NCBI GenBank assembly: GCA_002869065.1 | Contig: PKTR01000001.1 | Coordinates: 363,118-427,117, forward strand | Length of the DNA stretch: 64,000 bases | Direction: 5' to 3' | Source: Hyphomicrobiales bacterium | Lineage (GTDB): Bacteria; Pseudomonadota; Alphaproteobacteria; Rhizobiales; Rhodobiaceae | Part shown: positions 1 to 64,000 of the stretch, piece by piece | Layout of the letters: the number at the start of each line of letters is the position of its first letter | How positions within the stretch are numbered: position 1 is the first letter of the stretch | Notes under the pieces: generated by a model | What the model was told of the DNA's origin: nothing | The model's input: the letters and a program-made list of their open reading frames with translations, nothing else | Databases searched by the model: none | Translations under genes and position numbers: made by a program

Positions 1-485
<485 letters not shown>

Positions 486-487
<2 letters not shown>

Positions 488-926
488 ATATTCCGCTTCC
501 TTCGGCTTCGATGAGCGTTCCCTTGATGGTCCGCGACATGCCGCGGAATTCAACGATCGCCACGCCGTTCGCGTTGGTGACCGAGATGTCGTAGATGCCC
601 GACCGCCCGGCGCGCTGGCGCTCGACGGCATTTGCCGTCAGCACGTCGCCGCTGTGGGCGGGGGCGAGGAAGTTGATCGTGCAGTGCTGCGCCACCGTGC
701 GCTGGTCATAGGTGTTGCAGGCATAGGCAAAGGCGGAATCGGCGAGCAGGAAGATGTAACCGCCGTGGCAGATGTCGTGGCCGTTGACCATCGAGTCGGT
801 GATGGTCAGCCTGGCGACCGCATGGCCGGGGCTGACCTCGACGATCTCGATGCCGAGCGAGCGGGCGGCCTTGTCGTCCTCCCACATCGCATCGGCGCAG
901 GCTTGGGCAAGCTGTTGTGCGTCCAT
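486..926 (-). CDS. paaI: PaaI-type hydroxyphenylacetyl-CoA thioesterase
   Basis: Hotdog-fold thioesterase of 146 residues. In the family it releases CoA from dead-end ring-hydroxylated phenylacetyl-CoA intermediates, protecting the CoA pool during phenylacetate breakdown. The typical segment GHDICHGGYIFLLADSAFA is present around residues 50-68, with the catalytic Asp in LADSAFA and the ACNTYDQ stretch after it. Length is normal for PaaI/PaaD proteins. It begins 18 bases after paaG and ends overlapping the thiolase start, so the three genes form one leftward operon. A generic hotdog thioesterase is the only realistic alternative, and the position strongly favours PaaI. Confidence 0.92.
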
Positions 927-944
927 TGGCGTCTCTTTTGCTCC

Positions 945-1745
945 TCAGGCCTTCTTGCGGCCGGTGAAGGACGGCGCGCGCTTTTCCATGAAGGCGCGCA
1001 CGCCCTCGGCATAGTCGGGGGTGCGCCCGGCAGTGCCCTGCAAATCGCGTTCGAGATCGAGCTGCTGGTCGAGCGTGTTGGTGGCCGCCGCGTCGATCGC
1101 CTGCTTGATGAGGCCGTAGCCGACGGTCGGGCCCTTGGCGAAGTTCGCCGCCATGCCGCTTGCCGTGTCCATCAGCGCGTCGTCGTCGACAGCCTTCCAG
1201 ATCAGGCCCCAGTCCTCGGCCTGTTCGGCGCCGAGCGGTTCGGCAAGAAGCGCAAGACCGCGCGCCCGGGCCGGGCCGACCAGATGGGGCAGCGTCCAGG
1301 TGCCGCCGGAATCCGGCAACAGGCCGATCTTGGCAAAGGCCTGGATGAATTTCGCCGACTTGCCGGCCAGCACGATATCGCAGGCAAGCGCGATATTGGC
1401 ACCGGCGCCGGCGGCGACGCCGTTGACCGCGGCGATCACCGGGAAGGGCAGGGCGCGCAGCTTGCGCACCAGCGGATTGTAGAAGGTCTCGATCGTGTAG
1501 GAGAGGTTCGGCGGTGCTCCGTCGCCCGGGTTCACCCGGTCGGACAGGTCCTGACCGGCGCAGAAACCACGTCCGGCGCCGGTGAGAACGAGCGCGCCGC
1601 AGCTCTCGTCGGCTTCCGCTTCTTCAATCGCCGCGCGCAACGCGATGTGCATCGTCTCGTTGAACGAGTTCAGCCGATCAGGCCGGTTCAGCGTGATGAT
1701 CCTGTAGCCGTCGCGAATCTCGACGAGAATCGGTGTCTCTTCCAT
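945..1745 (-). CDS. paaG: PaaG: epoxy-phenylacetyl-CoA isomerase (enoyl-CoA hydratase family)
   Basis: Crotonase-family protein of 266 residues. PaaG isomerises ring-1,2-epoxyphenylacetyl-CoA to the oxepin form and later shifts a double bond in the ring-opened product. The motif GAGRGFCAGQDLSDR (about residues 56-70) is characteristic of PaaG, followed by the oxyanion-hole region VNGVAAGAGANIALACD and IGLLPDSGGTWTLPHLVG. A strong ribosome site (AGGAGGAAA) precedes the ATG. It is the first gene of the leftward paa operon and faces paaN across a 285-base divergent control region. Other enoyl-CoA hydratases share the fold, but the GQDLSDR signature and neighbours make PaaG the best call. Confidence 0.93.
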   Translation of the reverse strand: MEETPILVEIRDGYRIITLNRPDRLNSFNETMHIALRAAIEEAEADESCGALVLTGAGRGFCAGQDLSDRVNPGDGAPPNLSYTIETFYNPLVRKLRALPFPVIAAVNGVAAGAGANIALACDIVLAGKSAKFIQAFAKIGLLPDSGGTWTLPHLVGPARARGLALLAEPLGAEQAEDWGLIWKAVDDDALMDTASGMAANFAKGPTVGYGLIKQAIDAAATNTLDQQLDLERDLQGTAGRTPDYAEGVRAFMEKRAPSFTGRKKA

Positions 1746-1807
1746 GGCGCGTTTCCTCCTGCCCAGCCGAAACGGCTGTTTCCCCTTTTATCGTTCGCTG
1801 ATTTTGC

Positions 1808-1822
1808 ACGTACTTGGTACGT
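1808..1822. promoter_or_regulatory. Perfect 6-bp inverted repeat in paa control region
   Basis: ACGTAC - TTG - GTACGT is a perfect inverted repeat in the divergent paaG/paaN intergenic region, about 63 bases upstream of the paaG start codon and 27 bases from the larger palindrome. It could be a second, weaker operator or a site for another regulator. No regulator gene lies in the window to link it to. Confidence 0.4.
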
Positions 1823-1848
1823 TTATCAGCGTTTTTATCGATTGGGGC

Positions 1849-1872
1849 TTGACTGACCGTCCGGTCGGTCAA
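1849..1872. promoter_or_regulatory. Putative TetR-type (PaaR-like) operator overlapping a promoter
   Basis: TTGACTGACCG - TC - CGGTCGGTCAA forms an 11-bp inverted repeat with a single mismatch. Its left end, TTGACT at 1849, reads as a sigma70 -35 element, and an AT-rich block (AATTATTATG, 1871-1880) lies at -10 distance, directed towards paaN. A repressor bound here would block that promoter and could also affect paaG on the other strand. TetR-family PaaR proteins control phenylacetate genes in many proteobacteria, so this is the likely site type. Naming the regulator is inference, since no tetR gene lies in the window. Confidence 0.65.
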
Positions 1873-2030
1873 TTATTATGAGGCGTAATGACGCAAGTCA
1901 ACACGGCTTGACGCGCTTTGCCTCAGCCGCCTGTTTGGCGGGAACAAAAACGCGAACGAAGCCGCGATGAAAACAAGGTTTGGCGTTCTGCCGCTTCGCA
2001 GACGACCGGACCATACGGAGGGAGGGCGCC

Positions 2031-3698
2031 ATGAGTGCGTTTTTCGACAAGCATCGCGAGACGCTTGATAAGGCCCTTGCGACGGCTCGCTCGCGCACGT
2101 TCTGGGCAGCCTACGCGGAAATGCCGTCGGGCCGGATTTACGGCGAGACAGCCAAGGACGACGGCGAGGCGGCCTTCAAGGCACAGCTCGATACACCGTT
2201 CGATCTCGATCAGCCGAATGACGGCGCGCGCGTCGGCAAGGAAGTCTCTCCCTATGGCTTCGCGCTTGGCGTGACCTATCCGGCGGCCTCGGCCGATACG
2301 CTCGTCGCCGCGGCCAAGGAAGCACAGAGGAGCTGGGGCAAGGCTTCGGTGGAAGATCGCGTCGGTGTGGCGCTCGAAATGCTTGCCCGCCTCAACGCAC
2401 GCAGCTTCGAGTTGGCGAACGCGGTGATGCACACCTCCGGCCAGGCCTTCATGATGGCGTTTCAGGCCGGCGGCGCGCATGCGCAGGAGCGCGGTCTCGA
2501 AGCCGTTGCCTATGCCTATGAGGAAATGGCCAGGATCCCCGGCGCGGTGCGCTGGGAAAAGCCGCAGGGCAAGGCCGATCCGCTCATCGTCGACAAGACT
2601 TTTCGCATCGTCCCGCGCGGCCCGGCCGTCGTCGTCGGCTGCGGCACGTTCCCGACCTGGAACAGCTATCCGGGCCTGTTCGCGAGCCTCGTCACCGGCA
2701 ACCCGGTGATCGTCAAGCCGCATCCGCTGGCGATCCTGCCGCTCGCGTTGACGGTGAAGATCGGCCGTGAGGTCATCGCCGAGGCCGGCTTCGATCCGAA
2801 CGCGCTGCTGCTTGCCGCCGACGAGCCCGATGCCCCGATCACCAAGGATCTGGTGACCCATCCCGACGTCGCCGTCGTTGACTTCACCGGTTCGCCGACC
2901 TTCGGCGCCTGGTTGCGCGAAGCTGCCGTCGGCAAGCAGGTCTACACCGAGGAAGCCGGCGTCAACTCGATCGTCATCGACTCGACCGACAGCTTCCGCG
3001 GCATGTGTTCCAATGTCGGCTTCTCGCTGTCGCTCTACACCGGCCAGATGTGCACCGCGCCGCAGAACGTCTATGTGCCTGAAGGCGGTATCGAAACCGA
3101 CGAAGGCCACAAATCGTTCGACGAAGTGGCTGCCGGCATCGCCAAGGCCGTCGACAAGCTGCTCGGCGATCCCGATCGCGCACTTGCGGTGCTTGGCGCC
3201 GTCCAGAGCACCGCGACGGTCGACCGTGTCGCCGATGCCGTAAAGCTCGGCACGGTGGTGCGCGCCTCCGGCCCGGTCGAGGGTCTGCCGGACGACAAGA
3301 TCCGCACCGCGACGCCGCTCATCCTTTCGGTCGGGGAGGGCGACGAAGACGCTTATATGGCGGAACGCTTCGGCCCGATCAGCTTCATCGTCGCGACGTC
3401 TTCGACGGAAGGCTCGATTGCGCGTGCAGCCGGATCGGCAAAGACTAAGGGCGCCATCACTGCGGCGTTCTACAGCACCGACGAGGCGGTGATCGACAAA
3501 GCCGCCGACGCTTTCGCCGATGCCGGCGTGCCGCTGTCGGTGAATCTGGTTGGTGGGATTTTCGTCAACCAGTCCGCCGCTTACAGTGACTATCACGTGA
3601 CCGGCGCCAATCCGGCGGGCAATGCGTGCCTGACCGATGCGGCGTTTGTCGCCAATCGTTTCCGTGTTGCGACCGTTCGCCGGCTGGCGACGGCGTAA
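2031..3698 (+). CDS. paaN: PaaN-type aldehyde dehydrogenase of phenylacetate degradation
   Basis: Aldehyde-dehydrogenase superfamily protein of 555 residues matching the PaaN class found in phenylacetate operons. It probably oxidises the semialdehyde formed after ring opening, or a related aldehyde, using NAD(P). Visible are the Rossmann-fold part with GCGTFPTWNSYPGLFASLVTGN (split here as family pattern), a glutamate in EEAGVNSIVI, and the presumed nucleophile Cys in LYTGQMCTAPQNVYV. I chose the ATG at 2031 because GGAGGGAGGG sits just before it; an earlier in-frame ATG at 1980 would add a poorly supported extension through the control region. It is the first gene of the rightward unit that continues into the ABC importer. 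It lacks an obvious MaoC-like hydratase domain, so it is not the fused PaaZ form. Confidence 0.85.
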   Translation: MSAFFDKHRETLDKALATARSRTFWAAYAEMPSGRIYGETAKDDGEAAFKAQLDTPFDLDQPNDGARVGKEVSPYGFALGVTYPAASADTLVAAAKEAQRSWGKASVEDRVGVALEMLARLNARSFELANAVMHTSGQAFMMAFQAGGAHAQERGLEAVAYAYEEMARIPGAVRWEKPQGKADPLIVDKTFRIVPRGPAVVVGCGTFPTWNSYPGLFASLVTGNPVIVKPHPLAILPLALTVKIGREVIAEAGFDPNALLLAADEPDAPITKDLVTHPDVAVVDFTGSPTFGAWLREAAVGKQVYTEEAGVNSIVIDSTDSFRGMCSNVGFSLSLYTGQMCTAPQNVYVPEGGIETDEGHKSFDEVAAGIAKAVDKLLGDPDRALAVLGAVQSTATVDRVADAVKLGTVVRASGPVEGLPDDKIRTATPLILSVGEGDEDAYMAERFGPISFIVATSSTEGSIARAAGSAKTKGAITAAFYSTDEAVIDKAADAFADAGVPLSVNLVGGIFVNQSAAYSDYHVTGANPAGNACLTDAAFVANRFRVATVRRLATA

Positions 3699-3743
3699 AT
3701 CGCGGGAAAAGGAGCTCTAACAGGAGCCGTTGGGAGGAAAACA

Positions 3744-4901
3744 ATGAAATCCACTATGCGTAAAATGATCGGAGCTGCCGTCGTGTCGGCGGTCGCACTG
3801 GCCGCCGGTACCGCGGGCGCGCTTGCCGACACCATCAAGATCGGTTCGGTTCTGTCCGTCACCGGTCCGGCGTCGTTCCTCGGCGATCCCGAGGACAAGA
3901 CGCTGAAGATGTATGTCGACAAGATCAACGCCGCCGGCGGCGTCAACGGCAACATGCTCGAACTGGTCATCTATGACGCCGGTGTCGACGCCAATGCCGC
4001 GCGTACCTTCGCCACGCGTCTGGTCGAGGAAGATGAAGTCGTCGCCGTCGTCGGCGGTTCGACCACCGGCACCACGATGGCCATGATCCCGGTCTTCGAG
4101 GAAGCCGAAGTGCCGTTCATCTCGCTTGCCGGCGCCGTCGTCATCATCGATCCGGTGAAGAAGTGGGTCTTCAAGACCCCGCACACCGACAAGATGGCCT
4201 GCGAGAAGATTTTCGAGGACATCAAGGCGAAGGGCATGTCGAAGGTCGGCATGATTTCTGGCACCGGCGGCTTCGGCAAGTCGATGCACGGCCAGTGCCT
4301 CGGCGTCGCCGGAAACTACGGCATCACCATCGTCGCCGACGAAACCTATGGTCCGAAGGATTCGGACATGACCCCGCAGCTCACCAACATCAAGGGCGCC
4401 GAAGGTCTTGAAGCCGTCGTCAACGCCGGTTTCGGCCAGGGTCCGGCCATCGTCACCCGCAACTACCGCCAGCTCGGCATTGAAGTGCCGCTCTACCAGA
4501 GCCACGGCGTTGCCTCCAAGAGCTTCATCGACCTCGCCGGCGATGCCGCCAATGGTGTCCGCCTGCCGGCCGCCGCGCTGCTGGTTGCCGAAAAGCTCGA
4601 CGACAGCGACCCGCAGAAGGCCGTCGTCACCGCCTACAAGAGCGAATACGAAGCCGCGACCGGCAGCCCGGTCTCGACCTTCGGCGGTCATGCCTATGAC
4701 GGTCTGATGATGCTCGTCGACGCCATGAAGGCCGCCGGTTCGGCCGAGCCTGCCGCCATCCGCGATGCGCTCGAAGGCACCAAGGGCTTCATGGGCACCG
4801 CCGGTGAAGTCAACATGTCGGCTGACGACCATCTCGGCCTCGATCTGACGGCATTCCGTATGCTTGAGATCAAGGACGGCGACTGGTCGATCGCGCAGTA
4901 A
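3744..4901 (+). CDS. LivK-type periplasmic substrate-binding protein
   Basis: Periplasmic binding protein of 385 residues of the branched-chain amino acid/aromatic acid type. It has a Sec signal peptide (MKSTMRKMIGAAVV..., cleavage expected after GALA at about residue 28), and the mature start DTIKIGSVLSVTGPASFLG is typical of the family (ligand-binding Ser/Thr near SVTGPAS). GGGAGGAAAAC precedes the ATG. It lies 45 bases after paaN and is followed by both permeases and both ATPases, so it is the receptor of a complete importer. Linkage to paa genes suggests phenylacetate or a precursor rather than leucine as ligand; that is inference. Confidence 0.9.
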   Translation: MKSTMRKMIGAAVVSAVALAAGTAGALADTIKIGSVLSVTGPASFLGDPEDKTLKMYVDKINAAGGVNGNMLELVIYDAGVDANAARTFATRLVEEDEVVAVVGGSTTGTTMAMIPVFEEAEVPFISLAGAVVIIDPVKKWVFKTPHTDKMACEKIFEDIKAKGMSKVGMISGTGGFGKSMHGQCLGVAGNYGITIVADETYGPKDSDMTPQLTNIKGAEGLEAVVNAGFGQGPAIVTRNYRQLGIEVPLYQSHGVASKSFIDLAGDAANGVRLPAAALLVAEKLDDSDPQKAVVTAYKSEYEAATGSPVSTFGGHAYDGLMMLVDAMKAAGSAEPAAIRDALEGTKGFMGTAGEVNMSADDHLGLDLTAFRMLEIKDGDWSIAQ

Positions 4902-4910
4902 CTCTGCCAC

Positions 4911-4951
4911 AAAGGTCCCGGCCGGCGCCATCTGGTTCCGGCCGGGGCTTT
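4911..4951 (+). terminator. Strong hairpin between binding-protein and permease genes
   Basis: AAAGGTCCCGGCCGG pairs with CCGGCCGGGGCTTT around a 12-base loop, giving a stem of about 14 bp that starts 10 bases after the livK-type stop codon and ends in only three T residues. Such hairpins after binding-protein genes commonly act as leaky terminators or 3'-end stabilisers, so that receptor mRNA exceeds permease mRNA. The short T run argues for a partial effect. The rest of the 189-base gap shows nothing else recognisable. Confidence 0.6.
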
Positions 4952-5090
4952 GACGACTTGACCGCCGGCAGGGGCACTCCGGCGCAGAATCCGGATAAGA
5001 AAAACGCTGGCGGCTTCGGTCGGAAAACGGCGTGATCCTGGGAAGAAACAGGTAGCGATGGGTGACTAGCAGCCCGTCACGGGGAAGGGC

Positions 5091-5963
5091 ATGGCCGAAT
5101 TCCTGCAATTCGCGTTTTCGGGTCTGACGGTTGGCGCGGTCTATGCGCTCGTCGCACTCGGATTCACGATCATCTACAACGCATCCGACGTGGTGAACTT
5201 CGCCCAGGGCGAGTTTGTCATGATCGGCGGCATGGCGACGGTCTTCATCGCCGCGGCGGGCGTGCCCGTTCCGCTGGCTGCCGTGCTTGCCGTCGTCGCG
5301 GCGACCGCGGTCGGGCTGGTCCTGCAGCGTCTGGCGATCGAGCCGGCGCGCGGCGCCTCCGCCGTCACCCTCATCATCATCACCATCGGTGCGTCGATCT
5401 TCCTGCGCGGCCTCGCCCAGATCGTCTTCGACAAGCAGTTCCACACCCTGCCGTCCTTTTCCGGCGACGAGCCGTTCCACATCGGCGGTGCGTCGGTGTT
5501 GCCGCAGAGTCTGTGGGTCATGGGCGGCGCACTGGTCATCTTCGCGGTGCTGTGGGTGTTCTTCAACAAGACCATGATCGGCAAGGCGGTACTTGCCACA
5601 TCGGCGAACCGGCTCGCCGCGCGCCTCGTCGGCATCAATACGAGCCTGATCATGGCGCTATCCTTCGGCCTGTCGGCGATGATCGGCGCTGTCGCCGGCG
5701 TCCTCGTCACGCCGATCACCCTGACCAGCTACGATGTCGGCACGCTGCTCGCCCTGAAGGGCTTCGCGGCCGTCATGGTCGGCGGCATCGGCAGCCCGGC
5801 GGGCGCCATCGTCGGCGGCCTGCTGGTGGGCCTGCTGGAAGCCTTCGGCGCCGGCTATATCTCGTCTGAATACAAGGACGCGGTCGCCTTCATCGTCATT
5901 CTGCTCACGCTTTTCGTGATGCCGAGCGGCCTGTTCGGGCGCGCCAGCGTGGAGCGGGTCTGA
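5091..5963 (+). CDS. livH: LivH-type ABC importer permease
   Basis: Inner-membrane permease of 290 residues with the usual LivH hydrophobic pattern of about eight membrane segments. The N-terminal FSGLTVGAVYALVALGF and the NFAQGEFVMIGG segment are family hallmarks, and GGIGSPAGAIVGGLLVGLLE near residues 230-250 is the ATPase-coupling region. Length is normal. It forms a heterodimeric channel with the LivM-type protein encoded three bases downstream. The substrate is assigned only by its place behind paaN. Confidence 0.93.
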   Translation: MAEFLQFAFSGLTVGAVYALVALGFTIIYNASDVVNFAQGEFVMIGGMATVFIAAAGVPVPLAAVLAVVAATAVGLVLQRLAIEPARGASAVTLIIITIGASIFLRGLAQIVFDKQFHTLPSFSGDEPFHIGGASVLPQSLWVMGGALVIFAVLWVFFNKTMIGKAVLATSANRLAARLVGINTSLIMALSFGLSAMIGAVAGVLVTPITLTSYDVGTLLALKGFAAVMVGGIGSPAGAIVGGLLVGLLEAFGAGYISSEYKDAVAFIVILLTLFVMPSGLFGRASVERV

Positions 5964-5966
5964 CCG

Positions 5967-6932
5967 ATGCAGCGTATACTTTCTCATCGCCTCAGCGCGC
6001 CGATCGGCATTGGCCTGATCGTAATCCTCGCCTATCTGGTGCTGCCGTCGTCGTTCTATCTGCGCGTCGCGACGCTGGTCTGGATCTCGACCTTCGCCGT
6101 CATCGGCCTCAATCTGCTGATGGGCTATGCCGGGCAGGTCAGCCTCGGTCATGCCGGCTTCTTCGGCATCGGCGCCTATGCGGTGGCGATCGGCCCGACC
6201 CATTGGCACATCCCGAGCTTCCTGTCGCTGCTCTTGGGCGCGCTGGTCTCGGGCCTGCTCGCCTTCGTGGTCGGTCGCCCGATCCTGCGTCTCAAGGGGC
6301 ACTATCTCGCGGTCGCGACCCTCGGCCTCGGCATCCTGATTGCCATGGTCATCAACAATGAGGCCTGGCTGAGCGGCGGGCCCGATGGCATGAACGTCTC
6401 CTCGCTCGGCATAAAGGCGTTCATCAAGTCGACCTTCGGCATCAAGGTGAAGACCGCGCAGCTTTGGTACTGGATCACCGGTGTCGTCGTCACGCTCGGT
6501 GCGCTCGTTGCCGCCAATCTGGTGCATTCGCCGACCGGGCGGGCCTTGCGCGCGGTGCATGATTCCGAAGTGGCGGCCCGCGTCTCCGGCGTCGACGTCT
6601 CGCGCTACAAGGTGATCGTTTTCGTCATCTCAGCCGTTTACGCGTCGCTCGCTGGCTCGATGCTGGCGCTGTTCAACGGTTTCATCACGCCGACTGCGGC
6701 CGGCTTCCTGCATTCGATCGAGCTGGTGACCATGGTCGTGCTCGGCGGCATGGGCTCGATTTTCGGCTCGCTCATCGGCGCCGCGTTCCTGACCGTGCTG
6801 CCGCAGGTTCTCACCGTCTTCCACGAATATGAGCACCTGCTGCTCGGCCTCCTGATGATGGTGTTCATGATCTTCCTGCGCGCCGGCATCGTGCCGAGCC
6901 TGCGCGACCGTCTGTTCGGGAGGGCCGAATGA
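5967..6932 (+). CDS. livM: LivM-type ABC importer permease
   Basis: Second permease of the importer, 321 residues. LNLLMGYAGQVSLGHAGFFG (about residues 48-67) and the coupling loop ALRAVHDSEVAARVSGVDV are characteristic of LivM proteins, followed by GGMGSIFGSLIGAAFL. It starts three bases after livH and its stop overlaps the livG-type ATG (ATGA), so expression is tightly coupled. No long extension or fused ATPase domain is present, unlike some LivM proteins. Confidence 0.93.
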   Translation: MQRILSHRLSAPIGIGLIVILAYLVLPSSFYLRVATLVWISTFAVIGLNLLMGYAGQVSLGHAGFFGIGAYAVAIGPTHWHIPSFLSLLLGALVSGLLAFVVGRPILRLKGHYLAVATLGLGILIAMVINNEAWLSGGPDGMNVSSLGIKAFIKSTFGIKVKTAQLWYWITGVVVTLGALVAANLVHSPTGRALRAVHDSEVAARVSGVDVSRYKVIVFVISAVYASLAGSMLALFNGFITPTAAGFLHSIELVTMVVLGGMGSIFGSLIGAAFLTVLPQVLTVFHEYEHLLLGLLMMVFMIFLRAGIVPSLRDRLFGRAE

Positions 6933-7717
6933 CGCTGCTTCAGATCGACGAAATCGGCATCGATTTCGGCGGCATCAAGGCCGTCGACAATGTCAGCTTC
7001 ACCGTTGAAGAGGGGCAGATCTTCTCGATCATCGGTCCGAACGGCGCCGGCAAGACGACGCTGTTCAACATGATCTCCGGTGTCTACAAGCCGAAGTTCG
7101 GCAAGGTGCTTCTCGCCGGCAAGGACGTGACGGCGATGGAGCCGAACCGGCTCGCCGCGCTCGGCCTGTCGCGCACCTTCCAGAACCTGCAGATATTCTT
7201 CCGCATGACGGCGGTCGAAAACGTGATGGTCGGCTGTCACTTGCGCGAGCGTCGTTCGGTGCTGCCGCATCTGCTGGCACTGCCCTCGGTGCGCCGCCAG
7301 AACCGCAAGACCCGCGAAGGCTCGCTGACGCTGCTGGATCGCGTCGGGCTCGCCGACTACGCCGATACGCCGGCCGGCTCGATGCCCTATGGCGCCTTGA
7401 AGCGGCTGGAGATCGCCCGTGCGCTTGCCGCTGAACCGAAGGTTCTGCTGCTCGACGAACCCGCCGCCGGTTGCAATCCGGTCGAGACCGAGGAAATCGA
7501 GAAACTTATCGGCACGATCGCGGCCGACGGCATCACCGTGGTGCTCGTCGAGCACGACATGAAGCTGGTGATGCGCATTTCCGACCGACTGCATGTGCTC
7601 GACTACGGCAAGACGCTTGCGACCGGCACACCGGCGGAGATCCGCGCCAACACCAAGGTGATCGAGGCCTATCTCGGCAAGCACGGAGCGAAGGAGGCGG
7701 CACGTGCTGGAAATTGA
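6929..7717 (+). CDS. livG: LivG-type ABC importer ATPase
   Basis: Nucleotide-binding subunit of 262 residues. Walker A is GPNGAGKTTLFN (about residue 37), the Q-loop/LivG motif is LSRTFQNLQIFF, Walker B is LLLDEPAAGCNPVE and the switch His lies in VLVEHDMKLV. The ABC signature reads PYGALKRLEIARAL, the LivG-type variant of LSGGQ. The C-terminus (VIEAYLGKHG) matches the LivG consensus. It overlaps livM by four bases and the following ATPase gene by 14. Confidence 0.93.
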   Translation: MTLLQIDEIGIDFGGIKAVDNVSFTVEEGQIFSIIGPNGAGKTTLFNMISGVYKPKFGKVLLAGKDVTAMEPNRLAALGLSRTFQNLQIFFRMTAVENVMVGCHLRERRSVLPHLLALPSVRRQNRKTREGSLTLLDRVGLADYADTPAGSMPYGALKRLEIARALAAEPKVLLLDEPAAGCNPVETEEIEKLIGTIAADGITVVLVEHDMKLVMRISDRLHVLDYGKTLATGTPAEIRANTKVIEAYLGKHGAKEAARAGN

Positions 7718-8405
7718 GGGACTGCACTCGGGCTACGGCCGCATCGAGGCACTGCACGGCGTCTCGCTTCGTGTCGACAAGGGCGAGATCGTCTCGCTGG
7801 TCGGCGGCAACGGCGCCGGCAAGACGACGCTCCTGCGCGCCATTTCGGGCGTTCAGCCGATCACCGGCGGCACCATCCGCTTCGAGGGTGAGGACATCAG
7901 CAAACTGTCGCCGCATGCCCGGGTCGAGCGCGCCATCGCACAGGTGCCGGAAGGACGGCAGATCTTCGGCGCGCTGACGATCGAGGACAATCTGCGTCTC
8001 GGTACCTATCGTCGCAACGGCGACAAGGTGGAAGCTTATCTCGACCGTATCTACGGGCTGTTCCCGATCCTGAAGGAACGCCGCAACTACGCCGCCGCCG
8101 GCCTGTCGGGCGGTCAGCAGCAGATGCTGGCGATCGGCCGCGCGTTGATGAGCGGGCCGAAGCTGTTGTTGCTGGATGAGCCGTCCATGGGCCTTGCGCC
8201 GATCCTCGTCGACCAGATCTTCGAAACGATCCATCATCTGCGCGACGAGGGCGCGACGATCTTCCTCGTCGAGCAGAACGCGTTTGCCGCACTCTCGATC
8301 GCCGATCGCGGTTACGTCATCGAGACAGGCGAAGTGACCGTTTCGGGTCCGGCCGCTGACCTGATGGCCGACACGCGCATCCGCGAGGCCTATCTCGGCG
8401 TCTGA
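7704..8405 (+). CDS. livF: LivF-type ABC importer ATPase
   Basis: Second nucleotide-binding subunit, 233 residues. Walker A is GGNGAGKTTLLR, the signature is GLSGGQQQMLAIGRAL, Walker B is LLLLDEPSMGLAP and the switch region is FLVEQNAFAAL; it ends REAYLGV as in LivF proteins. The start is GTG at 7704, preceded by AAGGAGG lying inside livG, so translation is coupled. It is the last gene of the paaN-importer unit. The following 287 bases to 8692 contain no gene I can support. Confidence 0.93.
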   Translation: MLEIEGLHSGYGRIEALHGVSLRVDKGEIVSLVGGNGAGKTTLLRAISGVQPITGGTIRFEGEDISKLSPHARVERAIAQVPEGRQIFGALTIEDNLRLGTYRRNGDKVEAYLDRIYGLFPILKERRNYAAAGLSGGQQQMLAIGRALMSGPKLLLLDEPSMGLAPILVDQIFETIHHLRDEGATIFLVEQNAFAALSIADRGYVIETGEVTVSGPAADLMADTRIREAYLGV

Positions 8406-8692
8406 CCACGTGGACAGCGCCTGGATGCCCCAAAAGCCTGCCGATTGCGCGGTCTGAAGTACGGTTTGCATACCGTGGCGGTCTCGCTGCCGACGGCGTT
8501 TACCGTTGGTTACCTATACCCGCGATACCCTTTTATGGTAGCGTCTGGCGGCGGAACGTGCCGGGCGTTTGCGTTGCTGCGCGATCTTGCACGGCAGCGC
8601 CTGTGATCGCACAGAGCGGGCGACGCCATTGAAAGGCCACGTTTTTCGGCAATGTTCGCATTCCAGATGAGTAGCATGACGGGAACTGTGTT

Positions 8693-9538
8693 GTGACGGA
8701 CGTCTCAGGACGCAATACGGCGGACGGTCGGCTGCGCGATTTGGTGAGCGCTGAAGAGCGAGCGGTCGTACCCGCCCAGCCAAAACGTCAGGCATTGGCC
8801 GAGGATCTCGGCAATAACGCGCTCGGTTTCGTCAACGGCTTGATCAAGCGGACTCTTTCGGCCGGAAAGAAGCGCCGGAAAAAGAGTTATACGGTCACTT
8901 TCGAGGACGTCAGCAAGGTCTTCCGGAACCCTGCGGGAACGAAATGGGTTCTCCGCGATGTCTCGTTCCAGGTGCCGCGCGGTAAAAGCCTCGCCATTCT
9001 CGGCAAGAATGGTGTGGGCAAGTCATCCCTGATGAAGTTGATCGCCGGCGTCATTCCGCCAACGCGCGGCGATATCACCCGCATGGCCCGCATTTCGTGG
9101 CCGCTCGGCATGGCGAGCGGCTTCAGCGCGCCGACCTCGGCGCGGGACAATTGCAATTTCGTTTCCCGCATTTATGGTGCGGACGTGGATGAAGTGACGG
9201 AATTCGTTCGCGAGTTTTCCGAACTCGGCGCATATTTCGATGCGCCCGTGAAATCCTATTCGCCGGGTATGCGCGCGCGTCTCGCGTTCGGGCTCAGCAT
9301 GGCAATCGATTTCGATTGCTACCTGATCGATGAAGCGACCTCGGTCGGCGACAAACGCTTTCGCGAGAAATGCGAGGAAGTTTTTGCGCTGCGCCGCAAG
9401 AAATCCGACGTGATCATGATCTCGCATAATGAGGAGACGCTGCGCGCCTATTGCGATATCGCTGCAGTGCTTAACAATGGAAAGCTTCGGTTCTTCGACG
9501 ATATGGACGAAGCTTTCGCCCTATATAAAAGGCTTTAG
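8693..9538 (+). CDS. kpsT: KpsT/BexA-type capsule polysaccharide export ATPase with N-terminal extension
   Basis: ATPase of an ABC-2 polysaccharide exporter, 281 residues. Walker A is LGKNGVGKSSLMK, the signature is SYSPGMRARLAFGLSM (KpsT-type SPGM), Walker B is CYLIDEATSVGD and the switch His is in MISHNEE. The ATPase core starts at about residue 66 (YTVTFEDVSKVF); before it lies a 65-residue basic, probably disordered segment not usual in KpsT, which is normally about 220 residues. The start is GTG at 8693, the earliest in-frame option; a later start would shorten the extension but there is no ATG before the core. Five bases separate it from the KpsE-like gene. No KpsM permease is adjacent. 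Confidence 0.85.
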   Translation: MTDVSGRNTADGRLRDLVSAEERAVVPAQPKRQALAEDLGNNALGFVNGLIKRTLSAGKKRRKKSYTVTFEDVSKVFRNPAGTKWVLRDVSFQVPRGKSLAILGKNGVGKSSLMKLIAGVIPPTRGDITRMARISWPLGMASGFSAPTSARDNCNFVSRIYGADVDEVTEFVREFSELGAYFDAPVKSYSPGMRARLAFGLSMAIDFDCYLIDEATSVGDKRFREKCEEVFALRRKKSDVIMISHNEETLRAYCDIAAVLNNGKLRFFDDMDEAFALYKRL

Positions 9539-9543
9539 GCAGG

Positions 9544-10779
9544 ATGCTTGAGATCCCCAAAACAGCCGAGAAACTGCGCAATCTGGCGCTCGAGTCCAGC
9601 CGCGGCAAACAGACCGGCGAGGCTGTCGTTTCGCCGCGCAAGGACAAGAAGCGCGGCAAGAACGGACTGCCGAGCCGCAAGAAGGCGCGGCGCAAGCCGC
9701 GGCTGTCGTTCCTGATCTGCGTTGTCGCTCCGGTCGTCGCGACCGTGCTCTATTTCGTTTTGATCGCATCCGACCAATACGCCGCGGAGGCGAAGTTCTC
9801 CATTCGCGGCAGCGAAACCCAGACCTCCGGCGACCTGCTTGGCATGATGACCGGGTTCACCGGGTCTTCTGCGAGTTCGACCGATTCCTATATGGTCGCC
9901 TCGTTCATTGAATCCCGCGAACTCGTTGAAAAGCTCGACAAACAGGTAGACCTTCGAAAGCTCTATAGCCGTCCCGAGGCCGACTACCTCGCGAGCGCGG
10001 ATCCCGATTGGCCGATCGAGAAGCTGGTCGAATATTGGGAGAGCATGGTCCACGTCTACTTCGACACCTATTCGGGTATCACCGAGTTCGAGGTCCGTGC
10101 CTTCACCAAGGAAGATGCCGAACTTATTGCCCGTCACGTACTGGCGATGAGCGAGCGGCTAGTCAACGACATCTCGCTTCGTGAGCGCGACGACGCGGTC
10201 GGTGAGGCGAAGTCGGAGGTCGCGCGTGCCGAGAACCGGCTTCGCATGGCCCGTACCGCCGTTGCCAATTTCCGCGAAACCTCGAAGTCCGTCGATCCGA
10301 CCGCCGTTGCGACCGCCGAGCAGGCGATCGTATCGACGCTCGAGGCCGAGTTGGCCCAACTCCGCACCCAGCTGCGTGCGCTGACGTCTATGGCTGAGGA
10401 TGCGCCGCGCGTCGTCTATCTGAAAACGCAGATCGAGGCGCTGGAGAAGCAGATCGAGCACGAAAAGACCAAGGTCGCGATCAACAGCACCGGCGATGGC
10501 GAGACGTTGACCAAGAAACTGAAAATGTACGAAGACCTGCGCACGGAAGAGGGCTTCGCCGAAAAGGCCTATCTCTCGGCGTTGACGTCGCTCGAACGCG
10601 CCCGCGTCGAAGCTGACCGTCAGCAGCGCTACATCGCTGTCTTCGTCAATCCGAAAGTGCCGGAGTACCCGCTGTATCCCGAGCGGCTTCGCTGGACGTT
10701 GATCATCCTGTTCGGCTGCTTCGTGGTTTGGGGTATCGGTTCGCTGACCGTTGCCGGTGTGCGCGATCACGTCAGTTAG
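9544..10779 (+). CDS. kpsE: KpsE/BexC-type inner-membrane capsule export protein
   Basis: Polysaccharide co-polymerase/export family protein of 411 residues. A basic cytoplasmic N-terminus (residues 1-55, rich in Lys/Arg) leads into a membrane segment (about 57-76), then a long periplasmic part with heptad-rich coiled coils (about 205-330, many Glu/Ala/Arg), and a C-terminal membrane segment (about 380-402) after the proline-rich PKVPEYPLYPERL typical of Wzc/KpsE proteins. In group 2 capsule systems this protein bridges the ABC transporter to the KpsD outer-membrane channel. It follows the KpsT-like gene by five bases, so they are co-transcribed. Confidence 0.87.
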   Translation: MLEIPKTAEKLRNLALESSRGKQTGEAVVSPRKDKKRGKNGLPSRKKARRKPRLSFLICVVAPVVATVLYFVLIASDQYAAEAKFSIRGSETQTSGDLLGMMTGFTGSSASSTDSYMVASFIESRELVEKLDKQVDLRKLYSRPEADYLASADPDWPIEKLVEYWESMVHVYFDTYSGITEFEVRAFTKEDAELIARHVLAMSERLVNDISLRERDDAVGEAKSEVARAENRLRMARTAVANFRETSKSVDPTAVATAEQAIVSTLEAELAQLRTQLRALTSMAEDAPRVVYLKTQIEALEKQIEHEKTKVAINSTGDGETLTKKLKMYEDLRTEEGFAEKAYLSALTSLERARVEADRQQRYIAVFVNPKVPEYPLYPERLRWTLIILFGCFVVWGIGSLTVAGVRDHVS

Positions 10780-10810
10780 TGCGTATTGCCGAACCAAACG
10801 TCCACGCGCA

Positions 10811-10850
10811 CGAAAAGTGAGAACCGGTTTTCGGATAAGAATACGCGTCA
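10811..10850. repeat. Rhizobial-type intergenic palindrome, copy A
   Basis: Core CGAAAAGTGAGAACCGG followed by TTTTCGG forms the hairpin of the common Hyphomicrobiales intergenic repeat, with flank AAGAATACGCGTCAAAACAAG. Two related copies lie at 25644-25689 and 62348-62392. The repeat starts 31 bases after the kpsE-like stop and may act as a transcript-end structure. Confidence 0.75.
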
Positions 10851-11051
10851 AAACAAGCTGCTGGAGCCCATCCAGTGGTCAGCGATCCAAGTTGTGCCCT
10901 GGAGCCCGTGAAGCCCAGGGAGCGCCTTCGGGGCGCAAACCGTTAACCATGTTCCTTCACGCCGTGCTAACGATGGTGCGGCGATGCTGGATCGGGAGTA
11001 ATTTACACGAAAGACACACGTTGCCGGACCGATGGGGTTGATGCGGGCACA

Positions 11052-11078
11052 GCGCGAAACGCGCGAAAGCCGCGAAAC
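11052..11078. repeat. Three tandem 9-base units
   Basis: GCGCGAAAC, GCGCGAAAG and CCGCGAAAC follow each other without gap, differing at two positions. They lie about 235 bases before the kpsD-like start codon. They might be a multi-site operator or simple slippage. Confidence 0.6.
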
Positions 11079-11311
11079 AGGTTTGGACGGTGTCGGATCG
11101 ATGCGCTTGGCACGCCGCTGCGTTGACGAATCGGGGGTGGGGCGCCATCAAGAAGCGCGAAGATGAACATCGCCGTCCGCTCTCATTCGAGCGGGCAGTG
11201 TGGGCATGTGTGGCGAAGCTGCAACGCCGCGGGTTGGCCGGTATCGGCACGATCGACGGGAGTGGCTTTCCTGCGAGCAGGATGGTATGAGCGCGTAAGC
11301 GCAGTGATCAC

Positions 11312-12451
11312 ATGAACATGTTCCGAAAAATCAGCAGTTTCGCCATCCTCGTTGCCGCCCTGACCGGGTGCGCCGCCCTGCCGGGCGAGGGGCCGTCGGC
11401 CATCGATATCAAGGCCGAGGATATTCAGAACCTGCCGACCAAGGATTATGTGGTCGTCGATATCGATGCCAAGGTCGCCAATATCGCCGGTCAGCATAGA
11501 GCCCGTGATTTCGCCGAGCATTTTTCCATCAAATCGACCGGACGCGGCCAGTTGGTCGGTGTCGGCGATGCCCTGGTGGTGAACATCTGGGAAGCCGGCG
11601 AGAACGGCCTGTTCTCGACCGCGCAGGCAAAGCAGACCTCCGTCGAAACGATCGTTGACGAGACCGGGCGGATCTTCATTCCCTATGCGGGGCGGGTGCG
11701 TGCGTCGGGCATTCATGTCGAAACGCTGCGCCAGAACATTGAAAACGCACTGCTCGACAAGGCCGTGCAGCCGCAGGTCCAGGTTCTCATCAAGGGCAAC
11801 CAGAGCAACAGCGCTGTCATCGTCGGTGACGTGAACAATCCGGGCCGCCGCGCGATCTCGATCGCCGGTACCCGCGTGCTCGACTTCATCGCCCAGGCGG
11901 GTGGCTCGAAGTTCCCGACCTACGAGACGATGGTCACCATGAAGCGCGGCAACCGCACCGCCGCGGTTCTGCTCGAAAGCCTGTTCGACTTCCCCGAGAA
12001 CAACGTCTATCTGCGGGCCGAGGACAATCTGCTGCTGTCGCACATGCCGCGCAGCTTCACGATCTTCGGCGCCGTTTCCGAGACCAAGGCGGTCAAGTTC
12101 GAGTCGCGCACGGTCACCATGGCCGAAGCGCTCGCCAAGGCCGGCGGTCTCAACGACAACCGCGCCGATCCGGGCGGCGTGTTCCTGTTCCGCTTCGAGG
12201 ATCTGGAAGTCGCCCGCCAGCTCAATCCCAAGGTCGACGAACTCGGCCAGTCGGGCTATCGGGTGCCTGTGGTCTATCGCCTGAACTTCCGCGAGCCGAA
12301 GGCGTTCTTCATCGCCCGTTACTTCGAGCTGCGTGACAAGGACGTTCTCTACGTCGCCAACCATCCGACGGCCGAACTCGGCAAATTCCTGCGCATCATC
12401 GGTCCGGGTGTCTCGGCCGCGCGTGGCATCAACATCATCGCCAACGACTGA
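11312..12451 (+). CDS. kpsD: KpsD/BexD-type outer-membrane polysaccharide export lipoprotein
   Basis: Outer-membrane auxiliary protein of 379 residues. A lipoprotein signal with lipobox ALTGC (Cys19 or so) is followed by a Poly_export domain (about 65-160; GVGDALVVNIWEAGENGLF, IPYAGRVRASGIHVETL) and SLBB-type soluble ligand-binding domains (VIVGDVNNPGRRAIS; AEALAKAGGLNDNRADPGGVF). Such proteins form the ring through which capsular or exopolysaccharide leaves the periplasm. It is separated from the KpsT/KpsE pair by a 532-base gap but on the same strand and almost certainly in the same machine. Confidence 0.88.
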   Translation: MNMFRKISSFAILVAALTGCAALPGEGPSAIDIKAEDIQNLPTKDYVVVDIDAKVANIAGQHRARDFAEHFSIKSTGRGQLVGVGDALVVNIWEAGENGLFSTAQAKQTSVETIVDETGRIFIPYAGRVRASGIHVETLRQNIENALLDKAVQPQVQVLIKGNQSNSAVIVGDVNNPGRRAISIAGTRVLDFIAQAGGSKFPTYETMVTMKRGNRTAAVLLESLFDFPENNVYLRAEDNLLLSHMPRSFTIFGAVSETKAVKFESRTVTMAEALAKAGGLNDNRADPGGVFLFRFEDLEVARQLNPKVDELGQSGYRVPVVYRLNFREPKAFFIARYFELRDKDVLYVANHPTAELGKFLRIIGPGVSAARGINIIAND

Positions 12452-12616
12452 TAGCGTCGCCCGAATCCTCGGAATCGGAACCGCTCAGTCCGCATCCCAC
12501 GTCGCGTGGAGCTTTCTCCACGCGAGAGTGTTGCGTTGTCATGCGTGAGGGAATTACGCCCTCGGCACGCGCGTCGCTGGTTTGAAACCTGACGGAAACG
12601 GTGTCCTGCAAGACGC

Positions 12617-12661
12617 GTGTGCAATACGCCCCGTGTCCAATACGCCCTTTGTGCAATGCGC
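12617..12661. repeat. Degenerate tandem repeat, about 16-base unit
   Basis: GTGTGCAATACGCCC (12617-12631) and GTGTCCAATACGCCC (12633-12647) differ by one base; a third, more diverged copy reads GTGCAATGCGCGCC from about 12651. The period is 16-18 bases. Confidence 0.6.
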
Positions 12662-12804
12662 GCCGTGTCGGCGCGGAGTGGGGCGGGTGCGAGCGCAAGA
12701 GGTGGCGACGCGGTATCTGGTTCGGCGAGGTGGGTCGAGGTGAGGGCGACTTGCCGGGTCCCGACGCGGCGGGACCGGTTTGAGGTCGATGCCCGCAAGA
12801 AAAC

Positions 12805-12841
12805 AAAACGCCCGGTCGCGCAATGCGGCCGGGCGTTTTTT
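12805..12841. terminator. Bidirectional intrinsic terminator
   Basis: CGCCCGGTCGC - GCAAT - GCGGCCGGGCG forms an 11-bp stem with one G-T pair, followed by TTTTTT on the + strand and preceded by AAAACAAAA, which becomes the T tract on the - strand. It closes the leftward 704-residue gene, whose stop codon is 19 bases away, and can also stop + strand readthrough from the kpsD-like gene. Confidence 0.85.
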
Positions 12842-12859
12842 CGGATGCGTTTTCGCGCC

Positions 12860-14974
12860 TTACTGGTTGGCGCGAACCGACAGGCCGAGCTGCTGCACGA
12901 TGGCCTGCGGCGCGACCGCGGCGAGACCCATGATCTGTGTGATCGGCAGGGGCTGTGCCGGCTTGGCCTCGACGGTGAGGCGATCCGGATCGGCAAGGAA
13001 CGCGCTGACCGCCTGATCGACCATTTCGGCGAGTGCCGGGCTCTGAACCTGCTGAACGCCCTTGCGCATTTCAAGCAGGATCACCTGGCGGGCTTCTTCC
13101 TCGGACATTTCGCCGTCTTCAGCGGCGAGCTCTATGGCCGCCTGAACCATGCGCTCGTTATCGATCTCGAACTTCGCCGAGCGGAAATTGAGCGTGGCAA
13201 GGGCCGCCTGAGCGGCTTCCGGGTTTTCGAAGACGAGCCGGGGCACGCCGCCGAATTCCGCCGTCATCTTGAACATGCCGGCGCCGCGGACGTTCATCGA
13301 GATCGGCCCGACGGTGAGCACCTGCGTTGCCTCATCCCAGCGCAGCCGGATCTCCTCATCGAAAACGACGGTTTTTATGCCCATCCGGTCGAACAGCACC
13401 TGGGCTTCCCGATCTTCGAGAGCGGTGACCGGCGCGCTGAACTCCTCGATGGTCGAGTTGATGACGGTCGGGATCGAGCCGATGTGGTTGGCGAAGGTCA
13501 TCATCGCGCTCTTGAGCGAGATCGATCCGATTTCCGGTGCCGCCACCTTCAGATTGCGGGTCTCGATCTCCGAGATCAGCGGAATGACCGCGAGCACCAT
13601 CGACGGCGGCGGTTCGCGACCGCTGTCCGAATACTCCGCAATTGCCATGATCGCCGCCGCGGTCGGGAACACCAGATCGCGGAACGAGAAGCGGTCGAGC
13701 GAGAACGCTTCGTTCTGCGGCCCCTTCACGTCGACGCCTTCGAGCACGAACTCGCCGATCTTGTCGGACGAGACGTCGCGCATGGCGATGCGCTCGATCC
13801 GTCCGCTGCCCTCGTCCTTCGGCGGGGCAATCACGACGTCGTCGATCGACAGCCGGTCGAAAGCGAACGAACCGAGCATCGCGAGGGCGTATTGCGCGGC
13901 TTCCTGTTCGCTCGGCTCGTCTCCGAGCATGACGCGGTCGACCAGCGAGATGATGTTCATCTTCGGCTGGCGCATCTTGAACCCGGTGCCGCCGTAGCGG
14001 TTGATCCGGGCGCTGCCGCCTTCGAAGCTGACGGTGATGTCGTTCGCCCAGGCTTCGTCAAGAACCGGATAGAGCGTGTCGTCGACCTGCCCGATAGCGT
14101 AACTCTCCGGGTCGAAAAGGCGGACCAGCCGGCCGATATCGTAGTTGCGGTAACCGACCGAGGCGATCTCATAGGTCATTTCAAGAACCGGGGTCGCTGG
14201 CGGCGTTGCCTCCGGCTTTTCCGCCCCATCGGCAGTTTCGTCGTTGCCCATCTGCGGGGCGGGGGCTTTCTGCGGTGCCGGGATCGCCTGATAGGCCTTC
14301 ACGACCGTGCGCCCGGACTGAACACTCTCGATCACGCCGCCCTTCTGGTTGGTGACGATCAGATCATTGTAGACCGTGTGCTGGCGGTTGTTGTCCGGCC
14401 CGACCTGATCGATCTCCAGGCGGGTGATCGCAGCACGTTCGGCCTCAAAGGCTGCCGTCCAGCGCAGATACGGGTAGTAGCGCGAGAACGGTCGCGCCGG
14501 GTCGTCCTGTATCACCGGCAGGCTCGGCCAATACATGCCGTCGGCCTGCCAGCCATCAACCTTGCCGGTCAGCGTGAAATCTTCGAGACCTTCGACGCTC
14601 ATGGTGAAGGTGCTGCCGTCGCCTGTCGCGGCACGCTCGATCTCATAGCCGTCGGTGGTCTTGACCGCACCTTTGACGGTGGCGCTGGGGGCAGTGAAGC
14701 CGACATTGATGGTGAAGCCGCCGGCCTGGCCGAACGACATGGTGATCGGCCATTCGATGGCGATGTCGCTGACGATCGCGACGCCGGTCGCGGGATCGTC
14801 CTCGATGGCGCCATGATCGACACGGGTCGCGCCAAGCGCACGCAGGCCGTCGAAATAGTCCTGCAAGGCGGCAGCCGAGTCGCTGGCGAGTGCGGCGCCC
14901 GGCGACCAGAGCGCAACGGCGAAGCAGATTGAAGCGAACCCGACGGAGGTCCGGGATGGGGCATGCACTCTCAT
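12860..14974 (-). CDS. Large secreted protein of unknown function (paralogue A)
   Basis: I do not recognise a named family. The protein has 704 residues with a Sec signal peptide (MRVHAPSRTSVGFASICFAVALWS..., cleavage near ALAS at about 31). The rest is soluble, with alternating short beta-like stretches and no further membrane segment. From about residue 400 to the end it aligns by eye with the neighbouring protein encoded at 15136-16311: ETRNLKVAAPEIGSISL against EAKNLVIADNEIKRLPI, and the C-terminal PITQIMGLAAVAPQAI against PVAQIVGTAMVAPQTI. A proline/alanine-rich linker (AIPAPQKAPAPQ) lies near residue 235. The ATG is preceded by TTTAGGGAGAC, the same leader as its paralogue, and a terminator follows the gene. 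A periplasmic lipid- or polymer-handling role is only a guess. Confidence 0.8.
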   Translation of the reverse strand: MRVHAPSRTSVGFASICFAVALWSPGAALASDSAAALQDYFDGLRALGATRVDHGAIEDDPATGVAIVSDIAIEWPITMSFGQAGGFTINVGFTAPSATVKGAVKTTDGYEIERAATGDGSTFTMSVEGLEDFTLTGKVDGWQADGMYWPSLPVIQDDPARPFSRYYPYLRWTAAFEAERAAITRLEIDQVGPDNNRQHTVYNDLIVTNQKGGVIESVQSGRTVVKAYQAIPAPQKAPAPQMGNDETADGAEKPEATPPATPVLEMTYEIASVGYRNYDIGRLVRLFDPESYAIGQVDDTLYPVLDEAWANDITVSFEGGSARINRYGGTGFKMRQPKMNIISLVDRVMLGDEPSEQEAAQYALAMLGSFAFDRLSIDDVVIAPPKDEGSGRIERIAMRDVSSDKIGEFVLEGVDVKGPQNEAFSLDRFSFRDLVFPTAAAIMAIAEYSDSGREPPPSMVLAVIPLISEIETRNLKVAAPEIGSISLKSAMMTFANHIGSIPTVINSTIEEFSAPVTALEDREAQVLFDRMGIKTVVFDEEIRLRWDEATQVLTVGPISMNVRGAGMFKMTAEFGGVPRLVFENPEAAQAALATLNFRSAKFEIDNERMVQAAIELAAEDGEMSEEEARQVILLEMRKGVQQVQSPALAEMVDQAVSAFLADPDRLTVEAKPAQPLPITQIMGLAAVAPQAIVQQLGLSVRANQ

Positions 14975-15054
14975 GACGGTCTCCCTAAACAGCCTTTTCG
15001 CAAATCATACACCCGCAGGCGCAATCGGACGAGCCCGGGCTCCAATGAGCAAAC

Positions 15055-15080
15055 GCTGCGCGCCGTTTCCGGCGCGCAGC
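15055..15080. terminator. Perfect 10-bp hairpin between the two secreted paralogues
   Basis: GCTGCGCGCC - GTTTCC - GGCGCGCAGC lies in the 161-base gap after paralogue B and before paralogue A on the reverse strand. There is no T tract, so it may be a transcript-end stabiliser or a weak, Rho-aided terminator. Confidence 0.5.
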
Positions 15081-15135
15081 ATCGCGTGTGCAAATGTGCA
15101 GCGATGCGCTACGGGCGCGCATCCAAGCGACACGG

Positions 15136-16311
15136 TTAGTCGTTTGACAGTTCCACGCCGAGCACGTTCGGGATGGTCTGCGGGGCGACCATCGCGGTGC
15201 CGACGATCTGCGCAACCGGAACCGGTGCCGGCGGGTTGGCCGTTGCGACAATCGCCTTGCGTTCCTTCAGGAACGTGCCGGCAGCGGTCGCGACCTTCTG
15301 CTGGAACTCGGGGTTCTGCAGCGCGGCCAGCATCAGCGGCAGGGCGCCGGCGAGCTGTGCGGCCAGTGCATCGCGATCCGTGCCCATCTGCTTGGCCTGG
15401 GCGTCGAGCGCGCGTTCCACGACCGAGTCGTTGTCGAAGCGCACCGACAGGCCTTCAACGGTGAGGCCCTGCAGCAGACCCATTGCCTTTTCCGGGCTCT
15501 TTTCGTTTTCGAGCGCCTTGAGCTGCGCGATCACGTCCGGGGTGAGGCCGCCGATGCGGGCCATCATCGAGAGCTTGCCGACGTCATCGGCGCTCAGCGT
15601 GAGGTTCTTGATTTCGCCAATGCCGGCGCCGTCGTCCCAGGCGCCATCCATCGTCACCGACAGGTTGACGTTCTCATAGCCGAGCATGCCGAACATCTTC
15701 TGGCCTTCGGCATCGAGCATCTCCTTGGTTAGACCGATGCCGGTGACGTTGAGCATGAAGCTCTTCGGGATATCGCCGACATACTCGCCGATTTCCACGG
15801 TCACGCTCTCGATCGGCAGCCGCTTGATCTCGTTGTCGGCAATGACGAGGTTCTTGGCTTCGGCACGGCTGTATTTCACTTCCGAGCCGAGCGCATCTTC
15901 GCCCGCCGCCTTGATCGCTTCGATCGTCGGGAAGGCGACGTCGTTGGCAACCATGCTGCCCATGGTGACGGTGACGTCGTCGGCGACGATCTTGAGACCT
16001 TCCATGGTCATCTGGTCGGCCTTGATCACGCCGTCGGCGACCATGCCGTCTTCAAAGGCTACGCGCGCGATCGTCATCATGCCGGCTTCGCCATCGGCAG
16101 TGACCTTGGCGGACACGTCGAGGATTTCGGCGTTGCCGCCGCCCGAAACGGATCCAATGGTGACCTCGGTCGCACCCGTTGCTTCCAGATCGGCCATCAG
16201 CGCATCGGCAAGATCGTTGCCCGAGGAGTCGAAGGCATAGGCGGCCGGCGCAAAAGTCAGAAACGTCGTGACGAGAAGCGCCTTTGCGCTGTTCGAGGTA
16301 ATCCGTTGCAT
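15136..16311 (-). CDS. Secreted protein of unknown function (paralogue B)
   Basis: 391-residue protein with a clear signal peptide (MQRITSNSAKALLVTTFLTF..., cleavage near AYA at about 25). No named domain is recognised; the body is rich in Asp/Glu/Ala/Val and predicted as beta strands followed by a helical stretch (about 290-350), ending in VPVAQIVGTAMVAPQTIPNVLG. That end and about 290 residues before it resemble the C-terminal part of the larger protein encoded next to it, so the pair arose by duplication. I chose the ATG at 16311 because AGGGAG precedes it and the signal peptide starts there; an upstream start would put 43 unsuitable residues in front. Confidence 0.82.
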   Translation of the reverse strand: MQRITSNSAKALLVTTFLTFAPAAYAFDSSGNDLADALMADLEATGATEVTIGSVSGGGNAEILDVSAKVTADGEAGMMTIARVAFEDGMVADGVIKADQMTMEGLKIVADDVTVTMGSMVANDVAFPTIEAIKAAGEDALGSEVKYSRAEAKNLVIADNEIKRLPIESVTVEIGEYVGDIPKSFMLNVTGIGLTKEMLDAEGQKMFGMLGYENVNLSVTMDGAWDDGAGIGEIKNLTLSADDVGKLSMMARIGGLTPDVIAQLKALENEKSPEKAMGLLQGLTVEGLSVRFDNDSVVERALDAQAKQMGTDRDALAAQLAGALPLMLAALQNPEFQQKVATAAGTFLKERKAIVATANPPAPVPVAQIVGTAMVAPQTIPNVLGVELSND

Positions 16312-16658
16312 GTGAGTCTCCCTAAAGCTTCGAAATGCCCCGAGGTTCGGCGCCGTTTCGCCTGCCCCCCCGGAAGTGATGATATGCCCGCGGCAAGGCC
16401 GAAAGCAGTCTGCAATATCTCCACGCAGGCGCATCCTCACGGATGAGCACCAGACATGGTGTTGAATGTGTCGGCAGTCAGTACGTCGAACTCTCCGAAT
16501 GCCTACAAGGCGGTGTTACCGATAAATGAGACACATTTGTGTGATGGTGCATCACACAAATGAAGTATTCGAGCTTCCCCACCGCGCGAGGGCGCAGCGA
16601 CGGCGGAAGACCGATCAATTAAAGCCACGCACGCTCAAACGATTGGCGGCGGCGTTGA
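16312..16658. other. Intergenic region between PfkB kinase and paralogue B
   Basis: 347 bases with no supported gene. The leader TTTAGGGAGAC abuts the paralogue B start. The notable element is the perfect 12-bp inverted repeat at 16535-16561, described separately. Confidence 0.5.
16535..16561. promoter_or_regulatory. Perfect 12-bp inverted repeat, possible operator
   Basis: ATTTGTGTGATG - GTG - CATCACACAAAT is fully complementary over 12 bp with a 3-base spacer. It sits about 225 bases upstream of paralogue B and 98 bases beyond the stop of the pfkB-type gene. The symmetric, AT-containing sequence in a GC-rich genome suggests a dimeric repressor site (GntR- or LacI-like size) or a transcript hairpin; there is no T tract. 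Confidence 0.55.
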
Positions 16659-17558
16659 TCAGAACGAGTCTTTCGGAGAGAAGGTTGCCATGACGCGGTC
16701 AATATCGGCAAGCGTCGGCAGGCTTTCTTCGTTACCAAGATGCTGAATGGAACTGGTCGAAGCTGCCCGGGCAAATTCGAAGTGGCGCTCCCACACCGCA
16801 CCCGGGCGGGTGAGGTAGGAATACATGTAGGCGCCGTGGAAAATGTCGCCCGCACCGTTGGTGTCGATGACCTGATCGCGCGGCACATCGAGCGACGGCA
16901 GGAAGCGGTCGCCGCCGAAACTGTCGTACCACAGAACACCCTTGTCGCCCTGTGTCACAGCGCCGACCTTGCAGCCCTTTTTGCGCAGATATTCGAGGGT
17001 CTCGCCGGCCGTCAGCTTGAGGCTGCGGCAGAAATCCTCGGAAACGACGGCGACGTCGATGAATTCGAGCAGCTCTTCGGTGTTGGAGCGCATATTGCCG
17101 CCGTCGAGCGATGTCAGAATATGCTTCTCGCGGCAGGCCTTGGCGTAATGCAGCGCGGCGTCGGGCAGATGGCCATCAACGTGCAGCCCACGGCATCCAT
17201 CCAGATTGAGGTTGGGGTAGGGGTGCAGGAACTCGTCGTCCCGGCAGCGCACGATGGCGCGTTTGCCGTCATGCGGCATGATGAAGGACAGCGAGGACTC
17301 GCGAACCTTCCGGCCATGAACCGAAATGCCGTATTTCGCCGCCATGTCGAGGAACATGCGCGCCAGCCAGTCGTCGGCCTGCGAACACATCAGATCCGGC
17401 GAAAGGCCGAGCCTGGCGCAACAGAACGCGGCGGTCACCGCATTGCCGCCGAAACTGACGGCATAATCCTGCGCAATCGTCTTCTCGTCGCCGGACGGAA
17501 GCCGGTCGGCGAGAAACGTGACGTCGATATAGGCTTGTCCGATGAACAGGGCTTCCAT
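16659..17558 (-). CDS. PfkB-family carbohydrate kinase
   Basis: Ribokinase/PfkB-fold sugar or nucleoside kinase of 299 residues. The N-terminal segment FGGNAVTAAFCCARLG is PfkB signature 1, and VIDTNGAGDIFHGAYMYSYL (about residues 236-255) is signature 2 with the catalytic Asp in GAGD. Substrate cannot be read from the sequence; ribose, fructose, 2-keto-3-deoxygluconate, adenosine or inosine kinases share these motifs. It is a single leftward gene, divergent from the EAL protein, with no transporter or regulator beside it to hint at the sugar. Confidence 0.88.
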   Translation of the reverse strand: MEALFIGQAYIDVTFLADRLPSGDEKTIAQDYAVSFGGNAVTAAFCCARLGLSPDLMCSQADDWLARMFLDMAAKYGISVHGRKVRESSLSFIMPHDGKRAIVRCRDDEFLHPYPNLNLDGCRGLHVDGHLPDAALHYAKACREKHILTSLDGGNMRSNTEELLEFIDVAVVSEDFCRSLKLTAGETLEYLRKKGCKVGAVTQGDKGVLWYDSFGGDRFLPSLDVPRDQVIDTNGAGDIFHGAYMYSYLTRPGAVWERHFEFARAASTSSIQHLGNEESLPTLADIDRVMATFSPKDSF

Positions 17559-17867
17559 GCGGACGTCTCTCAGTCTGGGAGGTGAAAGGGCACTTCCCGA
17601 TTACGGTGTTCGGAGAAAGACGGCAAGGGGGCGGCGAAACAAAATCCGCAGACGTGGCCATTTGGCGTCACCTGACGGCGGGATTCGCGAACCCTTTCTC
17701 AGCCTTTGGCAAATTTCGAAATTGCACGTTACGGTATATGCCAGAAGCATCAAAACACCCAACGAAATGAGACTATTGTCCCATCGGAAATCCCCGTCCT
17801 GTTCAGCAGTCGTTTACCGCCTTGCGACACAATTGCCATAACATATCTCGAACTGCGCAAGGCAGCC
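17559..17867. promoter_or_regulatory. Divergent control region of pfkB-type and EAL genes
   Basis: 309 bases between divergent genes. It contains a perfect 12-bp palindrome, AATTTCGAAATT at 17712-17723, followed by a TATATG at 17735 that could serve as a -10 element towards the EAL gene, though no good -35 is spaced correctly. Several in-frame codons upstream of 17868 would extend the EAL protein into this region, but they look non-coding. Confidence 0.4.
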
Positions 17868-19481
17868 GTGACCCGCCCGAATTGTTTTCCCTACCTGAAG
17901 GCTATCGCGATAGCACTCGCTGTCGTCGCCATCCCTTATGGCGGGGTCGAGTTCGTGCTGCTCAATCACGCGCTGGATCGCGGCAGCGAGGAGCTGAATT
18001 CCGCGGCCACCCGCTATGTCCAACGCGCCGACAGCGCCTTGTCGGAAGCGCTCTACAGCCTGAAGACCGTTCAGGAAGGCGGTTTTGCGGATTGTCGCGG
18101 AGCATCCCGTCAGGCGCTCGCCAACGAAGTGCAGCGAAGCGAGCACATCAGGACCATCGGGATTGTTGATGCCAACGGCCTGGCGATGTGCATGGAGCCG
18201 GGCGGGCGCCTTGCGACCGCCACGCTTCTGCCACCATATCAGAAAGATTCGCCCACCATCTCGATCGGCATCGTCGAGGACGCCAACGGCGTGCGTTCGG
18301 CAATCGCCGGGCTGCATATCGGCAATGGCGATCGGCTGATCGCGCGGCTGTCGCAGGAAACGTTGGCGATTGATGCGGGCCCGGACTACCTGCGCCAGTA
18401 CATGCAGGCCGATGTCCGTCTGTCCGATGGCAGCCTGTGGTATCGCAACGGACGGCTCGAAGAAGACGTCGGCGAAGAGGTGCTGGCTGAAACGGTTCGT
18501 TCGACGCAGTTTCCGCTGCGCGCATCCGTGACGGCACCGCGCAGCGCGGTGCGCTCGCTCGTCCGCGAACTCGATATCATCACCACGATCGGTGCGTTTG
18601 GCGCCTTGATTGTCATTGCGCTGTTTGTCCTGCGCATGATCCGTCAGCAGAGCGATCTCGGCATCATCGGCGAAATCGATGCGGCGCTGAAGCGCAAGGA
18701 ATTCGAGCCGTACTATCAGCCGCTGATGGACATCGAGAGCGGTCATCTGCTCGGTTGCGAGGCGCTCGCGCGCTGGGTTCGCAAGGACGGGACCGTGGTC
18801 TCGCCGGCCCAGTTCATTCCCGTTGCCGAGGCCTCCGGACAGATCTTCGAAATCACGTTGCAGCTGATGGAGAAGGTGAACACGGACCTCGCCGAGCTCT
18901 ATCGCACTCATCCGGAGCTGAAGGTCTCGGTCAATCTCGCCGCTGGGCATCTCAACACCCGCAAGATCGTCGACGACGTGAAGCGGATCTTCGGCAAGGG
19001 GCCGATCAGGTACGAACAGCTCGTGTTCGAAGTCACCGAACGCCAGCAGCTTTCCGACGTCGATGGCGCGCGGCGTATCCTCGCCGAACTGCGCTCGCTC
19101 GGCGCAAAGACCGCGCTCGACGACGTCGGGACCGGCCACAGCGGTCTCGCCTATCTGCAGAAACTCGGCGTCGATATCGTCAAGATCGACAAGATCTTCA
19201 TCGATCCGCTGAGCTCCGACCGCAATTCGAACGCCATCGTCGACAAACTGGTCGGCCTTGCCGAAAGCCTCGAGATGGGCATCGTCGCCGAGGGCGTTGA
19301 GAATTTCGAGCAGATCGAGATCCTGCGCCAGCTCGGCGTAACGACCGCGCAAGGCTTCCTCTTCGCACCGCCATTGCCGAAGAACCTTTATCTCGAGCTC
19401 GCCGCTTCGCTGTTGCCGAGAGCGGACGATGATGCGATCGCCAACGATGACGGCGAAACGCCGGAGGCCGTCGTCGCCTGA
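17868..19481 (+). CDS. Membrane EAL-domain cyclic-di-GMP phosphodiesterase with CSS-like sensor
   Basis: Inner-membrane protein of about 537 residues. Two membrane segments (about residues 8-28 and 238-258 from the GTG at 17868) flank a periplasmic sensor of about 200 residues. The cytoplasmic EAL domain has all main catalytic motifs: GCEALARW, VNLAAGHL, FEVTERQ, LDDVGTGHSG, VDIVKIDKIFI, EGVEN and QGFLFAPP, so it should hydrolyse c-di-GMP. No GGDEF domain is present. The sensor has two cysteines (GGFADCRGAS and GLAMCMEPGG) in the places of the CSS motif domain of PdeB/PdeC-type enzymes, but the second is CME rather than CSS. Start choice is uncertain: GTG at 17868 has AAGG before it, whereas the ATG at 17706 adds 54 residues of unlikely sequence. 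Confidence 0.85.
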   Translation: MTRPNCFPYLKAIAIALAVVAIPYGGVEFVLLNHALDRGSEELNSAATRYVQRADSALSEALYSLKTVQEGGFADCRGASRQALANEVQRSEHIRTIGIVDANGLAMCMEPGGRLATATLLPPYQKDSPTISIGIVEDANGVRSAIAGLHIGNGDRLIARLSQETLAIDAGPDYLRQYMQADVRLSDGSLWYRNGRLEEDVGEEVLAETVRSTQFPLRASVTAPRSAVRSLVRELDIITTIGAFGALIVIALFVLRMIRQQSDLGIIGEIDAALKRKEFEPYYQPLMDIESGHLLGCEALARWVRKDGTVVSPAQFIPVAEASGQIFEITLQLMEKVNTDLAELYRTHPELKVSVNLAAGHLNTRKIVDDVKRIFGKGPIRYEQLVFEVTERQQLSDVDGARRILAELRSLGAKTALDDVGTGHSGLAYLQKLGVDIVKIDKIFIDPLSSDRNSNAIVDKLVGLAESLEMGIVAEGVENFEQIEILRQLGVTTAQGFLFAPPLPKNLYLELAASLLPRADDDAIANDDGETPEAVVA

Positions 19482-19516
19482 AGGCGCCAGCCGATCCAAC
19501 CGAAAAAGGGGCAGGG

Positions 19517-20077
19517 GTGAGCGAACCGCATTGGTCGATCGAGGGCTATGCCATCGTCTCGGATGACGACCGGATCGCCGATGCTGATGGCGCCATGCCC
19601 GACGCCCTGCGCAACGACGCCGACTGGCGCTACTTCCAACAGCAACTCGATGACAGTGCCGCGGTCATTCTCGGCCGGCTCGGCCACGAGGCCCATCCCA
19701 ATGCGAGCGGCCGCCTGCGCGTCGTTGTCAGTACGTCGTCGCCGGGTTTGGAAAAACGTGGCGATGCGTGGTGGTGGAACCCTGCCGAAACGCCGCTCAC
19801 CGCGATGCTGCGCACCATCGCGCCACAAGGTGGGCGGATCGCGGTGCCGGGCGGGCAGGGCGTGTTCGATCTGTTTCTTGCCCTCGGCTATGACGCCTTC
19901 CATCTGAGCCGCGCGCAAGGCGTTCGCCTTCCAGGTGGCGTGCCCGTCTTTTCTGCCGTTTCCGAGAGTTGCACGGCGGAAGAATGCCTTGCCCGGGCGG
20001 GACTTGAGGCCGGCCCGCTGCGGCGTCTTGATAAGGTTGCCGGCGTCACGCTTTCGGTCTGGCGGCGGCCGGGCTGA
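19517..20077 (+). CDS. Dihydrofolate reductase-like (RibD C-terminal-like) protein
   Basis: 186-residue soluble protein beginning HWSIEGYAIVSDDDRIADADG and containing AAVILGRLGHEAHP and GGRIAVPGGQGVFDLFL, the layout of DHFR/RibD-C-like reductases in which a GG(xx)G segment binds NADPH. It is shorter than or equal to the family length. Rhizobial genomes carry such proteins annotated as dihydrofolate reductase, but substrate is not established. The start at 19517 is GTG, with GGGGCAGGGG before it. It follows the EAL gene by 35 bases and might be co-transcribed, although no functional link is obvious. Confidence 0.6.
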   Translation: MSEPHWSIEGYAIVSDDDRIADADGAMPDALRNDADWRYFQQQLDDSAAVILGRLGHEAHPNASGRLRVVVSTSSPGLEKRGDAWWWNPAETPLTAMLRTIAPQGGRIAVPGGQGVFDLFLALGYDAFHLSRAQGVRLPGGVPVFSAVSESCTAEECLARAGLEAGPLRRLDKVAGVTLSVWRRPG

Positions 20078-20359
20078 TGCCGAATTCGGCCCGGTTTCGA
20101 GCGGCTGTTCCGGCGCGATGTTGCAGCGAGGCAACACACAGCGCGGGAAGCATCCGTTATAGGTTCAATCAGGAAATTGTGCCGCCGTTCGGCCACAAAG
20201 TGGGTCGACGGTCATCGGGCACGGAGCGCAGAAGCGACTCCCCGCATCGATTCCGATCACGGCTGAGATGTCGAAACGCCGGCCCGCTGCAAGAAGCAGT
20301 CAGGCCCGCGTCGGCAGCGCCGAAGCGATCCAGCGGATTGGATCGATTGCCAGAGGTTG

Positions 20360-22087
20360 ATGATGGACGCAAAGACGTTTGACAAAGCGAAATTGCCCAG
20401 CCGGCATGTGACCGAGGGGCCGCACCGTGCGCCGCATCGCTCGTTCTATTACGCGATGGGCCTCAGTCCGGAAGAGATCGCGCAGCCCTTTGTCGGCGTC
20501 GCCTCGTGCTGGAACGAAGCCGCGCCGTGCAACATTTCGCTGATGCGTCAGGCGCAGGCCGTCAAGAAGGGCGTCGCCGCTGCGCACGGCACGCCGCGCG
20601 AATTCTGCACCATCACCGTCACCGACGGCATTGCCATGGGCCACCAGGGCATGAAGTCGTCGCTGGTGTCGCGCGACATCATCGCCGACTCCGTCGAGCT
20701 GACCATGCGCGGCCATTGCTACGACGCGCTCGTCGGCCTGGCCGGTTGCGACAAGTCGCTGCCGGGCATGATGATGGTCATGTGCCGTCTCAATGTTCCC
20801 TCGGTCTTCATCTATGGCGGTTCGATCCTGCCGGGCACCTATCGCGGCAAGGACGTCACCGTCGTCGACGTGTTCGAGGCCGTCGGCCTGCATTCGGTCG
20901 GCCGCATGAGCGACGAGGACCTGCTGGAACTGGAATCCGTCGCCTGTCCGTCGGCCGGCTCCTGCGGCGGCCAGTTCACCGCCAACACAATGGCGACCGT
21001 CTCCGAGGCGATCGGCCTTGCGCTGCCGTATTCGGCCGGCGCGCCGGCGCCTTACGAAATCCGCGACCGGTTCTGCATGGCTGCCGGCGAGCAGGTGATG
21101 GAGCTGATCGCGCGCAATATCCGCCCGCGCGACATCGTTACCCGTCAGGCGCTGGAAAATGCCGCGACCGTGGTCGCCGCCTCGGGTGGCTCGACCAACG
21201 CCGCGCTGCACCTGCCGGCGATCGCAAATGAATGCGGCATCGACTTCGACATCTTCGACGTCGCCGAGGTCTTCAAGCGGACCCCTTACATCGCCGACCT
21301 CAAGCCGGGCGGCAAATACGTCGCCAAGGATATGTTCGAGGCCGGTGGCATTCCGGTGCTGATGAAGACGCTTCTCGACAACGGATTCCTCCATGGCGAC
21401 TGTTTGACGGTGACCGGCCGCACAATTGCCGAAAATTTGGAGAAGGTTCAGTGGAACGACGCGCAGGACGTGATCTACAAGGCCTCGGCCCCGATCACAC
21501 CGACCGGCGGCGTCGTCGGACTGAAGGGCAATCTGGCGCCTGAAGGCGCGATCGTGAAGGTCGCCGGTATGAAGGTTCGCCAGTTCAGCGGGCCCGCCCG
21601 CTGCTTCGACTCCGAGGAAGAGTGCTTCGAGGCGGTGTCCAACCGCCAGTACAACGAGGGTGATGTCCTCGTCATTCGCTATGAGGGCCCCAAGGGCGGC
21701 CCCGGCATGCGCGAGATGCTGTCGACCACCGCGGCGCTTTACGGCCAGGGCATGGGCGACAAGGTCGCGCTGATCACCGATGGCCGGTTCTCGGGCGCGA
21801 CCCGCGGTTTCTGCATCGGCCATGTCGGCCCGGAAGCCGCCGTCGGCGGCCCGATCGGGCTCATCAGGGATGGCGATATCATCGAGATCGATGCCGACGC
21901 CGGCACGCTCGACGTCAAGCTGAGCGAGGAAGACCTCGCGAAGCGCAAGACCGAGTGGCAGCCGCGCGAAACGGATTATACGACGGGCGTGATCTGGAAA
22001 TATGCCCAGATCGTCGGCCCGGCCATGAAAGGGGCCGTGACGCACCCCGGCGGTGCGGCGGAAAAAGTGTGCTATGCTGATCAGTAA
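20360..22087 (+). CDS. ilvD: Dihydroxy-acid dehydratase
   Basis: Iron-sulfur dehydratase of 575 residues making the 2-keto acid precursors of valine, leucine and isoleucine from 2,3-dihydroxy acids. Cluster-binding cysteines sit in [25 protein letters not shown] and [15 protein letters not shown], and the C-terminal [20 protein letters not shown] is the second family signature. Length matches IlvD. Two adjacent ATGs (20360, 20363) are possible starts behind AGAGG. It ends inside the start region of the exoR-like gene, overlapping by 14 bases. Sugar-acid dehydratases (EDD, xylonate) are related, but the sequence reads as IlvD. The 282 bases upstream hold no gene I can support. Confidence 0.95.
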
Positions 22088-22880
22088 GGCGTTTTGGATC
22101 AGTCTCTGCGTAGGGGCCGGCCTGCTTGCCGGAATCCTGCCGGGCTCGGCGTTTGACGGTACCGCGTCGGACGTCACGCCGGTTGAGGCGTTCAAGACCG
22201 GAACGAAGGCGTATTTCGCCGGCGACAAGAAGACCGCGCTCGACGCGCTCAGCTTCGCCGCCGAAAACGGCCATCCGCTCGCCCAGTGGAAGCTGGGGCG
22301 GATGTACCAGAACGGTGACGGCGTTCCCGAAGACGACCTCAAGGCCTATGAATATTTCCGCAGCATCGCGGATGCGCATGCCGACGAGTCGCCGAACTCG
22401 CCGGAGGCGCCGTTTGTCGCCAGCGCCTTCGTCGCGCTCGGCTCGTACTATGTCACCGGCATCAACGATACCGCCGTCAAGCCGAACCTCGACCGCGCGC
22501 GAGAAATCTTCTCCTTCGCCGCGTCCTATTTCGGCGACGCCGAGGCGCAGTACAATCTTGGCCGCATGTATCTGGAAGGCAGCGGCGGCGACCGCAATCC
22601 GCGCCAGGCCGCGCGCTGGCTGCATGCCGCCGCCAAGAAGGGCCACCATCGCGCACAGGCGCTGCTCGGCAAGATGCTGGTCGAGGGCGAGGACATGAAG
22701 GCCCGCACGGTTGCCGGCCTGAAATGGCTGATCGTCGCGCGCACCTGCAGCGACGCGACCAAGGACCAGTGGATCAACGAGTCGCTGGAACAGTCCTTCG
22801 CGCTCGCCGACGAGAAACAGCGCCGCAAGGCCGCCAACCTCGCCGAGAGATGGATGGCCACCACCGTCGGCTGCTATTGA
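22074..22880 (+). CDS. exoR: ExoR-like periplasmic regulator with Sel1 repeats
   Basis: 268-residue protein with a Sec signal ([18 protein letters not shown]..., cleavage near GSA at about 24), followed by Sel1-like helical repeats: [37 protein letters not shown] and [17 protein letters not shown]. Length and repeat layout match ExoR of Sinorhizobium/Agrobacterium, which in the periplasm restrains the ExoS(ChvG)-ChvI two-component system and so controls exopolysaccharide and motility. That role is transferred from the family. The ATG at 22074 overlaps ilvD, so coupled expression is likely; an ATG at 22053 is also in frame. A terminator follows 47 bases later. No exoS/chvI genes lie in this window. 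Confidence 0.82.
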
Positions 22881-22926
22881 CGCGACGCGGCGGCCAACCG
22901 GCCCAAACGCCGACTGAGAATTCAAG

Positions 22927-22957
22927 CGCCCTCCGGATCACTCCGGGGGGCGTTTTT
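22927..22957 (+). terminator. Intrinsic terminator after exoR-like gene
   Basis: CGCCCTCCGG - ATCACT - CCGGGGGGCG forms a 10-bp stem with one T-G pair and is followed by TTTTT. It closes the ilvD-exoR unit. Confidence 0.85.
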
Positions 22958-23076
22958 GTTTGGGAGGCTGGGTGAAAGTCGCCCTTTGAACCTCTCATAA
23001 GTTGCAACTCGATAAGCTTCATGTTCTCCTATAAGTAGTGTTTTCGAAAAATGCATTGTGTGGGATTGGGGGCGAA

Positions 23077-24402
23077 ATGACACACGTCTGGGGCGGCCTT
23101 GCGTCGGCAATGTGTGCGACGGTATTCGCGCTGGTCGTTCTTGCCGCGTCGTTTGCTCACGCCGAATGCGCATTTGAACGTGGCGCGTCAAACACCGGGG
23201 AACCTCTCAACCAGCTTGTCCTTGATGCGGCCGCGACCCTGTTGCCGGAGGACCGCCGTCCGTTTGAACGCGGCTTCGAACCGGCGGTGACCGAGGCGAT
23301 CGAGGCCGGCCGGATTGCAGACGAGCGTGGCCGCGAGCGCCTCGTGTCGGCACTTGTTCTCGCCTCCGCGTTTCTGCACACGGCAGGCCGCGACAACGAT
23401 GCGGCTGCTGCACTGCGCCGGCTCGTTGCCATTCTCGATGCCTATGACGGGGCGGAGGACGACGAAACGCGGCGCGACAACGCAAGCGATCTCATCGCCG
23501 TCGGCGACCTCTTTGCAAGCTATGGACTGGTGGCCGACGCACGCGAGATTGCTCGGCGCATCACGAACCATCGCGCGGACTTCGAGAGCCGCGTCGGGAT
23601 CTATCCGACCGCGCGCGGGTTGATCGAAATCCACGCCACATCCGGTGACGAGGCATCGGCCCGGGCGGAGCTTGAGGGTCTGAAGGACAGCATTCTCGCG
23701 ACCTATTCGCAGCCGGGAGACATGTCCTGGGCGATGACCGCCCTTGTCAGTACCGCTCTGTCATTCGGGATGACCGATGACGCGCGCGCCTATCTCGATC
23801 TCGGGCAGACGAGTGTTGCGGCAATCGATGACGTTGCTACGCGGCATGAGAGGGAAGCGCTGTACCGGCGGCTCGAAGAGGTTCTCTCGGCAATGGAGGG
23901 GGGAGAATCTCCCGACGCCTACGCCAAACAACAGATGCGCGCCGCGCTCCCTCCTTTCGAGGAGCGTCTTGCCGCAGCTGTCGTCGAAACGCCGGCGTTG
24001 TCCCGGGCCGATGCGCTCGGGCGATTGCTGGACGCTCTCGACGATGACGAAACGGTGCAACGAAAGGCGGCTCTGGCTCACATTCGCGAAGACGCTGGCC
24101 TCCCGTCCGACCCGCTGAGCGCGCTGCGTCTCGTCGAGAGCCTGACGCGGTCCGGGGCATTCGGTGCTGCCGCCGACCTGCTGAACCGCACATGCGCAAA
24201 GCCGGTTCCGGTCACGCTTCAGCCTGCGCTCGCCCTCGCGAATGCATTTGTCGCATCGGAAACAGCGATTGCTGCGGGCGAGGGAGCAGAGATGTTCGGC
24301 GTCGAAGGCCTCGTGCCGCTGCTAGCGGCCGGCCTAGATATCGGCCCGCCCGGCGGGTTTGTTCGCGGCATCGATCCCTTGCCGGAGCTGTCGCAAAAGT
24401 AA
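23077..24402 (+). CDS. Secreted helical-repeat protein of unknown function
   Basis: Not recognised beyond general features. 441 residues: a signal peptide (MTHVWGGLASAMCATVFALV..., cleavage near AHA at about 28), then an all-helical body rich in Ala, Asp, Arg and Glu, with stretches resembling TPR/Sel1 helix pairs (VSALVLASAFLHTAGRDNDA, LIAVGDLFASYGLVADAREI, TALSFGMTDDARAYLDLGQT). No catalytic motif is visible. It has its own upstream region behind the exoR terminator, so it is probably a separate unit. The ATG at 23077 starts a good signal peptide; an earlier in-frame ATG at 23038 adds 13 residues that do not fit one. Confidence 0.72.
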   Translation: MTHVWGGLASAMCATVFALVVLAASFAHAECAFERGASNTGEPLNQLVLDAAATLLPEDRRPFERGFEPAVTEAIEAGRIADERGRERLVSALVLASAFLHTAGRDNDAAAALRRLVAILDAYDGAEDDETRRDNASDLIAVGDLFASYGLVADAREIARRITNHRADFESRVGIYPTARGLIEIHATSGDEASARAELEGLKDSILATYSQPGDMSWAMTALVSTALSFGMTDDARAYLDLGQTSVAAIDDVATRHEREALYRRLEEVLSAMEGGESPDAYAKQQMRAALPPFEERLAAAVVETPALSRADALGRLLDALDDDETVQRKAALAHIREDAGLPSDPLSALRLVESLTRSGAFGAAADLLNRTCAKPVPVTLQPALALANAFVASETAIAAGEGAEMFGVEGLVPLLAAGLDIGPPGGFVRGIDPLPELSQK

Positions 24403-24439
24403 GCGAAATTGCGCCGGAGCTCGCCCGCAACGGGCATTT

Positions 24440-24757
24440 TTAGCCAGCCGGCGATGCCGAGGAAGCCGGGGACAATGGCCTGAGCGGCGCCAGCGACGAC
24501 ACCGGGCAGGTGTCGGAGAGGAACGTCCATGAGGTGTTGTTGAGGACCATATCGCAGCGGGCAAGACGCGCACCCGACGATGTCCGGATGCATATCACGG
24601 CGCCGACGCTGACTTTTTCACCCTTGTACCGGCAGGCGCACGGAATGCTCCCATTGCCGGCACTGGCTGCAAGGGGCGCTACGGTGACGACGACCGCCGC
24701 CAGAAGTGTTCGTGCGACTATCCCATTCGGAATAGGGTATCACAAAAACGCTCGCAT
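24440..24757 (-). pseudogene. Small cysteine-rich secreted protein, broken or non-canonical start
   Basis: On the reverse strand one frame reads a plausible secreted protein of about 100 residues: a hydrophobic leader RTLLAAVVVTVAPLAASA, then GNGSIPCACRYKGEKVSVG, a central ICIRTSSGARLARCDMVLNN and TSWTFLSDTCP, with a Ser/Pro/Ala tail to the TAA at 24440. Five cysteines are regularly placed. The only in-frame ATG (24755-24757) is followed five codons later by TGA (24740-24742), and downstream of that there is no ATG, GTG or TTG before the leader. Either the gene is inactivated by that stop, or it starts at ATT/CTG, or the base is an error. I recall similar small Cys-rich exported proteins in Rhizobiales but cannot name the family. 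Confidence 0.5.
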
Positions 24758-24795
24758 CGAATGGTGTGGCTGCCGGTGTGTATCGTTGGGTGGGC

Positions 24796-25581
24796 CTACC
24801 CGAAATCGAGATCGACCTTGATCGGCACGTGATCGGACGGCTTTTCCCAGCCGCGCACGTGTTTGTCGATGGCGACGCCCTTCAGGCGATCGGCCGCCAG
24901 CGGTGACAGCAAAAGGTGGTCGATGCGGATGCCGTCATTCTTGATCCAGGCGCCGGCCTGATAGTCCCAGAAGGTGTAGAGCCCGGCCTCGTCGGTGGTC
25001 GCGCGCAGCGCGTCGGTCAGGCCGAGATTGCACAGCCGGCGAAAGGCCTGCCGGCTCTCGGGACGGTAGAGCGCATCGCCCTCCCAGACTTCCGGCCGCT
25101 TGGCGTCGTCCGGCTGCGGGATGACGTTGTAGTCGCCGGCGAGCACGAAGGGTTCTTCCAGCGCCAGCCGCTCCTCGGCCCAAGTGTGCAGCCGCTCCAT
25201 CCAGCCAAGCTTGTAGGGGAATTTCTCGCTGTCGACCGGATTGCCGTTCGGAAGATAGAGCGAGACGACGCGCAGCGCGCCGCGCTCGGTCGAGATCACG
25301 GCCTCGAGGAAACGCGCCTGTTCGTCGCTGTCGTCGCCGGGAAGGCGCGCATTGACCTCGTCGAACGGCAGCTTGGAAAGGATCGCGACGCCGTTGAAAC
25401 CCTTCTGGCCGTGCGTCGCGACATTGTAGCCGAGCGCCTCGATCTCCATCGCCGGGAAACCCTCGTCGACGGACTTGATCTCCTGCAGGCAGGCAACGTC
25501 CGGCGAGGCTTCCTCAAGCCAGGCAAGCACATTGGGGATGCGCGCCTTGATGCCGTTGACGTTCCAGGTCGCAATCTGCAC
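24796..25581 (-). CDS. xth: Exodeoxyribonuclease III
   Basis: AP endonuclease/3'-5' exonuclease of base excision repair, 261 residues. Motifs of the endonuclease/exonuclease/phosphatase fold are intact: IATWNVNGIKAR, CLQEIK (metal-binding Glu), LYLPNGNP, LAGDYNVIPQ (Asp/Asn), IRIDHLLLS and KPSDHVPI (catalytic His). I place the start at GTG 25581, behind GAGGAGA, because MQIATWNVNGIKAR is the conserved N-terminus. A longer in-frame reading from an ATG at 25692 adds residues encoded by an intergenic palindrome copy and is very likely wrong. Confidence 0.95.
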   Translation of the reverse strand: MQIATWNVNGIKARIPNVLAWLEEASPDVACLQEIKSVDEGFPAMEIEALGYNVATHGQKGFNGVAILSKLPFDEVNARLPGDDSDEQARFLEAVISTERGALRVVSLYLPNGNPVDSEKFPYKLGWMERLHTWAEERLALEEPFVLAGDYNVIPQPDDAKRPEVWEGDALYRPESRQAFRRLCNLGLTDALRATTDEAGLYTFWDYQAGAWIKNDGIRIDHLLLSPLAADRLKGVAIDKHVRGWEKPSDHVPIKVDLDFG

Positions 25582-25643
25582 GGGGCCGGTCTCCTCTGGC
25601 GCAAGTCTCGAAACAGGCGCTCGAAATCGGGGCCGAGCGTGTT

Positions 25644-25689
25644 CCCGAAAAGTGTGAAGCGGTTTTCGGATGAGAACTCGCTCAAAGAC
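25644..25689. repeat. Rhizobial-type intergenic palindrome, copy B
   Basis: CCCGAAAAGTGTGAAGCGG followed by TTTTCGG and TGAGAACTCGCTCAAAGAC is a second copy of the element seen at 10811 and 62348. It lies between xth and erpA on the reverse strand, in the same strand orientation as copy A. Its translation creates a false N-terminal extension of xth. Confidence 0.75.
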
Positions 25690-25748
25690 CAACCATCAAT
25701 GATTCGGGCCGGCCTTGGGAGAAAAACCCGCTTGGTGCGTCGCTGGCG

Positions 25749-26084
25749 TCAGATCGAGAAGCTGGTGCCGCAGCCGCACGACGCGGTGGCGTTCGGATTG
25801 GTGATCTGGAACGACTGGCCCATCAGATCATTGACGAAGTCGATCTGCGACCCGTCGAGATACTGCACCGAAACGGAGTCGATCAGCACGGTCGCGCCGT
25901 CGTCCGAGATCGCCAGATCGTCGTCCTCGCGGTCCTGCACCAGATCGTATTTGTACTGGAAACCGGAGCAGCCGCCGCCCTCGACGCTGACGCGCAGCAT
26001 GGTTCCGTCCGGCTCGGCGGAAAGGATCTTGGCGATGCGCTTCATGGCGCGTTCGGTCACGGTGACGGGGAGGGTGGTGTCCAT
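25749..26084 (-). CDS. erpA: A-type iron-sulfur carrier protein (ErpA/IscA family)
   Basis: 111-residue HesB/IscA-fold carrier that delivers Fe-S clusters to apo-proteins. The three ligand cysteines are present: Cys39 in EGGGCSGFQY and Cys103/Cys105 in SCGCGTSF. Length and the acidic VQDREDDD segment fit the alphaproteobacterial ErpA-like group; IscA and SufA share the motif, so the exact subtype is inferred. It is divergent from dgt with about 200 bases between, an arrangement common in Hyphomicrobiales. Confidence 0.92.
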   Translation of the reverse strand: MDTTLPVTVTERAMKRIAKILSAEPDGTMLRVSVEGGGCSGFQYKYDLVQDREDDDLAISDDGATVLIDSVSVQYLDGSQIDFVNDLMGQSFQITNPNATASCGCGTSFSI

Positions 26085-26282
26085 CTGCTCGGTCCGCTCT
26101 ATCTGGCTTCGTCGGCGCCGGGCAGGCCCGCGCGGCCGGAAATTCGCTCAATTCGGCAACGCTAGCGCGCGTCTGCCTTGTGTTCGTCATGCTTGGATAG
26201 TTATGAACGGTCCTGGCGAAGTCAATCGACGCCGGCGCGGGAAACCGTTTCTCGTTGCCGTCTCAAGCAGCCGAAGGCAGCC

Positions 26283-27497
26283 ATGTCGACGCGCATCTTT
26301 CCGGCTTATCCGCACGCGCCCTATGCGGCCGATGCCGCGCGCAGCCGTGGCCGGCTATTTGCCGAGCGCGAGAGCCTGTCGCGCACTGCCTTCCAGCGCG
26401 ACCGCGACCGGGTGGTGCATTCGACCGCCTTTCGCCGGCTGAAACACAAGACGCAGGTCTTCGTCTATCACGAGGGCGATCACTACCGCACCCGCCTGAC
26501 CCACTCGCTGGAAGTGGCCCAGATCGCCCGCACCCTGGCGCGCCTGCTGGGACTTGATGAGGATCTCGCCGAGGCGCTGGCGCTCGCTCATGATCTCGGT
26601 CACACGCCGTTCGGCCATGAGGGCGAGGACACGCTGCACGCCTGCATGGCCGACTATGGCGGTTTCGACCACAACGCCCAGTCGCTGCGCATCGTCACCC
26701 GGCTCGAACGCCGCTATGCCGAGTTCGATGGTCTGAACCTGACCTGGGAAACGCTCGAAGGCCTCGTGAAGCACAACGGCCCGCTGACCGACGGCGACGG
26801 CAAGCCGATCGGCCGCTATGCCGAAACCGGCCTGCCGCACGCCTTTGCCGCCTATCTGCCGTTCCAGGATCTGGAACTGTCGACCTGGCCGAGCGCGGAG
26901 GCGCAGGCAGCCGCGATCGCCGACGACATCGCCTACAACGCACATGACATCGATGATGGCCTGCGCGCCGGCCTGTTCACCGTCGACGACCTCGCTGAAG
27001 TGCCGCTGGTCGGCAAAATCGTGAAAAAGCTGTTCGAGCGCTATCCGGGGCTGGAGCGTCCGCGCCTCGTGCATGAGACGACCCGCGCGCTGATCGGCCG
27101 TTTCGTAGAGGACGTGCGCGAAGAAGCGAACCGCCGGCTGGACGAGGCCCAGCCGGCTTCGGCCCACGATGTGCGGCGCATGGGGCGGGCGCTGGTGACG
27201 TTTTCCGATGCTATGACCGCAAAGGAAAAGGGCATCAAGACCTTCCTGTTCGCCCATATGTACCGCCACCCGGACGTGCTTGCGGTGCGCGCCGAGGTTT
27301 CCCGCGTCATGCGCGACCTCTTCGCCTATTTCTTCGCCGATGTAGAGCACCTGCCGGCGGAGTGGCGCTATGGCCTCGAGGACGCGCCGAAGGACCGGCT
27401 GGCGCGCCGCGTCTGCGACTATATCGCCGGCATGACTGACCGTTTCGCGCTCGAGGAACACCGCCGTCTGTTTGACGATACGCCGGAATTGCGTTAG
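26283..27497 (+). CDS. dgt: dGTPase-like deoxynucleoside triphosphate triphosphohydrolase
   Basis: HD-domain enzyme of 404 residues that hydrolyses dNTPs to nucleoside and triphosphate, trimming the dNTP pool. Metal ligands are visible in [14 protein letters not shown] (His), [17 protein letters not shown] (HD) and the later [17 protein letters not shown] (Asp). The short length and the [20 protein letters not shown] start place it with dgt type 2. The ATG at 26283 follows AAGG; earlier in-frame codons read into the promoter shared with erpA. argS begins 77 bases downstream. Confidence 0.94.
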
Positions 27498-27573
27498 GTC
27501 GCGCCGACTTCTCAATTGCACCGAGCGGGCGCCGCCATTGCGCCGGACCCGACTTCACCGGAGCCTCACGAAC

Positions 27574-29337
27574 GTGACTCATCTCTTCAAGGATTTTACC
27601 ACCCGTGTTCATGCCGCCGTCGGCGCTGCCGGGCTTCGCGCCGCTTCGGGCGATGCGCTCGATCTGACCAAGGTTGTCGTCGAGCCGCCGCGCGACCCGA
27701 GCCACGGCGATCTGGCGACCAACGCCGCCATGGTTCTGGCCAAGCAGGCCGGCATGAAACCGCGCGACATTGCGGAAAAGATCGCGACGTTCCTCGGTGG
27801 CGACGCGGATATCGCGGCCGTCGAGATCGCCGGGCCGGGCTTCATCAATATTCGCCTCGAAACGGCCTACTGGGCGCGCTTCCTCGGTGAGGTGCTTGCC
27901 GCCGGCGAGGCTTACGGCCGCTCGACCATGGGCGGGGCGGAAAAGATCAACGTCGAATATGTCTCGGCGAACCCGACCGGCCCGATGCATGTCGGCCATT
28001 GCCGCGGCGCCGTGGTCTGCGACGCACTGGCCGGACTGCTCGCCTATGCCGGCTACGACGTCTGCCGCGAATATTACATCAATGACGCCGGCAGCCAGGT
28101 CGACGTGCTCGCCCGCTCCGCCTTCATGCGCTACCGCGAGGCGCTCGGCGAGGATATCGGCACGATCCCCGAAGGGCTCTATCCGGGCGACTATCTGAAG
28201 CCCGTTGGTGCCGCACTCGCTGAAGCCCATGGCGACAAGTTCGTCGGCATGGACGAGGCCGAATGGCTGCCGGTCATCAAGGATTTCACCATCGAGGCGA
28301 TGATGGGCATGATCCGCGAGGATCTCGCCGCGCTCGCCGTCTATCACGATGTGTTCTTTTCCGAGCGCTCGCTGGTTGCCGGCGGCAAGGACCTCGTCGC
28401 CGAGGCTATCGAGACGCTGCGCGCCAAGGGGCTCATCTATGTCGGCACCTTGCCGCCGCCGAAGGGCCAACTTCCCGACGACTGGGAAGACCGCGAGCAG
28501 ACGCTGTTCCGCTCGACCGAGTTCGGCGACGATGTCGACCGCGCGCTGATGAAGTCGGACGGTTCCTACACCTATTTCGCCTCCGACATCGCCTATCACT
28601 ACGACAAGCACAAGCGCGGCTTTAACAACCAGATCGACGTCTGGGGCGCTGACCATGGCGGCTACGTCAAGCGCATGCAGGCGGCGGTCAAGGCGATCAC
28701 TGAAGGAGCGGGCGGTCTCGACGTCAAGCTCTGCCAGCTCGTCAAGCTCTATCGCGGTGGCGAGCCGGTGAAGATGTCGAAGCGTTCCGGCGAATTTGTC
28801 ACCCTGCGCGACGTCGTCGAGGAAGTCGGCGTCGATCCCGTGCGCTTCATGATGCTCTACCGCAAGAACGACGCGCCGCTCGATTTCGACTTCAAGAAGG
28901 TCACCGAGCAGTCGCGCGACAACCCGGTGTTCTATGTGCAGTACGCGCATGCGCGCTGCGCCTCGGTGTTCCGCCAGGCGGCCGAAGCGATGCCGGATCT
29001 GGCTATGGACGGCGACTCGCTTGCCGCCGCATCGCTCGCATTGCTGGAAGACGAGGGCGAAATCGGCCTCATCGCCAAGATTGCCGAGTGGCCGCGCCTG
29101 GTTGAAGCGGCTGCCGAAGCGCACGAACCGCACCGCGTGGCGTTCTACCTGTATGAGCTGGCTAGTGCCCTGCACGCACAGTGGAATCGCGGCAAGGATT
29201 TGCCGCAATTACGCTTTATTAACGCTGATAGCGCAGATTTGACTGCAGCTCGACTTGCGCTCGTCTATGGCGCGAAGTTGGTTTTATGTGCGGGCCTGTC
29301 TATTCTGGGTGTAGGGGCGCCGGACGAGATGCGTTAA
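27574..29337 (+). CDS. argS: Arginyl-tRNA synthetase
   Basis: Class I aminoacyl-tRNA synthetase, 587 residues. It carries the N-terminal Add1 domain, the HIGH-type motif [16 protein letters not shown], and the class I C-terminal ALLDLYR-type anticodon domain ending [24 protein letters not shown] occurs at the KMSKS position. The start is GTG at 27574, in line with the usual MTxLFxDF N-terminus; no ATG lies near. The last 40 codons use A/T-rich codons (TTA, ATT, GCT, GAT) unlike the rest of the gene. It opens the conserved argS-SPOR-nagZ-scpAB group. Confidence 0.97.
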
Positions 29338-29405
29338 AGCGCGCGGTGAAATGATCGGCACAGGGGTCGCGCGCACAGGTAAACACCCCCGGAGAGTGGC
29401 CGACT

Positions 29406-32400
29406 ATGTCCGAAACAAACCACAAATACCGCTATCCCGACGACTATTCGGATCCGGGTGACAGCGCGCGCCGCTACGAGGAAGATCCCCTCGTGGAACT
29501 GGCGCGGATCGTCAGCGGTGGCTCGATCTATCCCGAGCCCGAAGCGCCGGCGGAAGACGCTGAGGATGTCCGCGAGGATGTCGAGGGCGAGGACGAGCGT
29601 TTCCTGTCGGAGGAGGACTACCGCGAAGACCACCGCGAAGACGACGTCGATGACGACTACCGCGCCGACGAGGCCTATGCCGACGACGCCGATCGGTACG
29701 ATTATCCGGAATCGGGCGATTACGCCGACCAGGACGGGTACACCGGCCAGAGCGCCTATGATGAGGCGGAGCCGGATCACCCGGCATATGTCGAAGGTTC
29801 CGATGACAGCGGCATCGCCGATCCTGTCGATGCGCTTGAGCGTGAATTGTTTGCCGAACTGCAGGGCACCTATGATCCGCGGCCGACGGCTGCCGAAGAG
29901 GCGACCGCTGCCGAAGAGGCGACCGCTGCCGAAGAGCCGCTCGAGCCGGCCGTCGAGGACGCGCCCGCGCATGAGCCGAGCGAGCTGAAATTCGTTCCCG
30001 TCTGGGACGAGGCCGGCGAAGAAGCCGTCGAACCTGCCGCGTACGACGAGCCGCAGGAAGGTGTCAGTGCGGCGGATGCCGACGACGATGTGTTCGATTC
30101 CCTGCTCGCCGAAGCGCTTGAATTAGAGGATTTCGGTGACTCCGCCGAAGGCTACGAAGACACTGGGAGCGAGGCCGAGGCCGATTTTGAAGGCACCAGC
30201 GAGAGCGAGACCGCCTGGCTGGCCGACCGTGCGTCGACCAAGGATCTCTATGCCGAAATCCGCGGCATCGGCCATGCCCCCGATATCAATGAGGCCGAAG
30301 GGGACCTCGCATCCGATGATGCAGGCGAAGAGTTCTCCGACGAGTTCGGTGGGGTCTTTGCAGCCGACGAGCCCGTCGCCGATGACGACGCGGCCGTGGA
30401 GCCCGAAATCGGCGAGGCCGAGGACGACGTGGACGTCGACGAGGAGGTCCTTCCCGTCAGTGAGCCGGACGAAGTCGACGCCTTCGACATGAGCGCCTAC
30501 TCGGCGGCCTATGCCGCGCCGGTCGTTGCGAAATCGGCGACTGCCGCCGCAATTGCCGGCGTCACGGCAGCTTCCGCCGGTCTTGTTGCCTCGCGTGTAA
30601 ACGCCAGGTCGGTCGAGCCCGATGCCGAGGCGTCGCCCATTGCGGCAGAGCCGGTCGCCGCCGTGCCGGTCACTGCTGAAGAACCGGAGTCCGAGATCGA
30701 TGATCTCGATCTCACCCTCGAAGACATGCTCGCCGAAGAACTCGCGCTCGAGGATTTCGAAACAAGCCGCAAGCAGCCCGCCAAGGCTCCGGAAGTTGAA
30801 GAACCGGTGGCCGAAGAGGCGCCCGCCGAAGCTTCCGTTTCGGAAGACGATCGTTTCGAGGAAGAACTGGCCTCCAATTTCGATACCTACGCCGAAGATG
30901 GCTACGAGGACGAGGATCTTCGTGCCTCGGTCCGCGACGCCTATGACGGCATCGACGAAGACGATCCCTACGCACTGCGCCAGCCGGTCGATCTCGATGA
31001 GGTCTATCAGCGTCGTCCTGAGGTCGAGGCTTATCCCGGCGACGAGGACTACGATCAGGAGCCGCCGCTCAACGACCCGCAGGTGATCGCCGACGCGGCC
31101 GAGGAGGGGCGTCCGTCCTTTTCCGATAGCCACCATCTGCCGCCCCACGACGAAGCCGAATTCGAGGCAACGCCCGCTGCCGACGCATCGCGTCGTGGCA
31201 TATGGGCGGCGGCCGCCGTCGGCGCCGTCGTCGTTGTCGGTGCGCTCGGCTTCTTCGGCTATCGGCTGTTCTCATCGTCCGAGCCGGTCGGTCCGCCTCC
31301 GGTCATCGAGGCAAACGCCGAGCCGACCAAGGTTCGCCCCGATGCGACCGCGGCCGGTGAGGAAGACCAGCGCAGCAAGCTGATCTACGATCGCGTCGGC
31401 TCGCAGGATGCGACCGGCGAGGAGCGTCTGATCGTGCCGGGTGACGAGCCTGTGGCTCCCATTGCCGCTGGTGAAGGAACCGCTGAGCAGCCGCGTGTCA
31501 TTCTGCCCGATGCCGCCGAAGGAAGCACCGCAGCACGACCTGGTATTCCGCGCCGCGTTCGCACCGTTGTCGTGCGCCCGGACGGAACGATCATCTCGGG
31601 CACGCCCGAAGGCGAGACCACGGATGAGGCCGGAAACACCGTTGAAACCGTCGCCATTCGCCCGACCACCAGCGATGTCGCCCCCGTTGCCGCCCTCGTT
31701 GCCGAAGGTCCGGACATGCTGGCTGGCAACGCGGTGCCGAGTGGCGCCGATGGCGTGACGCCGCCGGTGAAGCCGGGCAGCGAAGCGGCCGCCGCAACCC
31801 CGGCGATGCTGCCCGCGGAAACCCCCGTTGCTGAAACCGTCACACCGGAGCCCGCAACGGCGGCACCGGAAGCTGAAGTGCCCGCCGCGCAGCCCGAGCG
31901 CCGCGTTGCGACCCGTACCGTGACGACCCAGCCGGTCACCGTCCGTGCGCCGGTGCCGAACGACCGCCCGACAGAAACACGTACGGTGTCGACCACCCCG
32001 GTTCGCACCGTCCCGGTCACGGCTCAGCCGGTTGTCCGCGGAACCGATGAGACGCGGGTGCGTCCGGTCTCGCCGACCGTACCGAACACCGGCAACGGCC
32101 GCCCGCTGGCGCTCGTGCCCGGTGCCGCGCCTGCAGCAACCGCTCCGGTTACCGCGCAGCCGGCCGCTGCGGCACCCGCCGCAACTGGAGACTACGTCGT
32201 CCAGGTCACCTCGCAGCGCAGCGAGGAACAAGCCCGCATCGCTTATCAGGCTTTGCAGCGGCGCTTCTCGTCGGTGCTTGGCGGTCAGCAGCCTGATATT
32301 GAACGCGCCGATCTCGGCGACAAGGGAACCTACTATCGGGTTCGCGTCGGGCCGATGGACCGTGGGGCCGCGAACGAATTCTGTTCGTCCCTGAAGTCGA

Positions 32401-32432
32401 AGGGCGGCGATTGCTTCGTTCGCCGGCGTTAA
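29406..32432 (+). CDS. Large acidic SPOR-domain cell-envelope protein
   Basis: 1008 residues. Residues 1-595 are a low-complexity, strongly acidic cytoplasmic region (Asp/Glu/Ala/Tyr), with an Ala/Val-rich hydrophobic patch near 370-398. A membrane segment lies at about 598-622 (WAAAAVGAVVVVGALGFFGY), then a Pro/Thr/Ala/Val-rich periplasmic linker (about 640-925) and a C-terminal SPOR domain (about 928-1008; DYVVQVTSQRSEEQARIAYQ, YYRVRVGPMDRGAANEFCSS). SPOR domains bind septal, denuded peptidoglycan, so it should act at the division site. Its place between argS and nagZ, a glycan-recycling gene, is conserved in the order. The cytoplasmic part is unusually long. Confidence 0.9.
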   Translation: MSETNHKYRYPDDYSDPGDSARRYEEDPLVELARIVSGGSIYPEPEAPAEDAEDVREDVEGEDERFLSEEDYREDHREDDVDDDYRADEAYADDADRYDYPESGDYADQDGYTGQSAYDEAEPDHPAYVEGSDDSGIADPVDALERELFAELQGTYDPRPTAAEEATAAEEATAAEEPLEPAVEDAPAHEPSELKFVPVWDEAGEEAVEPAAYDEPQEGVSAADADDDVFDSLLAEALELEDFGDSAEGYEDTGSEAEADFEGTSESETAWLADRASTKDLYAEIRGIGHAPDINEAEGDLASDDAGEEFSDEFGGVFAADEPVADDDAAVEPEIGEAEDDVDVDEEVLPVSEPDEVDAFDMSAYSAAYAAPVVAKSATAAAIAGVTAASAGLVASRVNARSVEPDAEASPIAAEPVAAVPVTAEEPESEIDDLDLTLEDMLAEELALEDFETSRKQPAKAPEVEEPVAEEAPAEASVSEDDRFEEELASNFDTYAEDGYEDEDLRASVRDAYDGIDEDDPYALRQPVDLDEVYQRRPEVEAYPGDEDYDQEPPLNDPQVIADAAEEGRPSFSDSHHLPPHDEAEFEATPAADASRRGIWAAAAVGAVVVVGALGFFGYRLFSSSEPVGPPPVIEANAEPTKVRPDATAAGEEDQRSKLIYDRVGSQDATGEERLIVPGDEPVAPIAAGEGTAEQPRVILPDAAEGSTAARPGIPRRVRTVVVRPDGTIISGTPEGETTDEAGNTVETVAIRPTTSDVAPVAALVAEGPDMLAGNAVPSGADGVTPPVKPGSEAAAATPAMLPAETPVAETVTPEPATAAPEAEVPAAQPERRVATRTVTTQPVTVRAPVPNDRPTETRTVSTTPVRTVPVTAQPVVRGTDETRVRPVSPTVPNTGNGRPLALVPGAAPAATAPVTAQPAAAAPAATGDYVVQVTSQRSEEQARIAYQALQRRFSSVLGGQQPDIERADLGDKGTYYRVRVGPMDRGAANEFCSSLKSKGGDCFVRRR
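29889..29939 (+). repeat. In-frame 18-base tandem repeat in the SPOR gene
   Basis: GCTGCCGAAGAGGCGACC is repeated twice exactly and a third time in part (GCTGCCGAAGAGCCG), coding for AAEEAT repeats in the acidic cytoplasmic region. Copy-number change would keep the frame. Confidence 0.85.
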
Positions 32433-32464
32433 GGTCAGCCCGCCCGGGCGGAAAACAGAACAAG

Positions 32465-32501
32465 ACGGCGGCGACGGGAAAACCCCCTGTCGCCGCCGTT
32501 T
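32465..32501 (+). terminator. Intrinsic terminator between SPOR gene and nagZ
   Basis: ACGGCGGCGACGGG pairs with CCTGTCGCCGCCGT (11 Watson-Crick pairs plus three inner pairs) and is followed by TTTCTG. It starts 33 bases after the SPOR gene stop. The short T run suggests partial termination, with nagZ having its own promoter. Confidence 0.7.
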
Positions 32502-32620
32502 CTGTGTCCGGGTGTTGGTCACGGTCGGACAACACTCCGGGGAAAACCGCTGCAAACTTGCCTGTCGCCGGCCAATTCCGCGTAGTATGCGGGTCGAACA
32601 CTGAGTCCGGCAGGAACCTC

Positions 32621-33643
32621 ATGACGGCCAAAGCATTTATCACCGGCGTTGCCGGGCTCTCTCTCAGCGAGGACGAAAAGGCATTCCTCGGCAACGAGCG
32701 GCCGTGGGGGCTGATCCTGTTTGCCCGCAATTGCCGTGATGCCGATCAGATCCGCGAGCTGGTTGCCGAGTTTCGCGATGTCGTCGGCGACCTGTCCGCG
32801 CCGGTTCTCATCGACCAGGAAGGCGGCCGGGTGCAACGCCTGCGCCCGCCGCTCGCTCCGATCTATCCGCCGGGCGCGGTCTATGGCGCTCTGCATGCGA
32901 TGGACACGGAGGAGGGGCTCGCCATGGCTCGCCTCGGTGCCCGGCTGATTGCCGCCGACCTCCATGCGCTTGGCATCGACGTCGATTGCCTGCCGGTCCT
33001 TGATGTGCCGGCGACGGGAAGCCATGACGTGATCGGCGACCGCGCCTACGGGCGTGACCCGAAAAAGATCGCCACAATCGGGCGCGCCGCGGCGGAAGGC
33101 CTGCTCGCGGGCGGTGTCCTGCCGGTGATCAAGCATATCCCCGGCCACGGCCGTGCCATGGTCGACAGCCATCTCGATCTGCCGCGGGTGGATACGCCGC
33201 TCGAAACCTTGCGCGAAACAGATTTCCCGCCCTTCAAGATGCTCAACGACATGCCGCTCGCCATGACCGCCCATGTTGTCTACAGCGCGCTCGACACGGC
33301 GCCGGCGACGACCTCGGCGCGGATCATCTCCGAGATCATTCGCGGCGAGATGGGCTTCGACGGATGCCTGATGAGTGACGATCTGTCGATGAAGGCGCTT
33401 GGTGGGGATTTCGGGGATCGTACCCGCGCGGCCCTTGCCGCCGGCTGCGACCTGGTGCTTCACTGCAACGGCGATTTCGAAGAGATGCGGGCGATTGCCG
33501 AGGCAACGCCGGAACTGACCGGCGAAGCAAGCCGCCGCGCCAACGCCGCGCTCGATCGGCGGCGCGCACCCGAAGCGCTCGATATCGAAGCGGCGCGGAT
33601 AGCGTTTGCCGAGCAACTGGAAAAGGCAACGCGGATCGCCTGA
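32621..33643 (+). CDS. nagZ: Beta-N-acetylhexosaminidase NagZ
   Basis: Cytoplasmic glycoside hydrolase family 3 enzyme, 340 residues, that removes GlcNAc from anhydromuropeptides in peptidoglycan recycling. Visible are LIDQEGGRVQRLRPP, the signature KHIPGHGRAMVDSHLDLP with the mobile-loop His, and the nucleophile Asp in LMSDDLSMKALGG. No signal peptide. The ATG at 32621 follows CAGGAACCTC; upstream in-frame codons run through the terminator. scpA follows 36 bases later. Confidence 0.95.
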   Translation: MTAKAFITGVAGLSLSEDEKAFLGNERPWGLILFARNCRDADQIRELVAEFRDVVGDLSAPVLIDQEGGRVQRLRPPLAPIYPPGAVYGALHAMDTEEGLAMARLGARLIAADLHALGIDVDCLPVLDVPATGSHDVIGDRAYGRDPKKIATIGRAAAEGLLAGGVLPVIKHIPGHGRAMVDSHLDLPRVDTPLETLRETDFPPFKMLNDMPLAMTAHVVYSALDTAPATTSARIISEIIRGEMGFDGCLMSDDLSMKALGGDFGDRTRAALAAGCDLVLHCNGDFEEMRAIAEATPELTGEASRRANAALDRRRAPEALDIEAARIAFAEQLEKATRIA

Positions 33644-33679
33644 CCGGGGTCGGGCGGATCCAGTGAAATTGGAACGACG

Positions 33680-34537
33680 ATGACGGACACCCCCGAAACC
33701 GACGCACCGGACGGCGAGGCCGGCAACGATGCCGCGCTCGCGCCCCTGTCGGGCGGCGGCGATTTCGAGGAACGGGCAACGGACGATCCCGCGCTGGTCA
33801 TCGATGTCGAGGGGTTCGAAGGGCCGCTCGATCTGTTGCTGATGCTGGCACGCAGCCAGAAGGTCGACCTGACGCACATCTCAATTCTGGCGCTCGCCGA
33901 GCAGTATCTCGTCTTCATCGAGCAAGCGCGCCGCCTGCGCCTCGATATCGCCGCCGACTATCTCGTGATGGCGGCCTGGCTCGCCTATCTGAAGTCGCGC
34001 CTGCTGCTGCCGGTCAAGGAAGACGAGGACGAGCCGAGTGCGGAGGAAATGGCGGCGGCTCTCGCGTTCCGGCTACGGCGCCTCGAGGCGATGCGCGATG
34101 CGTCCGCCAAGCTGATGAACCGCGACCGCCTTGGCCGCGACACCTTCGCCCGCGGCATGCCCGAAGCGATCAACGATATCCCGCGCGCGGCCTACGACGT
34201 CGACCTGTTCGAACTACTGACGGCCTACGCGGCGCAGCGTGCCCGTTCCGTCGTCACCCGCATGCAGGTCGGCAAGCGCACCGTGTGGTCGCTGCAGGAT
34301 GCCCGCGAGATCCTCGTGCGGCTGGTCGGCAAGTCGGCGGAATGGATGCCGCTCGAGACTTTCCTGACGCGCTATCTGCGCAAACCGGAGGACCGCGCGA
34401 CGATCCTCGCGAGTTCGTTCTCCGCGAGCCTGGAACTGGTCAAGGACGGGACTCTGGAAATCCGCCAGTCGGGGACTTTCGCGCCGCTCTACGTGCGTGG
34501 CCGCGGTGAAGAGGGCAAGGACGGGGGCAAAGGATGA
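33680..34537 (+). CDS. scpA: Segregation and condensation protein A
   Basis: Kleisin subunit of the SMC-ScpAB condensin, 285 residues. The typical EGFEGPLDLLLMLARSQKVDL lies at about 43-63, followed by ADYLVMAAWLAYLKSRLLLP, and the C-terminal winged-helix region ends LEIRQSGTFAPLYVRG. An acidic N-terminal tail of about 40 residues is longer than usual. It overlaps scpB by four bases (ATGATG/TGA), as expected for a coupled pair. Confidence 0.95.
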   Translation: MTDTPETDAPDGEAGNDAALAPLSGGGDFEERATDDPALVIDVEGFEGPLDLLLMLARSQKVDLTHISILALAEQYLVFIEQARRLRLDIAADYLVMAAWLAYLKSRLLLPVKEDEDEPSAEEMAAALAFRLRRLEAMRDASAKLMNRDRLGRDTFARGMPEAINDIPRAAYDVDLFELLTAYAAQRARSVVTRMQVGKRTVWSLQDAREILVRLVGKSAEWMPLETFLTRYLRKPEDRATILASSFSASLELVKDGTLEIRQSGTFAPLYVRGRGEEGKDGGKG

Positions 34538-35211
34538 TGAACAACGTAACCGATCTCTCGTCGGAAGACCGGCGCCAGTGCCTGCGCATGCTGGAAGCAC
34601 TGCTGTTCGCGTCCGCCGAGCCGCTGTCCCTCGACGTGCTGCGTGAACGCTTGCCCGAGGGAGCCGACATCGAAGGTCTCTTGCGCGAGTTGCAGACGGT
34701 GTACGCCTCGCGCGGCGTCAACCTGACTTACGTCGCCGAGAAATGGGCATTTCGCACCGCGCCCGATCTCGCCTTCCTGCTCGCCAAGGAAGTAATCGAG
34801 CCGCGCAAGCTGTCGCGGGCCGCGCTCGAGACGCTTGCCATCATCGCCTATCATCAGCCGGTCACCCGCGCCGAAATCGAGGAAGTGCGCGGCGTCTCGG
34901 CGGCCAAGGGCACGCTCGACGTGCTGATGGAAACCGGCTGGGTGCGTATGCGCGGCCGCCGCAGGACACCCGGCCGCCCGGTGACCTACGGCACGACGCC
35001 GGCCTTCCTCGATCATTTCGGTCTGGCGATGATCCGTGATCTGCCCGGCATGGATGAGTTGAAGGGCGCCGGCCTGCTCGATTCCGGCATGCCCGCCGAT
35101 CTCGGAATCCCCGTTCCGAGCGACGACTCGGCGCTGCGCGACGATGAGGACCCGCTGGACGAGGGCATGCTTGACCTCGCCCCTCTCGACGCGGAGCCGG
35201 AAGAGCGCTAA
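34534..35211 (+). CDS. scpB: Segregation and condensation protein B
   Basis: Partner of ScpA in the SMC complex, 225 residues, with two winged-helix domains: MLEALLFASAEPLSLDVLRE near the N-terminus and the strong signature LSRAALETLAIIAYHQPVTRAEIEEVRGV with GWVRMRGRRRTPGRP after it (given in parts). The C-terminal 50 residues are acidic and probably disordered. It ends 58 bases before the orphan ABC ATPase. Confidence 0.95.
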   Translation: MMNNVTDLSSEDRRQCLRMLEALLFASAEPLSLDVLRERLPEGADIEGLLRELQTVYASRGVNLTYVAEKWAFRTAPDLAFLLAKEVIEPRKLSRAALETLAIIAYHQPVTRAEIEEVRGVSAAKGTLDVLMETGWVRMRGRRRTPGRPVTYGTTPAFLDHFGLAMIRDLPGMDELKGAGLLDSGMPADLGIPVPSDDSALRDDEDPLDEGMLDLAPLDAEPEER

Positions 35212-35269
35212 AGGTCTCTCCTTGTTGCGAGTGAATCTCAATTAAGCTCTTCGGAGCGAGGAATGAACC

Positions 35270-36361
35270 ATGAGCGCTGCGGCGAAGACGGCGGACCGGT
35301 CGGACGATGAAACCCGAAACGCGGGCGGCGTCAGCCTGACCTTCGATCACGTCAGCCACGATTATGACGGCCTCGCCTCGGTGCGCGATGTCAGCCTCAC
35401 CGTCAAGGCAGGCGAGGTGCTGTGCCTGCTCGGCCATTCGGGTTGCGGCAAGACCACCTTGTTGCGCATCGCTGCCGGCATCGAACGGCAAAAGGCCGGC
35501 CGCATTCTGGTCGATGACCGCGAAGTCGCGGCGTCGGGCGTTTTCCTGCCGCCGGAAAAGCGCGGCATCGGCCTGATGTTTCAGGACTATGCGCTGTTTC
35601 CGCATCTCACCATCCTGGACAACGTCGTTTTCGGCCTGGCGGGTACGCCGCGCGCCGAAGCGCTCCGCGATGGACGGCACGCGCTCGCCCGCGTCGGGCT
35701 GGAAACCTACGCGGATGATTATCCGCACGCGTTGTCGGGCGGCGAACAGCAACGCGTGGCGCTCGCCCGCGCCGTGGCCCCGCGTCCGGGGGTCCTGTTG
35801 ATGGACGAGCCGTTCTCCGGCCTCGACCGGCGGCTGCGCGAAAGCGTTCGCGACGAAACCCTGTCGGTTCTCGCCGCGACCGGCGCGACCTGCATCGTCG
35901 TCACCCATGATCCGGAAGAAGCGATGCGCATGGGCGATCGCATCGCGCTGATGCGCGGCGGCGAGATTGTCCAGGTCGGTAGCGCCGAGGAGCTCTACTA
36001 CCAGCCGCGCGATCTCTTTGTCGCGCGCTTCTTTTCCGACTTGGACGAGATCACCGCCATCGTCAGGAATGGGTATGTCAAAACGCCGGTCGGCACCTTC
36101 GCGACCGAGAACCTCGCTGACGGAACCCGCGTGCAGGTTTGCGTCCGGCCGCAGGACGTGGTCCTGCGCGGCGATGCCGAAGGCGTTGCGGGAACGGTGA
36201 CCAAGAAGCGGTTCCTTGGCGAGGTCGACCTGTTCGAAGTCTCGATTGCGGGGCTCGACCGTCCGCTCAACGCGCGCCTGCGCGGGGCGATTTTCGAGGT
36301 CGGAGATACCGTCTCGGTCGACGTGTCGAGACAGGGTGTCTACATTTTTCCTCTGGAATAA
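35270..36361 (+). CDS. ABC importer ATPase of the FbpC/PotA type, orphan
   Basis: 363-residue ATPase. Walker A GHSGCGKTTLLRIAAG, Q-loop MFQDYALFPHLT, signature LSGGEQQRVALARAV, Walker B VLLMDEPFSGLD and switch VVTHDPEEAMRMGD are all intact. The C-terminal part (about 270-363) looks like a TOBE/OB domain, as in Fe3+ (FbpC), spermidine or sulfate importers. No permease or binding protein is near; it sits between scpB and tatA. It may serve a transporter encoded elsewhere, or several of them. The following 282 bases to tatA have no gene; they include a perfect palindrome ATGACGTCAT at 36441-36450. Confidence 0.88.
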   Translation: MSAAAKTADRSDDETRNAGGVSLTFDHVSHDYDGLASVRDVSLTVKAGEVLCLLGHSGCGKTTLLRIAAGIERQKAGRILVDDREVAASGVFLPPEKRGIGLMFQDYALFPHLTILDNVVFGLAGTPRAEALRDGRHALARVGLETYADDYPHALSGGEQQRVALARAVAPRPGVLLMDEPFSGLDRRLRESVRDETLSVLAATGATCIVVTHDPEEAMRMGDRIALMRGGEIVQVGSAEELYYQPRDLFVARFFSDLDEITAIVRNGYVKTPVGTFATENLADGTRVQVCVRPQDVVLRGDAEGVAGTVTKKRFLGEVDLFEVSIAGLDRPLNARLRGAIFEVGDTVSVDVSRQGVYIFPLE

Positions 36362-36643
36362 GTGCCGCGTCGGACATAGGTATGCACCGGGGACGGGCTG
36401 CGACGCGCAGCTTTCGGTGCCGGAAAGCGACGACCGGCGCATGACGTCATCAAAATGAGAACAAACACGCGCAAACCCATGCGGCGTTTGCGGAGTCGTC
36501 AAAAGTCAATGCGTGGATGCGGGTCGGGGATATGAGTCCTTTTGATCACGCTGCGCGGGGGAGTGGGCGTGTTGCGACGCCAGGGGCTTTCTGCGATAGT
36601 GCCGGCCCGACAGCGCGCGTACACAGTGAGGAGAGAGCGTTAA

Positions 36644-36880
36644 ATGTCCATTGGTATCTGGCAAATCGTCATCATCGCGGTGGTGGTCGTGCTGTTGTTC
36701 GGTCGCGGCAAGATCTCGGAGCTCATGGGCGATGTCGCCAAGGGCATCAAGAGCTTCAAGAAGGGCCTCAACGAGCCTGACGACGATACGACGGCCGATG
36801 CGTCTTCCAAGACCATCGAGCACAAGTCCGGCGACACCGTTTCGATGAACAAGGCCGAGGACCAGAGCAAGGCGGGCTGA
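36644..36880 (+). CDS. tatA: Twin-arginine translocase TatA
   Basis: 78-residue pore-forming Tat subunit. [20 protein letters not shown] is the N-terminal membrane anchor with the conserved FGRGK hinge, then an amphipathic helix ([19 protein letters not shown]) and a polar tail. AGGAGAGAG precedes the ATG. It heads a tatABC operon; with no FG residue change it looks functional. Confidence 0.97.
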
Positions 36881-36935
36881 GCCCCGCTTTGTGATCGGTT
36901 GAGACCGGCAGGTCCTTTAGAAACGGCAGGCATCC

Positions 36936-37463
36936 ATGTTCGATATCGGCTGGACCGAGCTTCTGGTCATCGCAATGGTGGCCATTCTCGTCGTGGGTCC
37001 GAAAGACCTGCCGCGCATGCTGCGCACGTTCGGCCAGACGGTCGGCAAGCTTCGCCGCATGGCCAACGAGTTTCAGGGGCAGTTCAACGACGCCCTGAAG
37101 GAAGCCGAGCGTCAGGCAGATGTCGCCGATCTGAAGAAGACCGTCGACGACATCAACAAGGCTTCGCCGCTTGCCGATCTGAAGGAGGACGTGAAGCAGC
37201 TCAACCCGCTGAACGCCTTCGACGACGATGACGACGAGGCGGGCGTGACCACTTTCCGCACACCGCCGGAAACGCCGAAGCCGGCGGCCGACAGTGCCGC
37301 TGACAAGACGGCGACGGATACCGCTTCCAAGCCGGCGGAGACAGAATTGCCGACGCCGACGGTTGCCGACGCCGCTTCCGATACCGCTGATATCAAGGTT
37401 GCCGCGCCCGCGGCGGACAAGGCCGAAGCCGCATCGCCGGCCGGGGATGAGGCCAAGGCATGA
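36936..37463 (+). CDS. tatB: Twin-arginine translocase TatB
   Basis: 175-residue subunit of the Tat receptor complex. N-terminal MFDIGWTELLVIAMVAILVV anchor with Glu8 and the GPKDLPRMLRTFGQTVGKLR amphipathic helix are diagnostic of TatB rather than TatA. A long Ala/Asp/Thr/Pro-rich tail from about residue 95 is disordered. Its stop overlaps the tatC start (ATGA). Confidence 0.97.
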   Translation: MFDIGWTELLVIAMVAILVVGPKDLPRMLRTFGQTVGKLRRMANEFQGQFNDALKEAERQADVADLKKTVDDINKASPLADLKEDVKQLNPLNAFDDDDDEAGVTTFRTPPETPKPAADSAADKTATDTASKPAETELPTPTVADAASDTADIKVAAPAADKAEAASPAGDEAKA

Positions 37464-38284
37464 GCAGCGAAGACGATATCGAATCCTCGAAGGCTCCGCT
37501 GATCGAGCATCTGATCGAACTTCGCCAGCGCCTGTTCTGGTCGGTGATTGCGCTGGCGATCGCCTTCGTCGCGTGCTTCATCGTCGCCGACACGATCTTC
37601 AATATTCTCGTCGTTCCCTATGAGCGGGCAGCCGGCGCCGAGCGCCATATCGAGCTGATCTACACCGCGCCGCAGGAATATTTCTTCACCCAGCTGAAGC
37701 TCGCTCTGTTCGGCGCGTTGTTCCTGGCCTTCCCGGTGATCGCCTCGCAGATCTACATGTTCGTCGCGCCCGGCCTCTACAAGCACGAGCGTAGCGCGTT
37801 CCTGCCATATCTGATCGCGACGCCGCTTCTGTTCATGGCAGGCGCGGCGCTGGTCTATTTCGTTATTATGCCGCTCGCCATGCAGTTCTTCCTCGGCATG
37901 GAACAGACCGGTGGCGATGGCAAGGCCGTGATTCGACACCTGCCGAGGGTGTCGGAATATCTCGGGCTGATCATGACGCTGCTGTTTGCCTTCGGCCTGG
38001 TGTTCCAGCTGCCGGTTGTGCTGACGCTTCTGGCGCGGGCCGGATTGACGGATTCCGAAGGGCTGAAGAAGAAGCGCAAATACGCCATCGTGATGACGTT
38101 TGCCGCCGCGGCCATTCTGACGCCCCCCGATCCGATCAGCCAGATCGGGCTTGCGATCCCAACCCTGCTTCTCTACGAATTCTCCATCCTGGCCGTCCGG
38201 ATGGTCGAGCGCCGCCGCGCCGAGGCGGAAGCCGAAGCAGAAGCAGAAGCAGAAGCAGAAGCAGAAGCCAATTCGGGTCCGTAA
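37460..38284 (+). CDS. tatC: Twin-arginine translocase TatC
   Basis: 274-residue polytopic inner-membrane protein recognising the twin-arginine signal. Six membrane segments are predicted; the N-terminal APLIEHLIELRQRLFWSV contains the signal-binding ELRxR motif and the later LPYLIATPLLFMAGAALVYF is typical. The C-terminus ends in an unusual run of Glu-Ala pairs encoded by a hexanucleotide repeat. A Tat substrate is found in this same window (55431-55895). Confidence 0.97.
   Translation: MSSEDDIESSKAPLIEHLIELRQRLFWSVIALAIAFVACFIVADTIFNILVVPYERAAGAERHIELIYTAPQEYFFTQLKLALFGALFLAFPVIASQIYMFVAPGLYKHERSAFLPYLIATPLLFMAGAALVYFVIMPLAMQFFLGMEQTGGDGKAVIRHLPRVSEYLGLIMTLLFAFGLVFQLPVVLTLLARAGLTDSEGLKKKRKYAIVMTFAAAAILTPPDPISQIGLAIPTLLLYEFSILAVRMVERRRAEAEAEAEAEAEAEAEANSGP
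38228..38269 (+). repeat. Hexanucleotide microsatellite in the 3' end of tatC
   Basis: Seven six-base units in a row: GAAGCC, five exact GAAGCA, then GAAGCC, encoding alternating Glu-Ala at the cytoplasmic TatC tail. The unit is a multiple of three, so slippage alters tail length without a frameshift. Confidence 0.9.
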
Positions 38285-38459
38285 CCGGACCCTGCTTCCC
38301 GTTCCGTCTTCGTTTGACGTCTGTCGTCCAGTGCAGTCGCGTAACCACCGCGACTGTGCCGTCATGAATTGCAATCTGTCGGAACGGCTCTCCGCATTCA
38401 TCGGTGGGTGGTTCCGTAGCGAAGGATCGGTGGAGCGGAACTCCGCCAAATGAGCGCAA

Positions 38460-39740
38460 ATGTTCGATATCAAGTGGATTCGCGAAAACCCCGAGACCTT
38501 TGACGCCGGCCTTGCCAAGCGGGGCATGGCGCCGCTTTCGGCCGAGGTGCTGACACTCGACGAGGCGCGCCGCGCCCATGTCCAGAAACTGCAGGAGGCG
38601 CAGGAACGCCGAAATGCGGCCTCCAAGGAGATCGGCAAGGCGAAGGGCTCCGGCGACAACGAGCGCGCCCAGGCGCTGATCGACGAGGTCGCCGAGATCA
38701 AGGCCTTCATCCAGGGCGGGGAAGACGAGGAGCGCCGTCTCAACGCCGCGCTCGACGAGCGGCTTGCCGCGATCCCGAACCTGCCGCTCGATGAAGTGCC
38801 GGTCGGTCCCGACGAGAGCGCGAATGTCGAGCACCACAAGCACGGCACCGTGCCCGTGTTCGATTTCGAGCCGAAGCAGCATTTCGAGCTCGGCGAGGGC
38901 CTTGGCCTGATGGATTTCGAGATCGCGGCCAAGATCGCCGGCTCGCGCTTCGTCGTGCTGAAAAGCGGTATCGCCCGGATGCACCGCGCGCTCGCCCAGT
39001 TCATGCTCGACCTGCAGACGCTGGAGAACGGCTACACCGAAATCGTTCCGCCGCTGCTGGTGCGCGACGATGCCGCCTACGGTACCGCGCAGTTGCCGAA
39101 ATTCGCCGAGGATCTGTTTCAGACCACCGATGGGCGCTGGCTCATTCCGACCGCGGAAGTACCGCTGACCAATCTGGCGCGCGAGACCATTTTCGACGAA
39201 TCTGAACTTCCGATCCGCGTGACGGCGCTGACCCCGTGCTTCCGTTCCGAGGCGGGCTCCGCCGGGCGCGACGTGCGCGGCATGCTGCGTCAGCACCAGT
39301 TCGACAAGGTCGAGATGGTGTCGATCACCCGAGCCGAGGACTCCGTCGGCGAACTCGACCGCATGGTCGGCTGCGCCGAGGAGGTGCTGAAGCGCCTCGG
39401 CCTGCATTACCGGGTTGTGACGCTGTGCACCGGCGACATGGGCTTTGCCTCGCGCAAGACCTACGACATCGAGGTCTGGCTGCCGGGCCAGAACACCTAT
39501 CGCGAGATTTCGAGCTGCTCGGTCTGCGGTGACTTTCAGGCCCGCCGCATGAGCGCGCGCTATCGTCCGGCCGAAGGCAAGGGCGTGAATTACGTGCACA
39601 CCTTGAACGGCTCGGGCATCGCGGTTGGCCGTGCGCTGATCGCCGTGATGGAAAACTACCAGAACGCCGACGGCTCGATCACCGTGCCGGATGCGCTGAA
39701 GCCCTATATGGCCGGCGTCGAGCGGATTGAACGAGGTTGA
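38460..39740 (+). CDS. serS: Seryl-tRNA synthetase
   Basis: Class II synthetase, 426 residues. The N-terminal antiparallel coiled coil that grips tRNA-Ser occupies about residues 30-100; motif 2 is [20 protein letters not shown] and motif 3 is [20 protein letters not shown]. It begins 176 bases after tatC, a gap in which I see no further gene, and ends 12 bases before surE. Confidence 0.97.
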
Positions 39741-39751
39741 CGGACGGACCC

Positions 39752-40510
39752 ATGCGCATTCTCATCACCAATGACGATGGCATCAACGCGCCGGGCCTCG
39801 GCGTCATGGAGCGCATCGCCGCGAAACTGTCCGATGACGTCTGGGTCGTCGCGCCTGAAACCGACCAGAGCGGGCTGTCGCACTCGCTGACGCTGAGCGA
39901 TCCGTTGCGCCTGCGCCACCTCTCGGAACGGCGCTTCGCGCTGCGCGGCACGCCGACCGATTGCGTCATCATGGGCGTGCGCGAAGTGCTCGCCGAAAAG
40001 CGCCCGGACCTCATTCTTTCCGGCGTCAATTCCGGTCAGAACGTCGCCGACGACATCACCTATTCGGGCACAGTTGCCGGTGCCATGGAAGGGACCATGC
40101 TCGGCATTCCCTCGATCGCGCTGAGCCAGGCCTACGACTGGGACGGCGAGCGGGTGGTGCCCTGGGGGATCGCCGAGGAGCACGGGCCGGAGGTTATCCG
40201 ACAGGTTCTCGCCTCGGGGCTTGAGCGCGGCGTTCTCGTCAACGTCAATTTCCCCAACGTCAGCGTCGGCGGCGTCAAAGGCGCGGAAGTGACCGACCAG
40301 GGACGGCTGACCCACGGCCTGTTCGTCGACGAGCGTCGTGATGGGCGCGGCTTCCCCTACTACTGGCTCGCCTACCGCCGCCAGCCGATGGAAAACCGCT
40401 CCGGCACCGATCTCGTCGCGCTGCAGGAGGGCCGGATCTCCATCACGCCCTTGCGGCTCGATCTCACCGCCTATGATATGAAGGAACGTCTTGGCCGGAC
40501 GTTCGGCTGA
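39752..40510 (+). CDS. surE: 5'/3'-nucleotidase SurE
   Basis: Stationary-phase survival nucleotidase, 252 residues. The N-terminal [16 protein letters not shown] holds the metal-binding DD pair, with [19 protein letters not shown] (metal Asn) and DCVIMGVRE following. The ATG at 39752 gives the canonical N-terminus; an in-frame TTG at 39737 overlapping serS would add five residues. It is followed by pcm 42 bases later, the usual pair. Confidence 0.96.
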
Positions 40511-40552
40511 TCGGGCCGGTCCGGCACTGTAGGGCAGAGGCGGGTTGACCCC

Positions 40553-41236
40553 ATGACGGACAATTCGGATCGCTATCCAATCGGTGAGGTTACCGAGCAG
40601 GACCGCGTTCGGCTGGCGGCACTCATTCTGCAATTGCGCTCGCAAGGTATCCGAGATCATCGGGTGCTGTCGGCGATCGAGCAGATCCCGCGGCGATTGT
40701 TCCTCGACGCGGAAAACCACGATCTCGCCTATATCGACCGGGCGCTGCCGATCGACTGCGGCCAGACCATTTCCGCGCCGTCCATCGTCGCACAGATGAC
40801 AGAGGCACTTGGTCTTGAGGCGCATCACCGGGTGCTGGAGATCGGTACGGGCTCCGGTTATCAGACGGCGGTGCTCGCCAAGCTGGTCGAGCATGTCTAC
40901 TCGATCGAGCGGTTCAAGACGTTGCGGGAACTCGCCGCCCAGCGGCTCGCCACGCTGCGTATCGACAATGTCACCCTGGTGCACGGCGACGGTTTCGAGG
41001 GTTTGCCCGACAAGGCGCCGTTCGACCGCATCATCGTTACCGCCGCCGCGCCTGAAGTGCCCGAGACGCTGGTCATGCAGCTGGTCAGCCGCGGCATCAT
41101 GGTGCTGCCGGTCGGTTCGCCGGGAGGAGTTCAGCGGCTGTTGCGGGTGATCCGGCGCGGCTCCCATTTTGACGCCGAGGAGCTTTGTCTGGTGCGCTTC
41201 GTGCCGATGATCCCCGGCGTTGCCGCGCGCATGTAA
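40553..41236 (+). CDS. pcm: Protein-L-isoaspartate O-methyltransferase
   Basis: 227-residue SAM-dependent repair methyltransferase for isoaspartyl residues. Motif I is VLEIGTGSGYQTAVLA, with IDCGQTISAPSIVAQM before it and FDRIIVTAAAPEVPE and LPVGSPGGVQRLLRV after, all typical of PCMT. Cytoplasmic, no signal. The surE-pcm-LysM/M23 order is widely conserved. Confidence 0.95.
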   Translation: MTDNSDRYPIGEVTEQDRVRLAALILQLRSQGIRDHRVLSAIEQIPRRLFLDAENHDLAYIDRALPIDCGQTISAPSIVAQMTEALGLEAHHRVLEIGTGSGYQTAVLAKLVEHVYSIERFKTLRELAAQRLATLRIDNVTLVHGDGFEGLPDKAPFDRIIVTAAAPEVPETLVMQLVSRGIMVLPVGSPGGVQRLLRVIRRGSHFDAEELCLVRFVPMIPGVAARM

Positions 41237-41392
41237 CCGCCTCACGGCGAAAAAGCACTTGCTGGCAAAGTCACGCACTCACAATGGCTTGAACGGCATT
41301 CGCCGCAATCCCGCCTGAGATATGAGCGGTTTTCCGCAACCGCAGGGCTGCGCTTAAACCTTTATCAACGTTACCGGCGTTTAATCACGTTG

Positions 41393-43003
41393 ATGTTTCA
41401 GTTCGACGTGAGTAGGCCGATGTTTGGGTCAAAAAAGATTGAGCGGTCGCGGGTGCTTTCCCAGGTGGCCTTTGTCGCGCTTATCGCCGGCATGGGGGCT
41501 GGTTGCAGCAATGACATGTCCCGCTTTGCCGACGACATTCTGACCGGCTCGACATCCAACCAGAAGCGGATTGTTTCGAGCCAGCCGAAGACCAGCCCGA
41601 CCTACGACGAGGTCATCACCGGCTCGGTCAAACCGGCGTCGACGCCGGCTGCGCCTGCAGCGCCCACGGCTTCGGTCTCCCGTTCATCGTTGCCGCCCGT
41701 CGCGAGCCCGTCCGCGCCGACGACACCCGCGCCTTCGGGCATGAATTCGTCGATCTCGATCTACAATCCGCCGTCGCTGCCGCCTGAGCCAGTGACGTCG
41801 TCTGTCCCGTCGGCGCCCGCCGCACCGGTCGCTGCCGCGTCGCCCGCTGCCTCCTCGAAGGGCGGTTGGTCGTCGACCGGCGGAACCATGGTTGTCGCCC
41901 GCCAGGGCGAGAGCGTTTCGACCATGTCGCGCCGCTATGGCGTTCCGGCCAGCGCGATCGCCTCGGCCAATCCGGGCCTCAACGAACGTACGCAGCTTGT
42001 CGCCGGCCAGCAGGTGCTGATTCCGACCTACGTACAGGGTGCGACGTCCTACGCCAATGCTCCGGCACGTAGCACGCCCACCCAGCAGCCCGATATGATC
42101 ACCACCGGTTCTGTCGGTGGCGCCTCGGCCGCGCCGCGCCCGCTCGCCAAGCCGGGTGCCGTGCGCACCGCAACTCCGATCCAGCCGTCGTCCACGGTGG
42201 CCTCCGCCGGTGGCTATCACACAGTCCAGTCGGGCGAGAGCCTGTCCGGTATCGCCGCCCGTTACGGCCTGTCGAGCCGCGACCTCCAGGCAGCCAACGG
42301 CATTGAGGATCGCAACGCAATCCGCATCGGCCAACGTTTGCGCATTCCGGCCGCCGGCTCCACGTCGGTCGCTTCGTCCGCCGCGACATCACAGCCGATG
42401 CCGCCCGCAATCACGGAAAACGCCAGCACGACGAAACCGACCGTGGTCGCCAGCCTGCCGCCGCGCAAACCTGCTCCGCCGAAAGCGGAAGCGACTCCGG
42501 CAGCGACCCAGCGTGTTGCCGCGCTCGATCCCGATCCGGTCACGACCGGCAGTGTGCGCGCCACCGCCAGCGACGACAGCGATAGCGGGTCGATGGCGAC
42601 CGGTTCGCAGGCCGCGAAGGGCGGTCCGTCCTTCCGCTGGCCGGTCCGCGGCCGCGTCATTTCCGGCTTCGGCGACAAGCCGAACGGCGAACGCAATGAC
42701 GGTATCAATCTGGCCGTGCCGGAAGGCACATCGGTCAAGGCCGCCGAAGATGGCGTCGTCATCTATTCGGGCAATGAGCTGAAGGGCTACGGCAATCTGG
42801 TTCTGGTCCGCCACTCCGGCGGCTGGGTGACTGCCTACGGTCACAACAGCGAACTGATCGTGCGCCGTGGCGATACGGTCCGCCGTGGCGAAATCATCGC
42901 CCGTGCCGGCGCCACCGGTACGGTATCGCAGCCTCAGGTGCACTTCGAACTGCGCCAGGGTTCGCGCCCGGTCGACCCGCAGCCTTATCTGGCCGGAAGC
43001 TGA
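41393..43003 (+). CDS. LysM/degenerate M23 lipoprotein (NlpD/DipM-like amidase activator)
   Basis: About 536 residues. A lipoprotein signal ends in lipobox MGAGC; a start at ATG 41420 (with GAGTAGG before it) is an equally good alternative to 41393. Two LysM modules bind peptidoglycan (about 166-212, and 274-320 with HTVQSGESLSGIAARYGLS), separated by Pro/Ser/Thr-rich linkers containing repeated TGS motifs. The C-terminal M23 fold (about 413-536) lacks the metal ligands: the usual HxGxD is NDGIN, and HxH is QVH. It should therefore not cut peptidoglycan but act like EnvC/NlpD/DipM as an activator of a cell-separation amidase. Confidence 0.88.
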   Translation: MFQFDVSRPMFGSKKIERSRVLSQVAFVALIAGMGAGCSNDMSRFADDILTGSTSNQKRIVSSQPKTSPTYDEVITGSVKPASTPAAPAAPTASVSRSSLPPVASPSAPTTPAPSGMNSSISIYNPPSLPPEPVTSSVPSAPAAPVAAASPAASSKGGWSSTGGTMVVARQGESVSTMSRRYGVPASAIASANPGLNERTQLVAGQQVLIPTYVQGATSYANAPARSTPTQQPDMITTGSVGGASAAPRPLAKPGAVRTATPIQPSSTVASAGGYHTVQSGESLSGIAARYGLSSRDLQAANGIEDRNAIRIGQRLRIPAAGSTSVASSAATSQPMPPAITENASTTKPTVVASLPPRKPAPPKAEATPAATQRVAALDPDPVTTGSVRATASDDSDSGSMATGSQAAKGGPSFRWPVRGRVISGFGDKPNGERNDGINLAVPEGTSVKAAEDGVVIYSGNELKGYGNLVLVRHSGGWVTAYGHNSELIVRRGDTVRRGEIIARAGATGTVSQPQVHFELRQGSRPVDPQPYLAGS

Positions 43004-43056
43004 TCACGGACATCGGTCAGCCCAGTTAGACCCCGCGAAACGAGCTGATCGAGAAG

Positions 43057-43099
43057 GCGGGGCGGCTCACTCGCCAAGCGAGGAACCGAGCCGCCCCGC
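43057..43099. repeat. Perfect 12-bp inverted repeat across a stop codon
   Basis: GCGGGGCGGCTC (43057-43068) is perfectly complementary to GAGCCGCCCCGC (43088-43099); the loop itself contains CTCGC-CAA-GCGAG. It spans the stop codon of the leftward DUF815 gene and sits 54 bases after the convergent LysM/M23 gene. There is no T tract on either side; it may serve both as a transcript-end structure. Confidence 0.7.
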
Positions 43100-43951
43100 A
43101 ATCTCTTGTACGAACTGCCAGGCCACACGGCCCGAACGGGAGCCGCGCGTGGTCGCCCATTCGAGCGCCTCGGCACGAAGCGCATCGTCTTCGATCGGCA
43201 GTTTGAAATGCTCGACATAGCCGCGCACCATGGCGAGATATTCGTCCTGGCTGCAGCGGTGGAAACCGATCCACAGCCCGAAACGATCCGACAACGACAC
43301 TTTCTCCTCGACCGCTTCGCCCGGATTGATCGCGGTCGAGCGTTCGTTCTCCATCATGTCGCGCGGCAACAGGTGGCGCCGGTTCGAGGTGGCGTAGAAG
43401 ATCACATTCGTCGGCCGGCCCTCGATACCGCCCTCCAGAACCGCCTTGAGCGACTTGTACGACGTGTCGTCGCCGTCAAACGAGAGGTCGTCGCAGAAGA
43501 CGATGAAGCGGAACGGCGCCTCGCGCAGGACCGTCATCAACTCGGGCAGAGTGTCGATGTCCTCGCGGTGAATTTCGATCAGCTTCAGCGGCGCGCTGCC
43601 GGTCTCGGCGGCAAGTTGCGCGTTGACGGTTGCCTGAGCGGCCTTGATCAGCGACGACTTGCCCATGCCGCGCGCGCCCCACAGGAGCGCATTGTTGGCC
43701 GGCAGGCCGCGCGCGAAGCGATCCGTGTTGGTCAAGAGCGTATCGCGGTTGCGCTCGATGCCCTTGAGCAGCGTCATCTCGACCCGGTTGACCTTGAGCA
43801 CCGGCTGGAAGCGCAGCGGGGAGGGGTGCCAGACGAAGGCGTCGGCAGCCTCGAAATCGATCGACGCGGGTGCCGGCGGCACGGCGCGCTCGAAAAGGGC
43901 GAGCATCCGGTCGAGCCTGTCGAGAATTGCGGTGCGGGTTTTCTTTTTCAA
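43067..43951 (-). CDS. DUF815-type AAA ATPase
   Basis: 294-residue P-loop ATPase of the DUF815 family, function unknown. Walker A is LLWGARGMGKSSLIKA (about residue 90), Walker B is FRFIVFCDDLSFDG, and the sensor-like VIFYATSNRRHLLPR follows, with SLSDRFGLWIGF (arginine finger region) behind it. The start is TTG at 43951, with GAGGGAA upstream; the next in-frame ATG is at codon 16 and would remove a basic N-terminal helix. It is convergent with the LysM/M23 gene and divergent from yajC, a typical place in this order. Confidence 0.9.
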   Translation of the reverse strand: MKKKTRTAILDRLDRMLALFERAVPPAPASIDFEAADAFVWHPSPLRFQPVLKVNRVEMTLLKGIERNRDTLLTNTDRFARGLPANNALLWGARGMGKSSLIKAAQATVNAQLAAETGSAPLKLIEIHREDIDTLPELMTVLREAPFRFIVFCDDLSFDGDDTSYKSLKAVLEGGIEGRPTNVIFYATSNRRHLLPRDMMENERSTAINPGEAVEEKVSLSDRFGLWIGFHRCSQDEYLAMVRGYVEHFKLPIEDDALRAEALEWATTRGSRSGRVAWQFVQEIAGRLGSSLGE

Positions 43952-44174
43952 TGCGTTGTTCCCTCGGGTCCCGGCGTCCGCTTCGCTGACGGACTTGCGG
44001 TGCTCGCTCTAACATATGCCGAGAAAGGCGCAAAACGCCGATTGCGTCTTGGCTTGCAAAGCCCTACATGGCCGTTATAGTCCGCGCGACTTTCGTTGCA
44101 CCGGTCACGGACGTTTGCCGCAACAGGCGGAAAGCGTCTCCGGTCATATCAAGGAACAACCCAGGGAGCGGTTC

Positions 44175-44504
44175 ATGTTCGTGACACCGGCTTTTGCGCA
44201 GGGCGCGGGGGCACAGCCCGGCGGCGACCTTCTGCTGAGCATTCTGCCTTTCGTCCTGATCTTCGTGATCATGTATTTCCTCATCATCCGTCCGCAGCGC
44301 CAGCGCGCCAAGGAACATCAGGCGATGGTGAACGCGCTGCGCCGTGGTGATACGGTGGTGACCGGCGGCGGCCTCATTGGCAAGGTGTCGAAGGTCGTCG
44401 ACGATCAGGAAGTCCTGCTGGAAGTTGCCGAAGGCGTGAAGATCCGCATCGTGCGCAGCATGATTTCCGAAGTCCGGTCGAAGGGCGAGCCCGCCAACGA
44501 CTGA
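44175..44504 (+). CDS. yajC: Sec accessory subunit YajC
   Basis: 109-residue small membrane protein of the SecDF-YajC complex. A single membrane segment (about 21-40, ILPFVLIFVIMYFLIIRPQ) with the hallmark RPQRQRAKEHQ is followed by GDTVVTGGGLIGKV, the family signature. Start chosen at ATG 44175 behind AGGGAGCGG; the in-frame upstream part lacks sense. secD follows 58 bases later. Confidence 0.96.
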   Translation: MFVTPAFAQGAGAQPGGDLLLSILPFVLIFVIMYFLIIRPQRQRAKEHQAMVNALRRGDTVVTGGGLIGKVSKVVDDQEVLLEVAEGVKIRIVRSMISEVRSKGEPAND

Positions 44505-44562
44505 CCTGCTTATCGCTGCCGCTACGTGAGCGGCGGCCAAAAGGCGCTGAGACCGTACGAGC

Positions 44563-46173
44563 ATGCTCTATTTCGCCCGCTGGAAGATCATTCTTATCGT
44601 GCTCGTCGCCGTGGTCGGTTTCCTGACGACGGCGCCGAACTTCTTTTCCAAGGATACGGTCAACAGCTGGCCGGACTGGCTGCCGGGCCGGCAGCTGGTG
44701 CTCGGCCTCGACCTGCAGGGCGGTGCCTATCTGCTCTATCAGGTCGACCGCGAGAACTTCGCCGAAAAACGCCTTGAGACGCTGGTCGGCGACATCCGCT
44801 CGGCACTGCGCGAAAAGCCGCGTATCGGCTACACCGGCCTCGGTATCCAGGGCGATGCGGTTCAGGTCCGCATCCGCGACGTCGAGCGTCTCGATGAAGC
44901 CCGCAAGCGACTGGCGCCGCTGCGCAATACGTTGGTTTCGGCGCTGTTCGGCGGCGATCCGGTAGACGAGTTCGAGTTTGAGGTCGACGACAACGGCCTT
45001 GCTCGCTTCAACTTCACCGACGAGGGCTTCTCGAACCGGGTGCGCGGCATCGTCTCCCAGTCGATCGAAGTCATCCGCCGCCGTATCGACGAACTCGGCA
45101 CCACCGAACCGAGTATCCAGCGTCAGGGCGATGATCGAATCCTGGTCGAGGCGCCGGGCGAGCAGAACCCGCAGCGGCTGAAGGACATCATCGGCCAGAC
45201 CGCGCAGCTCACCTTCCACATGGTCGATGTGACCATCGAGCCGGAACAGGCGATCGACGCAGGTGCGCCTCCGGGCCGTAGCGTGATGTATTCGACCGAC
45301 GATCCGCCGCGGCCCTACGTAGTCGAAAGCGCGCCGCTCCTGACCGGTGACGAACTGGTCGATGCGCAGACGAGCTTCGATCCGCAGACCAACGAACCGG
45401 TCGTCACTTTCCGCTTCAACACCTCGGGCGCGCGCAAGTTCGGTCTGGTCACCCAGCAAAATGTCGGCCGGCCGTTTGCCATCGTGCTCGACGACGAGGT
45501 GATCTCGGCGCCGGTCATCCGCGAACCGATCCTCGGTGGCTCGGGCCAGATTTCCGGCAACTTCACCGTTGAAGGTGCCAACGACCTCGCCGTGCTGCTG
45601 CGCGCCGGTGCGTTGCCGGCCCGTCTGACCGTCATCGAGGAACGCACCATCGGTCCGGGCCTTGGTTCGGACTCGGTCGCGGCCGGTGAAATCGCCGCGA
45701 TCATCGGCCTTGTCGCCGTCGTCGCCTTCATGCTGCTGGCCTACGGGCTGTTCGGCGTTTTTGCCAACATCGCGCTGATGATCAACATCACGCTGATCAT
45801 CGGCACGCTGTCGCTGCTCGGCGCGACGCTGACGCTTCCGGGCATCGCCGGTATCGTGCTCACGGTGGGTATGGCCGTCGACTCCAACGTGCTGATCTAC
45901 GAACGCATACGCGAGGAATCGCGGCAGGGGCGCTCGGCGATCAATGCCATCGATGCCGGTTTCTCGCGGGCGCTCTGTACCATTCTCGACGCCAACATCA
46001 CCACGCTGATTGCCGCGATCATCCTGTTCCAGCTCGGCTCCGGCCCGATCCGCGGCTTCGCCGTGACGCTGGCCATCGGTATCGCGACTACGGTGTTCTC
46101 GGCCTTCACTTTCACCCGCTTGCTGGTTGCCCAGTGGGTGCGCATGCGCCGCCCGACAGCGGTTCCGCTCTAG
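44563..46173 (+). CDS. secD: Protein translocase subunit SecD
   Basis: 536-residue membrane protein driving late steps of Sec export with the proton gradient. LVLGLDLQGGAYLLYQVD near residue 47 is the D1 motif, a large periplasmic P1 domain lies at about 60-370, and LRAGALPARLTVIEERTIGP with GLGSDSV leads into six membrane segments, with the D4 region GMAVDSNVLIYERIREE. Full length. secF follows after 29 bases as a separate gene, so the two are not fused. Confidence 0.97.
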   Translation: MLYFARWKIILIVLVAVVGFLTTAPNFFSKDTVNSWPDWLPGRQLVLGLDLQGGAYLLYQVDRENFAEKRLETLVGDIRSALREKPRIGYTGLGIQGDAVQVRIRDVERLDEARKRLAPLRNTLVSALFGGDPVDEFEFEVDDNGLARFNFTDEGFSNRVRGIVSQSIEVIRRRIDELGTTEPSIQRQGDDRILVEAPGEQNPQRLKDIIGQTAQLTFHMVDVTIEPEQAIDAGAPPGRSVMYSTDDPPRPYVVESAPLLTGDELVDAQTSFDPQTNEPVVTFRFNTSGARKFGLVTQQNVGRPFAIVLDDEVISAPVIREPILGGSGQISGNFTVEGANDLAVLLRAGALPARLTVIEERTIGPGLGSDSVAAGEIAAIIGLVAVVAFMLLAYGLFGVFANIALMINITLIIGTLSLLGATLTLPGIAGIVLTVGMAVDSNVLIYERIREESRQGRSAINAIDAGFSRALCTILDANITTLIAAIILFQLGSGPIRGFAVTLAIGIATTVFSAFTFTRLLVAQWVRMRRPTAVPL

Positions 46174-46202
46174 GGCGCGGCGGAGACATCGAGGAAATAA
46201 CC

Positions 46203-47150
46203 ATGTGGCATCTCCGTCTCATTCCCGACGATACGCGTATCCCGTTCATGCGGTTGCGCGGCATCGGTTACATCCTGATCGTGATCACGGTGATCGGATC
46301 GATCGCGGCGTTCTTCACCTTCAATCTCAACTACGGCATCGACTTCCAGGGCGGTACGCTGATCGAGATTCAGACCAAGGACGGACCGGCCGATATCGGT
46401 GCGATCCGTACCCGGCTTGGTGAGCTCAATCTCGGCGATGTCCAGGTACAGCAATTCGGTGAACCCGACACGGTTCTGATCCGAGTCGAACGCCAGGAGG
46501 GCGGCGAGGAGGCGCAACAGCGTGTTGTCTTCCTGGTGCGCCAGACCCTTGGCGAGGCTGTCGATTACCGCCGTACCGAGGTCGTCGGTCCGCGCGTCTC
46601 GGGCGAATTGGCACAGGCCGGCACCATTGCCGTTGCCGTCTCGCTGTTTGCCGTGCTGATCTATATCTGGTTCCGTTTCGAATGGCAGTTCGCCGTCGGC
46701 GCCGTGCTGACGACACTGCACGACGTCATCCTGACGATCGGCATGTTCGCGGTCGTCCAGCTCGAATTCAGCCTGGCCAGTATCGCGGCGATCCTGACCA
46801 TCGTCGGCTATTCGCTCAACGACACCGTGGTCGTCTACGACCGCGTGCGAGAGAATTTGCGACGATACAAGAAGATGGATCTCGGGGAACTCCTCGACCT
46901 GTCGATCAACAATACCCTGTCGCGCACCGTGCTGACCTCGTTGACGACGTTGATCGCGCTGTTCTCGCTCTACATCTTCGGTGGCGAGGTGCTGCGTCCG
47001 TTCACCTTCGCCATGATCTGGGGCGTGGTCGTCGGTACCTATTCCTCGATCTTCGTCGCCGCGCCGACACTGATCTATCTCGGACTGCGCACCAAGCATC
47101 GCCGCGAGCCCGACGATGCCGGCGGCGAAGCGACCGGGGAATCGGCCTGA
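46203..47150 (+). CDS. secF: Protein translocase subunit SecF
   Basis: 315-residue partner of SecD. NLNYGIDFQGGTLIEIQ is the D1-type motif after the first membrane segment; SEVVGPRVSGEL-like RTEVVGPRVSGELA precedes the five-helix bundle, and GYSLNDTVVVYDRVRENL is the conserved D4/D5 region. The ATG at 46203 follows GGAAATAACC; an upstream in-frame start would overlap secD without a ribosome site. Confidence 0.96.
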   Translation: MWHLRLIPDDTRIPFMRLRGIGYILIVITVIGSIAAFFTFNLNYGIDFQGGTLIEIQTKDGPADIGAIRTRLGELNLGDVQVQQFGEPDTVLIRVERQEGGEEAQQRVVFLVRQTLGEAVDYRRTEVVGPRVSGELAQAGTIAVAVSLFAVLIYIWFRFEWQFAVGAVLTTLHDVILTIGMFAVVQLEFSLASIAAILTIVGYSLNDTVVVYDRVRENLRRYKKMDLGELLDLSINNTLSRTVLTSLTTLIALFSLYIFGGEVLRPFTFAMIWGVVVGTYSSIFVAAPTLIYLGLRTKHRREPDDAGGEATGESA

Positions 47151-47155
47151 CAGCC

Positions 47156-47554
47156 ATGACAGATCAGCCAAAGGGCCTGGTCGTACGGGATGCGCATTTC
47201 CCGGGACGGGCACCGCTGGACGCCTATGGCGACGGTGGCTTCCGCTTTGCCGACATGTCGCATCGAGGTTCGCTGCTCTGTCTGCCATCGGGTATCTACG
47301 GCTGGGATGTGACGACGCTGGAAGCGATGGCGCCGGGCGCGTTCGACCGCGTCGTTGCCGAGGCGGCGGCGATCGAAGTCCTGTTCATTGGCACCGGAGA
47401 CGATCTCGCGCCGCCGCCCGAGGCAGTGCGGAGATTCCTGCGTGAGAACGATGTGCGCATGGAGTTCATGGCAACGGGGGCTGCCGTGCGAACCTTCAAC
47501 GTTCTGCTCGGCGACGCGCGCGCCGTCGCCGGTGCATTTCTTGCTGTGGACTAG
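47156..47554 (+). CDS. Mth938-like domain protein
   Basis: 132-residue protein of the Mth938/NDUFAF3-like fold (DUF498). IDAYGDGGFRFADMS-like DAYGDGGFRFADMSHRGSL, then LPSGIYGWDV and EVLFIGTGDDLAPPPEAVRR are the family pattern. Mitochondrial NDUFAF3 relatives assist complex I assembly; the bacterial role is less clear. It sits five bases after secF and just upstream of the NDUFAF6-like protein, which fits a shared respiratory-assembly theme. Confidence 0.88.
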   Translation: MTDQPKGLVVRDAHFPGRAPLDAYGDGGFRFADMSHRGSLLCLPSGIYGWDVTTLEAMAPGAFDRVVAEAAAIEVLFIGTGDDLAPPPEAVRRFLRENDVRMEFMATGAAVRTFNVLLGDARAVAGAFLAVD

Positions 47555-47660
47555 TCGGCCGCTTGCTCTACATCAGTGAGCGAAAACGACGCCGCAACAA
47601 GCGGCGCGGGGATTTGAAGACGGTTTGGGGATTGCGCCCCGGGGACAGCACCGCAGAACG

Positions 47661-48515
47661 ATGGACACGGCCTACGCCTATTGCCTTGATTTGGTTCGCA
47701 CACGCGATCGCGACCGGTTCATCGCCGGCCTGTTCGCGCCGGCCGAGTTCCGTCCGCATCTCTTTGCGCTTTACGCCTTCAATCAGGAAATCATCCGTAT
47801 TCGCGACATGGTGTCGGATGCGCTGCCCGGCGAAATCCGCCTGCAATGGTGGCACGACGCCATCGGCGGTACCGAGCATGGCGATGTGCGCGCCAACCCG
47901 ATTGCCGCCGCGCTGCTCGACACCATCGAGCGTTTCGGCCTGTCGCGCACCGCGTTCCACGATCTGATCGAGGCACGGTCGTTCGATTTCTACGACGATC
48001 CGATGCCAAGCGTCACCGATCTTGAATGCTATGCCGGCGAGACATCGTCGGCGCTGATCGCGCTCGGCGCTCACATCCTCGGAGGCGAGTGCAATCCGTC
48101 GGTCGTTGAGGTCGCCGCCCATGCCGGCATGGCACGCGCCTACACGGACATCCTGGTCGCCTTTCCGTACCACGCCCGCCGCCATCAGCTCTATCTGCCC
48201 GGCGACGTGCTGGAGCGCCATGGCGTCGAAAGCGCCGAGGTATTTGCCGGCAAGACGACTCCAGGGATCGCGGCGGCCCTCGCCGAACTGCGCGGCGAAG
48301 CGCGTCGCCATCTCGACAAGACCCGCGCCCTGATCGGCTGCGTACCGCCACAGATCGCGCCGGTCTTCCTCGAGGTCAGCCTCGTCGAGCGCTATCTGAA
48401 ACGGATGGAGAAGTCGGGTTACGATCCGTTCGGAACCAGACTTGTCCTGTCGCCTCTGGCACGCCAATGGACGCTATGGAAGGCGGCACGCGCGGCAACC
48501 CGCTGCGGCTGCTGA
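47661..48515 (+). CDS. Squalene/phytoene synthase family protein (NDUFAF6-like)
   Basis: 284-residue protein of the head-to-head prenyl synthase fold. LFALYAFNQEIIRIRDMVSD and PGEIRLQWWHDAIGG are typical of the NDUFAF6-like branch, in which the Asp-rich catalytic motifs are degraded (RDMVSD instead of DxxxDE; YAGETSSALI instead of the second motif). It is therefore unlikely to make phytoene or squalene, and no carotenoid or hopanoid genes surround it. The human relative supports complex I assembly; a similar role here is inference. Confidence 0.85.
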   Translation: MDTAYAYCLDLVRTRDRDRFIAGLFAPAEFRPHLFALYAFNQEIIRIRDMVSDALPGEIRLQWWHDAIGGTEHGDVRANPIAAALLDTIERFGLSRTAFHDLIEARSFDFYDDPMPSVTDLECYAGETSSALIALGAHILGGECNPSVVEVAAHAGMARAYTDILVAFPYHARRHQLYLPGDVLERHGVESAEVFAGKTTPGIAAALAELRGEARRHLDKTRALIGCVPPQIAPVFLEVSLVERYLKRMEKSGYDPFGTRLVLSPLARQWTLWKAARAATRCGC

Positions 48516-48533
48516 GCGCCCCGCACTTCCTGC

Positions 48534-49946
48534 CTATTGGCCGCTGAGCCATTCCTCGATATCGGCAAGCGCCCGTGTGCACACCGCGAGTTTCTTGGCG
48601 CGGGCCTTCTCCTTGCCGCGGAAGCGCTTCACGCCCTCCGGTTTGACGATCTCGACCGGTGGGAACAGACCGAAATTGACGTTCATCGGCTGGAACGAGC
48701 GCGGGCCGCCATCAGCCTCGGCGTTGATATGGCCACCGGTGATATGGCCGAGAATGGCACCGAAGGCCGTTGTGGCCGGCGGCGCGCTGATTTCCCGGCC
48801 GAGCCGCTCAGCGGCCGCAAAACGTCCGGCCATCAAGCCGACGGCGGCCGATTCCACATAGCCCTCGCAGCCGGTGATCTGACCGGCAAAGCGCAGCCGC
48901 GGTTGGCTCTTCAGCCGCAGCATGGTGTCGAGCAGCTTTGGCGAGTTCAGGAAGGTGTTGCGGTGGAGGCCGCCGAGGCGGGCGAATTCGGCGTTCTCCA
49001 GCCCCGGGATCATGCGGAACACGTCGGTCTGGCCACCGTATTTCAGCTTCGTCTGGAAACCGACCATGTTGTAGAGCGTGCCTAGCGCGTTGTCCTGGCG
49101 CAGTTGAACCACCGCGTAGGGCTTGATATCGGGCTGGTGCGGATTGGTCAGCCCGACCGGCTTCATAGGCCCGTGGCGCAGCGTTTCGCGGCCGCGTTCG
49201 GCCATCACCTCGATCGGCAGACAGCCGTCGAAATAGGGCGTGTCCTTCTCCCAGTCGCGGAACTCGGTCTTGTCGCCAGTAACCAGCGCGTCGATGAAGG
49301 CCTCGTACTGCTCCTGGTCGAGCGGACAGTTGATGTAGTCCGCGCCCGTGCCGCTCGGGCCCGGCTTGTCGTAGCGCGACTGGAACCACGCCTTGTCCAT
49401 GTCGACGCTGTCAAAATGCACGATCGGTGCGATCGCGTCGAAAAAGGCGAGTTCGTCTTCGCCGGTTTCGTCCCGGATCGCTTCGGCAAGGGCAGGGGCC
49501 GTCAGCGGCCCCGTCGCGATGATGACCGACGACCAGTCGGCAGGCGGCAGGCCGGCGATTTCTTCGCGCTCGATCGTGACCAGCGGGTGGTCCGCGAGTG
49601 CTTGGGTGACCGCTTGCGAAAAGCCGTCGCGATCGACCGCGAGCGCACTGCCGGCCGGAACCGCATGGGCGTCGCCTGCGCGCATGATCAGCGATCCGGC
49701 CCGGCGCATTTCCTCGTGCAACAGGCCTACCGCGTTGGCCGACGCGTCGTCGGAGCGGAACGAGTTCGAGCAGACCAGTTCAGCAAGCCCGTCGGTCTTG
49801 TGCGCCTCGGTCGCGCGCACGCCGCGCATCTCGTGCAGGACGACGGGAACGCCGGCCTCGGCGATCTGCCAGGCGGCTTCGGAACCGGCGAGGCCGCCGC
49901 CGATCACATGAACCGGCTCGGGGAGGGTGATGGTGTCATCTGTCAT
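48534..49946 (-). CDS. trmFO: Folate/FAD-dependent tRNA uridine-54 methyltransferase TrmFO
   Basis: 470-residue flavoprotein adding the methyl group of tRNA ribothymidine 54 from methylene-THF. The N-terminal dinucleotide motif [20 protein letters not shown] is near perfect, followed by VVLHEMRG and [12 protein letters not shown] (Cys of the active site), LFPPVEI and GGHINAE near the end. It is transcribed leftward and converges with the phytoene-synthase-family gene, with an 18-base gap. Confidence 0.96.
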
Positions 49947-50114
49947 GGCCTTCCTCTAGACCAAGCGGTGCGGGCGGGGAAAGGTTATTGCGCGAAAACG
50001 CCAGATTTTTCGCGGTTGCCGCGCGAATTCCGGCGCCCTTCACGGAAGCGTTGGTTTGCTCGTTGGCGGGAATCCACTAGTTTCTCGAAGACTGTATCGA
50101 TTCGGGACAATTTA

Positions 50115-50735
50115 ATGCGGCTTCCCACGATCATTGTCGCACTGGCGACGTCCGTCCTTGCCGCCGGCTGTGCCGGGCAGAGCAGCGGCAAGGCGAAAGC
50201 CTGGTATGCGACCCATGGCGCCGCCGAACCGACCCACACCCGCGTCGTGATCTGTCACGGTTTCGGCTGTTATTGGCGCACCCCGTTTCAATACTCTGAC
50301 AAAGACCTCACAAAAATTCGCCGCATGCTGGCCGGTGGAGGACGCTCGCCGAAAGCGGAACGCGCGGCCATGGCCAAGGCCGTCGCCTGGGCCGAAAAGC
50401 GCGTCGCCCCGATTGTCGGTTCGGCCAACGATATCGGCGGTTTCGATGCTTCCGGCGCGGGCGTGCGCGGTCAGATGGACTGCATCGACGAGGCGACCAA
50501 CACGACGAGTCTGTTGAAGCTTGCCGAGAAACGCGGATGGCTCAAGCACCATCGCGTCACGACGCCGGTGGCGCGTGGTTTTTTCCTCGACGGGCGCTAC
50601 CCGCACGCCACCGCGGTGGTGGTCGAAAAGACGACCGGCACGGCCTATGCAATCGATTCCTGGCCCCGCGCCAATGGCCATAGTCCTGACGTAATGGCCC
50701 TCGATGACTGGTTCGCGTCGCGTTCCAGCAGCTAG
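50115..50735 (+). CDS. Putative lipoprotein with Cys-His-Asp arrangement
   Basis: 206-residue protein not assigned to a named family. The signal peptide MRLPTIIVALATSVLAAGC ends in a lipobox (Cys19). Two further cysteines at 47 and 52 (CHGFGC) could form a disulfide. The C-terminal half has Cys123 in QMDCIDEATNTTSLL, His164 in YPHATAVVVE and Asp181 in AYAIDSW, the spacing and context of papain/transglutaminase-like cysteine enzymes. If right, it would be an exported cysteine protease or transglutaminase-like enzyme; this is inference. It stands alone between trmFO (divergent) and plsX. Confidence 0.75.
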   Translation: MRLPTIIVALATSVLAAGCAGQSSGKAKAWYATHGAAEPTHTRVVICHGFGCYWRTPFQYSDKDLTKIRRMLAGGGRSPKAERAAMAKAVAWAEKRVAPIVGSANDIGGFDASGAGVRGQMDCIDEATNTTSLLKLAEKRGWLKHHRVTTPVARGFFLDGRYPHATAVVVEKTTGTAYAIDSWPRANGHSPDVMALDDWFASRSSS

Positions 50736-50939
50736 CCGATAGCGGAACAGTGTTTTGCACGGCCGGCGGCCTGCCGCCGGGCTCTGCCAGCGTGACGTGA
50801 CGTTCCGCCGGCAGCCGGCAACCTGTCGCGGGCGCGAGAAAGCGGTTGTCACGGCGTTTGAAAAAGTTATTTTCCCTCCACCGCTGCCGCTTCATCGATT
50901 TAGGCAGCTAAGGATCAAAAACAGGTAGTTCAGCAGCAA

Positions 50940-51998
50940 ATGTCGCGCGACATAACCATATCGCTCGATGCCATGGGCGGAGACGACGGGCCGGAGATGG
51001 TTATCCCCGGTGCCGAGCTGGCGCTACAGCGCCGGCCCAACATCCGGTTCGTCCTGTTTGGCGACGAGGCGGTCGTCGGTCCTATCCTCGCGCGCTACCC
51101 GGCCGTTGCCGCGGCCTCGACCTTCCATCACTGCGAAGTCGCGGTTCAGATGGATGAAAAACCGAGCCAGGCGCTGCGCAAAGGCCGCTACAAATCGAGC
51201 ATGTGGCGCGCCATCGACGCGGTGAAGACCGGCGAGGCACAGCTTTGCGTGTCGGCCGGCAACACCGGCGCACTGATGGCCATGGCGAAATTCTGCCTGC
51301 GCACGATGGCCGGTATCGAACGCCCGGCGATCGCCGCCGTCTGGCCGACGCTGCGCGGAGAATCGATCGTTCTCGACGTTGGCGCCACCATCGGCGCGGA
51401 TGCCCAGCAGTTGATCGATTTCGCCACCATGGGCGGGGCCATGGCGCGCGCGCTGTTCGAAATCGAGCGCCCTTCCGTCGGCTTGCTCAATATCGGCGTT
51501 GAAGAGGTCAAGGGCCTCGAGGAAATCCGCAATGCCGGCGCGATCCTGAAGGAATTCGATCTGCCGTCGATCCGCTACGCAGGATTCGTCGAGGGCACCG
51601 ATCTTGGTCGCGGCACCGTCGATGTCGTCGTCACCGAGGGCTTTACCGGCAATATCGCGTTGAAGGCCGCCGAAGGCACGGCGCGCCAGATCGCGGAATA
51701 CCTGCGTTCGGCCATGAAACGCACGCTGATGGCCCGGATCGGCTATCTGTTTGCCAAGTCCGCCTTCGACCGGCTGCGCGCAAAAATGGATCCGCGCGCC
51801 TCGAATGGCGGCGTTTTCCTTGGCCTCAACGGCCTTGTGGTCAAGAGCCACGGCGGCACCGACGCATCGGGATTCGCCAGCGCCATCGAAAACGGCTACC
51901 ACATGGTCGACAATCGGCTTCAGGAGAAGATCGAGGCCGATCTCGCCCACTATCGTCGCGGCAAATTTTCCGCCGCCACTGAGGAAAGTGACTCGTGA
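50940..51998 (+). CDS. plsX: Phosphate acyltransferase PlsX
   Basis: 352-residue enzyme converting acyl-ACP to acyl-phosphate for phospholipid synthesis. It begins [20 protein letters not shown] and contains [16 protein letters not shown] and [17 protein letters not shown], all PlsX hallmarks. It overlaps fabH by four bases and is part of the widespread plsX-fabH-ihfA-merR unit. The 205-base gap before it holds no gene. Confidence 0.97.
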
Positions 51999-52966
51999 GC
52001 CTTACCCGATCCGTCGTCCGCGGTTGCGGCAGCTATTTGCCCGAAAAGGTTCTCACCAACGCCGAACTGGCGGAAATGGTGGATACGTCGAACGAGTGGA
52101 TCATCCAGCGCACCGGGATCGAGCAGCGCCACATCGCCGCCAAGGGTGAGGTGACGTCGGACCTAGCGCTTGCCGCTGCCCGCCGCGCGCTCGAACACGC
52201 CAATATGCGCGCCGAGGACATCGACCTCATAGTGCTCGCGACCTCGACGCCGGACAACACGTTCCCGGCAACGGCCGTCACGGTTCAGGCCGGTCTCGGC
52301 ATCACCGAAGGCGCGGCGTTCGACGTGCAGGCGGTCTGTTCCGGCTTCGTCTTTGCTTTGGCGACCGCTGATTCCTACATTCGTTCCGGCATGGCGCGCC
52401 ATGTGCTCGTCATCGGCGCGGAGACCTTCTCGCGCATCCTCGACTGGGAAGACCGCACCACCTGCGTGCTGTTTGGCGATGGTGCCGGCGCCGTGGTGCT
52501 CGCCGCCGAGGAAGAAGCTGAAGGTGGCCGTGGCGTGAAGTCCTGTCACCTGCGTTCTGACGGCCGTCACAAGGAAAAACTCTATGTCGACGGCGGACCG
52601 TCCTCGACGCAGACCGTCGGACACCTGCGCATGCAGGGCAAGGAAGTGTTCCGTCATGCCGTCGGCATGATCACCGACGTGATCGAGGCCGCGTTCGAGA
52701 AGAACGGCGTTACAGCCGACGATCTCGACTGGTTCGTGCCGCATCAGGCCAATCGTCGCATCATCGATGCCAGTGCCAAGAAGTTGAACATCGCGCCGGA
52801 GAAGGTGGTGACCACGGTGCAGTGGCACGGCAACACGTCCGCCGCGTCGATTCCCCTGGCGCTGGACCTGGCCGTTCGCGACGGCCGCATCAAGCGCGGT
52901 GATCTCGTCCTTCTGGAAGCCATGGGCGGCGGCTTCACCTGGGGCTCCGCGCTCGTCCGCTGGTAG
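51995..52966 (+). CDS. fabH: 3-oxoacyl-ACP synthase III FabH
   Basis: 323-residue condensing enzyme that starts fatty acid synthesis from acetyl-CoA and malonyl-ACP. The catalytic triad is intact: Cys in [14 protein letters not shown], His in [11 protein letters not shown] and Asn in [14 protein letters not shown]. The start is GTG at 51995 overlapping the plsX stop, with GAGGAAAG as ribosome site. Confidence 0.97.
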
Positions 52967-53119
52967 TTCCCGCGCGATTTCGACGATATTTCGAGCGAAT
53001 GTTCTCCGAATAGGCCTGTCTACGGAGTTGACCCGGTCAGGTCGACGGAATAGCTTATTCGGAAAAAGGGGAATTGGTTGTTTTCCGCCAACTTACGGCG
53101 ATTTTTTTAGAGGTGAGTG

Positions 53120-53440
53120 ATGGGAGGAAGGACAGTCACGCGGGCGGACTTGTGTGAGGCCGTCTATCAGAAAGTTGGACTCTCCCGCACGGAGTCGGCG
53201 GAGTTGGTGGAATCGGTGCTTGCCGATATTTCCGACTGCCTGGTTTCCGGGGAGCCCGTCAAACTTTCGTCATTCGGGTCCTTTCTAGTTCGCTCGAAAG
53301 GGGAGCGCATCGGGCGCAACCCGAAAACCGGCGAGGAAGTTCCGATTTCTCCGCGCAGGGTTCTGGTCTTCAAGCCGAGCAATGTGCTCAAGCAGAAGAT
53401 CAACGAGTCGCTGCTCGGTTCGGATTCGAACGACGCCTGA
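53120..53440 (+). CDS. ihfA: Integration host factor alpha subunit
   Basis: 106-residue DNA-bending protein. It has the HU/IHF fold with [19 protein letters not shown] and the DNA-intercalating arm [19 protein letters not shown] (Pro in the arm). The C-terminus is slightly longer than E. coli IhfA. GAGGTGAG precedes the ATG; a GTG three bases earlier is possible. A sigma70-like TTGACC at 53028 with a TAGCTT 17 bases on may give it a local promoter. Confidence 0.94.
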
Positions 53441-53472
53441 CATCGATACGCTAAAGCCAAGTTGTAAGGACC

Positions 53473-54294
53473 GTGGATAGCAAGAGCCCGGATGCATTTC
53501 GCACGATCAGCGAAGTGGCGGATGACCTTGATCTGCCGCAGCACGTGTTGCGTTTTTGGGAAACCCGGTTTTCACAGATCAAGCCGATGAAACGCGGCGG
53601 CGGCCGCCGCTACTATCGGCCGGACGACGTCGAGTTGCTGCGCGGCATCCGTCACCTGCTTTACGGCGAGGGCTACACCATCAAGGGCGTTCAGCGGATC
53701 CTGCGCGAGCAGGGCGTGCGTTTCGTCATGGATGCGCCCACCGCCGAAGAAGACACCGGTGTGGACGCCCGACCGGCGCCGCCGGAAGCCGTGGCGCCGA
53801 AACAGGCGCCGATGCCTGCCGGTAAACCGGCTTCTCCAGGCCAGACAGGCCGCCTTAGCCAGGCCATGCACGCGGTGGAAGACACCGAGGATTCGGACGT
53901 GGTCGATACCCGCTCGCATCCGCCTGCTGCCGAACCGGTGCAGACGAAACCGGCGGCCCCGGTTCAAAGGACGGCCGCAAAAGCCGCTCCCGCTCACGCG
54001 CCGCTGACCGGTCCGGTTCCCCATGATGACGACGTTGACGCCTTCCGCCCGGAGGGCAAGGAACGCCCGCCGCTCTACGTACCGGCACCCGACGAACCGC
54101 TGCCGCGCGACGTTCGGCCGGACGACGATGGCGATTCGCAGGGCAAGCGCGCTTTCCGCCTGATGGATCGTTTGCGTGGTGATCGGGGCGAGCCGCAGGG
54201 TCCGACTTCGTTGTCGCGCGATGAGGTGCGCCGGCTGCAGGCAACGTTGTTCGAACTCCTCGAATGCAAGCGGCTGCTCGATCAGGCCCGTTAG
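53473..54294 (+). CDS. MerR-family transcriptional regulator
   Basis: 273-residue regulator. The N-terminal MerR DNA-binding domain (about 10-80) reads [20 protein letters not shown], then [20 protein letters not shown] and [18 protein letters not shown]. The rest is a long Pro/Ala/Asp-rich linker and a C-terminal helix. No effector domain or cysteine metal site is visible. This MerR protein follows ihfA in most alphaproteobacteria; its targets are not known to me. Start is GTG at 53473 with AAGGA before it. Confidence 0.9.
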
Positions 54295-54429
54295 CAGCGG
54301 TCGCCGCATCCGGCACACCCTGTTTTCGCTATCTTTTTTTCGCGCAAGGCCACCTTTGCGGATAATCGTGCGGAGGGTGGTTTCGGTGATTGCGTCACCA
54401 TGGTGCACTCTCTATATTGCCGCCCAAGT

Positions 54430-54506
54430 CGGAGCGTGGCGCAGCCTGGTAGCGCACTTGCATGGGGCGCAAGGGGTCGTGGGTTCAAATCCCGCCGCTC
54501 CGACCA
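54430..54506 (+). tRNA. tRNA-Pro (anticodon GGG)
   Basis: A 77-base cloverleaf: acceptor CGGAGCG pairs with CGCTCCG, D arm GCGCAGCCTGGTAGCGC, anticodon stem CTTGC/GCAAG with loop ATGGGGC (anticodon GGG), T loop GTTCAAATC, and an encoded CCA end. It reads CCC and CCU codons. Confidence 0.97.
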
Positions 54507-54610
54507 TCTTCCTCAAATTCTTGCATCCTGAACGGGCCTGCTTTGCGCCGCATTTTTCCGCGCGCCGGATCGACGGTCACGGCCATGCCCGGCTGCGATA
54601 TGGATGGAGA

Positions 54611-54639
54611 GCGGCGAGGGGTTGCCTCGCCGCCTTTTT
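54611..54639 (+). terminator. Intrinsic terminator after tRNA-Pro
   Basis: GCGGCGAGG - GGTTG - CCTCGCCGC is a perfect 9-bp stem followed by CTTTTTC on the + strand, 105 bases after the tRNA. It lies next to the stop codon of the convergent SDR gene. Confidence 0.85.
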
Positions 54640-54641
54640 CG

Positions 54642-55382
54642 TTACCAGGCCTGAACCGTCGGGCCGACCGTCAGTTCGCTGACGTTTGTGTCCGCCGGCT
54701 GTTCGATTGCGAAAGCCACGACATTCGCGATCCGGTCCGGCGTGATGCCGACCTGTTCGTAGAGCGCCGCCATGCCTTCGGCAGTTCCCTTGTCGCTGAT
54801 CGTGTTCAGCAGCTCGGTGTTGATCGCTGCCGGGTAGATCGTTGCCGTGCGGATGTTCGTGCCTTCCATCGCGGATTCCATCCGCAACACTTCCATGAAA
54901 TCGCGCACGAACCACTTGGTACCGCCATAGACAGCGGCGGCCGGATAGGCCTTCAGCCCGGCAACCGAGGACGTCGCGATCACCTGGCCCGATTTCTGCG
55001 CGATGAACTCGGGCAGCACCGCGGCCACGCCATTCAGCACGCCCTTGATGTTGATGTCGACCATCTCGTGCCAGTCGTCGGTTTTCAGCGCCGAGAGCGG
55101 AGCGCTCGGCATGATGCCGGCATTGAGGAAGATAACGTCGACCTTGCCGTAGGTGTCTTTCGCGAGTTTCACGATGGCGTCGTTGTCGGCCTGCTTGGTG
55201 ACGTCGAGCACCTGATAGACGGCTTCGCCACCGGCTGCGCGAATTTCCTCGGCGAGCGCCTTCAGCTTGTTTTCGCGCCGCGCGCCAAGCACGACCTTCG
55301 CGCCCTTTTCAGCCAGCAGCTTCGCGCTGGCTTCGCCAATGCCCGACGATGCACCGGTGATGATGATGACTTTGTCTTTCAT
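54642..55382 (-). CDS. Short-chain dehydrogenase/reductase
   Basis: 246-residue classical SDR. The cofactor motif is TGASSGIGEAS (residues 10-20), NAG is present at 88-90, the catalytic Ser is in VIATSSVAGLKAYPA, and YGGTK gives the Tyr/Lys pair (YxxxK). Substrate unknown; NADP preference is suggested by the ARRENK segment after the second strand. It is the last gene of a three-gene leftward set with the cyclophilin-like and cupin genes, opposite a LysR regulator. Confidence 0.93.
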   Translation of the reverse strand: MKDKVIIITGASSGIGEASAKLLAEKGAKVVLGARRENKLKALAEEIRAAGGEAVYQVLDVTKQADNDAIVKLAKDTYGKVDVIFLNAGIMPSAPLSALKTDDWHEMVDINIKGVLNGVAAVLPEFIAQKSGQVIATSSVAGLKAYPAAAVYGGTKWFVRDFMEVLRMESAMEGTNIRTATIYPAAINTELLNTISDKGTAEGMAALYEQVGITPDRIANVVAFAIEQPADTNVSELTVGPTVQAW

Positions 55383-55430
55383 GGTCTTCGGTCCTTGCTT
55401 GTCTGAGTTGGGAGAGTTGTTCGGCGTGCC

Positions 55431-55895
55431 TCACGCGATCCGCGTCACGCTGAAGGGAAAGGTTCCGCGAACGAGGAGGGGCTCGATGCCGCCCTCGATG
55501 CGCCCGATCCGGATCAGGCCGCGCGAATAGCGGTAGGGCGCGTAGAAAAAGACGAGGTTGCCCCATGGCGCGTAAGTGCAGACGTCGCCGACGGCTTCGT
55601 CGGTGAACGGGGCAGCGCCTTCCTCGGTGAGCTTGCGGGGCAGGTAGGCGATCTTCTCGTTGCTGGCATAGTCCTCGATCGTGAGATCTAGCGGCAACAG
55701 CGAGACCAGATCGCGCGCCGCCGGCGTATCGAAAAGGCCGACGGTGAATCCCTGATCGGCGAATTGGCATTTGAGACGCACGGGACCCTCACCGGCCTTT
55801 GCCTGTACGGCGCGGATCATCGGTGCGGAAGCGACGGCTCCCGCCACGAAGGCGCGCCGTGTCAGCGCTGAGCGCTTATCCGAGGTAGTCGGCAT
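55431..55895 (-). CDS. Tat-exported cyclophilin-like fold protein
   Basis: 154-residue protein. The N-terminus [22 protein letters not shown] is a twin-arginine signal (TRRAFV), so it should use the TatABC system. The mature part (from about 33) resembles the cyclophilin-like fold family: [20 protein letters not shown], then IAYLPRKL and [20 protein letters not shown]. These are not true peptidyl-prolyl isomerases. It overlaps the cupin gene by 20 bases, and the SDR gene follows after 48 bases. Confidence 0.82.
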
Positions 55896-56271
55896 CGTTC
55901 AAATGCTCCATCCATGTCACCACGCTGCCGTCGACCGCTTCCTGGATGGCGATGTGGGTCATCGCGACGTCCGGGCCGGCGCCATGCCAGTGCTTTTCGT
56001 CTGCGGCGATCCAGACCACGTCACCGGGCAGGATTTCCTCGACCGGGCCGTCTTCGCGCTGAACCCGGCCGCTGCCGGCCGTGACGATCAGCGTCTGCCC
56101 GGCCGGGTGGCTGTGCCAGGCGGTGCGCGCACCGGGCTCGAAGGAGACGGCGGCACCGCTCGCGGTGCCCGGCAGCTCGGCCTGGAACAGCGGATCGATC
56201 CGCACGGTGCCGGTGAACCAGTCGTCCGGCCCCTTGGTTGAGGGGTTTGCGCCCGCTCGGGTGATTTTCAT
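55876..56271 (-). CDS. Cupin-domain protein
   Basis: 131-residue single-cupin protein. Motif 1 is [17 protein letters not shown] (two His ligands) and motif 2 is [17 protein letters not shown] (His ligand), so metal binding is likely. Cupins of this kind are often linked to carboxymuconolactone decarboxylase or to SDR/cyclophilin-like sets; the reaction is unknown. It is the first gene of the leftward set and is divergent from the LysR regulator, 98 bases away. Confidence 0.88.
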
Positions 56272-56319
56272 GATCGGTCTCCGGCCTTTCGTTTCTCTGC
56301 GTCACTATATGGGAGGCGA

Positions 56320-56358
56320 AGACTTATGGATTAGACGGAAAAGATCGCTTAGACTTAT
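56320..56358. promoter_or_regulatory. Direct repeats in the LysR/cupin control region
   Basis: AGACTTAT occurs at 56320-56327 and 56351-56358, 31 bases apart (about three helical turns), with a related TTAGAC between them. The site lies immediately before the LysR start and in the divergent region to the cupin gene, a fitting place for LysR binding. Confidence 0.5.
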
Positions 56359-56369
56359 CGAAGAGAGAC

Positions 56370-57272
56370 ATGAATAGAGCCGCCATGCCGCAGACTGATT
56401 TCAATGACCTGATCTGGTTCCTGGCCGTCGCCGAGGAAGGAAACTTCACCCGCGCAGCCGCCAAACTGGGCGTCGTCCAGTCGACGTTGAGCCACCGGAT
56501 CAAGCGGTTGGAAACCCGGATGGGAATACGGCTCTTGTCGCGAACCACGCGGTCGGTTTCGACCACCGAGGCCGGCGAACGCCTGCGTCGCGCTCTGGCG
56601 CCCCGAATGAACGAAATTGAGGAAGAGCTCGCGTCCCTGATGGAGCTGCGCGACAAGCCGGCCGGCTTGGTGCGGATCACGCTGTCGCACCATGCGCTCA
56701 CCGAACTGATCTGGCCGAAGCTGCGGCCGGTCCTACGCGACTACCCGGATATCAGGCTGGAGCTGAGCGTTGACGGCGGATTTCGCGATATCGTCGAGGA
56801 CGGGTTCGACGCGGGTATCCGGCTCGGCGAAAGCGTGGAGCAGGACATGATCGCGCTGCGGGTCGGACCCGACTGGCGGCTGGTCGCCGTGGCTGCACCC
56901 GCCTATCTCGCGAGCCGCCCGCGGCCGGAACACCCGCAGGACCTCCTTGCCCATGACTGCATCAACCGGCGTCTGGTGACGGCGGGTGGGCTTTATGCCT
57001 GGGAATTCGAAAAGGACGGCAAGGAACTGCGCGTACGCGTCGAGGGGCGTCTCACGCTCAACGACGAGGCAACCATGGTCGAAGCCGCGCTCGAGGGCGT
57101 CGGCATCGCCTATGTTCCCGAGGATATGGTCGATGAACACATCAAGGGCGGCCGGCTCGTCCCGATGCTCGAAGACTGGTCACCGCGTTTTTCGGGATAT
57201 CACATCTATTATCCGAGCCGGCATCAGAACCTGCCGGCCTTCAAGACCGTAGTGAACGCACTACGGCATTGA
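56370..57272 (+). CDS. LysR-family transcriptional regulator
   Basis: 300-residue regulator. The winged helix-turn-helix spans about 8-66 (LAVAEEGNFTRAAAKLGVVQ, then STLSHRIKRLETRMGIRLLS), and the C-terminal half is the periplasmic-binding-like effector domain (about 92-295). It resembles the CrgA/DmlR-like group. A second possible ATG is five codons in. Its divergent position suggests control of the cupin-cyclophilin-SDR genes. Confidence 0.93.
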   Translation: MNRAAMPQTDFNDLIWFLAVAEEGNFTRAAAKLGVVQSTLSHRIKRLETRMGIRLLSRTTRSVSTTEAGERLRRALAPRMNEIEEELASLMELRDKPAGLVRITLSHHALTELIWPKLRPVLRDYPDIRLELSVDGGFRDIVEDGFDAGIRLGESVEQDMIALRVGPDWRLVAVAAPAYLASRPRPEHPQDLLAHDCINRRLVTAGGLYAWEFEKDGKELRVRVEGRLTLNDEATMVEAALEGVGIAYVPEDMVDEHIKGGRLVPMLEDWSPRFSGYHIYYPSRHQNLPAFKTVVNALRH

Positions 57273-57291
57273 AGGGCGGGGAAAAAGCCGG

Positions 57292-58662
57292 CTAGGCCAG
57301 CACGGCCTCGACGGCGGCTTTTGTGGTCGCGACGATCACGTCGGCCTCGGCACGACTGAGGCAGAGCGGCGGCGCGAAGCCGAGGATATCGCCCTCCGGC
57401 ATGGCGCGCGCGATGACGCCGCGCTTGACCATCTCAGCGGCAATCGTCGGGCCGATCTTGCGCGCCGGATCGAAGAAGACGCGGTCGTCCTTGTCCTCGA
57501 CCAGCTCGACGGCGCACAAGAGGCCTTCACCGCGGATGTCGCCGACATGGACGTGATCGGCGAGGGCGTCTGCCATCGACTGGTTGAGATAGGCGCCGGT
57601 ATCGCGGGCATTGTCGACGAGGCCGAGATCGTCGACCAGCTTCAGATTGGCGACGCCGGCGGCAGCGCCGATCGGATGCGCGGAATAGGTCCAGCCATGG
57701 CCGATCGGACCCATCTCGTCGGTGCCCTGTTCCAGCACCTTCCAGACCTTTTCGTTGATGATCGAGCCCGACAGCGGCGCGTAGGCCGAGGTCAGCCCCT
57801 TGGCGATGGTGATGATGTCGGGTTCGATGCCGTAATGCGTCGAGCCGAACATCGAGCCGAGCCGGCCGAAGCCGGTGACGACCTCATCGGCAATCAACAG
57901 GATGTCGTATTTCTGCAGCACAGCCTGAATAGCCGCCCAGTAGCCGGCCGGCGGCGGCACGATGCCACCGGTGCCGAGCACCGGCTCGCCGATGAAGGCG
58001 GCGATGGTATCGGGGCCTTCCGCGAGGATGAGGTCCTCGAGCTTTGCCGCGCACTGGGCCGAGAAGGCTTCCTCGCTCATCGAGCGGTCTTCGCGGCGGA
58101 AGTAATACGGCGCCTCGGTGTGGATCACCTGCGACAGCGGCAGGTCGAAGGCCTTGTGAAACAGGCCGAGCCCGGTCAGCGAGCCGGTCATCAGGCCGGA
58201 GCCGTGATAGCCGCGCCAGCGCGAGATGATCTTCTTCTTTTCCGGCCGCCCGAGCACGTTGTTGTAGTACCAGACGAGCTTGACGTTGGTTTCGTTGGCG
58301 TCGGATCCCGACAGGCCGAAATAGACCCGGCTCATATTGGCTGGCGCCCGGTCGATGATCATCTTCGCCAGCGTGATCGAGGCTTCCGTGCCGTGCCCCA
58401 CATAGGAGTGGTAGTAGGCAAGCTCACGCGCCTGGGCAGCGATCGCCTCGGCCACTTCCTTGCGGCCATAACCGATATTGACGCAGTAGAGCCCGGCGAA
58501 CGCATCGAGCAGCTTGTTGCCGTCACGGTCGGTGATGTGGACGCCTTCGCCGCCGGTCACGACCCGGTTCGGCATTTCGCCACGGGCGAACTGGCCGAGA
58601 TGCGTCGAGGCGTGAAAGAAATGATCGTGATCCCATTGATCGAGCTGGTCGTTTCTGAGCAT
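57292..58662 (-). CDS. Class III aminotransferase
   Basis: 456-residue PLP enzyme of the omega-aminotransferase group (putrescine-, GABA-, taurine- or beta-alanine-pyruvate type). The lysine that binds PLP is in DIITIAKGLTSAYAP, the Asp in LLIADEVVTGFGRLG, and SGSDANETNVKLVWYYNN is the phosphate-binding part. I chose ATG 58662 over an upstream TTG. It lies downstream of an Lrp-type gene on the same strand, which may regulate it. Which amine is used cannot be told from the sequence. Confidence 0.9.
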   Translation of the reverse strand: MLRNDQLDQWDHDHFFHASTHLGQFARGEMPNRVVTGGEGVHITDRDGNKLLDAFAGLYCVNIGYGRKEVAEAIAAQARELAYYHSYVGHGTEASITLAKMIIDRAPANMSRVYFGLSGSDANETNVKLVWYYNNVLGRPEKKKIISRWRGYHGSGLMTGSLTGLGLFHKAFDLPLSQVIHTEAPYYFRREDRSMSEEAFSAQCAAKLEDLILAEGPDTIAAFIGEPVLGTGGIVPPPAGYWAAIQAVLQKYDILLIADEVVTGFGRLGSMFGSTHYGIEPDIITIAKGLTSAYAPLSGSIINEKVWKVLEQGTDEMGPIGHGWTYSAHPIGAAAGVANLKLVDDLGLVDNARDTGAYLNQSMADALADHVHVGDIRGEGLLCAVELVEDKDDRVFFDPARKIGPTIAAEMVKRGVIARAMPEGDILGFAPPLCLSRAEADVIVATTKAAVEAVLA

Positions 58663-58776
58663 GGCTGTTTCCCGCAAGTGATTGATTGACGGACACTCTA
58701 GCCTGCGGCGAGCAGTACGATCTGCTGTTTTTCTCGTATTGAGGAGAGGAATCCGCCGCGGCGAGCCCCGCGCGGA

Positions 58777-59259
58777 CTATTGCCGCCCGAGCAGCAGATC
58801 GAGCGGCGGGACGCCGCCCTGCTTGACCGGCTTGGTCACCACATAGGTGAAATAGCGCGCAAGCCCGACGCGGCTCTCCAGCAGCTCGTCGATGAGCCGT
58901 TGGTAGGCGTCGATGTCCTTCGTCACCACCTGCAGCAGATAATCGAAACCGCCGCCGAGCGCCCAGCAGGCGACGATCTCGTCGCGCTTCTCGACCGCGC
59001 GCTCGAACGCCTGGAAGGTCTCGGCGCGGTGGTTTTCCAGCTCCGCCGTGACGAACACCGTGACATGTGGCGCGACTGCCTTGAGGCTGATCTCGGCGCG
59101 ATAGGCCTCGATGACGCCGGCTTCTTCCAGCCGCCGCAGCCGCTCGCCGCAGGGCGTCGCCGTGAGATTGACCCGCTTGGCAAGCTCCGCCTTCGACAGG
59201 CGGCCCTCGCGCGCAAGGATCGTCAGGATTTGCAGGTCGCGGTCGTCAAGATGCAGCAT
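58777..59259 (-). CDS. Lrp/AsnC-family transcriptional regulator
   Basis: About 160 residues. LDDRDLQILTILAREGRLSK begins the N-terminal helix-turn-helix, followed by LTATPCGERLRRLEEAGVIE; the C-terminal RAM/AsnC ligand domain (about 65-140) contains WALGGGFDYLLQVVTKDIDA. An upstream in-frame ATG at 59292 would add 11 residues; the shorter start matches the family N-terminus. It stands before the aminotransferase gene, so amino acid-responsive control of that gene is plausible. Confidence 0.9.
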   Translation of the reverse strand: MLHLDDRDLQILTILAREGRLSKAELAKRVNLTATPCGERLRRLEEAGVIEAYRAEISLKAVAPHVTVFVTAELENHRAETFQAFERAVEKRDEIVACWALGGGFDYLLQVVTKDIDAYQRLIDELLESRVGLARYFTYVVTKPVKQGGVPPLDLLLGRQ

Positions 59260-59449
59260 CGATGGGTCCGGTGGCGCCGGTTGACCCGGCATGTCGGCAC
59301 AGCATCGCGGTCGGGCGCGTCCTGTCAACTGCTCGCGACCGCAGATTCATACAGGCCCGGCAAAGCCGAGCTTGGCGTCGCCCTCTGCGATGCGGTAAGG
59401 CAGGAGAAAGGGACGAGAACGATAAGCCGGCGAAGCAGGGGAACGGAAA

Positions 59450-60610
59450 GTGGCACTGATCGATGATACCAAGGCGATTCTCGGCGACCTGATCGCGTTT
59501 CCGACCGTCTCCAGCGACAGCAATCTCGAACTCATCGCCTACGCCGCTGAAAAGCTCGGCGCGCTCGATGCACGCATCATGATGAGCCTCGATCCGACTG
59601 GCCACAAGGCGAATATCTTCGCCTCGCTTGGGCCTGAGGAAGACGGCGGCATCGTTCTGTCCGGCCACAGCGACGTGGTGCCGGTGGAAGGGCAGGACTG
59701 GACGTCCGATCCGTTTGCCATGCGCGAGGAGGACGGCCTCCTTTACGGGCGTGGTGCTTGCGACATGAAGGGCTACATCGCAGCAGCGCTTGCGATGGCG
59801 CCGCGTTACGCCGAACTCGACCTCAAGCGGCCGGTGCATTTCGCCTTCACCTATGACGAGGAAACCGGGTGCCTGGGCGCCGCACATCTGGTCGAGGAAC
59901 TTGCCCGCCACGAGATGCACCCTTCAGTCGCCATCATCGGCGAACCGACCGAGATGCGCATCATCGAGGGCCACAAGGGCTGCTACGAATACACGACGAC
60001 CTTCACCGGGCTGGAAGGTCACGGATCGATGCCGGATGCCGGCGTCAACGCGGTCGAGTATGCCGTGCGCTACATCACGCGGCTGATGGAGCTGCGGACC
60101 GAACTGCAGGCGATGGCGCCGGCGAACAGCCGTTTCACGCCGCCCTGGACGACGCTGCAGGTCGGCAGGATGGTCGGTGGCGTCGCCCGCAACATCATCG
60201 CCGGCAATTGTGCTGTCGAATGGGAGATGCGGCCGGTACAGCGTTCCGACGCCGACCACGTCAAGCATCACATGAAGGCCTATTGCGATGACGTGCTGTT
60301 ACCGGCAATGCGCGCGGTCGACGCCGAGGCGGATATCGTCACCACGGTGATTGCCGAGGTTGGCGAACTGGAACCTGCCGACGACAACGAGGCGCGCCGC
60401 ATCGTGTCGGAACTGACCGGCGCCAATGGAGCCGACGTGGTGTCGTTCGGCACCGAGGGCGGGCTGTTCCAGGACTACGGCATGTCGGTCGTCGTCTGCG
60501 GGCCGGGCTCGATCGAACAGGCCCACAAGCCGGACGAATTCGTCAGCGTCTCGCAGCTCGAATCCTGCCTCAAAATGCTGACCGGGCTGGAGCGCAAGCT
60601 GACGGCGTGA
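59450..60610 (+). CDS. argE: Acetylornithine deacetylase
   Basis: 386-residue M20-family metallohydrolase making ornithine from N-acetylornithine. Metal ligands and motifs are intact: LSGHSDVVPVEGQDW (His, Asp), YGRGACDMKGYIAA (Asp) and TYDEETGCLGA (Glu), with FGTEGGLFQDYG near the end. The start is GTG at 59450 after GGGGAACGG. It ends seven bases before the convergent patatin-like gene. Another M20 amidohydrolase is possible, but length and motifs fit ArgE. Confidence 0.93.
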   Translation: MALIDDTKAILGDLIAFPTVSSDSNLELIAYAAEKLGALDARIMMSLDPTGHKANIFASLGPEEDGGIVLSGHSDVVPVEGQDWTSDPFAMREEDGLLYGRGACDMKGYIAAALAMAPRYAELDLKRPVHFAFTYDEETGCLGAAHLVEELARHEMHPSVAIIGEPTEMRIIEGHKGCYEYTTTFTGLEGHGSMPDAGVNAVEYAVRYITRLMELRTELQAMAPANSRFTPPWTTLQVGRMVGGVARNIIAGNCAVEWEMRPVQRSDADHVKHHMKAYCDDVLLPAMRAVDAEADIVTTVIAEVGELEPADDNEARRIVSELTGANGADVVSFGTEGGLFQDYGMSVVVCGPGSIEQAHKPDEFVSVSQLESCLKMLTGLERKLTA

Positions 60611-60617
60611 GTGCCGT

Positions 60618-61556
60618 CTACGTCACGGACTTGTGCCCGCGATTGGCCAGTGCGCGCTGAATTTCCGGCATGGCATAGCGGGCGCAGGAGCGGCCTTCCT
60701 CGATGGCTTCCGCTGCCTGGTCGAAGGCGAAAATGCTCATGTCGGACAGGCGCGGCGTGATCATCACATGCGGCGGCTCGCCGGCCAGCCGCGAGCGGGT
60801 GATCCGGTCCTGCATGATGTTGATCGAATTGGCGAGCACCTCAAAATAGCTCGGCGTCTTGGGCTTCGGCTTGAGGAATTCGGTCACCGCCTGACGGGTG
60901 CCGTCACGCCAGCTCACCGGCAGGGCGGAAATCGCCTGTTCGACCATCTCGTTGCGGTTTGCAGTGTCGTCGCTGTCCGGTTCCGGCACGGCGCGCCGGC
61001 CGACAAGGTCGCCATTGAGATTGACGGCGATGACGAAATTGGCGCCGAGCGCCCGGCAGGTCGAGACGGGAACAGGGTTGACGAGACCGCCGTCGACGTA
61101 CCAGTCGCCGGCGATCTTCACCGGCGAAAAGATGCCCGGCAACGAGATCGAGGCGCGCACCGCCTTGCCGATCGGACCGGAGGTGAACCATTCCTCGCGA
61201 CCGCTGGCATAGTCGGTGGCGACCGTTGCGAAAGGGCGGTCGAGGTCTTCGATCGGCGCCGTGATTTCGAGTGTACGCAGCAGTTTCTCGACCGGCTTGC
61301 CGCCGATCAGCCCGCCGCCGGTGAGTGAGACGTCAAGGAGGCCGGCCACGTCATGCCAGACGAGGGATTCCGCCCATTCGCGCATCGCTTCGAGCCGCCC
61401 CGAAACATAGGCTGCCCCTACAAAGGCGCCGATGGAGCAGCCGGCCACGATATCCGGCCGGATGCCTTCGGCCTCCAGAGCCTCGATGATGCCGATATGC
61501 GCAAGACCGCGGGCAGCACCGCTGCCGAGCGCCAGACCGATCACCGGTTTCGCCAT
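60618..61556 (-). CDS. Patatin-like phospholipase (RssA-type)
   Basis: 312-residue serine hydrolase. The oxyanion motif GLALGSGAARGLAHIG, the nucleophile Ser in AGCSIGAFVGAA (GxSxG) and the catalytic Asp in YVDGGLVNPVPV are present. The fold core is about residues 5-190, followed by a helical C-terminal part. Bacterial relatives include RssA; the natural substrate is unknown. There is no signal peptide, so it acts in the cytoplasm. Confidence 0.92.
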   Translation of the reverse strand: MAKPVIGLALGSGAARGLAHIGIIEALEAEGIRPDIVAGCSIGAFVGAAYVSGRLEAMREWAESLVWHDVAGLLDVSLTGGGLIGGKPVEKLLRTLEITAPIEDLDRPFATVATDYASGREEWFTSGPIGKAVRASISLPGIFSPVKIAGDWYVDGGLVNPVPVSTCRALGANFVIAVNLNGDLVGRRAVPEPDSDDTANRNEMVEQAISALPVSWRDGTRQAVTEFLKPKPKTPSYFEVLANSINIMQDRITRSRLAGEPPHVMITPRLSDMSIFAFDQAAEAIEEGRSCARYAMPEIQRALANRGHKSVT

Positions 61557-61698
61557 CCTTGTCTCCCGTCAAGGCATGCAATTTCCTGAATATCTAATAT
61601 AGTCGTTGGAATTGCCGTTTCGGATACCGCCGCCGCGAGGCGGTGAGTGAAGGCCTGATTATGCAGACCGGACAAGCCGCCGGGAAGGGAGCCCGCCC

Positions 61699-62346
61699 AT
61701 GAGAACCGCACTCGCAGTTATTGCCCTGATATTGTCGCCATCGCTCGCCGCTGCCGAGGACACGACGCCGGTCGCGGAAATCATCAAGGAAAAATGCGCG
61801 CTTTGTCATGGGGCCGAGGGTGAGGCGTCGAGCGCGATCTATCCGCGCATCGCCGGCCAGAACCGGGTCTACCTCGCCAAGCAGTTGAAGAACTTCCGCG
61901 ACGGGACGCGCGTAAGCGACACTATGAACGCCATGGCCGACGATCTGACCGATGAGCAGATCGCGGGCCTTGCCGAGCATTTCAGCTCGCAGGCGCCGCT
62001 CGCCCATCGCATCCGCCGTTCCAAGAAGCCGTTGGCTGGCGTTGGCGAGTTCATTTTCCGCTATGGCAATGAATACACCGAGATCCCGCCCTGCACATCG
62101 TGCCATGGTGAGAACGGCGAGGGTGACGAGAACCTGCCGCGTCTCGCCGGTCAGCATCAGAACTACGTGATCAGCCAGCTCGAAGCCTTCCACGAGCGCA
62201 AGCGCACCAACGACAATGCGATCATGCACACCATCGCCAAGAATCTCACCATGCTGGAGATGGACGCCGTAGCGCTCTATGTCAGCGGACTGCGCCCGGC
62301 CGGCAACGAGACTGTGTCGGATAAGGAAGAACCCACGAACGACTAG
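61699..62346 (+). CDS. Dihaem cytochrome c4-type protein
   Basis: 215-residue periplasmic cytochrome. A Sec signal (MRTALAVIALILSPSLAAAE) is followed by two haem-binding sites, EKCALCHGAEG (residues about 33-43) and PPCTSCHGENGEGD (about 130-143), with Met ligands likely in the MNAMADDLTDEQI and MHTIAKNLT regions. Two similar halves are the cytochrome c4 layout, electron donor to terminal oxidases. It is a single gene, followed by a palindromic repeat. Confidence 0.9.
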   Translation: MRTALAVIALILSPSLAAAEDTTPVAEIIKEKCALCHGAEGEASSAIYPRIAGQNRVYLAKQLKNFRDGTRVSDTMNAMADDLTDEQIAGLAEHFSSQAPLAHRIRRSKKPLAGVGEFIFRYGNEYTEIPPCTSCHGENGEGDENLPRLAGQHQNYVISQLEAFHERKRTNDNAIMHTIAKNLTMLEMDAVALYVSGLRPAGNETVSDKEEPTND

Positions 62347-62347
62347 A

Positions 62348-62392
62348 GCGTATTTCCGTAAAGTGGGAACCGCTTTTCGGACAGGAATACGC
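62348..62392. repeat. Rhizobial-type intergenic palindrome, copy C (most complete)
   Basis: Outer arms GCGTATT and AATACGC enclose TTCCGTAAAGTGGGAACCG and CTTTTCGGACAGG, giving a long imperfect hairpin. It starts two bases after the cytochrome stop codon and matches the elements at 10811 and 25644. It probably also serves as the transcript end. Confidence 0.8.
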
Positions 62393-62451
62393 GTCGAAAA
62401 AAAGCGCGCCTCTCGTGAAGCCGACGTCACGAAGAGCTCTCTGGTACGCGA

Positions 62452-63735
62452 TCAGATGTGGGATTTGTGAGCTGCATTGAAGTGCTCGGCGGCATGGATT
62501 GCCCGGCGCAGGTGGCGGTTCGCGCGCGCATCGAGCGCAATCACGCCCCACGCCACCCCGAACAGCAGGTAGAGATGCCGCCAGTGATCGGTGTCGATGA
62601 TCGCCTGCACGATCGAATGACCAACCAGCACGGCGAGGACGCACTGCGCATAGGGTTGCCACGGGCGGCGCTGGAAGGCGACCGGCACGAGGCGGAACAG
62701 CGTCCAGAAATACAACACGAAATAGCTGATGCCGCCGATCCAGCCATAGGCGACGAAGGCTTTCAGATAGGTGTTATGCGGGTCTTCGGGAAAGAACATC
62801 GCGAAGTCGAACGGCCCGATGCCGAGAGGCCTTTCCAGCACGAGTTCGAAGCCGAGAAGGTGGCGGGCGAAACGGCCGAGCCGGCCACCATCGTAGTTCT
62901 GGACGAGGTGCGCGCGTTCGGCGAACAGCTTGCCGGCGCTCTCCGTCGACAGCACGACGACCAGCACGAGAAAGATGACGAAGATTGCGACAAGCCCGAT
63001 GCCGAGCAGGCGGACCCGCTTGCGCGGGTCGCGCTCGTTGATGAACACCATCGCGCCGACGAACGCCGAGGCGAACGCCGTTAGGCCCCAGGCGGCGCGC
63101 GAAAAGGCGAGCAGGATCGCGATTGCCAGAATGGCCAGCGCGACGATCCGCATCGGCAGCTTTGAGAGCGGCTGGGTCAGGACCTCGCGCACCAGCATGA
63201 CGGTCGGCAGAACGAGGAACGGCCCGAAAACATTCGGATCCTCGAAGGTGCCCTTGGCGCGGCCGTACAGCGTGAAGATGCCGCTGCCGGGAAGCAGGTG
63301 GAAGTAGCCGATGATGCCGGTGAGCGCGGCGACAACGGCCGCCGCGACATAGGCGTTGCGCAGGGTGGTCAATCGGTTCGGATCATCGGCGATGGCCGCT
63401 GCATAGAGCACCGATGTCGAGATCAGGAACCCGGTGATCGCCATATACATGATCACCTGCGAGTTCATCACCGAGCTTTGCGTCATGGAGACGAGCCCGC
63501 CGCTGATGAACAGCAGCATCAGCACGATCAGCGGCGCGAATTCGCGTTGCAGTTTCAGCCCGAGAATGAACCAGAAGAAAATGACCGCCGCGACGAACAA
63601 ATCGTAAGGGGCGGGCTCGTTGATCACGAACCCGCCCAGAAAGACGCATACCCAGAAAATGCCGCCGGAAAGGCGGGCCGGAGCGACAAGCCATGGTCTG
63701 GCAACGCCGCCGCCGGCACTAAGGGCCGCGGTCAA
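62452..63735 (-). CDS. O-antigen ligase/polymerase family membrane protein
   Basis: 427-residue polytopic membrane protein with about ten to twelve hydrophobic segments and a long periplasmic loop (about 280-330) holding ERPLGIGPFDFAMFF and EDPHNTYLKAFVAYG; the H-N pair in DPHN is a hallmark of WaaL/Wzy-like proteins. It is likely to polymerise or ligate a cell-surface polysaccharide. The start is TTG at 63735 overlapping the stop of the sugar transferase gene (TATTGA) with GGAGAA before it. WaaL and Wzy cannot be told apart here. Confidence 0.85.
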   Translation of the reverse strand: MTAALSAGGGVARPWLVAPARLSGGIFWVCVFLGGFVINEPAPYDLFVAAVIFFWFILGLKLQREFAPLIVLMLLFISGGLVSMTQSSVMNSQVIMYMAITGFLISTSVLYAAAIADDPNRLTTLRNAYVAAAVVAALTGIIGYFHLLPGSGIFTLYGRAKGTFEDPNVFGPFLVLPTVMLVREVLTQPLSKLPMRIVALAILAIAILLAFSRAAWGLTAFASAFVGAMVFINERDPRKRVRLLGIGLVAIFVIFLVLVVVLSTESAGKLFAERAHLVQNYDGGRLGRFARHLLGFELVLERPLGIGPFDFAMFFPEDPHNTYLKAFVAYGWIGGISYFVLYFWTLFRLVPVAFQRRPWQPYAQCVLAVLVGHSIVQAIIDTDHWRHLYLLFGVAWGVIALDARANRHLRRAIHAAEHFNAAHKSHI

Positions 63736-64000
63736 TAGGCGTTCTCCGTGTTGAGAAGCCGGATCGGCGTCATGAACAGGATGTAGAGATCGAACAGCAG
63801 CGACCAGTTCTCGATGTAGTAGAGGTCGTAGTCGACGCGGTTGCGGATCTTGTCCGACGTATCGGTTTCGCCGCGATAGCCGTTGATCTGCGCCCAGCCG
63901 GTGACGCCGGGTTTGACGCGGTGGCGGGCGAAGTAGCCGTCGACGACCTGCTCGTAAAGCTGACCGGCGGCCTTGGCCGAACGCGCGTGCGGACGCGGGC
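63732..64000 (-). CDS. Undecaprenyl-phosphate sugar phosphotransferase, C-terminal part
   Basis: The last 89 residues of a polyprenyl glycosylphosphotransferase (ExoY/WcaJ/PssY family), the enzyme that places the first sugar on undecaprenyl phosphate. RPHARSAKAAGQLYEQVV, then KPGVTGWAQINGYRGETDT and VDYDLYYIENWSLLFDLYI are the family's C-terminal pattern. The N-terminus lies beyond the window. It is translationally coupled to the ligase gene behind it, so both belong to an exopolysaccharide cluster extending to the right. Confidence 0.92.
   Translation of the reverse strand, partial: PRPHARSAKAAGQLYEQVVDGYFARHRVKPGVTGWAQINGYRGETDTSDKIRNRVDYDLYYIENWSLLFDLYILFMTPIRLLNTENAY

Follow-up and report, generated by a model that had tools for sequence, protein, structure and literature searches.

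A tandem pair of exported paralogues from an unnamed, mainly alphaproteobacterial protein family with a predicted fold nearest to JlpA

Two tandem genes in a 64,000-nucleotide stretch of a Hyphomicrobiales genome (the window, meaning the whole of the DNA analysed) encode paralogous proteins of 704 and 391 residues, here called long and short, which belong to an unnamed, widespread, mainly alphaproteobacterial family. In models, each protein is predicted to have a strongly curved, open antiparallel beta-sheet domain followed by C-terminal helices, a predicted fold that is nearest to JlpA of Campylobacter jejuni, with low TM-scores, and profile comparisons suggest that the short family is remotely related to DUF945/YdgA (PF06097), which the long profile does not reach. 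The reading that we favour, tentatively, is that the pair works in the periplasm and that the curved sheet takes up a hydrophobic component of the envelope; both the ligand and the role are what we infer.

Architecture and export of the pair

Both open reading frames lie on the minus strand, long at 12860..14974 and short at 15136..16311, in agreement with the preliminary description of two exported proteins in tandem, export being predicted. Sec signal peptides were assigned by eye, with a motif survey of relatives, to residues 1-30 of long (14885..14974, minus strand, predicted cleavage after GAALA and before S) and residues 1-26 of short (16234..16311, minus strand, predicted cleavage after APAAYA and before F). 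The earliest start listed for the short reading frame is an upstream GTG that would give 434 residues, and the ATG at 16311 leads into a normal-looking signal peptide. A simple regular expression found an AxA site near the N-terminus in 24/27 short and 32/36 long sequences and a possible lipobox in one of each set, counts to which the pair from the window and one fragment contribute; no lipobox is seen in either protein of the window. Both proteins are probably exported, soluble and periplasmic.

The C-terminal part common to both proteins was borne out by two kinds of search. The stretches PITQIMGLAAVAPQAI and PVAQIVGTAMVAPQTI are both present in the translations of the pair, and when the genome itself was searched with short at E <= 1, the only matches were short itself and long, the latter being 26% identical to it across residues 79-387 at E 2.2e-16. 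Profile against profile, residues 28-391 of short, the mature protein (15139..16230, minus strand, modelled as the curved sheet and then the helices), align with residues 353-704 of long (probability 100, E 1.7e-52), a short-like domain at 12863..13918 on the minus strand whose modelled part, residues ~374-704, is predicted to be JlpA-like. The extra N-terminal half attributed to the larger protein is present (residues 12-352; 13919..14941, minus strand), but it is not simply an unrelated addition: residues 12-191 resemble residues 10-160 of short (probability 98.5, P 3e-15, with signal peptides left in), and within long the N-half also resembles the C-half (probability 90, P 1.5e-6), so the family itself appears to have supplied at least part of the extra half.

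Several DNA elements flank the genes. Just past the long stop codon, at 12805..12839, a 15-bp GC-rich inverted repeat, 93% complementary and flanked by A/T runs, is a probable intrinsic terminator; all that the terminator scan reports there is a smaller site, overlapping it, on the plus strand, and the scan's two sites in total do not exceed what shuffled sequence yields (mean 3.6). An 11-bp perfect inverted repeat between the genes (15055..15080), absent from the scan's list, is possibly an attenuator or weak terminator. The short gene is preceded by a perfect palindrome of 13 bp, which was considered as a regulon site and rejected, being unique in the genome at <= 3 mismatches; upstream of the gene in four other loci scanned, no comparable repeat was present.

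Predicted fold and possible ligands

Structure prediction of both proteins, which the preliminary description had proposed, placed JlpA first for each. The AlphaFold (AF2) model of short was built from only three sequences (pLDDT 80.8, pTM 0.73). In Foldseek, its first two matches were JlpA chains (3uau; E 5.9e-5 and 1.4e-4, probability 1.0), at TM-scores of only 0.35-0.40 and rmsd of 8-9, and the match after them reached only E 0.07. VIA aligned 254 residues with JlpA at Z 11.8 and rmsd 4.9, and its rows after JlpA were outer-membrane barrels with Z <= 10.0 and rmsd mostly 7-10. For the long model, too, JlpA ranked first, by way of the C-half (Foldseek E 9.4e-5, Z 11.1), with a segment of apolipoprotein B-100 second (Z 10.3); the JlpA matches are not independent, since one set of three sequences underlies both models. 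Mean pLDDT over the whole long protein was 49.7, and with so few sequences to predict from, the model of its N-half was unusable. A mimivirus chorein-N protein was the best fold match in the viral library (E 6.3e-4, TM 0.24). Chorein proteins transfer lipids, and JlpA has a hydrophobic basin.

Under the hydrophobic-ligand reading, the concave face of the curved sheet would bind a ligand such as an acyl chain, be it from a phospholipid, a lipoprotein or LPS, the long protein would extend this surface, in part with repeats of the family itself, and the two proteins would act in outer-membrane or envelope homeostasis. Hydrophobic and polar columns alternate in the predicted strands beyond shuffles, weakly so (100/5000 shuffles as high, about 0.02), and several predicted strands show no such alternation. 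Nor is strand alternation in a curved sheet enough, on its own, to imply that lipid is bound. The available part of PMC10027602 describes JlpA as an adhesin, not as a lipid carrier, which counts against a hydrophobic ligand.

It seems rather unlikely, though it deserves weighing, that the proteins are instead periplasmic scaffolds or chaperones whose sheet and conserved C-terminal tail bind proteins, such as outer-membrane proteins or cell-wall enzymes, and no lipid. A conserved tail, P-x-P-V-P-x-x-Q-I...A-P-Q...L-P-x-x-L, follows the region of C-terminal helices in the family domain, and the invariant positions of the short family (L348, P360, P377 and L384) sit in these helices and the tail, outside the sheet, which would fit a docking surface; in addition JlpA, the nearest fold, binds the host protein HSP90-alpha according to the part of PMC10027602 available. 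However, the fold searches also return the apolipoprotein B segment and the chorein-type protein, and no such protein partner is consistently encoded beside the pair in the regions fetched.

Distribution and gene neighbourhood

Neither window protein reached a significant family in Pfam, NCBIfam or PHROG. The candidates for long were rejected as chance-level matches (Pfam Myco_19_kDa, E 0.24; two PHROGs, E 0.22 and 0.28). A relative of solved structure was also sought by sequence and rejected: one PDB search gave none and the others gave weak matches only, such as eS17 (E 0.034) and titin. The literature search found no paper on this protein family, word searches being a weak test of absence for a nameless family. 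The short query matched in 24/61 relatives and the long query in 153/297 genomes of the order, so that about half of the sampled order genomes carry a family whose members reach no Pfam model; the short profile matched in 50/299 genomes of the phylum, five of them outside the class. Scoring covered up to three candidates per genome in the order and up to six in the phylum, and copy numbers are therefore at least the values obtained.

Long and short sequences clustered strongly by type in a tree of 90 rows whose bootstrap was not settled, suggesting that the long/short pair is old. The family sets excluded reading frames cut by a locus end and the pieces of a TAA-interrupted copy (L049); a fragment (L011:2816-4047) was left out of alignment A1 and the tree only, and near-identical copies (short of L041; long of L041, L046, L047, L056 and L058) out of alignments A1 and A2 only.

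Twenty-one regions were fetched as a selected set, 20 chosen from the matches plus L062, and two pairs among the loci (L066/L067 and L074/L075) each come from one genome. In 10 of these regions the two genes lie next to each other on one strand with under 240 bp between them, and aspS is nearby in 16. The neighbouring genes aspS, rnd, ppx, ppk, pfkB and EAL point to no lipid pathway, which counts against the hydrophobic-ligand reading. At the thresholds used, some genomes had a single form, for example short in G018, G021 and G028 and long in G020 and G044, and tandem arrays of three copies occurred in L074 and L213. The suggestion that the pair might form a periplasmic system of its own was not borne out: as far as the searches reach, each form is also met without the other, and no gene for a lipid or envelope partner was seen beside them.

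The same observations bear on whether long and short are the two subunits of one obligate complex, in which an extended surface would be paired with a cap or dimer. Their close spacing in 10 of the 21 selected regions and the age of the pair implied by clustering would favor such a complex; genomes with one form only, the three tandem copies in L074 and the inverted repeat between the window genes argue against it, and we consider it quite unlikely. That the proteins are JlpA-like adhesins acting outside the cell is very improbable, even with JlpA as the best structural match of both models, because JlpA is a surface lipoprotein (PMC10027602, in the part available) while a lipobox is absent from the window pair and possible in only 1/27 short and 1/36 long sequences, and because a wide spread in the order, together with housekeeping genes as syntenic neighbours, is more in keeping with a cellular role.

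Relation to DUF945/YdgA and comparison with known systems

The window proteins had no match to DUF945 in Pfam up to E 10, and none of 31 long members matched it. Three of 25 short members did, over overlapping central regions (25.5, 22.4 and 13.4 bits; L081:10376-11629 and L040, of genome G105, are the same gene and were counted once), but none reached the gathering score of 26.8 bits. No DUF945 match over the cut-off was found in 61 genomes of relatives, the genome of the window included. In profile comparisons the mature short profile scored 58.6 against anchor-free DUF945 (P 7e-7; best of 60 decoys 30.2); with N-termini kept, the short family scored 44.6 (best of 100 decoys 29.5), and a set widened with class-level relatives scored lower (35.3, P 0.0013, run without decoys). 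The long profile gave P 0.027 and 0.022 in two profile-profile tests, at which the relation was not reached. Tests with decoys used between 25 and 100 of them, made by shuffling columns in blocks. The anchor-free DUF945 set excluded L107 and L112, and alignment A5 excluded 11 of 30 DUF945 loci.

Bridging proteins were examined and rejected as proof of this relation. One outside the class (L208) joins a 44-residue DUF945-like N-terminal segment (E 1.9e-4) to the family's C-terminal domain, and a gene in the L213 trio had an N-terminal DUF945 match (E 1.1e-4) that was absent in a repeat Pfam scan; with anchors removed, the bridging set fell to decoy level (score 22.1, decoys to 23.5, P 0.064).

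The preliminary description had held that the proteins fit no nameable family, and that a clear match of both to one characterised family such as AsmA-like or YdgA-like proteins would speak against this. No named family scored above threshold, so that part stands; it needs amending in that the short profile is remotely but significantly related to DUF945/YdgA, with JlpA as the nearest solved fold. The DUF945 relation is sub-threshold in Pfam and leads to a family of unknown function, so it falls short of the clear match described there; no relation to AsmA was found. Against an AsmA (PF05170) alignment made from partly truncated proteins of related genomes, the mature short profile scored 22.7 (25 decoys, best 29.4) and long 22.6 (decoys to 30.9), and this candidate was rejected. 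DUF2125 (PF09898) was likewise rejected, scoring 26.5 with each profile, which is decoy level (short: 25 decoys, best 26.2; long: decoys to 28.8).

Some literature bears on YdgA, the distant relative. In the available portion of a Klebsiella TraDIS study, ydgA appears in the colistin table (log2FC -3.36) alongside LPS, tol-pal and envelope-stress genes (PMC5309761), which counts in favour of the hydrophobic-ligand reading. E. coli YdgA is labelled with swarming motility in the part seen of PMC12136435, a label that does not single out lipids, and the accessible part of PMC8593681 does not mention YdgA. It is unlikely, in our estimate, that DUF945/YdgA, JlpA and this family form one lipid-handling superfamily in which the window proteins would be a soluble periplasmic carrier pair, a short half-barrel and a partly duplicated, extended one.

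Among known systems, DUF2125 resembles the family in being of unknown function and is found in the same genome and in 25/41 relatives. The likeness to AsmA-like and chorein proteins consists in the mimivirus chorein-N protein being the best viral-library fold match, whereas profile comparison showed no similarity between the family and AsmA proteins from related genomes. Both predicted models match JlpA best in structure, but identity in the structural alignments is 7-10%, and neither sequence nor profile searches of the PDB with the window family retrieved JlpA; the DUF945 profile (19 sequences) returned only an OmpA signal peptide there (E 2) and did not reach JlpA by sequence. JlpA is also a surface lipoprotein and adhesin (PMC10027602, in the part available), whereas the window proteins have ordinary signal peptides with no lipobox cysteine.

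With DUF945 the short family shares, in its C-terminal part, a D-x-G-x-L strand that leads into a GG/NL-type turn, a P-V/L-P-x-x-Q/F stretch near the C-terminus, and a similar length with an N-terminal hydrophobic segment. Among the 30 DUF945 sequences fetched, many begin with an MKK...W[YF]TG segment, which we take to be an uncleaved N-terminal membrane anchor, whereas the window pair have cleavable-looking AxA-type signal peptides and, to judge by sequence, lack this trait. Placing the family near DUF945/YdgA and the JlpA fold would bring three poorly understood envelope groups under one structural hypothesis, that of a hydrophobic ligand held in an open half-barrel.

Tandem genes and the extra half of the long protein

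Both genes lie on the minus strand, the long one (704 aa) at 12860-14974 and the short one (391 aa) at 15136-16311, with a gap of 161 bp, and the short gene would be transcribed ahead of the long one. Inspection of the sequences by eye predicted a Sec-type signal peptide at both N-termini, and no lipobox was seen in either protein. When the short protein was searched against its own genome, the only matches at E ≤ 1 were itself and the long protein (26% identity, E 2.2e-16), and in profile-profile comparison residues 353-704 of the long protein aligned with the mature short protein (28-391) at E 1.7e-52. As judged from sequence, this C-terminal similarity is far beyond chance, bearing out the preliminary description of tandem exported paralogues with a common C-terminal part.

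The long protein had also been said to have gained an extra N-terminal half. That half is present, and it appears to derive at least partly from the family's own sequence, because profile-profile alignment matched the long N-terminus (12-191) to the short N-terminus (10-160; probability 98.5, P 3e-15, a figure to which signal peptides contribute) and the long N-half to its own C-half (121 columns, probability 90, P 1.5e-6). The short profile also gave a separate match on the long N-terminus in a search of its own genome (model 11-145, E 3.8e-5). The long protein thus has the appearance of a duplicated or extended version.

Distribution and genomic neighborhood

The short protein matched 24 of 61 genomes and the long protein 153 of 297 in the order, counts that include the own genome. 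With the short profile the totals were 41 of 289 in the class and 50 of 299 in the phylum, 5 of these 50 from outside the class. Either query can pick up the short and the long form, and the order, class and phylum searches scored a small number of candidates in each genome. Matching plasmid records, mostly from Rhizobium and Sinorhizobium and including pSymB of S. meliloti 1021, numbered 86 for the short protein and 98 for the long; among the matches listed (20 per query), the stretch was called a hypothetical protein, had no gene, or lay in an unannotated record. In a tree built from the shared domain (90 copies), neither form was resolved as one clade, and the short and long labels required 3 changes each (22.6 and 28.5, respectively, in shuffles); so few changes relative to shuffles make the split look old.

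Near the pair, Pfam identified PfkB, CSS-motif/EAL and IlvD proteins, and in a same-genus locus (L063) a class II tRNA synthetase with GAD, a 3'-5' exonuclease with HRDC, a polyphosphate kinase and Ppx/GppA. Following usual gene nomenclature, we call two of these genes aspS and rnd, and one more neighbor hda. Among 21 regions (20 selected from the hits and, in addition, locus L062), 16 included aspS, and 7 of these (L063, L064, L068, L071, L077, L079 and L080) also had rnd, ppx and ppk; at least two same-strand family genes occurred in 11 of the 21, with a gap below 240 bp or an overlap as called in 10 of the 11. No open reading frame in the window matched an aspS reference, and a Poly_export/SLBB protein gene (Pfam; 11312-12451) occupies the side where L063 has aspS. 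The segment 8693-12451, which also encodes an ABC transporter ATP-binding protein and a protein without a Pfam match, whose sequence suggests a polysaccharide co-polymerase, is likely a capsule or exopolysaccharide export locus. The neighbors carry no direct functional hint; they probably mark a stable position on the chromosome.

A perfect 13-bp inverted repeat with a 3-bp spacer (16534-16562), located between pfkB and the short gene, could be an operator or the pfkB terminator (a terminator scan lists it as terminator-like). A genome-wide search allowing up to 3 mismatches found no second copy, and no comparable repeat preceded the gene in the four other loci scanned. Elsewhere, a tandem trio of family genes (682, 395 and 379 aa; L074:7960-12584) adjoins aspS in a genome holding one more copy (L075), a long copy at L049:1489-3510 is broken by a single TAA stop, possibly through decay or sequencing error, and in another alphaproteobacterium a trio of family-like genes (461, 687 and 477 aa as called; L213:1882-7008) has anchor-like N-termini, perhaps a membrane-anchored version of the tandem arrangement.

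Probable remote relatives and predicted fold

The proteins had been thought to fit no nameable family, and Pfam, NCBIfam and PHROG gave no significant family for either, but the short profile points to a remote relation with DUF945, the YdgA family (PF06097). Pfam's DUF945 matched overlapping central regions in 3 of 25 short members (8.6e-6, 7.4e-5 and 0.041), all below the 26.8-bit cut-off, and 0 of 31 long members. Without its signal peptide, the short profile scored 58.6 (P 7e-7) against DUF945 without its anchor, versus at most 30.2 for 60 decoys of block-shuffled profile columns; with N-termini kept, the score was 44.6 (100 decoys, at most 29.5). A widened sequence set scored lower (35.3, P 0.0013), the long profile gave no signal, and the link made by apparent bridging proteins depended on N-terminal segments. 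The family is probably related to DUF945 by remote homology and not a member of it.

Two comparison families taken from related genomes stayed at decoy level, DUF2125 at 26.5 (decoys up to 26.2, n=25) and AsmA at 22.7 (decoys up to 29.4, n=25), and no clear AsmA-like match of the kind named in the preliminary description was seen in this comparison. In one 2.0-Mb genome (G473) DUF945 matched four times, and a single 1127-residue open frame contains two of these matches, which suggests a DUF945 tandem fusion.

The structure prediction proposed earlier gave a JlpA-like predicted fold for the short protein. Its AlphaFold model (three sequences; pLDDT 80.8, pTM 0.73) consists of roughly twelve long strands and then C-terminal helices. 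The Campylobacter jejuni surface lipoprotein JlpA (3uau) was its top match both in Foldseek (probability 1.0, E 5.9e-5) and in VIA-align, where 254 residues aligned at Z 11.8 and rmsd 4.9 and outer-membrane barrels came next (Z ≤10.0, rmsd mostly 7-10). TM-scores to JlpA were low (0.35-0.40), as can arise between differently curved sheets. For the long protein prediction succeeded in part: JlpA again ranked first through the C-half (Foldseek E 9.4e-5; Z 11.1), ahead of an apolipoprotein B-100 segment (Z 10.3), but the N-half had no useful model (overall pLDDT 49.7), and this model is not independent of the short one because it was built from the same three sequences. The best match in a viral model library was a chorein-N protein (E 6.3e-4).

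Putative role and place among known families

The curved open sheet predicted for these exported proteins may offer a surface to a hydrophobic component of the envelope, since it is combined with export, with likeness to some lipid-handling folds, and with some hydrophobic/polar alternation in the predicted strands (100 of 5000 shuffles alternated as strongly). Almost equally likely is a scaffold or protein-binding role, because the invariant family positions fall within the C-terminal helices and tail. For the remote relative ydgA, a Klebsiella colistin TraDIS table lists the gene (log2FC -3.36) along with genes for LPS, tol-pal and envelope stress (PMC5309761), a phenotype that fits an envelope role; the label of swarming motility given to YdgA in a proteomics table (PMC12136435) is neutral for such a role of a ydgA relative.

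The family is unnamed in Pfam, NCBIfam and PHROG, and our literature search found no paper on it. On its profiles and models we regard it as a divergent family of a known kind, with DUF945-like sequence and a JlpA-like predicted fold, rather than as wholly new.
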